DNA of 33,124 nt from Deltaproteobacteria bacterium. Its GTDB lineage: Bacteria; Myxococcota_A; Bradymonadia; REDH01. Positions 1 through 33,124 of the stretch are shown piece after piece; within the stretch, counting starts at the first letter, position 1; each line of letters begins with the position of its first letter. The DNA lies in the NCBI GenBank assembly GCA_007693585.1, contig REDH01000142.1, forward strand, positions 1 through 33,124. The letters run 5' to 3'. A program made the position numbers and the translations under genes. The notes under the pieces were generated by a model. It did no database searches and was not told where the DNA came from. It was given only the letters and a program-made list of their open reading frames with translations.

Positions 1-1509
1 GAGGTCGGTGGGGGTGCCGTCGACGCGCTGGCGATAGATCTCGCGGGTCGCGTGGAGGTACTCCATGCGCAGTCCCGGAGAGAGGAAGATGCGGTCGGCG
101 ATGATGAAGCGGTTGAGGGCGTAGGCGGCGAAGGCGTAGCCGGTGCGGTCCTGGTCCTCGCGCATGACGCCGGAACGGGAGGCGCCGTGGGTGCCGTCGA
201 TGCGCTGCTCGTCGGCGTACTCGTAGTGGAGGCGGAGGCCGGTGGTCAGCTCGTTGTCGACGTTGGCGAAGCGCCAGTCGAGGGTGAGGCGGGGCTCGAC
301 GCCGGCGACGACGAAGGAGCGGTTCCGGTTGCCGGTGGAGTCGCGAAAGAAGATGCCGCTGCCGTCATCGGGGGCGCCTGCGAGGTCCGCGATGCGGTTG
401 CCCTGTCCGTCGAAGGCGCGCTCGTAGGCGCGGCCCTCGGCGGGCGTGCGGTCGAAGTCCTGGCGCTGCCAGTTCCGGGTGACGGTGTAGCCGTAGAGGG
501 TGGTCTGGAGCAGGGCGTCATCGGAGAGCAGGTGGGAGATGGTCGCGCTCGCGGAGAGACGTCGGACCGGCAGGGTGTCGTAGATGGCGAAGTTGAAGCG
601 GGGGTTGGTCTCGAACTGGGGCGTGGTGAGACCGACGTACGTGGCATTGGAGATCTCGTCGTAGACGCCGAAGCGCAGATCGGCGGTGGTCCGATCACCG
701 AGATCGAGGCGAAAGCGGCTGGTGACGTCGGTGGAGACGAGGTTGAGGTTCCGGGGTCCGCCGAAGCGGCGGTGGGACGCCTGCACGATGTAGCCGACCT
801 GCCCGACCGTGTCCCCGACGCTCGCGTTGCCCATGCGGTAGTCATACGAGCCGAAGCGGAGGTCGGAGCGAACGGTGAGCTCCTCCGGCGGGGCGTGGGT
901 GCGGTAGTTGATGACGCCGCCGATGGTCTGGGGCCCGAAGAGGATCGAGCCGTGGCCGCGCACGATCTCGATGCTCTCGATGCGCTCGATGGGCGGCGAG
1001 TAGTACATCTCCGGCTCGCCATAGGGGTTGAGGGCGACGGGGATGCCGTCCTCGAGGATGAGCACGTTCCGGCTCTTGTCGGGGCTGAGCCCGCGGATGC
1101 CGACGTTGAGACGCAGGCCGAGGCCCTCCTCGTCGGCGACGTGGATCCCGGGCTGGGTGCGCAGGATCTGGTTGGCGTCGCGGGGGGCGTAGGCGCGGAG
1201 ATCGTCCTCGGTGATGAGCGACGCGGAGCCGGGGATGAAGGCGAGGTCACCGGGTCGCTCCCCGATGACATGGACCGGACGCAGGCGCAGGCGGAGGTCG
1301 GCCGCGCGCCGCTCGTCGGCAGCGGTGGGGGCGGGCGCGGTTTCGGGCGCAGCCTCGGGCGCTGCGTCGGGTGTGGGCGCGGCCTCGGGCGGCGCTTCCT
1401 CCCCGTCCTGGGCGACGGCGGGCGTCGAGGCGAGGAGAAGGAAGGCGGCGGGGAAGATGAGGGCCCGCAGGAGGCGCGCGGAGCGGAGCCCTGTAATCCT
1501 TGTGATCAT
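1..1509 (-). CDS. TonB-dependent outer-membrane receptor, FecA-like (C-terminus outside window)
   Basis: Outer-membrane gated channel that takes up a ligand, probably a ferric chelate, using energy from TonB. The first 503 residues are visible; the rest of the barrel lies beyond base 1. Residues 1-34 form a signal peptide ending AVAQ. An Ala/Pro/Glu-rich stretch (about 35-62) is followed by a plug domain with NVGIRGLSPDKSRNVLILED and later ERIESIEIVRG and GGVINYRT, closely resembling the FecA plug. Beta-barrel strands begin near residue 210. The ATG at 1507-1509 has AGGA about 9 bases upstream. It lies 132 bases downstream of tonB on the same strand, with a Fur-like palindrome between them. 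The family is clear; the substrate (ferric citrate or another chelate) is inferred only from plug similarity. The N-terminal extension is too short and low-complexity to be a clear FecA-type signalling domain. Confidence 0.93.
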   Translation of the reverse strand, partial: MITRITGLRSARLLRALIFPAAFLLLASTPAVAQDGEEAPPEAAPTPDAAPEAAPETAPAPTAADERRAADLRLRLRPVHVIGERPGDLAFIPGSASLITEDDLRAYAPRDANQILRTQPGIHVADEEGLGLRLNVGIRGLSPDKSRNVLILEDGIPVALNPYGEPEMYYSPPIERIESIEIVRGHGSILFGPQTIGGVINYRTHAPPEELTVRSDLRFGSYDYRMGNASVGDTVGQVGYIVQASHRRFGGPRNLNLVSTDVTSRFRLDLGDRTTADLRFGVYDEISNATYVGLTTPQFETNPRFNFAIYDTLPVRRLSASATISHLLSDDALLQTTLYGYTVTRNWQRQDFDRTPAEGRAYERAFDGQGNRIADLAGAPDDGSGIFFRDSTGNRNRSFVVAGVEPRLTLDWRFANVDNELTTGLRLHYEYADEQRIDGTHGASRSGVMREDQDRTGYAFAAYALNRFIIADRIFLSPGLRMEYLHATREIYRQRVDGTPTDL

Positions 1510-1562
1510 GGGGGTGTGTCCTGTCTTGGGTGGAGTGGGGCCACCTGCGCCCCAGTTGGAAG

Positions 1563-1577
1563 TGAAAACCATTTTCA
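1563..1577. promoter_or_regulatory. Fur-box-like palindrome upstream of the receptor gene
   Basis: The 15-base sequence TGAAAACCATTTTCA has perfect 6-base arms around a 3-base centre and matches 11 of 14 defined positions of the 7-1-7 Fur consensus TGATAATNATTATCA. It lies 54 bases upstream of the receptor ATG, in an otherwise very GC-rich gap. Iron-dependent repression by Fur is the natural reading, but a related metalloregulator could also bind. Confidence 0.65.
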
Positions 1578-1641
1578 GTGCAGAACGGGACGAACGAATC
1601 GGGGGGAGGCGCCCTGGCGGAGGATCGTCAGCGGGCGATCC

Positions 1642-2550
1642 TCAGAGGGTGTACTGAAGGGGGATCTCGATCGGGCGATGGTCCCAGGGCACTTCGCTGG
1701 GGGGAGCGTCGAAGCGCCCGATCCGCTCGATGCTGGCGAGTGCGGCGCGGTCGAGCACGCCGTGCCCGGAGCTTCGCAGGACACGCACCTCGCGGATGTT
1801 GCCCTGGGCGTCGATGCGGACCTCGAGGACAACGGTGCCCTGGAGGCCTGCGCGCTGGGCGACCCGGGGGTAGCTGCGGTGCCGCTCGATGAGGCGCTCG
1901 AGGGAGGCGGCGTAGTTGGCGAAGAGGGCGTCCACGTCGACGCTCGGCGCCGCGGGTGCCGTGGCGGGCTCGGGCCGATCGGGGAGCGCCATGGCAAGGT
2001 CGTCGGAGTCGGGCGTTCCCTCGCGCGGGGCGGCATCGACTTCGCCGTCCTGCGGGGTGCCCGCCAACGCCATGGCGTCGTCCGCGGGCTCGGCAGGCTC
2101 GGCGGCCACCGCCTCGGGCGGGTCGCTCTCCTCGCAGGGGGCTTCCTGTGGCTCCCGGGCGGGCTCGACGGGCGGCTCCGGGGCCTCCGCCACGGCGGGG
2201 GCGTCCCCGCCTTCGATGACCGGAACTTCGTCCCGCGGGGCCGGACGAGGCCGCGTCCGCGCGGGCGTGGGTTCGGCGGGAGCGGCCGCGGCGGTCACCT
2301 CGTCGCGAGCGGGTGGTTCGGCGGGCGGCTCTTCCGCCGGCGCGACGGGCTCCTCGACGGCGGATTCGGCCGGCGGTTCGGCGAAGAAGGCCACGGCGGG
2401 GCGGAAATCCGTCTCCTGCATCCGCACAAGGGGCAGCGGCTCCTCCGGCGGAGCGGACTGCATCCCGACCACCCCCGGTGCGAGGGCGAGCACGACCAGG
2501 GCCGATCCGTGCAGGAGGAGGGACACGCCCATGGAGCCGGAGAGGTTCAT
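1642..2550 (-). CDS. tonB: Energy transducer TonB
   Basis: Inner-membrane protein that passes proton-motive energy from an ExbB/ExbD complex to outer-membrane receptors; 302 residues. The N-terminal anchor (about 7-29) contains SLLLH, matching the SxxxH motif of the TonB transmembrane helix (S10, H14). A long Pro/Glu/Ala-rich spacer (about 32-200) can span the periplasm. The C-terminal TonB domain (about 212-302) has SYPRVAQRAGLQGTVVLEV and VLRSSGHGVLDRAAL. The ATG at 2548-2550 has AGGA about 11 bases upstream. The receptor gene follows it and Fur-like sites precede it, so the pair looks like one iron-uptake unit. No exbB or exbD is present in this window. Confidence 0.93.
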   Translation of the reverse strand: MNLSGSMGVSLLLHGSALVVLALAPGVVGMQSAPPEEPLPLVRMQETDFRPAVAFFAEPPAESAVEEPVAPAEEPPAEPPARDEVTAAAAPAEPTPARTRPRPAPRDEVPVIEGGDAPAVAEAPEPPVEPAREPQEAPCEESDPPEAVAAEPAEPADDAMALAGTPQDGEVDAAPREGTPDSDDLAMALPDRPEPATAPAAPSVDVDALFANYAASLERLIERHRSYPRVAQRAGLQGTVVLEVRIDAQGNIREVRVLRSSGHGVLDRAALASIERIGRFDAPPSEVPWDHRPIEIPLQYTL

Positions 2551-2664
2551 CGGTCGGGAGTCCTGATCGGCGGGTCCGAAAGAGCGCCGAAGATCGCGAG
2601 GGATCCGGCCAACCGGGACGGAAGATCAGGCACTTGGCCCAAGTTCGACCCGAAGACCGAGCCA

Positions 2665-2703
2665 ATGATATTCATTTTCAGCCAAAGTGAAAGTGAAATT
2701 CAC
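2665..2703 (-). promoter_or_regulatory. tonB promoter region with tandem Fur-like sites
   Basis: The best site, TGATATTCATTTTCA at 2666-2680, matches 12 of 14 Fur consensus positions. A second, weaker 15-mer at 2688-2702 includes the 5-1-5 palindrome GTGAAATTCAC (2693-2703). On the minus strand the first site contains TATCAT (2670-2665), a 5-of-6 match to a -10 element, so bound Fur would cover the promoter. This AT-rich patch stands out in a GC-rich gap, about 115 bases upstream of the tonB ATG. No convincing -35 is visible. Confidence 0.7.
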
Positions 2704-2762
2704 ACCCGGTCGGGTTCGCGAAGGGCGGAGCGCAGGGGGAAACGCGGCGAGGGATCGGGAAT

Positions 2763-2960
2763 TCAGCGACGATTCAGAAAGTGAAGGCGGCCGCCCTTCT
2801 CCATGTCGTCCAGTGCCTTGCGCGCAATCTCGACGGGGTCGTACTGCGGCTTCGCGCGCTGCTGGGGGATCAGTTCCTGCCATGGGCGGGGGCGCACGTC
2901 GGGGGGGGCGGGGTCCTGCGATCGATCGTCAAGTTCATCATCGCGGTGGTGGCTGGCCAA
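2763..2960 (-). CDS. Small hypothetical protein, TTG start
   Basis: Sixty-five-residue hydrophilic protein with no recognised family. The N-terminal half is rich in Asp, Arg and Pro; the C-terminal half (YDPVEIARKALDDMEKGG) looks like a short amphipathic helix. The TTG start at 2958-2960 is chosen because GGAG sits six bases upstream and the frame is open from there; a downstream ATG would remove most of the protein. It lies 36 bases after the preceding minus-strand gene, so it is probably the last gene of the kinase operon. It has no signal peptide or membrane segment. It could be non-coding; balanced composition and the ribosome binding site favour a real gene. Confidence 0.55.
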   Translation of the reverse strand: MASHHRDDELDDRSQDPAPPDVRPRPWQELIPQQRAKPQYDPVEIARKALDDMEKGGRLHFLNRR

Positions 2961-2996
2961 GGGGTACTCCGTGGTTCCGGGGGGAGGAGGGGATGT

Positions 2997-3425
2997 TCAG
3001 CGCTCGAGGGCGTCCTTGAGGGTCGCGAGGGCGGCTCGATTGCCGCCCATGATGACGAGATCCCAGGTGTCGCCGTTGCGCAGGACGATGCCGAAGGTCG
3101 GGGCGGCGGCCTCGTAGCGGGCCAGGCTGCGCATGGAGAGTTGGGGGGAGAGGCGGCGCACGTCACGCAGGGAGATGCTGGCGGGGGGGGCGCCGGTGTA
3201 GCGAAGCTCGAGCCGGTCCTCGGTGAGGGCGATGGCGCCGCTGCCGCGGCGTTGGCCGTCGCCGATCAGGGCGGGCAGGACGAGCCGGGGAGGGGTGTCG
3301 GCACATTCGAGCTCGAGCGCACGCACGGCGCGGTCGGTACGCCAGCGGCGGGTGCCGAGGGCGAGGGCGGCGACAAGGAGGGAGATGCCCGTCGTCAACC
3401 CGAGAAAGAGAATCACACCCTGCAT
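2997..3425 (-). CDS. Small membrane-anchored protein, possibly PH-like
   Basis: Protein of 142 residues, not assigned to a named family. Residues 3-24 form one hydrophobic segment (GVILFLGLTTGISLLVAALA), probably a membrane anchor, followed by Arg-rich positive residues. The rest (about 40-142) alternates short beta-like strands (GAIALTEDRLELRYTG, ISLRDVRRLSP, FGIVLRNGDTWDLVIMGG) and ends in a helix, a pattern that resembles bacterial PH domains. The ATG at 3423-3425 has GGAG eight bases upstream. It starts 86 bases after the kinase stop on the same strand, so co-transcription with the kinase is likely. The fold is a guess from the pattern only. Confidence 0.72.
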   Translation of the reverse strand: MQGVILFLGLTTGISLLVAALALGTRRWRTDRAVRALELECADTPPRLVLPALIGDGQRRGSGAIALTEDRLELRYTGAPPASISLRDVRRLSPQLSMRSLARYEAAAPTFGIVLRNGDTWDLVIMGGNRAALATLKDALER

Positions 3426-3511
3426 CGTGCACGCTCCGTGGGCGGGGAAGGGCCGGCCGAGGGAGTTATGTCCACGCGCACCGGGGGCGCAAGGGGTGTC
3501 CCGGGCGGGGG

Positions 3512-6500
3512 TCAGAGGTCGTCGAGGCGCTCGCCGCGGCCCGGGGGGACCGCCGGGAGGGGGCCCGTGGTGTGGGAGAGACCCCCGTCGCGCAGCTCGA
3601 GGAGGAGGTACTGCACCTCGTCGAGGCGGTCGGAGTGGACGGACTCCTCGCCGAGCCGGCGCAGCTTGAAGGCGGCGGTCTCGAGCAGGCGCAGCGCGAG
3701 GTCGCCGAGCCCGCCGAGGAGGACCGCGCGGCCGGTGTCGAGGAGGAGGTCCACGAAGAGGGTGTCGTCGATGCGCTCCTCGGCGTCGCGGGCGAGGGCG
3801 TCCTCCGTGTGGGCGACGGCGCTCTCCCACTGATGGGCCTCCGTGTCGAGGAGCGCCTGGCAGAGGCGGACGATGGCGAGGGCCTGCGGATCGCCGAGCA
3901 GGGAGAAGGCCTCGGCAGCCTGCGCGTAGTGGTCCGCGGCGAGGGCGGTCTGCCCGGCCTGCGCGGCGGCGCGGCCGAGCACGAGGGTCGCGTGGGCGCG
4001 CGGGTGCTCGGCGCCCACGTCCCCGAAGAGGGCCCAGGCGGCCTCGGCATGCCGGCGGGTGGACGGGACGTCGCCTCGCGCGAGCTCGACCTCGGCGAGG
4101 TTGAGGGTCGCGTGGGCCAGCCCGAGCCGGTACCCGGCACGCTCGTGGCGGTAGCGCGCCTTCTCGATCAGCCCGGCGGCCTCGTCATGGAGCCCGGCGG
4201 CGAGGGCGGTCCTCCCGAGGGTGGAGAAGCACTCGGTCTCCATCGCGACGTCGCCGACGAGCTCGAATTCCTGACGGGCCTGGCGCATGTGCGCCTCGGC
4301 CTCGGAGAGCCGCCCGTCGTGCAGTTCCAGCAGGCCGAGGCGAAACCGCGCCTGTGCGCCGCCCCGCATGTCGCCGTGGGCGGCGAAGCGTTCGATCGCG
4401 TCCTCGTAGAGGGCCCGGGCAGTGCGGGTGGACCCCCGCCGCTGCTCCAGCTCAGCGCGCAGCCGCTGCGCCTTGGCGGGCGTGGCCACCCCGGCCGGCG
4501 CGCACGTGGCGTCGACCCGCTCCAGGGCCTCCGCCGCATCCTCGAACCGCCCGAGGAGCAGGGAGTCCTCCGCGAGGCCGAGCAGGGCCTGCACCAGCAT
4601 CACCCCGCGCTCCATGTCCCCCCGGGCCGCCGGACCCTCGAGCATCGCCGCGAGCTCCTGCCACGCCTCGCACGCGTCCGAGTAGCGACCCGTCCGACGC
4701 GCCGAGCGCGCCGCGCGAAGGAAGGCGTCCGCAGCCTGATCCCGGGCCTCCGCCACCAGGTAGTCCCGGGCCACGAGCAGCAGGTGCGGCCCGTCCGCCC
4801 CGGCGTGCGCACGCTCGCGCGCCTGGGCCGCCCGCAGCGCTTGCTCGCGCACTTCGTCCGCACCCTCCACGCGGTCCCGCAGCGCGTCGCGCACCAGCGC
4901 GTGCTCGAACCGAAACACGTCCCGCCGCTCCTCCACGAGGAGCCCGGACACCGTGGCCGCCGCCAGCGCCGCCTCGAGCTCCCGCGCCAGCGCAGGCCCC
5001 TCCAGCAGCAGCCGCTCCAGGGCGAGCGCCACGTCGAACCGGCTGCCGAGCCAGGCGAGCCGCATCCACACACCGAGCGCACGCTCCCCATGCTGGTGCG
5101 CCGCCGCGTCGATGCGCTGCCGCATGAGCGCCTGGATGCCGTCGGGCCAATCCACCAGAAGCTCGGAGGCGTCCGGCACCGCGCCCGGGCGCTCCAGCCG
5201 CCCGGAGTCCGCGAGATGACGCACCAGCTCCACCGCCACCAACGGGTTGCCCTCCGCCCGGAGCGCCACCGCGTCGGCCACCGGATCCGGCAGCGCAACC
5301 ATCGCCCGGACCAGCCGCCGCATGGACGGCTCGCGCAACCGCGCCAGCTCCACCCGCGCCACCCGCCCGCTCCCCGACGCGAGCAGCCGGTCCAGCGCGG
5401 CGCGCGTGTCCCCGCGCGCAGGCACCTCCTCCGGACGAAGCGTGAGCACCACGAGCCGAGGACCCGACCCCGCCCGCTCCAGCAACAACCGCTCCGCGAG
5501 CCGGAGCGGCGCACCGTTGGTGAGGTGGACGTCCTCGAGCACCAGACACAGCGGGTGCTCCTGCGACGCGCGGCGCGTCACCCGATCCACCAGCGCCAGC
5601 CGCGCCTCCTCGCCGCCCACCACCTCCGCCTCCCCCGCGTCCTCCAGAAACGCCACCAGCGCCGCGTGCTCCGCCGGAGCCGAGACCCCCTGACGCTCCA
5701 GCAGACGGGACACCCGCTGCTCGGCCTCCGGACCGCTGAACCCAGCACAGTGCAACCCCTCCGCCACCGCCGAGCGAATCGCAGCCTCGTCTCCCTGACC
5801 GCCGCGCGCATCCCCGCGCCACACCCCCATGCGCCCCTCTTCCTCGAGGACCTCGCGCAGGTGGGTGACCAGCCGGCTCCGACCCATGCCCATGCTGCCC
5901 TCGACCAGCACCACGCGCGTGTGCCCCCCCTGCACCGCCGCCGACGCCGCCTCCAGAAGCACCGCCAGCTCCCCGTCCCGACCACAGAACGGCGCGTCCC
6001 GCACCACCGTCAGCCCCGTGCAAGGCGTACCGAGCCGCTCCGCCTGCTCCCGCGCCGCCGGCGGCTCCACACGCTCCCGCAGCCGCAATACCCGCGGCCG
6101 CGACGGCGGATCCCCCGCGCGCTGCAACGTGCACCGCGACAACGCCTCGCGAACCTGAACCGCAAACCGCCACCGCGACGACGGCACCTTCGCCAGCAAC
6201 CGCCTCACCACCACGTCCAGACCCTTCTGCGACACGTACTCCGAACGCAGCGCCAGCGGCGGAACCGGATCGCGAAGATGCGCCATCATCGTGCCCATCG
6301 CACTCCGACCCTCGAACGGAAGACGACCCGTCACCAACTCGAAGAGCATCACACCCACCGCGTACAGATCCGTCTCCGGCGTCACGTCCGACGCCTTCAG
6401 CGCCTGCTCCGGACCCATGTACGCCGGCGTACCCACCAGCGTGTCCTCGCTCCAGCGATCCCGGCTCGCGTCGTCCCGGAAATGCGCCACCCCGAGATCC

Positions 6501-6952
6501 ATCAGCCGCGCGCTCAGCCGACCCTCCTCCCGCGTCAGCAGGATGTTCTCCGGCTTCAGGTCCCGGTGGATGATCCCCCGCGCATGCGCATGGGCCAGCG
6601 CCGAGAGCACCTGATCCACCACCTCGAGAAGCTGCATCCCCGAGGGCGGCGCCTCACGCCAGCTCGAGAGCGGCTCCCCATCCACGTACTCCATCACCAG
6701 CGCGCTCGCCCCATCCACCGTCACGAAATCCAGCATGTCCACGATGTGCGGATGACACAGCCGCGCCGCCGCACGCGCCTCCCGGATGAAGTGCCGACGC
6801 ACCCGATCATCCGCCAGAAGACTCCCCCGAATCCGCTTGATCGCCACCCGCATGCCCGTCGGAGACGCCCCCTCCCACACCTCGCCCATCGCCCCCTCGC
6901 CGATGCGACGCACCAGCCGCCACGCCCCCACGCTCCCCGTCGTTCCCGTCAT
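3512..6952 (-). CDS. PknK-type Ser/Thr protein kinase with ATPase and TPR-like regions
   Basis: Large cytosolic signalling protein of 1,146 residues. The kinase domain (about 11-272) has glycine loop GEGAMGEVW, Lys39 in VAIK, Glu58, catalytic HRDLKPEN with Asp131, and GTPAYMGPE. The usual DFG is DLG (152-154) and APE is GPE. A STAND/AAA-like ATPase region follows (about 320-620) with P-loop GSMGMGRS (352-359), where the usual Lys is Arg358, and a Walker B-like LCLVLEDVH. The C-terminal half (about 700-1100) is helical with TPR-like repeats for partner binding. The ATG at 6950-6952 has GGGAG seven bases upstream; the open frame extends to 7213 but without family similarity. The architecture resembles mycobacterial PknK and many myxobacterial kinases. 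It heads a probable operon with the two small genes downstream. Confidence 0.92.
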   Translation of the reverse strand: MTGTTGSVGAWRLVRRIGEGAMGEVWEGASPTGMRVAIKRIRGSLLADDRVRRHFIREARAAARLCHPHIVDMLDFVTVDGASALVMEYVDGEPLSSWREAPPSGMQLLEVVDQVLSALAHAHARGIIHRDLKPENILLTREEGRLSARLMDLGVAHFRDDASRDRWSEDTLVGTPAYMGPEQALKASDVTPETDLYAVGVMLFELVTGRLPFEGRSAMGTMMAHLRDPVPPLALRSEYVSQKGLDVVVRRLLAKVPSSRWRFAVQVREALSRCTLQRAGDPPSRPRVLRLRERVEPPAAREQAERLGTPCTGLTVVRDAPFCGRDGELAVLLEAASAAVQGGHTRVVLVEGSMGMGRSRLVTHLREVLEEEGRMGVWRGDARGGQGDEAAIRSAVAEGLHCAGFSGPEAEQRVSRLLERQGVSAPAEHAALVAFLEDAGEAEVVGGEEARLALVDRVTRRASQEHPLCLVLEDVHLTNGAPLRLAERLLLERAGSGPRLVVLTLRPEEVPARGDTRAALDRLLASGSGRVARVELARLREPSMRRLVRAMVALPDPVADAVALRAEGNPLVAVELVRHLADSGRLERPGAVPDASELLVDWPDGIQALMRQRIDAAAHQHGERALGVWMRLAWLGSRFDVALALERLLLEGPALARELEAALAAATVSGLLVEERRDVFRFEHALVRDALRDRVEGADEVREQALRAAQARERAHAGADGPHLLLVARDYLVAEARDQAADAFLRAARSARRTGRYSDACEAWQELAAMLEGPAARGDMERGVMLVQALLGLAEDSLLLGRFEDAAEALERVDATCAPAGVATPAKAQRLRAELEQRRGSTRTARALYEDAIERFAAHGDMRGGAQARFRLGLLELHDGRLSEAEAHMRQARQEFELVGDVAMETECFSTLGRTALAAGLHDEAAGLIEKARYRHERAGYRLGLAHATLNLAEVELARGDVPSTRRHAEAAWALFGDVGAEHPRAHATLVLGRAAAQAGQTALAADHYAQAAEAFSLLGDPQALAIVRLCQALLDTEAHQWESAVAHTEDALARDAEERIDDTLFVDLLLDTGRAVLLGGLGDLALRLLETAAFKLRRLGEESVHSDRLDEVQYLLLELRDGGLSHTTGPLPAVPPGRGERLDDL

Positions 6953-7125
6953 GACCTGCTCCCTGCACAACCGCCTCGCACCGACACCCCGTCCCTCGCC
7001 CCCGCGACCCTCACCGATGCACGCCACCCGGTCAATCGTCCCCTCGAACGCACGTTCCCCTTGCGCACCGGCGGCGAAGCGATCACCCTCCCGCACCGCG
7101 CGCGACACCTCCCCCCTCCCCCGCC

Positions 7126-8043
7126 ATGACCCTCCACCGCCACCGCCGACCAGGGCGCACTGCCGGCCCCCGCCCGCACCGCATCGCCGCGCTCGCCGCG
7201 CTGGTCGCCACACTCCTCACGGCCTGCGCCACCCCCTACACCCCGAGACCCGCCGAGGTCGCCGCACCCGCCGAAGTCCGCCTCGCGCTCTTCGGCAGCG
7301 GCGCCGCCATCGCCATGGCCTCCGCAACCATCGATCGCGACCTCGACGGACAACAGGAATCCCGCCGAGGCAACGCCCCCTCCCCCTTCCTGCCCGGAAG
7401 CCGCTCCACCCTCCTGCGCGCCTTCAGCCTCGAAGCACACGCCGCATTCGGCGTCGTCCCCCCCTGCGAAGCCGGACCCATCCTCGGCACCAGCCGCATC
7501 GGCGCCGAAATGCGCTGCCAGCTCCTCCACGAGGACCGCGCACCCGTCAGCCTCACCCTCGCCGCCGCCGGCGGCACGGGCATCCTCCTCGACCGCGGCG
7601 GACCGTGGGCCCGCGCCGGCGCCGACATCAGCAGGCGCACCGGCGCCTTCATCCCCTCCCTCAACCCCGCCCTCTCCTGGGGAACCGAGAACCACCTCCT
7701 CCGCCTCGACCTCCCCCCCGAATACGACGGCAGCGCCCGCAACCCCAACCTCGTCGCCTCCGCCAGACTCGTGCGCCGCGAACTCCGCGTCGTCCCCGCC
7801 GCAGGCCTCACCTGGGTCCCCAGGCGCGTCGAACGCATGTCCCTCCAGCACGGACTCATCCTCGAGGACATCGGCCTCCGCATCCACGTCGGCCTCGTCC
7901 CCTGGATCACCGTCGCCTCCAGCGACAGCGGACGGCTCACCTGCACCTGGTGCCAGGATGTCGAGGTCCTCGACATGGACCTCCGGTGGGGCGCACTCCT
8001 CGTCCTCGGCGTCTCCACGAGACCCGTCTCGCTGCGTCGCTGA
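7126..8043 (+). CDS. Putative lipoprotein of unknown function
   Basis: A 305-residue envelope protein with no recognised family. The N-terminus is Arg/His-rich, followed by a hydrophobic stretch (about 20-33) ending LLTAC, a lipobox-like site with the Cys near position 34, so it is probably lipidated. The mature part has many alternating hydrophobic/polar runs (SLTLAAAGGTGILL, RELRVVPAAGLTWVP, LRIHVGLVPWITVA), suggesting an all-beta protein. Two Cys (CTWC) lie near the C-terminus. It diverges from the kinase gene across 173 bases and converges on the dam-like gene, whose stop lies 5 bases past this one. No clear ribosome binding site precedes the ATG; later ATGs would remove the signal sequence. 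Confidence 0.78.
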   Translation: MTLHRHRRPGRTAGPRPHRIAALAALVATLLTACATPYTPRPAEVAAPAEVRLALFGSGAAIAMASATIDRDLDGQQESRRGNAPSPFLPGSRSTLLRAFSLEAHAAFGVVPPCEAGPILGTSRIGAEMRCQLLHEDRAPVSLTLAAAGGTGILLDRGGPWARAGADISRRTGAFIPSLNPALSWGTENHLLRLDLPPEYDGSARNPNLVASARLVRRELRVVPAAGLTWVPRRVERMSLQHGLILEDIGLRIHVGLVPWITVASSDSGRLTCTWCQDVEVLDMDLRWGALLVLGVSTRPVSLRR

Positions 8044-8048
8044 GCCCC

Positions 8049-8921
8049 TCACCAGTTGCGGACCAGCACCTCGCCGACCGAACCGCGACGCGATGACTTG
8101 CAGCTGATCGAACGGCCCGCGCGGATCCCGATGATCCGCCAGCCCGCATAGAGCTCCCGAACCGCAGGAACGTCGCTGTTGCTCAGCATCACCCGACACC
8201 CCCGCCGGTCCAGCTCCGCATACACCCGCGCCAGCCGGTGCTGCAGATCCATCCCGAACCCCGACGCGTGATACCCCGTGAACGCGCTCGTCGCGCTCAA
8301 CGGCACGTACGGCGGATCAAAGTACACCAGATCCCCCGCCTCCGCCCGATCCACGACCGACTCGAAACCGCTCACCCGGATCTCCACCCCCTGAAGCACC
8401 CGCGACACCGCGCGAAGATGACCCACATCGAAGATCCGCGGATCCCGATAGGACCCGATCGGCACGTTGAATTCCCCCCGGCCATTCTCCCGGTACAACC
8501 CGTTGAAACACGTCTTGTTGAGATAGATCATCAGCGCCGCACGCTCCACCGGCGACACCCCGCGCCCCGCGTTGAACCGCTGGCGCGCCCGATAGAAGTA
8601 CGTCCGGCCATGCCGCTCCCGATGCCCCGCCAGCCGCTCCAGCACCTCCGGCAGCGAATCCCGCACCGCCCGCCACGTGTCCACCAGACGACCGTTCACG
8701 TCGCTCAGCGCCGCCTCCTCCGGCCGAAGCCGGAAGAACACCGCACCACCCCCCAGAAACGGCTCGTGGTACCGCTCGAACTCCTCCGGCCACCACGGCT
8801 CGTACTGCTCCAGCAACCGCGACTTGCCCCCCGCCCACTTCAGAAACGGCGACGGCTGAACACCGCTCACCCCATCCGGACCCACCGACTCCACCACGCT
8901 CTCCTTCGTCTCGATCTCCAC
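8049..8921 (-). CDS. dam: DNA adenine methylase, Dam family (predicted GATC)
   Basis: Transfers a methyl group from S-adenosylmethionine to N6 of adenine, in GATC for this family. It has 290 residues, near the usual 270-280. The AdoMet-binding motif is FLKWAGGKSRLL (26-37), with FLGGGAVFF (55-63) next; the catalytic motif is DPPY (202-205). NKTCFNGLYREN is also typical of Dam. The order places it in the alpha class. The start is GTG (8919-8921), supported by GAGGAG six bases upstream. No restriction endonuclease is nearby, so it is an orphan methylase, perhaps for repair or gene regulation. The coding strand favours G-ending codons, and an unusually AT-rich patch lies upstream. GATC specificity is from family, not shown here. 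Confidence 0.92.
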   Translation of the reverse strand: MEIETKESVVESVGPDGVSGVQPSPFLKWAGGKSRLLEQYEPWWPEEFERYHEPFLGGGAVFFRLRPEEAALSDVNGRLVDTWRAVRDSLPEVLERLAGHRERHGRTYFYRARQRFNAGRGVSPVERAALMIYLNKTCFNGLYRENGRGEFNVPIGSYRDPRIFDVGHLRAVSRVLQGVEIRVSGFESVVDRAEAGDLVYFDPPYVPLSATSAFTGYHASGFGMDLQHRLARVYAELDRRGCRVMLSNSDVPAVRELYAGWRIIGIRAGRSISCKSSRRGSVGEVLVRNW

Positions 8922-9289
8922 GGCTCGCTCCTCTTTCGGGGAATGGACAACCCGGAGCGAAGCCTACGGGGAGATGGATCGCGCATCAAAAAAACAGCAA
9001 TCTTTTCATTTACTTATGAACTACTTTCGGGCCGAATTCGCCAAGTATCCGCCCCCCGGATCCCCAACGCAAATTTCCCGCCGCACCTCACCGCGGATCG
9101 CCGCACCCCACCGCCCGCCTTGACCCCACCCGCGCAGCACGCCACACACGGACGCCAGGAGCGTCCTCCCCCGCCGCACGCACCGCCAGGCGCGACACCG
9201 GCATCCCCCCTGTCCTATCCCCCGCGCACGAGCCCTCGTCCGCAGGTCCGGCGCCTCCCGCGCCTCAGCACCCCACCCCGCACACCGCC
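8922..9289. other. Intergenic region between divergent dam and ruvX
   Basis: This 368-base gap has no credible gene. Bases 8985-9045 are strikingly AT-rich for this chromosome, with a run of seven A (8989-8995) and several short T/A tracts, and probably hold the dam promoter. On the minus strand TTGGCG (9044-9039) could be a -35, but I cannot fix a -10. Bases 9060-9289 are C-rich with no clear hairpin or promoter. Confidence 0.5.
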
Positions 9290-9730
9290 ATGCGCGCCCT
9301 CGCCCTCGACATCGGCTCAGTCCGCCTCGGGCTCGCCATCAGCGACGCCGACGGCCGCATGGCCTTCCCCCTCGAAACCCTCCCCGCCCGCCCCGCCGAC
9401 CGGGCCGCCCGCGAGGTCGCACGCATCGTCCGGGAACGCGAGGTGGAGCACGTCGTCGTCGGCCTCCCCCTCGATCTCTCCGGCCGCGAAGGCGCCGCCG
9501 TCCGCCGCACCCGACGCTTCGTCGACACCCTCCGCGCCCACCTCGGCGACATCCCCGTCTCCGAATGGGACGAGCGCCTCTCCAGCGCCGCCGCCGAGCG
9601 CGCCCTCCTCGACCTCGACGTCCGCCGCCAGCGTCGCCGCGAGGTCGTCGACCAGGTCGCCGCCACCCTCTTCCTGCAGGCGTTCCTCGACGCCCGGGGC
9701 CCCGCCTCCCCTCCGCCGGAACGCCCGTGA
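9290..9730 (+). CDS. ruvX: Putative pre-16S rRNA nuclease / RuvX (YqgF)
   Basis: RNase H-fold nuclease implicated in processing the 5' end of 16S rRNA; the older proposal is Holliday junction resolution. It has 146 residues, the usual size. Motifs: ALDIGSVRLGLAISD at the N-terminus with Asp7, VVVGLPLDLSG (about 56-64), SEWDERLSS with Glu95, and VVDQVAATLFLQ with Asp121, which together give the acidic active site. The ATG has no strong ribosome binding site upstream, but the motif starts at residue 4. Its stop overlaps the GTG start of mltG (GTGA), so the two are translationally coupled; neighbouring yqgF and mltG are found in many bacteria. Confidence 0.93.
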   Translation: MRALALDIGSVRLGLAISDADGRMAFPLETLPARPADRAAREVARIVREREVEHVVVGLPLDLSGREGAAVRRTRRFVDTLRAHLGDIPVSEWDERLSSAAAERALLDLDVRRQRRREVVDQVAATLFLQAFLDARGPASPPPERP

Positions 9731-10770
9731 AGAGCCTGCTGCGCATCCTCCTCCTTCTCCTCGTCTTCGCCGCAGGGGCCGCGGCAGCCCTCCTCGCCAC
9801 CGCCTGGAACGACTTCCCCGCCCGGACCATCACCACCCTCGACGAACGCGCCACCATCGAAGTCCCCCGCGGCGCCTCCGCCCGGAGCGTCATCCACCGC
9901 CTCCAGGACGACGGGCGCATCGTCCGCACCCCCCTGTGGCACCTCTGGCTGCGCACCACCGACCTCGGCGCATGCCTGCAGGCCGGACCGCACGACCTCG
10001 TGCCGGGCATGCGCGTCGCCGACCTCGAACGCACCCTCTGCACCCCCACGCGCATCCCCGGGCAGCGTGTCACCATCCCCGAGGGCATGAACGTCTGGCA
10101 GGTCGCCCGGCGCCTCGATGAGGCGGGCTTCGGCGACTTCGACGAGTTCGCCTCCCTCGCCTTCGACCCCGACTTCCTCGCCGAGCTCGGTGTCGACGCC
10201 GAGAGCCTCGATGGACGCCTCTTCCCGGACACCTACGAGTTCGAACCCGACACCACCGCACGGGATGTCCTGCGGCGCATGCACCGTCGCTTCCTCGACG
10301 TCTGGAACCGGCTCCTCGTCGACGAGCACGACGCCTTCGACCGCATCCGGCGCGACTGGGGCCTCGAACCCGCGGAGCTCCTCGTCCTCGCCAGCCTCGT
10401 CGAGACCGAAGCCGCCGTCGCCGAGGAGCGCGCCGTCATCGCCCGTGTGTTCTACAACCGCCTGCGCCGCGGCATGCGACTGCAGACCGATCCCACCTGC
10501 GTCTACGGACCCGACCGCTGGCACGAGCGCCCGTCCCCGGGCCGCTGCCGCGACCGCGACAGCCGCTTCTCCACCTACGTCATCCCCGCCCTCCCGCCCA
10601 CCCCCATCGCCGGCGTCGGCCGTGACACCCTCCTCGCCACGCTCCACCCGTCCGACGACGCCGACCTCCTCTTCTTCGTCGCCATGCGCGACGGCACCGG
10701 ACGCCACGCCTTCTCCCGAACCCTGGCCGAGCACAACCGGAACATCGACCGGTACCTCCGCCGGCGCTGA
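9727..10770 (+). CDS. mltG: Endolytic murein transglycosylase MltG
   Basis: Inner-membrane enzyme that cleaves nascent peptidoglycan glycan strands, proposed to set strand length. It has 347 residues. Residues 4-24 form the N-terminal membrane anchor; a LysM-like region lies about 113-135 (VTIPEGMNVWQVARRL); the YceG catalytic domain spans about 160-347. The catalytic Glu is E226 in LASLVETEA, followed by VFYNRLRRGMRLQTDPTCVYG and near the end ALPPTPIAGVG. The GTG start (9727-9729) is chosen because it overlaps the ruvX stop by four bases and sits right before the anchor; the open frame continues upstream inside ruvX but has no family similarity. A short insertion with two Cys follows VYG. 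Confidence 0.93.
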   Translation: MKSLLRILLLLLVFAAGAAAALLATAWNDFPARTITTLDERATIEVPRGASARSVIHRLQDDGRIVRTPLWHLWLRTTDLGACLQAGPHDLVPGMRVADLERTLCTPTRIPGQRVTIPEGMNVWQVARRLDEAGFGDFDEFASLAFDPDFLAELGVDAESLDGRLFPDTYEFEPDTTARDVLRRMHRRFLDVWNRLLVDEHDAFDRIRRDWGLEPAELLVLASLVETEAAVAEERAVIARVFYNRLRRGMRLQTDPTCVYGPDRWHERPSPGRCRDRDSRFSTYVIPALPPTPIAGVGRDTLLATLHPSDDADLLFFVAMRDGTGRHAFSRTLAEHNRNIDRYLRRR

Positions 10771-10964
10771 GCCCCCTCCCCACCCCCAGGGTAATCGCAA
10801 GACGATTCTCAGGTTGCGACCCTTGCGAGCAGTTCCTCCCGATGGTCGGGCCTGTCGTCACAAAGTCGCCGTCTCCGCGGAAAAGCGTCGACCACGGACC
10901 GATCCGCTGGTCAACGGTCAGAACCACTCGAGTTCCTGCGATCGCCCTGCCCCGCCCCCCGACG

Positions 10965-10992
10965 TTGACTCGCGATCCCGCGACGCTATGCT
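10965..10992 (+). promoter_or_regulatory. Predicted sigma-70 promoter
   Basis: TTGACT (10965-10970) and TATGCT (10987-10992) are separated by 16 bases. Transcription would start near base 11000, about 40 bases before the ATG of the small lipoprotein gene at 11042. This is the best-matching promoter in the window. Confidence 0.7.
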
Positions 10993-11041
10993 TCGCTCAG
11001 CCCGGCACCGCCCGGGACGCTCCCGCTCCCCGAGCCCGCCC

Positions 11042-11458
11042 ATGGCCGTCCTCCTCCGCCTCTCCCTCGCCCTCTGCCTCGCGGGCCTCCTGCTCACCGG
11101 GCCCACCGCATGCGGCTCCCGGCAGAAGCCCGAGCAGCGCTTCGAGGAGCAGATGCTCGCCTTCCACAACCACATGCGCTGGGCACGCTACGACGACGCC
11201 GCCGAGTTCGTCGCCGAGCACATGCGCTGGGAATTTCTCGGCGAACACGAGGCCATGGGCAGCGATTTCGAGGTGACCGAGTACGAGATCCGGCGGGTCG
11301 ACCGCACGGAAGACGCCGGACCCGTCACCGTCACCGTCTGGGTCCAGCAGTTTCGCCTCCCCAGCACCCGAGTCGAGGAGCGGGTCTACCGCGAGCGCTG
11401 GGAGTACAACGACGCGCGCGGGGTCTGGGAGCTCACCGAACGCACCCTGCGGGACTGA
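11042..11458 (+). CDS. Small exported protein, probable lipoprotein
   Basis: Protein of 138 residues without a recognised family. A hydrophobic N-terminal segment (about 3-22) ends in TGPTACGS, so Cys24 could be lipidated, although Pro at -3 is unusual for a lipobox; cleavage as a normal secreted protein is possible. The mature part (MLAFHNHMRWARYDDAAEFV, VTVTVWVQQFRLPS, YRERWEYNDARGVWELTER) suggests a small alpha-plus-beta fold like NTF2-type domains: N-terminal helices, then strands ending in a tryptophan-containing strand. The ATG at 11042 follows a good promoter by about 50 bases. It converges on prfA with a shared hairpin between the two stops. Confidence 0.75.
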   Translation: MAVLLRLSLALCLAGLLLTGPTACGSRQKPEQRFEEQMLAFHNHMRWARYDDAAEFVAEHMRWEFLGEHEAMGSDFEVTEYEIRRVDRTEDAGPVTVTVWVQQFRLPSTRVEERVYRERWEYNDARGVWELTERTLRD

Positions 11459-11465
11459 CCACCCG

Positions 11466-11492
11466 AGGCGAGCCGACCCTCAGCGCTCGCCT
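11466..11492 (+). terminator. Hairpin between convergent genes
   Basis: AGGCGAGC (11466-11473) and GCTCGCCT (11485-11492) form a perfect 8-base stem with an 11-base loop. It begins seven bases past the small lipoprotein stop and covers the last codons of prfA. No long T run follows, so termination efficiency is uncertain. Confidence 0.4.
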
Positions 11493-12553
11493 TCGATCTC
11501 CTGCAGCATCTCCGCCTGATGCGCCGCGTGCAGGGCGTCGACCACCTCGTCCAGTTCCCCGGCGACCACCCGGTCGAGCTTGTAGAGCGTGAGGTTGATC
11601 CGGTGGTCCGTCAGCCGGTTCTGCGGGAAATTGTACGTGCGAATTCGCTCGGACCGGTCCCCGCTACCCACCTGGGCCCGGCGATCGTCGGCGCGCGCGT
11701 CGTGCTGCCGTTGCCGCTCGAGATCGAACAGTCGCGCGCGCAGCATGCGCAGCGCCCGGTCCTTGTTCTTGTGCTGGCTCTTCTCGTCCTGGCACGTCAC
11801 CACGAGCCCGGACGGCAGGTGGGTGATGCGCACCGCGGAGTCCGTCCGGTTGACGTGCTGCCCGCCGGCCCCGGAGGCCCGGTAGGTGTCGATGCGGAGG
11901 TCGCCGGGATCGACCTGGACGTCCACCTCCTCGGCTTCCGGCAGGATCGCGACCGTGCATGCGGAGGTATGGATCCGTCCCTGGGCTTCCGTGGCAGGGA
12001 CGCGCTGGACACGGTGTACACCGGACTCCCACTTGAGGCTGGAGTAGACGCGATCGCCGGAGACGCGTGCGATGACCTCCTTGAAGCCGCCGACGGTGCC
12101 CGGGCTGGCGGAGAGCAGCTCGACGCGCCAGCCGCGCTGCGCCGCGAAGCGCTGGTACATGTCGAGGAGGTCTCCGGCGAAGAGGCTGGACTCGTCGCCG
12201 CCGGTGCCCGCGCGGATCTCGAGGAGAATGTCCTTGTCGTCGAGGGGATCTCGCGGGAGCATGAGCAGCTTCAGGGCCTGCTCGCGCTCGGGGAGCTCGT
12301 CCTGCAGCCGGTCGAGTTCCGTGCGGGCCATCTCGCGCACGTCGGGGTCGTCATCCCGCAGCAGGGCGCGGCACTCCTCGAGCTCCTGCTGGACGGCCTT
12401 CCAGCCGCGGAAGGCGTCGACGACCTCGCGCAGCGACACGACCTCGCGGTGGATGCGGGCGACCGCCTCGTGGTCGCTGGCGATCACCGGGTCGGCGAGC
12501 TGCGCCTCGAGCTCCACGAAGCGCTCTTCGACATCGGCGAGGCGTTCGAACAT
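11480..12553 (-). CDS. prfA: Peptide chain release factor 1
   Basis: Recognises UAA and UAG in the ribosomal A site and triggers release of the finished peptide. It has 357 residues, the normal length. The codon-recognition tripeptide is PAT (186-188) in VHRVQRVPATEAQGR, which marks RF1 rather than RF2, and the catalytic GGQ is at 230-232 in ASGAGGQHVN; the Gln is the usual methylation site. The ATG at 12551-12553 gives the standard N-terminus MFERLADVEE; upstream extension lacks similarity. No strong ribosome binding site is seen. It is the last gene after rho and rpmE on the minus strand. No prmC methylase gene follows, unlike in many bacteria. Confidence 0.97.
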   Translation of the reverse strand: MFERLADVEERFVELEAQLADPVIASDHEAVARIHREVVSLREVVDAFRGWKAVQQELEECRALLRDDDPDVREMARTELDRLQDELPEREQALKLLMLPRDPLDDKDILLEIRAGTGGDESSLFAGDLLDMYQRFAAQRGWRVELLSASPGTVGGFKEVIARVSGDRVYSSLKWESGVHRVQRVPATEAQGRIHTSACTVAILPEAEEVDVQVDPGDLRIDTYRASGAGGQHVNRTDSAVRITHLPSGLVVTCQDEKSQHKNKDRALRMLRARLFDLERQRQHDARADDRRAQVGSGDRSERIRTYNFPQNRLTDHRINLTLYKLDRVVAGELDEVVDALHAAHQAEMLQEIEGER

Positions 12554-12653
12554 CGGGCGCCGGGTGCAGGGGACGGGGAAGTGATCAAGACGACACGACG
12601 CCGCGCCCTGCCCGTGGGCGGGGAGCGGCAGAAGCACGCGCGCGCGGTCGGGG

Positions 12654-12890
12654 CTACTTCCGGCCGTACTTGCGGTTGAAGCGCTCGACGCGACCGGCCT
12701 GGTCGAGGATGCGCTGGGTGCCGGTCCAGAACGGGTGGGTCGCGGAGCTGATCGCGACGTCGATGACGTAGTGGGTCACGCCGTCGATGTCCCGGGTCTT
12801 GCCGCTCTTGACCGTGGACCGGGTGATGAACTCGTGGTCGCCGTCGACGAAGACGACGGGAAAGTACTCGGGGTGGATGTCAGGCTTCAT
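12654..12890 (-). CDS. rpmE2: Ribosomal protein L31, cysteine-free type B
   Basis: Component of the large ribosomal subunit. It has 78 residues, beginning [20 protein letters not shown] and ending with [21 protein letters not shown]. There is no Cys, so the zinc-binding CxxC motif of type A L31 is missing; the sequence matches the C-minus (type B, YkgM/RpmE2) form. The ATG at 12888-12890 is fixed by the conserved N-terminus; the longer open frame upstream is not conserved. It lies between rho and prfA, 100 bases before prfA. A promoter-like sequence at 13053-13082 suggests it can be transcribed apart from rho. Confidence 0.95.
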
Positions 12891-13052
12891 GGCTCGGAGT
12901 CCGTCGTTGGGGTGGCCCGCGGTCCGTTGCGCCTCGGGCCCTTCGCGTATGGCAGGGCACCTCGGGCGCGGTGCCGCGGGCCGGGTGATCAGGGTCCCGG
13001 GGTTTCGGACGCGGGGGCGGCCGCGCGAGGCCGCCACGATCGCGGAGGCGGG

Positions 13053-13082
13053 AGACTAGGGCAGCCGGGAGGCCGAAGTCAA
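13053..13082 (-). promoter_or_regulatory. Predicted promoter for rpmE2-prfA
   Basis: On the minus strand TTGACT (13082-13077) and TAGTCT (13058-13053) are 18 bases apart. It lies about 165 bases upstream of the L31 start and just after the rho stop. The -35 is good, the -10 fair. The intervening leader is GC-rich; no Zur-like palindrome was noticed. Confidence 0.5.
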
Positions 13083-13119
13083 GCCCGAGGGGCGATCGCG
13101 GCGCCCGCGGGGCGGGCGA

Positions 13120-14448
13120 TCAGGAGTTCATGGAGTCCAGGAACTCCTGATTCGTCTTGGTCTTGGTCATCCACTCGTGGATGAAGGTCATGGCGTCCAC
13201 GGGGTTGAGCGGCGCGAGGAAGTGCTGCCGGAGGACGTAGAGTCGGGTGAGGACGTCGGCGGGGACGAGCAGCTCCTCGCGCCGGGTCCCGGACTTGTGG
13301 AGGTCGAGGGTGGGGAAGATGCGCTTCTCCATGAGCTTGCGGTCGAGGTGCAGCTCGGCGTTGCCGGTGCCCTTGAACTCCTCGAAGATGACCTCGTCCA
13401 TGCGGCTGCCGGTGTCGACGAGAGCGGTGGCGATGATGGTCAGCGAGCCGCCGCCCTCGATGTTCCGTGCGGCGCCGAAGAAGCGCTTGGGCTTGTGGAG
13501 CGCGTTGGAGTCCACGCCGCCGGAGAGGATCTTGCCCGAGGGCGGGACGACGGCGTTGTAGGCGCGGGCGAGGCGGGTGATCGAGTCGAGGAGGATGACC
13601 ACGTCACGGCCGTGCTCGACCATGCGCTTCGCCTTCTCGATGACCATCTCGGCGACGGCGATGTGCCGCTCGGCGGGCTCGTCGAAGGTCGAGGCCACGA
13701 CCTCGCCGACGACGTTGCGCTGCATGTCGGTGACCTCCTCGGGGCGCTCGTCGATGAGGAGCACCATGAGCTGGCTGTCGGGGTGGTTGTGGCTGACGGC
13801 GTTGGCGATGCTCTGCATGAGCACGGTCTTGCCGGTGCGCGGGGGCGCGACGATGAGCGCGCGCTGGCCGCGGCCGATCGGGGTGAAGAGGTCGAGCACG
13901 CGGGTCGAGATGTCGGTGGGCTCGTGCTCGAGAACGATCTGCTGGTCCGGATACAGCGGGGTGAGGTTGTCGAAGAGCGGCTTGTCGAGGGCCGAGTCGG
14001 GGGACTGGCCGTTGATCTCCTCGACCTCGAGCAGGGCATAGAAACGTTCGGAGTCCTTGGGCGGACGCACCTTGCCCCGGACGGTGTCGCCCTTGCGGAG
14101 GTTGAACCGGCGGATCTGCGACGGCGACAGGTAGATGTCGTACGGGCAGGGGAGGTAGCTGTGTTCGGGGGCCCGGAGGAAGCCGAAGCCGTCCTCGTGC
14201 GGGTCGAACACGCCCTCGCCCTGCTGCGTCACGGTCTCGTGGTCCAGCGCCTTCGCGATGGCCAGCACCAGGTCCTGCCGTCGCAGGTTGAAGGTGTTCT
14301 CGATTTCGAGGTCCCGGGCCAGCGCACCCAGGGCCGCCGTGTCCAGGGCGCGGAGGGCGGCCATTGGGAAGAGATGCTGCTTCGTGCGGCCGACCTTCTC
14401 GAGGAGGCCGGCCTCGATGCCGATGCGGATACGGTTCTTGATGTCCAT
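13120..14448 (-). CDS. rho: Transcription termination factor Rho
   Basis: Hexameric RNA-dependent ATPase that ends transcription. It has 442 residues, slightly longer than the 419 of E. coli. The N-terminal helical domain (about 1-70) is followed by a cold-shock-like RNA-binding domain (about 75-150) with DGFGFLR (86-92), then the ATPase domain: P-loop APPRTGKT (201-208), Walker [18 protein letters not shown]-loop [21 protein letters not shown] region and R-loop. The ATG at 14446-14448 has AGGA six bases upstream; the open frame runs far upstream, antisense to the RNase gene, but is not conserved. No large basic insertion is present. Rho often regulates itself through its leader; the 399-base gap upstream could hold such a leader. 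Confidence 0.97.
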
Positions 14449-14847
14449 GCGGGTTCCTGGGGAAGGAGGAGGAGGGAGGAGAACGGACAGGTCGTGGCGA
14501 ACCCCTTGCGGGAGGACCGCAGGCTGGACGGACGGGGCGTGGCCGACGACGACGCGAACGTGACCACGGTCGCCGATGCATGCAAGACAATTGCGCCGGA
14601 ACGACTGCGGACCCACGTTGTCGTTGTTCCGGGCCACTGTCTCTGGTAGGCCCACCGCAGGAAGCGTGCCTGCGCGCGACCGAAGGATTTTCCCAGTGAC
14701 GGCACCCCCACCCCCCGCACATCGATGCGGCGGAGCGGGCCTGCCCCTTTCATCCCCACAGGCGACCGCGGCTTTCCGCACGCTCCCGTCCCTCCGGGCG
14801 GTCGAGCGGCTCCACCGTGGTCCGCCCAACGCCAGGATCCTCCCGCC
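14449..14847. other. Intergenic region between divergent rho and RNase E/G genes
   Basis: No gene is credible in these 399 bases. A bulged inverted repeat lies at 14596-14632 (CCGGAACGAC with GTCGTTGTTCCGG), and could be a hairpin in the rho leader or an operator. On the plus strand TTGTTC (14624-14629) and TAGGCC (14647-14652), 17 bases apart, are a weak candidate promoter for the RNase gene. A TGCATGCA palindrome is at about 14576-14583. Confidence 0.4.
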
Positions 14848-16410
14848 ATGCCCGACGTCCTCGTCATCAACTGCACCCCGCAGGAGGCGCGCGTCGCGCT
14901 CCTCGAGGACGGGGTCATCAGCGACTACTACCAGGAGCGGCGCGCCAGCCGTGGGGTCGTGGGCAACATCTACCTCGGACGCGTCACCAGCGTCCTGCCG
15001 GGCATGCAGGCCGCCTTCGTCGACATCGGCCTCGAGAAGGCCGCCTTCCTCTACGTCAGCGACGTCTACGACGAACACGAGAAGGCCACCTTCGACGAGG
15101 ACGACGACGAGGACGACGATGGCGGCGACGCATCCTCCCGCGGACGCGGCGGACGAGGACGACGACGACGCAACGGCCCCCCCATCGAGGAACAGCTCCG
15201 CAAGGGCCAGGAGGTCCTCGTGCAGGTCGCCAAGGACCCCATCGGAACCAAGGGCGCCCGCGTCACCTCCCACATCAGCATCGCCGGGCGGCACCTCGTG
15301 TTCATGCCCACCGTCGACCACCTCGGCATCTCCCGGCAGATCTCCAGCGACCGGGAACGAAAGCGTCTGCGCCGCATCTGCGAGGAACTCCGCCCCTCCG
15401 GCAGCGGCTTCATCGTGCGGACCGCCGCCTCCGGCGTGAAGGCGCGACACCTGCGCAACGACATGAAGCTCCTCATCGGCCTGTGGAACGACATCCTCGA
15501 CGCCCGGAAGAAGCGACGCAAGGCACCCGCCCTCCTCCACGAGGACCTCGACCTCATCCTCCGCGCCACCCGGGACCTCGCCACCGCCGACCTCTCCCGG
15601 CTCGTCGTCGACTCCCGCGCCGAGTACGATCGCATCCAGGACTTCATCGGCCGCTTCATGCCCCGACTCGCCGGAAAGGTCGAACTCTACGTCGGAAAGG
15701 ACCCCATCTTCGACGCCTTCGGCATCGAGGACGAGCTCCACCGCGCCCTCGACCGCAAGGTCAACCTCCCCAGCGGAGGCCACCTCGTCATCGACCGCGC
15801 AGAAGCCCTCACCGCCATCGACATCAACACCGGAAAGTTCGTCGGCTCCGCAAGCCTCGAGGAGACCATCCTCCAGACCAACATCGAGGCCGCACAGGAA
15901 GTCGCCTACCAGTTGCGGCTGCGAAACATCGGCGGACTCATCGTCGTCGACTTCATCGACATGGACGAGTCCGCATCCCGAAAGAAGGTCATGGCCGCCC
16001 TCGAGGAGGCCCTCCAGGGGGACCGCGGACGCGTCAAGTACTCCCGCCTCTCCGAATTCGGGCTCGTCGAGATGACCCGAAAGCGCACCCGCGAGAGCCT
16101 CGAACAGATGCTCCTCGAGCCCTGCCCCACCTGCGGCGGCTCCGGACTCGTCAAGAGCGCCGAGACCGTCGCGCACGAACTCCTCCGGCACCTCCGACGC
16201 GAACTCGCAGGCATGAAGGACCCCGAAGTCCGCGTCATCGCCTCTCCCGCCGTCATCCAGAAGCTCCGCGACTACAAGAAGGACAGCCTGCGCGACATCG
16301 AGATGCGCGCCAACCGGCGCATCCACCTCACCCCGCAGAACGACCTCGCCGTCGACCGCTTCGTCCTCACCGGCGCATCCCGCAGAAAGCCGCGCACCGA
16401 GTCCGCCTGA
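14848..16410 (+). CDS. rng: Ribonuclease E/G family endoribonuclease
   Basis: Cuts single-stranded RNA in mRNA decay and rRNA processing; 520 residues. An S1 RNA-binding domain (about 35-150) is interrupted by a low-complexity insertion (about 80-110), first acidic (DEDDDEDDD) then Gly/Arg-rich. The catalytic Asp pair is D325 in TAIDINTG and D368 in IVVDFIDMD, 43 residues apart as in E. coli RNase E (303/346). The zinc-link CPTC (426-429) also keeps the RNase E spacing. There is no long C-terminal degradosome scaffold, so it is closer to RNase G in length. ATG 14848 has AGGA ten bases upstream and gives the family N-terminus. It diverges from rho. Confidence 0.95.
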
Positions 16411-16515
16411 CCCGCATCCCATTCCCGGAGACCGCCCGGATCGAGCCGCCTCCCCGAATCGGCCCGCAGGGGCAACCCCCCGGCGCAACAACCACAAGTG
16501 TTGACACGCCACCAA

Positions 16516-16539
16516 TCCGGTGCTTGACCCGTCACCGGA
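16516..16539. promoter_or_regulatory. Inverted repeat in promoter region of PilZ gene
   Basis: TCCGGTG (16516-16522) and CACCGGA (16533-16539) are perfect 7-base arms with a 10-base centre. The centre holds TTGACC (16524-16529), and another TTGACA lies at 16501-16506, both like -35 elements. It lies about 75 bases upstream of the PilZ ATG and 105 bases after the RNase stop. It may be an operator over a promoter; a terminator hairpin for the RNase gene is the alternative, but no T run follows. Confidence 0.45.
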
Positions 16540-16614
16540 ACGGCACCAACATCCCCTCGCGAGAGAACCACGCAGGCGCGCAAAACGCGGCCGCTCGACA
16601 GCCGGAAGCAGTGC

Positions 16615-16950
16615 ATGAGTGACCAGAGAGCCTCCAATCGGGTGACCGTCAACGACGAATACGCCCGCATCGACGACTTCCTCTCCGAATACGTCACCAA
16701 CGTCAGCAGAACGGGTGTCTTCATCCGCTCGAAAACCCTGCTCCCCATCGGCACCCAGGTCCAGCTTCGCTTCTCCGTCCTCCTCGATGACTTCGAAACC
16801 ATCGAGGGCGAGGGACGGGTCGTCCGCCTCGTCGACACCGAACACGAGCGCGGCATGGGCGTCGAGTTCATCCGGCTCACCGACGCCTCGCAGCGCATTC
16901 TCGACCGCCTCGAAGGCCACGAGCCCGAGCCAGGCGAGGAGAGCGCCTGA
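16615..16950 (+). CDS. PilZ-domain protein (cyclic-di-GMP receptor candidate)
   Basis: A 111-residue protein that is almost entirely one PilZ domain, the small beta-barrel that binds cyclic di-GMP. The N-terminal RxxxR motif is visible as RASNR (5-9), and the second motif NVSRTG fits [D/N]xSxxG, here leading into [20 protein letters not shown]. The form resembles the single-domain PilZ paralogues abundant in myxobacteria. The C-terminus (about 90-111) is charged. The ATG at 16615 is preceded by GGAAGCA, a modest ribosome binding site. Partners are unknown; it converges with the lipoprotein/Rieske operon. Ligand binding is predicted from motif only. Confidence 0.9.
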
Positions 16951-17041
16951 AGCCGCCGCGCCCACCCGCGCCCGCGGAACAGGCCTCCCCGATCGGGTGC
17001 GCAGCCCACGACACCGGCCAGGCGAGCATCCGCCCCCGACG

Positions 17042-17659
17042 CTAGCGCTCCGCGTCCACGGGATCCACCGACAGCGGACGCACCGCGAGCGCCCGACCCA
17101 GATCGGCCACCAGCGACTCTGCCGCTCCCGGCGTCTCCGCTCGCACGTGCACCACCACCCGGCCCGCGTGCAGCCCGGACTCCCGACGACCCGGCAACAG
17201 ACGCAGCCGCTCGCGAAGGTCCACCGCGTGCGGCTGCGCATGACGCTCGTTCGGATACACGAACACCCCCACCGCCGCCCGCTCCTCCTCCCGACCGAAC
17301 ACCCCCGACGCCGTCCGCGTGCCCTGCGGCGAGATCACGAACGAGTCCACCTCGACCTCGTCGACCGCAGACCAGCCGAGACCCTCGAGAAGCTGCCCGA
17401 GCGCGAGCACGCGCTCGTGGAGCGCCCGCTCCGCGGCCTCCGCCCCGGGTTGCTCCATCGCCCCATCGGCCGCCGCTCCGGGCTCGGCGACCTCCCGCTC
17501 CGCGGGCGCCGCCGGCGCCGACTCCACGGCCGAATCCTCCGGGGATGCCCCGGGCTCGTCCGGCGGTGAACACGCCGCCGGCGCGAGCAGCAGGCCCATG
17601 CCCAGCCCGGCCCACACCACGACCGCCCGACCCCTGCGCCATGAACCACTCGACCCCAT
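17042..17659 (-). CDS. Putative lipoprotein, last gene of J-domain/Rieske operon
   Basis: A 205-residue protein with no known family. A basic N-terminus and hydrophobic segment (about 12-29) end in APAACS, a likely lipobox with Cys near position 30. A Pro/Glu/Ala-rich linker (about 33-75) leads to a mixed alpha/beta domain with a helix [19 protein letters not shown], then [15 protein letters not shown] and [25 protein letters not shown] 17657-17659 is chosen over GTG 17660-17662 because GGAGG is then about seven bases upstream. Its first base is the last base of the Rieske stop (TGATG), so the two are translationally coupled. It probably sits in the inner or outer membrane facing the periplasm. 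Confidence 0.78.
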
Positions 17660-18087
17660 CACGCCTCCTCCCCGACACCGGGCACGGCGAGCCGGACCGT
17701 GCCCCGGCTCGCCGACAGCCGCACAGGCGACGGCTCATGAATCCGCAACACCTCTCCGCACTCCTCCACCGTGAACGCCTCCAGGGAGGCGCCGGGACAC
17801 GGCCCGTCCTCGCACACCCCGTCTTCCGGGCGAAACAACGCGCCGTGGGACAGGCAGCGCAGCCGCTCGCCCGTCTCGTCGAGGAACGGACCCCGCGGCG
17901 GGGCCAGCGGCACGCCCCAGTGCGGGCAGCGGTTGCGCCACGCCCGGTAGCCACCTGCCGTGCGCATCACGATCACGCTCGCCCTCGACCCGTCCGACGC
18001 GTCATAGACCAGCGCAGCCACGCCGCGCTCGTCCACCCGTCGTCGGGCGATCTCGCCGACCGGAGCACCGGACACCGCCAGCCTCAC
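17659..18087 (-). CDS. Rieske [2Fe-2S] domain protein
   Basis: A 142-residue soluble iron-sulfur protein. The Rieske motifs are CPHW (C54, H56) and CLSH (C78, H81), which together hold one [2Fe-2S] cluster; the linker is RLRCLSHGALFRPEDGVC. It has no membrane segment or catalytic domain, so it resembles stand-alone Rieske ferredoxins. The GTG start at 18085-18087 overlaps the stop of the J-domain gene (GTGA); the open frame extends to 18303, but that part lies inside the upstream gene. The Cys-rich stretch after the second motif (CEDGPCPG) is common in this family. Electron donor and acceptor are unknown. Domain is certain; role is not. Confidence 0.88.
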   Translation of the reverse strand: MRLAVSGAPVGEIARRRVDERGVAALVYDASDGSRASVIVMRTAGGYRAWRNRCPHWGVPLAPPRGPFLDETGERLRCLSHGALFRPEDGVCEDGPCPGASLEAFTVEECGEVLRIHEPSPVRLSASRGTVRLAVPGVGEEA

Positions 18088-18470
18088 TTCTCGCCGAGAT
18101 GGCGAAGCAGGCCGGTGTAGGCCACCGTCAGCTCCTGGCTGAGGGCCGTGGCCTGACGCTCCGCCTCCGGGTCCGACGTGAAGCGATCCGGATGGTACTT
18201 CCGCATCAGGCCCCGGTATGCCCGCCGCACCGCGTCGGCATCGGCGCCGGGCTCGAGCTCGAGCCGACGATACCACTGGCGCACCTGAGCCTGCCGGGCC
18301 CATGGCGTGTCCGACGCCGCCAGACGCGACTCGCCGTCCCGGATCCCGTCGCGAATGCGGCGCGCCACCCCCTCGAATCCGCCGGAGCGGTCAAAGGCGA
18401 CGATGCGGTCCTGCAGCGCGTTCAGGCCACCGGTGGCCGCGCGGCGGAATCGATCGGCGAGACGGTCCAT
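18084..18470 (-). CDS. J-domain protein with C-terminal J domain
   Basis: A 128-residue protein. The C-terminal half (about 62-128) is a J domain: helix VRQWYRRLELEPGADADAV, then RRAYRGLMRKYHPDRF with the HPD tripeptide at 93-95 that stimulates a DnaK ATPase. The first 60 residues are helical and charged, without Gly/Phe or zinc-finger regions, so it is not DnaJ itself. The ATG at 18468-18470 has GGAA about 6-9 bases upstream; the longer frame upstream is unsupported. It is the first gene of a three-gene overlapping operon with the Rieske and lipoprotein genes. A link to Fe-S assembly (as HscB) is tempting, but the J domain lies at the opposite end from HscB and no hscA or iscU is near. Confidence 0.85.
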   Translation of the reverse strand: MDRLADRFRRAATGGLNALQDRIVAFDRSGGFEGVARRIRDGIRDGESRLAASDTPWARQAQVRQWYRRLELEPGADADAVRRAYRGLMRKYHPDRFTSDPEAERQATALSQELTVAYTGLLRHLGEK

Positions 18471-18877
18471 CGGGAGTTCCGGGCCAGGGGAAGGAGGGGA
18501 AGGTAGCGACGGCGACGGCCGCGCGGGCGAACCCGCCCGCGGGCGCCGATGAGCGGACGCGAGCCGGGATGTAGCCACGACTCCCCCCGGGCGCCACCCG
18601 TTCCGTGCCGATCCCCGGGTGCACGCGCCGCGAACCGACGCCCCCGTGGCAAGAAACCCTTTCCCGTGGGCTGTCCCTGTGCTACACAGCGCGCCCCTGC
18701 CGATGGTGGCGTTTCCGCCGCCCGCGTGGCGCGACAAACGCAACACACCGTCGGACAAGGACTTCGAGCGCACCCCGCGCGCGAAGAGCGCGTTCGTGAT
18801 CCTCGCCGCCCCGGCACCCCGTGGGGAGCTGCAGGCGCCCGTTTCCTTTCTCGGTACCTTCACCGGAGTTCCCAGGC
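18471..18877. other. Intergenic region with rpsD leader
   Basis: This gap of 407 bases between the divergent J-domain gene and rpsD has no convincing gene. It holds the rpsD promoter at 18660-18688 and a leader of about 190 bases, which is long enough for the translational control that S4 exerts on its own mRNA in other bacteria. I did not resolve a specific pseudoknot. The left part (18471-18600) is GC-rich without a clear promoter for the minus-strand operon. Confidence 0.4.
18660..18688 (+). promoter_or_regulatory. Predicted rpsD promoter
   Basis: TTTCCC (18660-18665) and TACACA (18683-18688) are separated by 17 bases, with TGTGC directly before the -10, like an extended -10. It is followed by a 5' leader of about 185 bases to the rpsD ATG. 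The -35 match is moderate. Confidence 0.5.
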
Positions 18878-19492
18878 ATGTCCCGCTACACCGGCCCCCG
18901 CGTCAAGAAGATGCGCGCCCTCGGCGTCAACCTTCCCGGCCTGTCCCGCAAGACCCTCGATCGTCGCCCCTACCCGCCCGGGCAGCACGGGCAGAACCGG
19001 CGCCGCAAGAAGTCCGACTACGGTCGGCAGCTCACCGAGAAGCAGAAGCTTCGACTGAACTACGGCCTCGGCGAGCGGCAGTTCCGCCGGCTCGTGGCCG
19101 ACGCGCGAAGCGCCAAGCTCGCCACCGGCCGCAAGCTCCTCGAGCTCCTCGAGCGCCGGCTGGACAACGTCGTCTTCCGGGCCGGCTTCGCACCGACGAT
19201 TCCCGCCGCGCGACAGCTCATCAACCACGGGCACATCCTCGTGAACGGCCGTCGCGTCGACATCGCCTCCTACCGCGTGCGGATCGGCGACGTCATCGCC
19301 CCCCGCGAGAAGAGCCGATCGCTCCAGGTCATCACCTCCTCCCTCGAGGAACTGTCCCTGCTGCGCCCCGACTGGCTCGAGTACAACGCCGGCAACCAGA
19401 CCGCCATCGTGCGCAGCCTCCCCGAAGCGGAATCCGTCCCCTTCGAGATCGAGGTCCAGCTCGTCGTCGAGTACTACTCCAAGCGAATGTGA
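18878..19492 (+). CDS. rpsD: Ribosomal protein S4
   Basis: Small-subunit primary assembly protein that binds 16S rRNA. It has 204 residues, the usual length. The N-terminal part (MSRYTGPRVKKMRALGVNLP, PYPPGQHGQNRRRKKSDYG) is of the form without zinc-binding Cys. The S4 RNA-binding domain is about 92-155: RRLDNVVFRAGFAPTIPAAR, HGHILVNGRRVDI. The ATG at 18878 gives the conserved start and has GGAG 11 bases upstream. The gene stands alone rather than in the alpha operon with rpsM, rpsK and rpoA. A strong hairpin follows at 19531. Autoregulation through the long leader is likely but inferred. Confidence 0.97.
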   Translation: MSRYTGPRVKKMRALGVNLPGLSRKTLDRRPYPPGQHGQNRRRKKSDYGRQLTEKQKLRLNYGLGERQFRRLVADARSAKLATGRKLLELLERRLDNVVFRAGFAPTIPAARQLINHGHILVNGRRVDIASYRVRIGDVIAPREKSRSLQVITSSLEELSLLRPDWLEYNAGNQTAIVRSLPEAESVPFEIEVQLVVEYYSKRM

Positions 19493-19530
19493 GCCCGCCG
19501 GGCCCCGGCCCGTCACCAACCCGGCTCAAG

Positions 19531-19572
19531 CGGGCCGTGCCTCCCACCGGACGCACGGCCCGTTCGCGTTTC
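19531..19572 (+). terminator. Terminator hairpin after rpsD
   Basis: CGGGCCGTGC (19531-19540) and GCACGGCCCG (19553-19562) form a perfect 10-base stem with a 12-base loop, 38 bases past the rpsD stop. TTCGCGTTT follows, a short T-rich tail. This is the strongest hairpin terminator candidate in the window. Confidence 0.7.
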
Positions 19573-19665
19573 GCGCAAGGAGCCTCCTCGCCCCAGCCGG
19601 CGCGGCGGGCCGCTGCGCAACCCCCACCGATGAGCCCGAATGTCCGCAGGGGGGCCGACGACCCC

Positions 19666-20025
19666 TCAGCCCATCATGCGCGGCAACAGCAGCAGGAACA
19701 CCGCGGCCAGCAGCAGGTACACCAGCCGCAGCCAGGTGGCCCGGAGCTGAAGCTGGCGCAGGTTGTCCCGGATGAGGTCCATCCGGTCCTGATCCTCCGC
19801 ACCCTCCACCCGCGGCCAGACCGCCGGCGCCGTGGACCGCGGCAGCACGAGCAGCGAGACCACGATCAGCACGATGACCACGAGCATCGAAAGGTCATCC
19901 TGCAGGGTGCCCGCGTTGGCGAACACCACCGACACCAGCCCGAACACCGCGAACGCCGCCATGCTCCCGATGAAGCGCTGCTGAATCGCCTGCTGGTGTC
20001 TCTCCAGCTTCTCGATGGGTTCCAC
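19666..20025 (-). CDS. Small membrane protein, last gene of sigma-factor operon
   Basis: A 119-residue integral membrane protein of unknown family. Three hydrophobic segments are seen: about 20-38, 46-63 and 98-117. A charged loop (ERVEGAEDQDRMDLIRDNLR-like, about 72-90) lies between the second and third. The N-terminal 18 residues are polar (MEPIEKLERHQQAIQQRF) and probably cytoplasmic. The start is GTG (20023-20025) with a full GGAGG six bases upstream. It lies 36 bases after the anti-sigma stop, so it is likely in the same operon and may act with the sigma system at the membrane. Confidence 0.82.
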   Translation of the reverse strand: MEPIEKLERHQQAIQQRFIGSMAAFAVFGLVSVVFANAGTLQDDLSMLVVIVLIVVSLLVLPRSTAPAVWPRVEGAEDQDRMDLIRDNLRQLQLRATWLRLVYLLLAAVFLLLLPRMMG

Positions 20026-20061
20026 GTCAGTCCTCCCGTCCTGCAGATTCTTCCATCGGCC

Positions 20062-20826
20062 TCACGGCCGCTCGTCGATGACCACACGTATGGTCACCCG
20101 CGCCGCGGCGCCATCGACCTCCACACGTGAACGCTCCACGGGACCCAGATCCTCGAGGCGCTGGAGCGCGGCACCGAGCTGGGCCCGCTCCACCGCAACC
20201 TCGACCACCGCCCCGCCGTCGGCGGGCTCCGCGGCACGCACCGCCCGCGCACCGAACCGTCGTCGCAGCTCCGCTTCGATCGCCGCAGACTCGCCGGTGG
20301 CGCGCACGCTGTACCGGTACTCGATGCGCCGGTGCGCCGGTCCAGGTCGGGACGGCGGGGCCGGCTCCACCGTCGGCGGCAGACGCGAACGGGACGCGTC
20401 GGGCGGCGTGGGGTCGTCCTCGAGCGGTGCCGGCGCCTCGTCCGGTGCGTCCTCGGCCGCCGGCGGCTCGAGCAGGATCTCCAGACGGCCCGGGGAGAGG
20501 AGGAAGGCGATCAGCGCCAGCACGATCAGCGCCGCGAGCGGGATGGCCACCTGCGACAGCCGCTCCCGCCGCTGCTCCGCCCCGAAGTACCGACCCCTTG
20601 ACCGGCGACGGATGCGCCGCTGCACCGCGCGGTCGAAGTCCTCCGGGGGCTCCGGCTCCGGCAGCGACGCAAACAGCGCCACCGTCTCCCGCAGCCCGTC
20701 GAGCTCCTCGCGCAGCTCGGGCCGCGCCTCGAGCTGCGCCTCCAGGGCCGCGCGCTCCCCATCGTCGAGCTCGCCCTCCAGATAGGCGTTCAGGCGGGCG
20801 AGATCCCTGTCGTCGATCCTGCTCAT
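20062..20826 (-). CDS. Anti-sigma factor, membrane-anchored
   Basis: A 254-residue protein that most likely holds the adjacent sigma factor inactive. The N-terminal cytoplasmic region (about 1-55) has the anti-sigma helical pattern (LARLNAYLEGELDDGERAAL, LREELDGLRETVALF) but no HxxxCxxC zinc site. A single membrane segment (about 93-111) is followed by an acidic/Pro-rich linker (about 118-165) and a C-terminal domain with RYSVRATGESAAIEAELRR and ERSRVEVDGAAARVTIRVV, probably periplasmic. The ATG overlaps the sigma stop by four bases (ATGA), a usual arrangement for such pairs. Role is inferred from pairing and layout. Confidence 0.85.
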   Translation of the reverse strand: MSRIDDRDLARLNAYLEGELDDGERAALEAQLEARPELREELDGLRETVALFASLPEPEPPEDFDRAVQRRIRRRSRGRYFGAEQRRERLSQVAIPLAALIVLALIAFLLSPGRLEILLEPPAAEDAPDEAPAPLEDDPTPPDASRSRLPPTVEPAPPSRPGPAHRRIEYRYSVRATGESAAIEAELRRRFGARAVRAAEPADGGAVVEVAVERAQLGAALQRLEDLGPVERSRVEVDGAAARVTIRVVIDERP

Positions 20827-21422
20827 GAGCGTCTCCGATCGGCGTAGCGGGACTGGATGAAGGACTTGAGCTGCGCCCGGGCACGAAAGAGCCGGCTCTT
20901 CACCGTCCCCTCGGCGACCTCCAGCACCTCGCTGATCGCCTGGTAGCTCAGATGGTCCATGTCCCGAAGCACGATGACCACGCGGTGCTCCTCGTCGAGC
21001 TCCAGAAGCCCGGCCCGGATGATCGTCTCGAGCTCGTTGCCCTCGGCCTGCTGGTCCGGGCGGGGGTGCGACGCGCCCGCCGCCTCGACGAGGCGCCCCT
21101 CCTCGGTGTCCTCGAGAGGCTGGCGGCTGCGGGCGTGACGCCGGGACAGGTACTTGATGCGGTTGCGGCAGTGGTTGGCCGTGATCCGGAGGATCCAGGT
21201 GTCCAGCCGGCTCTCGCCCCGAAACCCGTCGATCGCCTTGAACAGGCTGACGAAGACCTCCTGGGCGACGTCCTCGGCCTCCTCCCGATGACCCATCATC
21301 CGGTACGAAAGCCCGTACACACGGTTGCGGTAGCGGGCGACCAGCTCGGCGAAGGCCGACTCGTCGCGCGCGCGCAGGCGCTCGATGAAGCGCTCGTCGT
21401 CCGGTGAGGCCCCGTCAGTCAT
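20823..21422 (-). CDS. ECF sigma factor, RpoE-like
   Basis: An alternative sigma-70 family factor of 199 residues. Region 2 (about 22-92) has the core-binding helix HREEAEDVAQEVFVSLFKAI and promoter-melting WILRITANHCRNRIK; region 4 (about 130-185) has LDEEHRVVIVLRDMDHLSYQ and VAEGTVKSRLFRARAQL, which reads the -35. There is no sigma region 3, as in ECF factors. The ATG at 21420-21422 lies inside the end of the DUF72 gene (8-base overlap) and the stop overlaps the anti-sigma start, so all are co-transcribed. Regulon unknown; an envelope-stress role would fit the membrane partner. Confidence 0.95.
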   Translation of the reverse strand: MTDGASPDDERFIERLRARDESAFAELVARYRNRVYGLSYRMMGHREEAEDVAQEVFVSLFKAIDGFRGESRLDTWILRITANHCRNRIKYLSRRHARSRQPLEDTEEGRLVEAAGASHPRPDQQAEGNELETIIRAGLLELDEEHRVVIVLRDMDHLSYQAISEVLEVAEGTVKSRLFRARAQLKSFIQSRYADRRRS

Positions 21423-22152
21423 CGCCTCCCTGGAGCGCGTCCCGCATCCCCTTCAGGCGCTCTGCCCAGAAGAACCGCTCCGCGCCGCGGAACACTGCGT
21501 GCACCGGCCCGTCGTGGTCCGCCGCAAAGTCCAGGAAGGCCTCGAGGTCGTCGTCACTGAACCGCCGGCGCCCTCCCCAGGGTCCGGTGAGCACGCAATA
21601 GGCGGGGCCCGGTGCGAGGGTCGGGAACTCCGCCTCGAGGAAGGGGTCCACCGCCAGCACGAGACCGAGCTCGGACGCCCAATCCTGTGCATCCTCCCGA
21701 TCCCAGAGGCCACCGGGAGTCCACACGCAAAGGAGGTCCACGTCCCCCACGATCTCCTCGAAGAATCGACGCATCGCGTCCCGGTTCCGGGTGCTGGGCG
21801 AGAACCCCACCGGCGAGCGGAAGTGCAGGCCGGCCGGGCGCAGGATGCGAAACTGCTTCGCAAAAACCGCCCACTGGGCCCGCATCTCGTCCGAGGACAC
21901 GAACAGCCCCCAGCGGTCGGCCGGAACCCCCTCGAGCCCCTCCAGCGGACGCTTCAGGTCCATCGGATCCGCCGTGAACCCCTGCCAGACCGTCAGCACG
22001 TGCCGGAACCCCTCCGGTGCGCGATCCCGCCAGCGCTGCAGCGTCGCCTCCCGCATCGGCGCCTGGTAGGACTCGTCGACCTCCATGAGCTCGACCGCAT
22101 GGGGATCCACGCGGGGGACGACAGGCTGGCTGGAACAACCGATGATCAGCAT
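21415..22152 (-). CDS. DUF72 (YecE-like) family protein
   Basis: A 245-residue cytosolic protein of the DUF72 family, a TIM-barrel-like group of uncertain function. Family pattern seen: AVELMEVDESYQAPMREATL and RWRDRAPEGFRHVLTV near the N-terminus, LRPAGLHFRSPVGFSPS mid-protein, and VDLLCVWTPGGLWDREDA. The N-terminus is shorter than many members (the family's GxxGW region is reduced to MLIIGCSS). The ATG at 22150-22152 lacks a clear ribosome binding site, so the start is moderately sure. The 3' end overlaps the sigma factor gene by eight bases, which makes it the head of the sigma/anti-sigma operon. Confidence 0.82.
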   Translation of the reverse strand: MLIIGCSSQPVVPRVDPHAVELMEVDESYQAPMREATLQRWRDRAPEGFRHVLTVWQGFTADPMDLKRPLEGLEGVPADRWGLFVSSDEMRAQWAVFAKQFRILRPAGLHFRSPVGFSPSTRNRDAMRRFFEEIVGDVDLLCVWTPGGLWDREDAQDWASELGLVLAVDPFLEAEFPTLAPGPAYCVLTGPWGGRRRFSDDDLEAFLDFAADHDGPVHAVFRGAERFFWAERLKGMRDALQGGDD

Positions 22153-22474
22153 GGGAAACCGGGTCGAGTGGGGAAGGGGGGCGCCTCGCCGCGACTCCGC
22201 GTAGCCCGGCGCAGGCCGGACGGCAAGGGCACACCACCGCCGAAGGCGCGCCATGGACTCCTCTGAAGGGACACCGCCCGCATCGAGCGGTTCCCACGCC
22301 ACGGCCCACCGCCATCCGGGAGCCCATCCCGCGCCCCACACCCCTGCATGCCACCGGGCAACCACCTTCGCGACCACGCCGGAGCGGCACGGCGCACCGC
22401 TTGACACCCGCCCGCCCCGGGGACACCATCCCGCGGGCCGCTGGCCCCCCGCACCCCTCGACCGCACGGAGCGC
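22153..22474. other. Intergenic region between divergent DUF72 and HMG-CoA lyase genes
   Basis: This 322-base gap has no gene I can support. It holds the lyase promoter candidate at 22401-22429. On the minus strand I find no clear promoter for the DUF72-sigma operon; it may use an ECF-type promoter, which could allow self-activation. Confidence 0.4.
22401..22429 (+). promoter_or_regulatory. Predicted promoter for HMG-CoA lyase operon
   Basis: A perfect -35 TTGACA (22401-22406) is followed after 17 bases by CACCAT (22424-22429), which matches three of six -10 positions. Transcription would begin about 40 bases before the lyase ATG. Confidence 0.45.
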
Positions 22475-23410
22475 ATGGCCGACAGCGAGGGCACGACCCC
22501 CACCACATCGACCCCGAACTCCATCCGCATCGTCGAGGTCGGACCGCGCGACGGCCTCCAGAACGAACGCGTACGGCTCAACCCGGCCGAACGCATCCGG
22601 CTCATCGAACGACTCGTCGACGCCGGAGTGCGCGAGGTCGAGGTCGGCAGCTTCGTCCACCCGCGATGGATCCCCCAGATGGCCGGCACCGACGAAGTGC
22701 TCCGCGGACTCCACCGCCAGGAAGGCGTCGCCTACTGGGCCCTCGTCCCCAACCGGCGCGGGCTCGACAACGCCCTCGAGGCCGGCGCCGAACACGTCGC
22801 CGTCTTCGTCTCCTCCAGCGAAACCCACAACCGACGCAACCTCAACCGCAGCATCGACGAGAGCATCGAGAACGTCCGCGAGGTCGTCTCCGACGCCCGA
22901 CAGGAGGGACTCACCGTCCGCGGATACATCTCCACCGTCTTCGGATGCCCCTGGGAAGGCGACATCGACTTCGACCGCGTCCTCGACATCGCCCGCGAAC
23001 TCTTCGCCATGGGCGTCGCCGAAATCAGCTTCGGCGACACCACCGGCATGGGCACCCCCTACCAGGTGCGCGACGGCATGACCCGCGCACTCGACGCCTT
23101 CGGCCCCGAACGCGTCGCACTCCACCTGCATGACACCCGCGGACTCGCCGTCGCCAACGCCCTCCTCGCCGTCGAGGCCGGCGTCACCACCCTCGACGCC
23201 TCCATCGGCGGCATGGGCGGATGCCCCTACGCCGCAGGCGCCTCCGGAAACGTCGGCACCGAAGACCTCGTCCACCTCCTCCACGCCACCGGACGCAACA
23301 CCGGCATCCGACTCGAGGACCTCCTCGGCATCAGCCGCTCCCTCGAGGACGAGCACGGCGCCACCCTCCGCTCACGATACCACGCCTACAGCCGCGCCGG
23401 TCACTCCTGA
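22475..23410 (+). CDS. mvaB: Hydroxymethylglutaryl-CoA lyase
   Basis: Splits 3-hydroxy-3-methylglutaryl-CoA into acetyl-CoA and acetoacetate, the last step of leucine breakdown. It has 311 residues, typical for the bacterial enzyme. The N-terminal motif is VEVGPRDGLQNE with the catalytic Arg/Asp; the family signature GGMGGCPYAAGASGNVGTED carries the active Cys in GGCPYA; metal ligands are expected in VALHLHDTRGLAVANAL. ATG 22475 gives a short extension before the motif; GGAG lies three bases upstream, which is close. It is followed 14 bases later by an enoyl-CoA hydratase, which supports a leucine/isovaleryl-CoA pathway. The other genes of that pathway are not in the window. Confidence 0.95.
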   Translation: MADSEGTTPTTSTPNSIRIVEVGPRDGLQNERVRLNPAERIRLIERLVDAGVREVEVGSFVHPRWIPQMAGTDEVLRGLHRQEGVAYWALVPNRRGLDNALEAGAEHVAVFVSSSETHNRRNLNRSIDESIENVREVVSDARQEGLTVRGYISTVFGCPWEGDIDFDRVLDIARELFAMGVAEISFGDTTGMGTPYQVRDGMTRALDAFGPERVALHLHDTRGLAVANALLAVEAGVTTLDASIGGMGGCPYAAGASGNVGTEDLVHLLHATGRNTGIRLEDLLGISRSLEDEHGATLRSRYHAYSRAGHS

Positions 23411-23424
23411 TCCCGTGAACCACC

Positions 23425-24222
23425 ATGGACACCCCCACCCCCGCCGAAGACATCCTCCTCCACGAACGGCTCGAGGGAACCGCGCTCCTCACCCTCCACC
23501 GCCCCGAGCGACGCAACGCACTCTCCCGACAGCTCGTCCTCGACCTGCAGCACGCCCTCGACGCGCTCGGACCAGACCCCGACGTCCGCGCCATCATCCT
23601 CACCGGAGCCGGCGACCGCGCCTTCTGCGCCGGCGCTGACCTCCGCGAACGCGAATCCATGAGCGACGCCGAGGTCAACGAATTCCTCGACCAGCTCCGC
23701 ACCCTCATGGACACCCTCGCCCAGCTCCCCAAACCCACCATCGCCGCCATCAACGGGTTCGCCCTCGGCGGAGGACTCGAACTCGCCCTCGCCTGCGACC
23801 TCCGCATCGCCGCCGACAACGCCACCCTCGGACTCACCGAGGTCCGACTCGGCATCATCCCCGGCGCCGGCGGCACACAGCGACTCACCCGACTCCTCGG
23901 ACCCGGAAAGGCCAAGGAACTCATCCTCACCGCACGACGACTCCCCGCACGACAGGCCCTCGACATCGGACTCGTCAACGACGTCTGCACACCCGACGAC
24001 CTCCGACACCACGCCATCGACCTCGCCGACGAGATCGCTCAGGCCGCTCCCCTCGCCGTCGCACAGGCCAAGCACGCCATCGACGAAGGCTCGCAACGAC
24101 CCCTCCACGAAGGCCTCGACATCGAACGGCAGGCCTACGCGCCCCTCCTCCACACCCGCGACCGCGTCGAGGCGCTCGAAGCCTTCCGCGAGCGCCGCGC
24201 ACCCCGCTTCGAAGGCCGCTGA
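23425..24222 (+). CDS. Enoyl-CoA hydratase, probably methylglutaconyl-CoA hydratase
   Basis: A crotonase-family enzyme of 265 residues that adds water to an enoyl-CoA double bond. The oxyanion-hole and active-site elements are present: FCAGADLRER (near 67-76), NGFALGGGLELALACDLR with Glu119, and LGLTEVRLGIIPGAGGTQRL with Glu139. The two Glu are 20 residues apart as in rat enoyl-CoA hydratase (144/164). Placement directly after HMG-CoA lyase suggests that its substrate is 3-methylglutaconyl-CoA in leucine breakdown; a general short-chain hydratase is the alternative. The ATG at 23425 has no strong ribosome binding site, but the start fits the family. Confidence 0.92.
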   Translation: MDTPTPAEDILLHERLEGTALLTLHRPERRNALSRQLVLDLQHALDALGPDPDVRAIILTGAGDRAFCAGADLRERESMSDAEVNEFLDQLRTLMDTLAQLPKPTIAAINGFALGGGLELALACDLRIAADNATLGLTEVRLGIIPGAGGTQRLTRLLGPGKAKELILTARRLPARQALDIGLVNDVCTPDDLRHHAIDLADEIAQAAPLAVAQAKHAIDEGSQRPLHEGLDIERQAYAPLLHTRDRVEALEAFRERRAPRFEGR

Positions 24223-24364
24223 CCCCGCCAGGCCTCCCACAAGGCACAAGCCCCTTGCACCCCCCGGACAACACGGCGATCATCCCCCCGTGGCGTCCCC
24301 CACTGGCGTGCGAACACCCCGCCCCACAGGACGTCCCCCCCCTGCCCCCGACCCACGGCGTCCC

Positions 24365-25549
24365 ATGTCCTCGGGCGACCCCCAGCCCCCACCGACCGAA
24401 GCGCCCGACTCCGGGAACACGGGACACGTGCGGGAACACGCACACACCCGTGACGTCCTCGCCGAAGCCCCCGCCGCCGAACAACCCTTCGACCGCGAAC
24501 ACGACGCCACCGAACTCATCCGCGGCGACGGACACCCCGCCCCCCGCGACACCGCAGACAGCCGACACGACGCCGAATTCGTCCTCGGCGGCACCGTCCC
24601 CCGAAACGAACCCTCCCCCCGCGTCCGCGAACGCGCCGAAGACCTCTACCTGCGCCTCGAATCCCGCGTCTACGGACCCATCGCCATGGGCGAACTCGAG
24701 AGCCTCCTCTCCTCCGGACTCCTCACCGGATACGAGACCATCTCCGGCGACCTCCGAAAGTGGACCCCCCTGGCCTACCACCCCAGGATGATCGCCTCCC
24801 GCGACTCCGACCCCGAAGCCACCCACCGCATCCTCGAACAGTACAGCGACCTCCCCGCACCCTCCGCCGCCGCCGACTCCGTCCCCACCAGCAGCCTCGC
24901 CGCACTCCTCGACGAGAAGCCCGGAGCTCCCGCCGCAGGCATCCTCCACAGACCATCCCGCATCGGCTCACGACCCGCCACCGGACCCAACCGGCCCATC
25001 ACAGGCCGACAGCGCGTACCCCAACCCGACGAACGCGACGCCACCCCCGCATCCACACCGCCCGGCGACACGCCCGCACTCCACCCGACCGACGACGCCA
25101 CCCCGAACTCCGCACCCGACACACCCCACCCTCCCGTGGAACCCCCGCACACCGCGTCGACCTCCCCACCCCAGAACCACGACTCCAGCCCCCACGACGC
25201 ACATCCCCTCCCGGACCTCGACGAGCACGCCGCCGAGACCGCACCCATGCCCGCGCAGACCCGCGAATCCCTCGCCGCCCAAGGCCGCGACGAGAACGAC
25301 GACGCGATCCCCCCCCCGGACGAAACCGCGCGACATCCCGCCTTCGCCACCCCGCTCGCGCACGACATGGCGCACCACGACGCCTCCCCCGGAGACGACA
25401 CCGCCCCGGACAGCCTCGACCCGCCCCTGGACCCCCAGGCCGCCGCCGGGCCCCGCTCCGCCTCCGGCGCCCTGCGCACCGCCGCCCTCGCACTCTTCGC
25501 CGGCGGCATCGTCGTCATCGCCACCCTCCTGTGGCTCTCCTCCTGCTGA
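24365..25549 (+). CDS. GYF-domain-like protein with C-terminal membrane anchor
   Basis: A 394-residue protein of unknown role. A GYF_2-like domain lies about 90-145: DLYLRLESRVYGPIAMGELE, then TGYETISGDLRKWTPL; such domains bind proline-rich peptides. The central region (about 200-365) is a low-complexity, Pro/Asp/His/Thr-rich linker. The protein ends in one hydrophobic segment (LALFAGGIVVIATLLWLSSC), so it is tail-anchored with the GYF domain in the cytoplasm. The start is uncertain: ATG 24365 is chosen as the last ATG before acidic sequence; an ATG at 24290 adds 25 residues rich in Pro/Arg. The amidohydrolase gene starts 14 bases after its stop. Confidence 0.8.
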   Translation: MSSGDPQPPPTEAPDSGNTGHVREHAHTRDVLAEAPAAEQPFDREHDATELIRGDGHPAPRDTADSRHDAEFVLGGTVPRNEPSPRVRERAEDLYLRLESRVYGPIAMGELESLLSSGLLTGYETISGDLRKWTPLAYHPRMIASRDSDPEATHRILEQYSDLPAPSAAADSVPTSSLAALLDEKPGAPAAGILHRPSRIGSRPATGPNRPITGRQRVPQPDERDATPASTPPGDTPALHPTDDATPNSAPDTPHPPVEPPHTASTSPPQNHDSSPHDAHPLPDLDEHAAETAPMPAQTRESLAAQGRDENDDAIPPPDETARHPAFATPLAHDMAHHDASPGDDTAPDSLDPPLDPQAAAGPRSASGALRTAALALFAGGIVVIATLLWLSSC

Positions 25550-25563
25550 GCCCCCCACACCCC

Positions 25564-26778
25564 ATGCGCACTCCCCTGTCCGACCCGGACCTCCGCGCCC
25601 TGCGCAGGGACCTCCACCAGCACCCGGAGCTCTCCCACCACGAGGAACGCACCGCCGCCCTCGTCGACCGCACCCTCACCGCACTCGGCCTGCACACCCG
25701 CACCGGCATCGCCGGACACGGCATCACCGCACTCGTCGAAGGCAGCCACCCGGGACCCACCCTCCTCTACCGCGCCGACATGGACGCCCTCCCCATCCAG
25801 GAGGCCGAGGACCGCCCGCACCGCAGCCTCCACCCCGGTGTCATGCACGCCTGCGGACACGACGTCCACACCACCATCGGCCTCGGCGTCGCCTCCTCCC
25901 TCGCCCACCGACGCGACGACCTCCACGGACGCATCCTCCTCGTCTTCCAGCCCGCCGAAGAAGCCGCCCCCCCACCCGGCCAGGTCATCGGCGCCGAACG
26001 CATGGTCGACGAGGGCGTCCTCGACCACAACCCCGTCGACGCCGCCTTCGCCCTCCACGTCATGCCCTCCCTCCCCGTCGGCGCCATCGCCGGCACCGGC
26101 GGACCCGTCTGGGCCGCCTCCGACCTCTTCGACATCCGCATCCACGGACGCATGGCCCACGGCGCCTACCCCCACGAAAGCCGCGACCCCATCCTCGCCG
26201 CCGCACACCTCGTCACCGCCCTCCAGCAGGTCGCCGCCCGAAACACCGACCCCCGCCACCCCACCGTCCTCAGCGTCTGCTCCTTCCACGGCGGCGACAG
26301 CCACAACACCATCCCCGAACACGTCCAGCTCCGCGGACTCCTGCGCACCCTCGACCCAGACGCCCGCGACATCGCCCTCGAACGGCTCCACACCATCGTC
26401 GAACACACCGCCGCCGCACACGACTGCTCCGCCACCCTCCACCTCGTCCGCGGCGCACACCTCACCGCCAACCACCCCGCCCTCGAAGCCGCAGTCCTCG
26501 AGCGCATCGGACAGGCCGGCCTCGCCACCCCCACCCTGCACCCCCCGCAGCTCGGCGCCGAAGACTTCGCCGCCTTCAGCCGACGCGTCCCCGGATGCTA
26601 CCTCTTCCTCGGCGTCCGCAACGAGGAGCGCGGCATCGTCCACCCCATCCACACCCCCCGCTTCGACGTCGACGAGGACTGCCTCTCGATCGGCCGCGAC
26701 GCCATGGTCGACGCCCTCCTCCATGTCGGCCGCCACTGGAACGACATCGCGCCCGCCCTCGAGCTCGCACCCCGCTGA
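25564..26778 (+). CDS. M20-family amidohydrolase (M20D type)
   Basis: A 404-residue cytosolic metal-dependent hydrolase that removes acyl groups from amino acids or peptides, like hippurate or N-acyl-amino-acid hydrolases. Motifs: LRRDLHQHPELSHHEERT at the start, RADMDALPI (about 70-78), HACGHDVHTT (95-104; Cys97 and His99 as metal ligands in this subfamily), and QPAEE (129-133) with the catalytic Glu. A dimerisation domain is about 185-300, with HGAYPHESRDPI. ATG 25564 is set by the conserved N-terminus, 14 bases after the GYF-protein stop. The exact substrate cannot be told. A small hairpin follows at 26805. Confidence 0.94.
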   Translation: MRTPLSDPDLRALRRDLHQHPELSHHEERTAALVDRTLTALGLHTRTGIAGHGITALVEGSHPGPTLLYRADMDALPIQEAEDRPHRSLHPGVMHACGHDVHTTIGLGVASSLAHRRDDLHGRILLVFQPAEEAAPPPGQVIGAERMVDEGVLDHNPVDAAFALHVMPSLPVGAIAGTGGPVWAASDLFDIRIHGRMAHGAYPHESRDPILAAAHLVTALQQVAARNTDPRHPTVLSVCSFHGGDSHNTIPEHVQLRGLLRTLDPDARDIALERLHTIVEHTAAAHDCSATLHLVRGAHLTANHPALEAAVLERIGQAGLATPTLHPPQLGAEDFAAFSRRVPGCYLFLGVRNEERGIVHPIHTPRFDVDEDCLSIGRDAMVDALLHVGRHWNDIAPALELAPR

Positions 26779-26804
26779 GCCCGCACCCCCCACCCGCAGG
26801 CACA

Positions 26805-26819
26805 GGGTCGCACCGACCC
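26805..26819 (+). terminator. Short hairpin after the amidohydrolase gene
   Basis: GGGTCG (26805-26810) and CGACCC (26814-26819) form a perfect 6-base stem with a 3-base loop, 27 bases past the stop codon. No T run follows. It lies between convergent genes, where a terminator is expected. Confidence 0.3.
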
Positions 26820-26887
26820 CACCCCCGCCAGCACACCGCACACGCCCGACGAGCCCTCGCCACCCGGCCCACCGCACCGCGCACGCA

Positions 26888-28018
26888 TCACCCCGCCTGC
26901 GGCCGCCAATCCTCCAGACGCCGGCACGCCTCCGCCAGCACCTCCGGCGACACCGCGTGACTGAACCGCACGTACCCCCGACCCGCATCCCCGAACGCCT
27001 GCCCCGGAATCGCCACCACCCGCGCCTCGTGCATGAGTCGTCGCACGAGCTCGAGGTCGTCCACCGCGCCCGCGGACGCCCCCGAAGGACGGCACCACAG
27101 GTACAGACCTCCGCCAGCGCCCTCGACCACCCAGCCGCTCCGCTCGAGAACCGCCCGAAGCTGCGCCGATGACGCCGGCAGGTCGAAGGGCCCCTCCAGC
27201 CACGGCACCCCGTGACGAACCGCCACCAGCGCCGCCTCCTGCACCGGCGCCGCCGCGCTCGTCACCAGATTCTGGTGCAACGCCACCAGCGGCGGCGCCA
27301 TCTCCGGCGGGCAAACCAGCCACCCGATGCGCCAGCCCGCCAGCGCACACGTCTTCGACAGCCCAGACGCCACGAACCCCTGCGGGTTGTGCGTCATCAG
27401 CGACGGGTGGCCCGGCCCCTCGAACTGCCACGGCAGGTAGATCTCGTCACTGAGGTACGGCACGCCCGCCGCCGCGAGGCCCTCGCCGATGCGCGCCCAC
27501 TCGTCCGGCGTCGCCACCGCTCCCGTGGGATTGCCCGGAGACGTCAGCGCCACCAGCCGCGTGCGCTCCGTGAGGTGCGCGCGGATCCCCTCCCAGGTGG
27601 GGCGAAAGCCGTCGGCGGCCCGCAGCGGCGCGAGGACCGGCGTACCACCGGCGATGCGGGTGAGCGTCCCGTACACCGGGAACGTCGGCACCGGGATCAC
27701 CACCTCGTCGCCCGCCTCCACGAGGCCCAGGAACGTCAGCGCCAGCGCCTCCTGCACCCCCACGGTCACGATCACCTGCATGGCGGACACACCGTACTGC
27801 GCGCCGATCGCCTCGCGCAGCTCGGGCAACCCCGCGTTGGGGACGTAGGACGCCCGGACCGTGGCGTTCGCATCGGCCAGCGCCGCCCGCAGCTCCGGGA
27901 CCACGTCCGCCCCCACCTGGCCGAGCCCAAGGTGCACCGCGTCGGCCGGCGCCTCCGCGAGGATGCGGCGGATGAGGCTGGTCTTCAGGCCGGCGAGACG
28001 CGAGGCGGGACGGATCAT
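26888..28018 (-). CDS. Class I/II PLP-dependent aminotransferase
   Basis: A 376-residue cytosolic pyridoxal-phosphate enzyme of the aspartate aminotransferase fold I. PLP-binding Lys is K222 in SGLSKTCALAGWRIGW; SPGNPTGAV (160-168) holds the conserved Asn, DEIYLPW (191-197) holds the Asp/Tyr pair, and Arg in YVRFSHAV near the C-terminus would bind the substrate carboxylate. The start ATG 28016-28018 has GGAG about eight bases upstream; the open frame extends nearly 1 kb upstream without support. The substrate is not clear from sequence. It starts 38 bases after the exported-protein gene upstream and may share its transcript. Confidence 0.93.
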   Translation of the reverse strand: MIRPASRLAGLKTSLIRRILAEAPADAVHLGLGQVGADVVPELRAALADANATVRASYVPNAGLPELREAIGAQYGVSAMQVIVTVGVQEALALTFLGLVEAGDEVVIPVPTFPVYGTLTRIAGGTPVLAPLRAADGFRPTWEGIRAHLTERTRLVALTSPGNPTGAVATPDEWARIGEGLAAAGVPYLSDEIYLPWQFEGPGHPSLMTHNPQGFVASGLSKTCALAGWRIGWLVCPPEMAPPLVALHQNLVTSAAAPVQEAALVAVRHGVPWLEGPFDLPASSAQLRAVLERSGWVVEGAGGGLYLWCRPSGASAGAVDDLELVRRLMHEARVVAIPGQAFGDAGRGYVRFSHAVSPEVLAEACRRLEDWRPQAG

Positions 28019-28056
28019 CGAAAGGCTCCGGATGAAGGTCGTCGGTGCAAGGGCGA

Positions 28057-28725
28057 TCAGTCCGCAGGGCGCAGCACCGCGGGCACGCGCAGCCGCAGCG
28101 GGACCCCGGCGGGGTCCTCCGCCGTGGGGGCGGTCACCGCGCCGCCGGAGCCGAGCTGGCGCGCGGTCTGCCACAGGCAGGACGTCATTCGCGCCACGTC
28201 GGCCGCGGGATGCTCGGCGAGCACCCGCGCCACCGGGGCGCCACCTTCCCGGGGCGCCTGAATGCGCAGCACCACGCGCGGCGCCGAGGAGACCACCGAC
28301 GCAGCGGACGCGGGGGCCTGGTCGGCGCACAGGCCCACCTGCTGGAGGCGCTGCCACGCCACCTCCTCCTCGCCGCGCGGCCGGCGCAGGGCGGACGCCG
28401 TCGCGTGCAGCCACCAGTTGACCGGCAGCGCGGCCCCGGTGGCCTGCGGGGTCACGAAGGCGGGGACGAGCACATCCGGGGCTTCCAGGGCCGGCACGCC
28501 GAGCCGCAGCCGCTCGGGGGGCGAGGTCCTCGGAGCCGACGCCGGGGCGCCTCGGCGCAGGGCCGGCGCCTCCAGCGCAGGGGCCACCGTGCCCTCCGCC
28601 CGCAGCAGCGGGACCATCCCGTCCGCCGCCGGCACGTGGAGGGCCGGTGCAGGGTTGACGATGCACAGCACCGCAGCCACGGCCACTGCGCTGCCGACGG
28701 TCTGCATCGCTCCGGGTCGGAACAT
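28057..28725 (-). CDS. Hypothetical exported protein
   Basis: A protein of 222 residues without a known family. The N-terminus (MFRPGAMQTVGSAVAVAAVL then CIVNPAPALHV) looks like a signal peptide or membrane anchor. The mature part is Ala/Pro/Arg-rich, with PVNWWLHATASALRRPRGE, RVVLRIQAPREGG and DVARMTSCLWQTARQLGSGG; it has only two Cys after the leader. The start ATG 28723-28725 is preceded by a run of C and has no ribosome binding site; a second ATG six codons later is possible. It precedes the aminotransferase on the same strand and follows the ssrA terminator region. Confidence 0.62.
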   Translation of the reverse strand: MFRPGAMQTVGSAVAVAAVLCIVNPAPALHVPAADGMVPLLRAEGTVAPALEAPALRRGAPASAPRTSPPERLRLGVPALEAPDVLVPAFVTPQATGAALPVNWWLHATASALRRPRGEEEVAWQRLQQVGLCADQAPASAASVVSSAPRVVLRIQAPREGGAPVARVLAEHPAADVARMTSCLWQTARQLGSGGAVTAPTAEDPAGVPLRLRVPAVLRPAD

Positions 28726-28846
28726 GGCGTCGCGGGGGGGGGGAAGGGCTCGAATCGGCCGCGGCCTCGAGGACGACGGGCCGGGAGACACGCCGCCGCT
28801 CGCGGAGAGCGTGCTCCATGCAGGCTGGAACACGCCTGCTCCGCCG

Positions 28847-28875
28847 ATCATGCCCCGATCCGCGCGGTCCGTCCA
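28847..28875 (-). promoter_or_regulatory. Candidate promoter for the exported-protein gene
   Basis: On the minus strand TGGACG (28875-28870) and CATGAT (28852-28847) are 17 bases apart; each matches four of six consensus positions. It lies about 120 bases upstream of the ATG. Weak support. Confidence 0.3.
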
Positions 28876-28958
28876 GCGCGGTTCGTGGAAATCGGCGTCG
28901 CGCGCAGCACGCCAGGCGGGCGCGCCATGGCACCGCGGACGCGTTGCCTCGCGCAACA

Positions 28959-28979
28959 CGGCGCCCGGGCCGGGCGCCG
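28959..28979 (-). terminator. Terminator hairpin after ssrA
   Basis: CGGCGCCCG and CGGGCGCCG form a perfect 9-base stem with a 3-base loop, beginning six bases past the last base of mature tmRNA on the minus strand. TGTTG follows. The T run is weak, but the very stable stem and position support a terminator. Confidence 0.7.
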
Positions 28980-28984
28980 AAGAG

Positions 28985-29342
28985 TGGAGGCGGGGGGAGT
29001 CGAACCCCCGTCCGAAAACGGTCCACCCGAGCTTCTACGTGCGTAGTGCATGTACTGTAAATCCCTGGTCGGCGGCCCCATGCACAGGGACCGGTCAGGG
29101 TTCCGATGATTTGTTCTCGATCCCGGGACCGCGCGTCGGACGCTGTCCCGGACTCCAGCCTGCTGTAGTTACACCGGATTCCACCTCACAGGCGAAGGAG
29201 GATCCGACGCTCACCGATTACGCGGCGAGAGCGTACTCAACGTTGTTGTTGGCAGCTATTGGTTCGCTGGTTTTGAAGAGGCCACCAGCACCTCTACACG
29301 CCACTCGGGCTTCCTCGTTCCCGTCGAAACCAGAACGCCCCC
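28985..29342 (-). ncRNA. ssrA: tmRNA (transfer-messenger RNA)
   Basis: Rescues stalled ribosomes and tags the incomplete protein for degradation. The 5' end (GGGGGCG at 29342-29336, then TTCTGGTTTCGACGGG) pairs with the 3' end CGCCTCC plus discriminator A (28992-28985) in a 7-base acceptor stem; the T arm is GGACGGGGGTTCGACTCCCC. The tag reading frame is at 29253-29221, GCC AAC AAC AAC GTT GAG and onward, followed by TAA at 29220-29218, and encodes ANNNVEYALAA. TAGCT lies just before the resume codon, as usual. The 358-base gene does not encode the terminal CCA (CTC follows instead), so CCA must be added after transcription. It is a single-piece tmRNA. Confidence 0.95.
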
Positions 29343-29433
29343 TGTCAAAGAACCTCCGCAGCTCGATCGGACGGTCGCTGCGGCGGCACGCAGCCCACAA
29401 CGGACCCTGTGGGACGTTGCGGACGCTTTGGGG

Positions 29434-29461
29434 AACCTAGCCGCCACCTCCGCCGAGTCAA
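29434..29461 (-). promoter_or_regulatory. Predicted ssrA promoter
   Basis: On the minus strand TTGACT (29461-29456) and TAGGTT (29439-29434) are 16 bases apart. It starts about 19 bases past the HIT-gene stop. Transcription would begin about 85 bases before the mature tmRNA 5' end, so a leader must be removed, presumably by RNase P. Confidence 0.6.
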
Positions 29462-29479
29462 GCGCTCCCGGTGCCGGGC

Positions 29480-29833
29480 TCACCCCGGCGGCCAGCTCAT
29501 GCCGCGCCCACCGAGCAGGTGCAGGTGGATGTGGTAGACGGTTTGCCCGCCCTGATCATTGCAGTTCATCACGAGCCGGTAGCCGTCCTCGGCGAGGCCT
29601 TCCTGCTTCGCGATCTGCGTGGCCACCCACACCATGTGCCCCAGGACCGCCCGGTCCTCCTCGGCGACGTCGTTGGTGGTGGGGATGTGCTTTCGCGGGA
29701 TCACGAGCACGTGGGTCGGCGCAGCGGGGTTGATGTCCCGGAACGCGATCACGTGCTCGTCTTCCCAGACGCGGGTGCTGGGGATCTCCCCGCGCAGGAT
29801 CTTTCCGAAGATGGTCGGGTTGTCGTCACTCAT
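29480..29833 (-). CDS. HIT-family (HINT-like) nucleoside phosphoramidate hydrolase
   Basis: A 117-residue cytosolic protein of the histidine-triad family, which hydrolyses AMP-linked amides such as adenosine phosphoramidate. It begins with [20 protein letters not shown], has [12 protein letters not shown] mid-protein, and ends with [21 protein letters not shown] region, the triad being His101, His103 and His105 (His103 the expected nucleophile). The C-terminal MxWPPG is typical of HINT proteins. ATG 29831-29833 overlaps the stop of the preceding coiled-coil gene (ATGA). ssrA follows on the same strand with its own promoter. Confidence 0.95.
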
Positions 29834-30330
29834 GCCTCTCCCTGGTCATCGGAGCCGGCGGAGTCCTCCGCCGCCATGCGCGCCTTCAGCCGCTGCAGGG
29901 CGTCCAGCGCCTCGTCCTTCTCGGCCGCATCGCGTTCGCGCACCTGCGCGATGAACTCCTCGGCCCGCATCCGCTTCTCCATCTCGTCGAACTGTGCGGC
30001 CTGCGGGTCCACGCCCATGGCGCGGAAGCTGTCGAGGGTCGCTGCTGCCCGTGCGAGCCCGCTGCGGTCGGGCCCTCGCGCCTCGCGCCGCACCTGCTCG
30101 ATCTGCATCTCCGCCTCCTGTAGCCGCAGCTCCGCCTCGTCCCAGGCGCGCTTCGCCTCCAGGGCCCGGCGCTCCGCCTCCTGCGCCATCTCCTCGCGCC
30201 CGGCGTCGCGCGCCAGCTTCGTCCGCTTGAGCCAGAGCCCCGCGTCCTCCCGTGTCTTCTCGATCACACGGCGTGCAGCGTTGCGCTCGCGCACCCAGTA
30301 CGCCATCAGCTCCCGGTCCCCGGTGTTCAT
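29830..30330 (-). CDS. Coiled-coil hypothetical protein
   Basis: A 166-residue protein with no recognised family. Almost all of it is predicted to be charged helix: residues about 15-85 ([20 protein letters not shown] onward, then [20 protein letters not shown]) have heptad-like spacing and suggest coiled coil; a shorter helix lies about 115-150. No signal peptide or membrane segment. The ATG at 30328-30330 has AGGAGG about seven bases upstream and overlaps the stop of the PH-domain gene by four bases. Its stop overlaps the HIT start. A structural or adaptor role is a guess. Confidence 0.82.
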
Positions 30331-31100
30331 CCCTTGCCCTCCTCCTCGGCCGCCTGCTGCTCGAGCAGGCGCCACAGCTCGTCGCGCGCGTCGCCATCGG
30401 ACGCCGCCTTCTTCGCCTTCGGCCGCGGACGGGTCTCCGCTTCCGGGCGCTGGGGTTCGGGCTGTCCGCCGTCACGTTCGGCCGACGCGGGGCGCTCCGC
30501 AGGACGCTCGCCGGCTCGGCCGGCTGCGGCCGCCGGGGCCCGTTCCTGCGCCTCTTCGTCCGCGGGCAGCGCGGCGGCGGCCTTTTTCGGGGCGGGGAGG
30601 CGCCCCTCCCGCAGTCCTTCGATGATTCCCGCGAGCTCATTGGGTCGGGCGACGCTGCGGAACTGGACGGAGGGTCCGCGATCGCCGAGCACGACCACAT
30701 CGCCGAGGCCCATCATCCGCTGGCCGAGGGTGCGGCGCACGAGCACCTCGCGGATGTCCGACACGGGGAGCTCGGTGCTCTGCCGGCCGAGGAGCCCGTG
30801 CACCTCGACGAGGCGGTCGGCGTAGAGGCGGTAGCGGCTCATGCGGCTTCGCCAGAAGACCTGGACGAGGGGCACGAGGGTGAGGGTGGCGGCTCCGGCG
30901 AACCAGTGCCAGGCCAGTCCGAGAAAGGCGGGTTGTGCGGCGGGTTCGACGCCGGCGGCACGGGCCAGCCCGCCCATCTCCAGCAGCGTGTACGCGCTGG
31001 CGGCCGCGACCAGGACGGCGAACACGAGGGGCCCGGGCCACGTGCGCATGGCCGTGGTCCGTTTCTCGACGAGGGCGGGCTTCTCCTTGCGTGCTGCCAT
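30327..31100 (-). CDS. Membrane protein with bacterial PH-like domain
   Basis: A 257-residue protein. Two hydrophobic segments (about 25-43 and 59-82) are followed by a PH-like domain (about 85-165): YRLYADRLVEVHGLLGRQST, LPVSDIREVLVRRTLGQRMM, GLGDVVVLGDRGPSVQFRSV. This is the pattern of the bPH_2/YdbS group. The C-terminal 90 residues are a low-complexity Ala/Glu/Arg/Pro tail with Lys clusters (KPKAKKAA). The ATG at 31098-31100 has GGGAG three bases upstream. It heads a three-gene overlapping operon with the coiled-coil and HIT genes. The function of this family is poorly known. Confidence 0.85.
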   Translation of the reverse strand: MAARKEKPALVEKRTTAMRTWPGPLVFAVLVAAASAYTLLEMGGLARAAGVEPAAQPAFLGLAWHWFAGAATLTLVPLVQVFWRSRMSRYRLYADRLVEVHGLLGRQSTELPVSDIREVLVRRTLGQRMMGLGDVVVLGDRGPSVQFRSVARPNELAGIIEGLREGRLPAPKKAAAALPADEEAQERAPAAAAGRAGERPAERPASAERDGGQPEPQRPEAETRPRPKAKKAASDGDARDELWRLLEQQAAEEEGKG

Positions 31101-31133
31101 GGGCTCCCGGGGGTGGCGCGAGGACGCGCGGGG

Positions 31134-31161
31134 AGCATAGGCCCTGTGTGGCGGGGCGCAA
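31134..31161 (-). promoter_or_regulatory. Predicted promoter for the PH/coiled-coil/HIT operon
   Basis: On the minus strand TTGCGC (31161-31156) and TATGCT (31139-31134) are 16 bases apart. The -10 is the same as at 10987. Transcription would begin about 27 bases before the ATG at 31100. Confidence 0.5.
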
Positions 31162-31187
31162 CGGGGTCGGTCAGCGGTGCGACGCGA

Positions 31188-31778
31188 TCAGAGGAGCGAC
31201 TCGATGCGTTCGATGACGCGGGGTGCGTTGGGCCGCGTGGTGGGAGAGAAGCGGTCGACGGGCTGTCCCTCGCGGTCGAGGAGGAACTTGGTGAAGTTCC
31301 AGCGAACGGGTCCGCGGATTCCGCGGGGGGTGTTCTCCTGCAGGTCCCGGAAGAGGGGGTGGGGGTCCTCGGTGATGCCGACGCGGGCCATCATGGGGAA
31401 GGTGACGCCGAACTCTCCGGTGCAGAAGGCGGCGATCTCCTCGTTGGAGCCGGGTTCCTGTCCGCCGAAGTCGTTGCAGGGAAAACCGAGGATCACGAGC
31501 CCGCGGTCGGCGTACTGCTCGTGGAGTTCCTGGAGGTCGGCGTACTGGGAGGTGAAGCCGCACTCGGAGGCGGTGTTGACGATGAGGATGACGTTGCCGC
31601 GGAACCGCTCGAGGGGGACATCCTGGCCGTCGATACCGGTCACGGTGTGGGCGAGGAGGTCGACGGGGGGTGCGCCGGGGGTGGAGTCCACGTCCCGGTC
31701 GGCGAGGGCGGGGGCGCACGCGGAGGTCAGGAGCAGCAGCAGTGCGGCGAGGAGGGTCGCGGAGGGTCGGCGGGACAT
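31188..31778 (-). CDS. Glutathione peroxidase-family protein, exported
   Basis: A thiol peroxidase of 196 residues that reduces hydroperoxides, in this family often with thioredoxin rather than glutathione. The peroxidatic Cys is C73 in NTASECGFTSQY; the tetrad partners are Q107 in FPCNDFGGQEP and W160-N161 in VRWNFTKFL. It carries Cys, not selenocysteine. The N-terminus has a signal sequence (about 5-20) ending LLTSAC, so Cys21 may be lipidated, which would put the enzyme at the envelope; cytosolic forms lack this extension. ATG 31776-31778 has GGAG five bases upstream. It lies 80 bases downstream of the decarboxylase gene on the same strand. Confidence 0.93.
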   Translation of the reverse strand: MSRRPSATLLAALLLLLTSACAPALADRDVDSTPGAPPVDLLAHTVTGIDGQDVPLERFRGNVILIVNTASECGFTSQYADLQELHEQYADRGLVILGFPCNDFGGQEPGSNEEIAAFCTGEFGVTFPMMARVGITEDPHPLFRDLQENTPRGIRGPVRWNFTKFLLDREGQPVDRFSPTTRPNAPRVIERIESLL

Positions 31779-31857
31779 GCGTGCTCCGGGGGGATCGGGA
31801 GAGGGTAGCCGTGACAGGGATGCGCCCCGGGGGGCTCGGGGTGCGCGCCGCGGGGGG

Positions 31858-33124
31858 CTACGCGATGACCTCGCCGTCACCGCGGAGGTACAGCTCCCTG
31901 GCGGGGGTGCGGAGGTTGTAGCGGGAGGACATGACGGCGCCGTAGGCCCCGGCGGTGGCGATGACCATGACGTCGCCCTCGGTGGGGGGGGCGATGAGGC
32001 GGGCGAAGCCGAGGGTATCGCCGCTCTCGCAGATGGGTCCGACGATGTTGGCGAGCAGGGATCGGGGTGCGTCGAGGTGGGTGAGGTTCTCGATCTGGTG
32101 GTAGGCGCCGTAGAGGGTGGGTCGGATGAGGGAGTTCATGCCGGTGTCGACGCCGACGTAGTGGGTGTCGCCCTTGGTCTTGAGCTGGGTGACGCGGGTG
32201 AGGAGGACGCCGGCGCGGGCGACGAGGTATCGTCCGGGCTCGATCATGATGCGGAAGCGGGGGTGTGCTTCGCGGACGGAGCGCAGGAGGGCGTCGAAGG
32301 CGGTGAGGTCGAAGCCGCGCTGTCCGATCTTGGAGGGGACGGAGAGTCCGCCGCCGAGGTTGACGCGGTCGGCGTCGGGGAAGTGGTGTCGGGCGGTGCG
32401 GATGAGGAGGAGGGCAACCTCCTTCCAGACTTCGGGGCTTTCGATGCCGCTTCCGGAGTGGGCGTGGATGCCGACGACGGTGGCGCCGGCCTTCTCGGCG
32501 AGTTCGGCGAAGCGGGGGATGTCGTCGAGGGAGAGTCCGAACTTGGACTGTTCGCCGGCGGTGCGGACGTGTGCGTGGTGGCCGCGTCCGCGGCCGGGGT
32601 CGACGCGCAGGAAGAGCCGCTGACCGCGGAAGGTGTCGGGCCAGTGTTCGAGGGGGTGGAGGCTGTCGAGGGTGATGGGGACGCCGGCGGAGGCGGCGGC
32701 CTGGTAGTCGTTGTGGGGTGCGAAGTTGGGGGTGAAGAGGAGGCGGTCGCGGTCGATGTCGGGGAAGAGTCCGAGGACGTGTTCGAGCTCTCCGGGGGAG
32801 ACGCATTCGAAGCCGACGTTGAGGTCGTGGAACCGCTGTAGCGCGGGGGCGTGGTTGTTGGCCTTGATGGAGTAGAGGACGTCGTCGACGGAGTCGAGGG
32901 AGCGGAGCTCGGCGACGGCGGCGTCGAGGGCGGGTTCGTAGAGGACCCAGGCGGGGGAGTGCTGTTCGCCGATGCGCTGGAGGTCGTCACGGCGTTCGTG
33001 CCACCACTCGGGGGTGCCGGTGTCGACGGCGGGGGCGAGGGCTTCATCGAAGGTCTGGGTCCAGGTGCCGCCGAACTGGGTGTCGCGGCCGACGTTCTGG
33101 AAGAAGAGCCAGTGGAGGCGCTGG
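31858..33124 (-). CDS. Diaminopimelate decarboxylase domain, probably of an aspartokinase fusion (N-terminus outside window)
   Basis: Removes CO2 from meso-diaminopimelate to make lysine, with pyridoxal phosphate. The 421 visible residues run to the stop at 31858. PLP-binding Lys is in VLYSIKANNH (K87 of the visible part); FECVSPGELEHV, LLFTPNFAP, GRGRGHHAHVRTAGEQSKFG, IHAHSGSG, GGGLSVP and the C-terminal GPICESGDTLG are all present. These motifs, and the preceding QFGGTWTQTFDEAL linker, resemble the decarboxylase half of the bifunctional aspartate kinase/DAP decarboxylase of xanthomonads rather than plain LysA. No start codon is seen before the window edge, so it continues beyond base 33124. 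The fusion is an inference. Confidence 0.93.
   Translation of the reverse strand, partial: QRLHWLFFQNVGRDTQFGGTWTQTFDEALAPAVDTGTPEWWHERRDDLQRIGEQHSPAWVLYEPALDAAVAELRSLDSVDDVLYSIKANNHAPALQRFHDLNVGFECVSPGELEHVLGLFPDIDRDRLLFTPNFAPHNDYQAAASAGVPITLDSLHPLEHWPDTFRGQRLFLRVDPGRGRGHHAHVRTAGEQSKFGLSLDDIPRFAELAEKAGATVVGIHAHSGSGIESPEVWKEVALLLIRTARHHFPDADRVNLGGGLSVPSKIGQRGFDLTAFDALLRSVREAHPRFRIMIEPGRYLVARAGVLLTRVTQLKTKGDTHYVGVDTGMNSLIRPTLYGAYHQIENLTHLDAPRSLLANIVGPICESGDTLGFARLIAPPTEGDVMVIATAGAYGAVMSSRYNLRTPARELYLRGDGEVIA

Follow-up and report, generated by a model that had tools for sequence, protein, structure and literature searches.

SigW/RsiW and, in the same wider bacterial group as the locus analyzed here, CarQ/CarR and DdvS of M. 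xanthus, which likewise combine an ECF sigma factor with a membrane anti-sigma factor (PMC12288465), are the closest described systems. CarQ activates its own operon, as we predict for the sigma factor described below, while the targets differ and include carotenoid genes and an antiphage island (PMC12288465); this comparison was made by description and not by sequence. For DUF72 proteins (PF01904; TM1631/1VPQ and EF0366/1VPY), the active site is a published prediction, as is the binding of damaged DNA by canonical members (PMC3828134), which are also somewhat enriched near polB2, a gene for a DNA-damage polymerase (PMC11791011); PMC5720831 concerns DUF721 and not DUF72. Judged by title and abstract, no paper about a link between DUF72 and a sigma factor was found in the open-license literature, in agreement with the initial annotation of the locus, in which this combination was regarded as unfamiliar.

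We analyzed a 33,124-nt stretch of DNA (the window; contig REDH01000142.1) from a member of the class Bradymonadia. As initially annotated, genes for a DUF72 protein, a sigma factor, an anti-sigma factor, and a three-span membrane protein lie in this order, all on the minus strand (Table 1). Among the 8-, 4-, and 36-base junctions, the first two are overlaps, of the sigma gene start with the end of the DUF72-like gene and of the anti-sigma gene with the end of the sigma gene, and 36 intervening bases separate the anti-sigma and membrane protein genes. A scan of the interval 19480-22600 found no sigma-70 promoter and one terminator-like site vs 1.1 expected. The arrangement supports that the four genes form an operon-like unit.

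Table 1. Features of the candidate operon and its putative promoter (window coordinates)
Feature	Position	Strand	Description
DUF72-like gene	22152-21415	minus	245 aa; divergent DUF72 homologue in which the proposed active-site residues are missing
ECF sigma gene	21422-20823	minus	199 aa; Pfam and NCBIfam matches
Anti-sigma gene	20826-20062	minus	254 aa; zinc-free anti-sigma domain, one span, C-terminal periplasmic domain
Three-span membrane protein gene	20025-19666	minus	119 aa, GTG start; hydropathy and homologues
Predicted periplasmic domain of the anti-sigma factor, residues 172-251	20074..20313	minus	AlphaFold2 model
Putative sigma-type promoter GGAAC-N16-TGTC	22270..22294	minus	Exact pattern match; moderate evidence

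The sigma factor matches Pfam Sigma70_r2 (63.3 bits) and Sigma70_r4_2 (53.1 bits), both over cut-off, as well as the NCBIfam sigma70-ECF model (115 bits, cut-off 42.9) and, with regions 2 and 4 and about 200 aa, is an ECF sigma factor; its best matches in 30 other genomes are 43-56% identical. It resembles SigW in these features, and the SigW model is its best NCBIfam match; however, the score of 135 bits is under the cut-off of 209 of that model. The anti-sigma factor remains below cut-off for Pfam zf-HC2 (20.9 vs 22.2) and NCBIfam "antisigma" (55.2 vs 100 bits), while the AlphaFold2 model of its anti-sigma domain matches RsiW (5wuq; Foldseek probability 1.00, E 0.019); the RsiW matches had a probability of 1.00, and no match was obtained at an E-value of 0.001. 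This domain fold, together with a single span at residues 93-111 (hydropathy script) and a gene adjoining that for the sigma factor, places the protein among the class I membrane anti-sigma factors (ASDI, RsiW-like). The claims that it lacks the zinc site and has a periplasmic domain were both borne out. HxxxCxxC is absent and the protein is thus not a ZAS, and residues 172-251, beyond the span, are modeled by AlphaFold2 as a folded domain with the order beta-alpha-beta-beta-alpha-beta, for which pLDDT was 67-86 by block, but 47 at residues 231-240, and only two alignment rows cover the region. In both respects, the protein differs from RsiW. We do not regard the loss of the zinc site as remarkable because it is common among anti-sigma relatives in the alignment: HxxxCxxC is also absent from the sampled rows of families f1, f2, f5, and f7, and is present in the f4 row and in L190, L192, L198, L200, and L201. 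In the membrane protein, the hydropathy script placed spans at residues 18-36, 44-62, and 96-114; its score for Pfam DUF2721 (19) is below the cut-off of 28.3.

A search for the four-gene order in other genomes, which the initial annotation had proposed, gave a divided answer. Each of the six genomes analyzed from the window's family has this order, although in G004 it is distributed over two contigs, and the order is thus more than chance. A DUF72 relative, by contrast, adjoins the sigma gene in 0/25 genomes of the class outside the family that carry the sigma factor at at least 43% identity, a count for which tables were read by eye and short contigs limit what could be seen. Similarly, none of 80 named sigma loci, mostly of more distant sigma factors, has DUF72 next to the sigma gene within a flank of up to 8 kb. 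The sigma and anti-sigma genes are neighbors in 32 of the 33 genomes with an anti-sigma match (54 genomes examined; reading of two tables). Homologues of the membrane protein occur in 20 of the 54 genomes, and next to this sigma factor only in the window's family. Therefore, the sigma/anti-sigma pair is the older part of the unit, to which the genes for the DUF72-like protein and the membrane protein were added in this family only. In G038, the membrane protein homologue is encoded about 16 kb from the sigma gene.

To the sigma gene itself, a putative promoter motif can be assigned. Of 18 related loci outside the family, 11 have GGAAC-N16/17-TGTC upstream of the sigma gene, and 16 have it if any base is allowed before GTC; the sites were picked by eye, and 1 of the 18 did not fit. 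Many ECF promoters have GGAAC as their -35 element. In the window, the site GGAAC-N16-TGTC, whose 3' end is 117 nt before the DUF72-like start, matches the pattern exactly and is the best minus-strand site by weight matrix; counting the site itself, 9 of the 66184 positions in the window score at least as high (11.8 bits). This site falls inside a probably over-long opposite gene call. As proof that DUF72 is part of the regulon, the site is weakened by the other eight window positions that score as high or higher. This reading is further weakened by G002, from the third genus of the family, in which no sigma-type site was found near the unit, and by the four genomes of the sister genus g2, in which a strong sigma-type site is located at the DUF72/sigma junction, i.e., after DUF72. 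Sites of at least 11.8 bits before DUF72 relatives outside the family (3/22) are not convincing.

The position of the g2 site, the 25 genomes outside the family in which the sigma gene has no adjoining DUF72 gene, and family f5, in which the DUF72 relative adjoins other genes, are all consistent with DUF72 being a bystander that was fixed by chance in the family and is read through without a role in the switch. However, adjacency and gene order persist in three genera of the family even though the outer flanks have changed, and we consider this explanation a serious one, if somewhat less probable than its opposite.

The DUF72-like protein matches Pfam DUF72 over part of the profile (positions 19-141 of 217; 31.4 bits vs a cut-off of 25.3), and a profile-profile comparison of its family with canonical DUF72 supports full-length homology (hhalign, 97.7%, E 1.3e-12, 209 columns). 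A single-sequence AlphaFold2 model (mean pLDDT 43) contained only alternating strands and helices and was too low in confidence to be used for recognizing a TIM barrel. Residue mapping separated the two groups: the canonical Lys and EFRH-Arg are each found in 0/19 rows of the divergent family, the Gln in 1/19, and the His in 5/19, while all four are present in 8/8 canonical rows, all of which are from the same phylum. The window's protein has other residues in place of Lys72, His79, Gln114, and Arg145 (placed by motif), which form the phosphate site proposed for TM1631. The divergent family keeps a different set, i.e., FxPSxxNR, WxPxGxW, and DP. The suggestion that the operon may give a clue to DUF72 function was not supported by these results or by the position of the g2 site, and we dropped the operon as a route to DUF72 biochemistry after the residue mapping; because the proposed active-site residues are missing, little about the function of ordinary DUF72 proteins can be learned from the DUF72-like protein. 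That it is nevertheless a working enzyme and genuine sigma partner, with the operon reporting DUF72 biochemistry such as the repair of DNA during envelope or oxidative stress, would fit the neighborhood kept in three genera, the 8-nt overlap with the sigma gene, and the predicted link of canonical DUF72 to damaged DNA (PMC3828134) and its enrichment near polB2 (PMC11791011), but is very improbable given the lost residues and the predicted sigma targets, which are envelope genes. Most likely, the DUF72-like protein is a passenger or a re-purposed, presumably non-catalytic relative made together with the sigma factor.

We next consider the candidate regulon. A looser pattern gave 77 sites in the window's own genome vs 36 for a reversed control, and of 30 of the 77 checked as loci, 28 were inside rough gene calls and 2 were intergenic. 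Because the looser pattern thus mostly hit coding DNA, we used the strict form GGAACTT-N14-TGTC. Among 72 strict sites in 14 genomes, 17 precede a gene of the GltG family (AgmX/PglI-tail, TonB-like), compared to 0.017 expected for a 900-nt window and 0.042 for 2.2 kb; four more are the sigma factor's own, and 51 are unexplained. A scrambled -10 control had 16 sites in the same genomes, none of which is near a listed GltG gene. Overall enrichment over the reversed pattern was only twofold (70 vs 35 in 13 genomes), and absent in G027 (15 vs 15). The GltG family was chosen after the first matches were seen. With a weight matrix built from sigma promoters only, 16/29 genomes have a site of at least 14 bits upstream of their best GltG match, compared to 1/29 on the reverse strand and 3/580 in shuffles. 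These 16 are among the 23 sigma-bearing genomes, while 0/6 genomes without the sigma factor have such a site (Fisher p 0.004; p 0.007 when two close genera are counted once each). Four of the seven sigma-bearing genomes that lack a site of at least 14 bits at this position are from one sister genus. In G001 and G003 of that genus, a paralogue has one.

The two predicted GltG-family targets in the window's genome share the AgmX/PglI C-terminal domain (scores of 109 and 117 bits against a cut-off of 40) with GltG/PglI of the Myxococcus Glt-Agl system, which they also resemble in an FHA-like stretch in the long form (PMC3169522). They differ from it in that they score below the GltG equivalog cut-off (NF033760; 139 and 308 vs 650 bits) and have several paralogues per genome. 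SigW/RsiW differs in turn from the window's system, which is predicted to target GltG-family genes. Many ECF candidates per genome were counted in the class at first look, and GGAAC is shared by ECF promoters, so the sites at GltG-family genes might belong to a different ECF sigma factor while this one has another regulon; given that a site of this form also precedes this sigma gene itself and that sites before the best GltG match are confined to genomes with this sigma factor (16/23 vs 0/6), we regard this as unlikely. No GltG-family regulon of this sigma factor was found in the open-license literature searched, which included PMC3828134, PMC11791011, PMC8103513, PMC5720831, PMC12288465, and PMC3169522. 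The predicted GltG-family regulon, which lay beyond the reach of the initial annotation, is the main new result and would be a more useful clue than DUF72.

We propose, with a probability of roughly 0.7, that the locus represents this family's own variant of an ECF switch that activates itself and controls Glt/Agl-type envelope complexes, with DUF72 as a passenger or re-purposed partner. In this model, the anti-sigma factor, with its RsiW-like domain inside, one span, and a small domain outside, would hold the sigma factor until an envelope signal frees it, probably by proteolysis. The free sigma factor would read GGAAC-N16/17-TGTC, as suggested by the conserved sites, drive its own gene, and turn on GltG-family genes. 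In Glt/Agl complexes, the TonB-like products of such genes connect a motor in the inner membrane with the envelope. The genes for the DUF72-like and three-span proteins would have joined this unit within the window's family. A bolder version, in which a dedicated, autoregulated pair predates the divergence of several families in the class and controls the GltG-type core of motor complexes that span the envelope, and the active-site-less DUF72 protein is now a cytoplasmic partner of the sigma factor in one family, is conceivable, yet we hold it to be doubtful.

We caution that the operon should not be used for inferring the function of ordinary DUF72 proteins. The Glt/Agl core is present in many bacteria without documented gliding, in which its function is open (PMC3169522). 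If the model is true, a dedicated ECF switch with a common promoter would show when Glt/Agl-type complexes are made, and the question of the role of the core in these bacteria would become directly testable.

The four genes of the sigma operon lie on the minus strand of the window (see table) and are joined by overlaps of 8 and 4 nt and then a 36-nt gap, so that the operon anatomy described in the initial annotation is right. A GGGAGG-like ribosome site, read from the sequence, is located upstream of the sigma start, within the end of the DUF72-like gene. The window's genome (G000) is a 4.97-Mb assembly of 223 contigs. Convergent with the operon is a ribosomal protein S4-like gene (18821-19492, plus strand; named by eye), and another member of its cluster (c21) is found beyond the operon in the sister genome G002. 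About 2 kb from the operon, 24290-25549 (plus strand) encodes a protein of 419 aa that has a GYF-like stretch, a span at its C terminus (both by eye) and no NCBIfam match; in family f5, the DUF72 relative lies near zinc-ribbon proteins with a stretch similar to the GYF-like one (by eye).

Coordinates of the operon genes, the predicted sites and the oxidoreductase-cluster genes
Feature	Location	Strand	Remarks
DUF72-like gene	window 22152-21415	-	Pfam
Sigma gene	window 21422-20823	-	Pfam and NCBIfam
Anti-sigma gene	window 20826-20062	-	Pfam/NCBIfam matches under cut-offs only
Small membrane protein gene	window 20025-19666	-	Pfam/NCBIfam matches under cut-offs only
GGAAC-N16/17-TGTC motif	window 22294-22270	-	Exact match; ends 117 nt upstream of DUF72 start
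Strict site	G000 contig 17, 61678		Upstream of GltG-like P0005, 428 aa
Strict site	G000 contig 83, 5564		Upstream of 573-aa GltG-like protein with FHA-like stretch
Oxidoreductase-cluster genes	L133:10408-11601; L132:7161-8456; L134:341-1636; L136:646-1941		3' of membrane-protein gene

The four-gene order is kept in all five other genomes compared from the window's family (G001-G005, two further genera), with the G004 copy divided between two contigs. In four of these five, the operon is followed by a gene of an FAD/NAD(P)-dependent oxidoreductase cluster, identified by a family scan of its G002 member (L133) only; the G005 contig ends at this point, and the gene is absent from the window. The sigma occurs at E 2.3e-43 or better in 25 genomes of the class outside the family, and none has a DUF72 relative close to it (two tables read by eye; several contigs are short); one of them, G006, lacks any DUF72 match. 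Among the matches listed, no DUF72 relative was found in flanks of up to 8 kb at 80 named sigma loci, mostly of more distant sigmas. The sigma/anti-sigma pair is the old unit: the two genes adjoin in 32 of the 33 genomes with an anti-sigma match (54 genomes). At six f5 loci, a PBP4-cluster gene (D-Ala-D-Ala carboxypeptidase, from the cluster's G016 member) lies near the pair, and at four of these it is the pair's direct same-strand neighbour. In G038, about 16 kb separate the orthologous sigma from a homologue of the three-span protein (L147:18481-18915).

An hhalign comparison matches the whole length of the window's DUF72-like family to canonical DUF72 proteins from its phylum (97.7%, E 1.3e-12). 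For residue mapping we used the predicted phosphate site of the DUF72 protein TM1631, as described in excerpts of PMC3828134, with its positions placed by motif. The Lys, EFRH-Arg, Gln and His were each kept in 8/8 canonical rows vs 0, 0, 1 and 5, respectively, of 19 divergent rows (the window's own plus 18 from 29 extracted relatives), in which other residues are conserved instead. Since the divergent rows mostly lack these proposed residues, the operon gives weak evidence as to what DUF72 does, although the initial annotation had taken it as a possible clue to that function; that the protein is an enzyme, as stated there, is not established. We place most weight on a passenger or re-purposed DUF72-like protein. 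DUF72 matches occur in 61 of 95 genomes in all, and the window's genome has one only. Relatives with long acidic tails are found in genus g2 and family f3 (L004:1282-2199, L010:1483-2313 and L016:1486-2337); the window's protein has no such tail.

The zinc motif of the anti-sigma is present at L190, L192, L198, L200 and L201 and in an f4 row, and is gone from the sampled rows of families f1, f2, f5 and f7. Most sampled relatives have an RSxGRFF-like stretch immediately before the span. In an AlphaFold2 model (9 rows; mean pLDDT, 72; pTM, 0.36), the anti-sigma domain is helical and confidently predicted, and a long helix lies in the membrane; the predicted C-terminal domain has the order beta-alpha-beta-beta-alpha-beta and is modelled from two alignment rows only. 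Foldseek gave no match at E 0.001; the first matches were to RsiW of the SigW-RsiW complex (probability 1.00, E 0.019). Having a C-terminal domain is not special to this operon, as one also occurs in the f7 and f4 rows and at L201; it is missing from the four f5 rows.

Upstream of the sigma, 11 of 18 loci outside the family have GGAAC-N16/17-TGTC, and 16 of 18 have GGAAC and GTC at the same spacing. Exact matches in the window's genome number 77 vs 36 in the reversed control; one loose site with a 17-base spacer is intergenic, 326 nt upstream of a peroxiredoxin-like gene (L274; contig 34, 1671-1696). The window site scores 11.8 bits with a weight matrix, a value that 9 of 66,184 window positions attain, and is the best on the minus strand; taken alone, this predicted site before DUF72 is moderate evidence. 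The g2 genomes (G001, G003, G004 and G005) have a 20.6-bit site at the DUF72/sigma junction, and DUF72 would therefore lie outside the transcript from that predicted site. Nothing near the G002 operon exceeds 7.7 bits.

The strict form, GGAACTT-N14-TGTC, occurs at 70 sites in 13 genomes vs 35 in the reversed control (G027 alone, 15 vs 15), and the window's genome adds two. Seventeen of these 72 sites lie upstream of a GltG-family gene (expected, 0.017 within 900 nt and 0.042 within 2.2 kb, the script's reach), an enrichment that is after the fact because the family was selected once the first matches had been seen. One of the 17, G047:533469, lies within an open frame, yet before the GltG match; four further strict sites belong to the sigma itself. 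With the -10 scrambled, these 14 genomes yielded 16 sites (own reversed control, 29), none near listed GltG genes. Both strict sites of the window's genome precede genes for GltG-like proteins with an AgmX/PglI tail over the cut-off; both proteins match GltG, but under the equivalog cut-off. With a matrix derived solely from sigma promoters, a site of at least 14 bits was present 5' of the best P0005 match in 16 of 29 genomes; the reverse strand gave 1 of 29, and shuffles gave 3 of 580 (30 of 54 genomes with loci, one of these without upstream DNA). In G016 (L297, about 1577-1867) and G047 (L345, minus strand), a short protein with a signal-peptide-like start is encoded between the site and a long gene of the GltG family (by eye), much as GltF is placed in Myxococcus according to excerpts of PMC3169522.

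Among these 29 genomes, the site is present in 16 of 23 with the sigma (E 2.3e-43 or better) vs 0 of 6 without it (Fisher p 0.004, or 0.0009 when the four g2 genomes count as one and 0.007 when genus g9 does too); because the genomes are related, p is only a guide. In 14 genomes without the close sigma, there were 11 strict sites vs 17 controls, none near GltG genes among the matches listed (by eye).

Gene order, overlaps, domain types and common sites are established from sequence. We propose that an envelope signal would cause the anti-sigma to release the sigma, which would read GGAAC-N16/17-TGTC sites, autoregulate and control GltG-family genes. According to excerpts of PMC3169522, GltG of Myxococcus interacts with the motor protein AglR in two-hybrid assays and is proposed to transmit its work, and the core complex also occurs in bacteria without documented gliding. 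Thus, the observation in the initial annotation was good and its stated reason is without support, while the surrounding evidence leads to another, testable prediction, that this sigma may control GltG-family genes.
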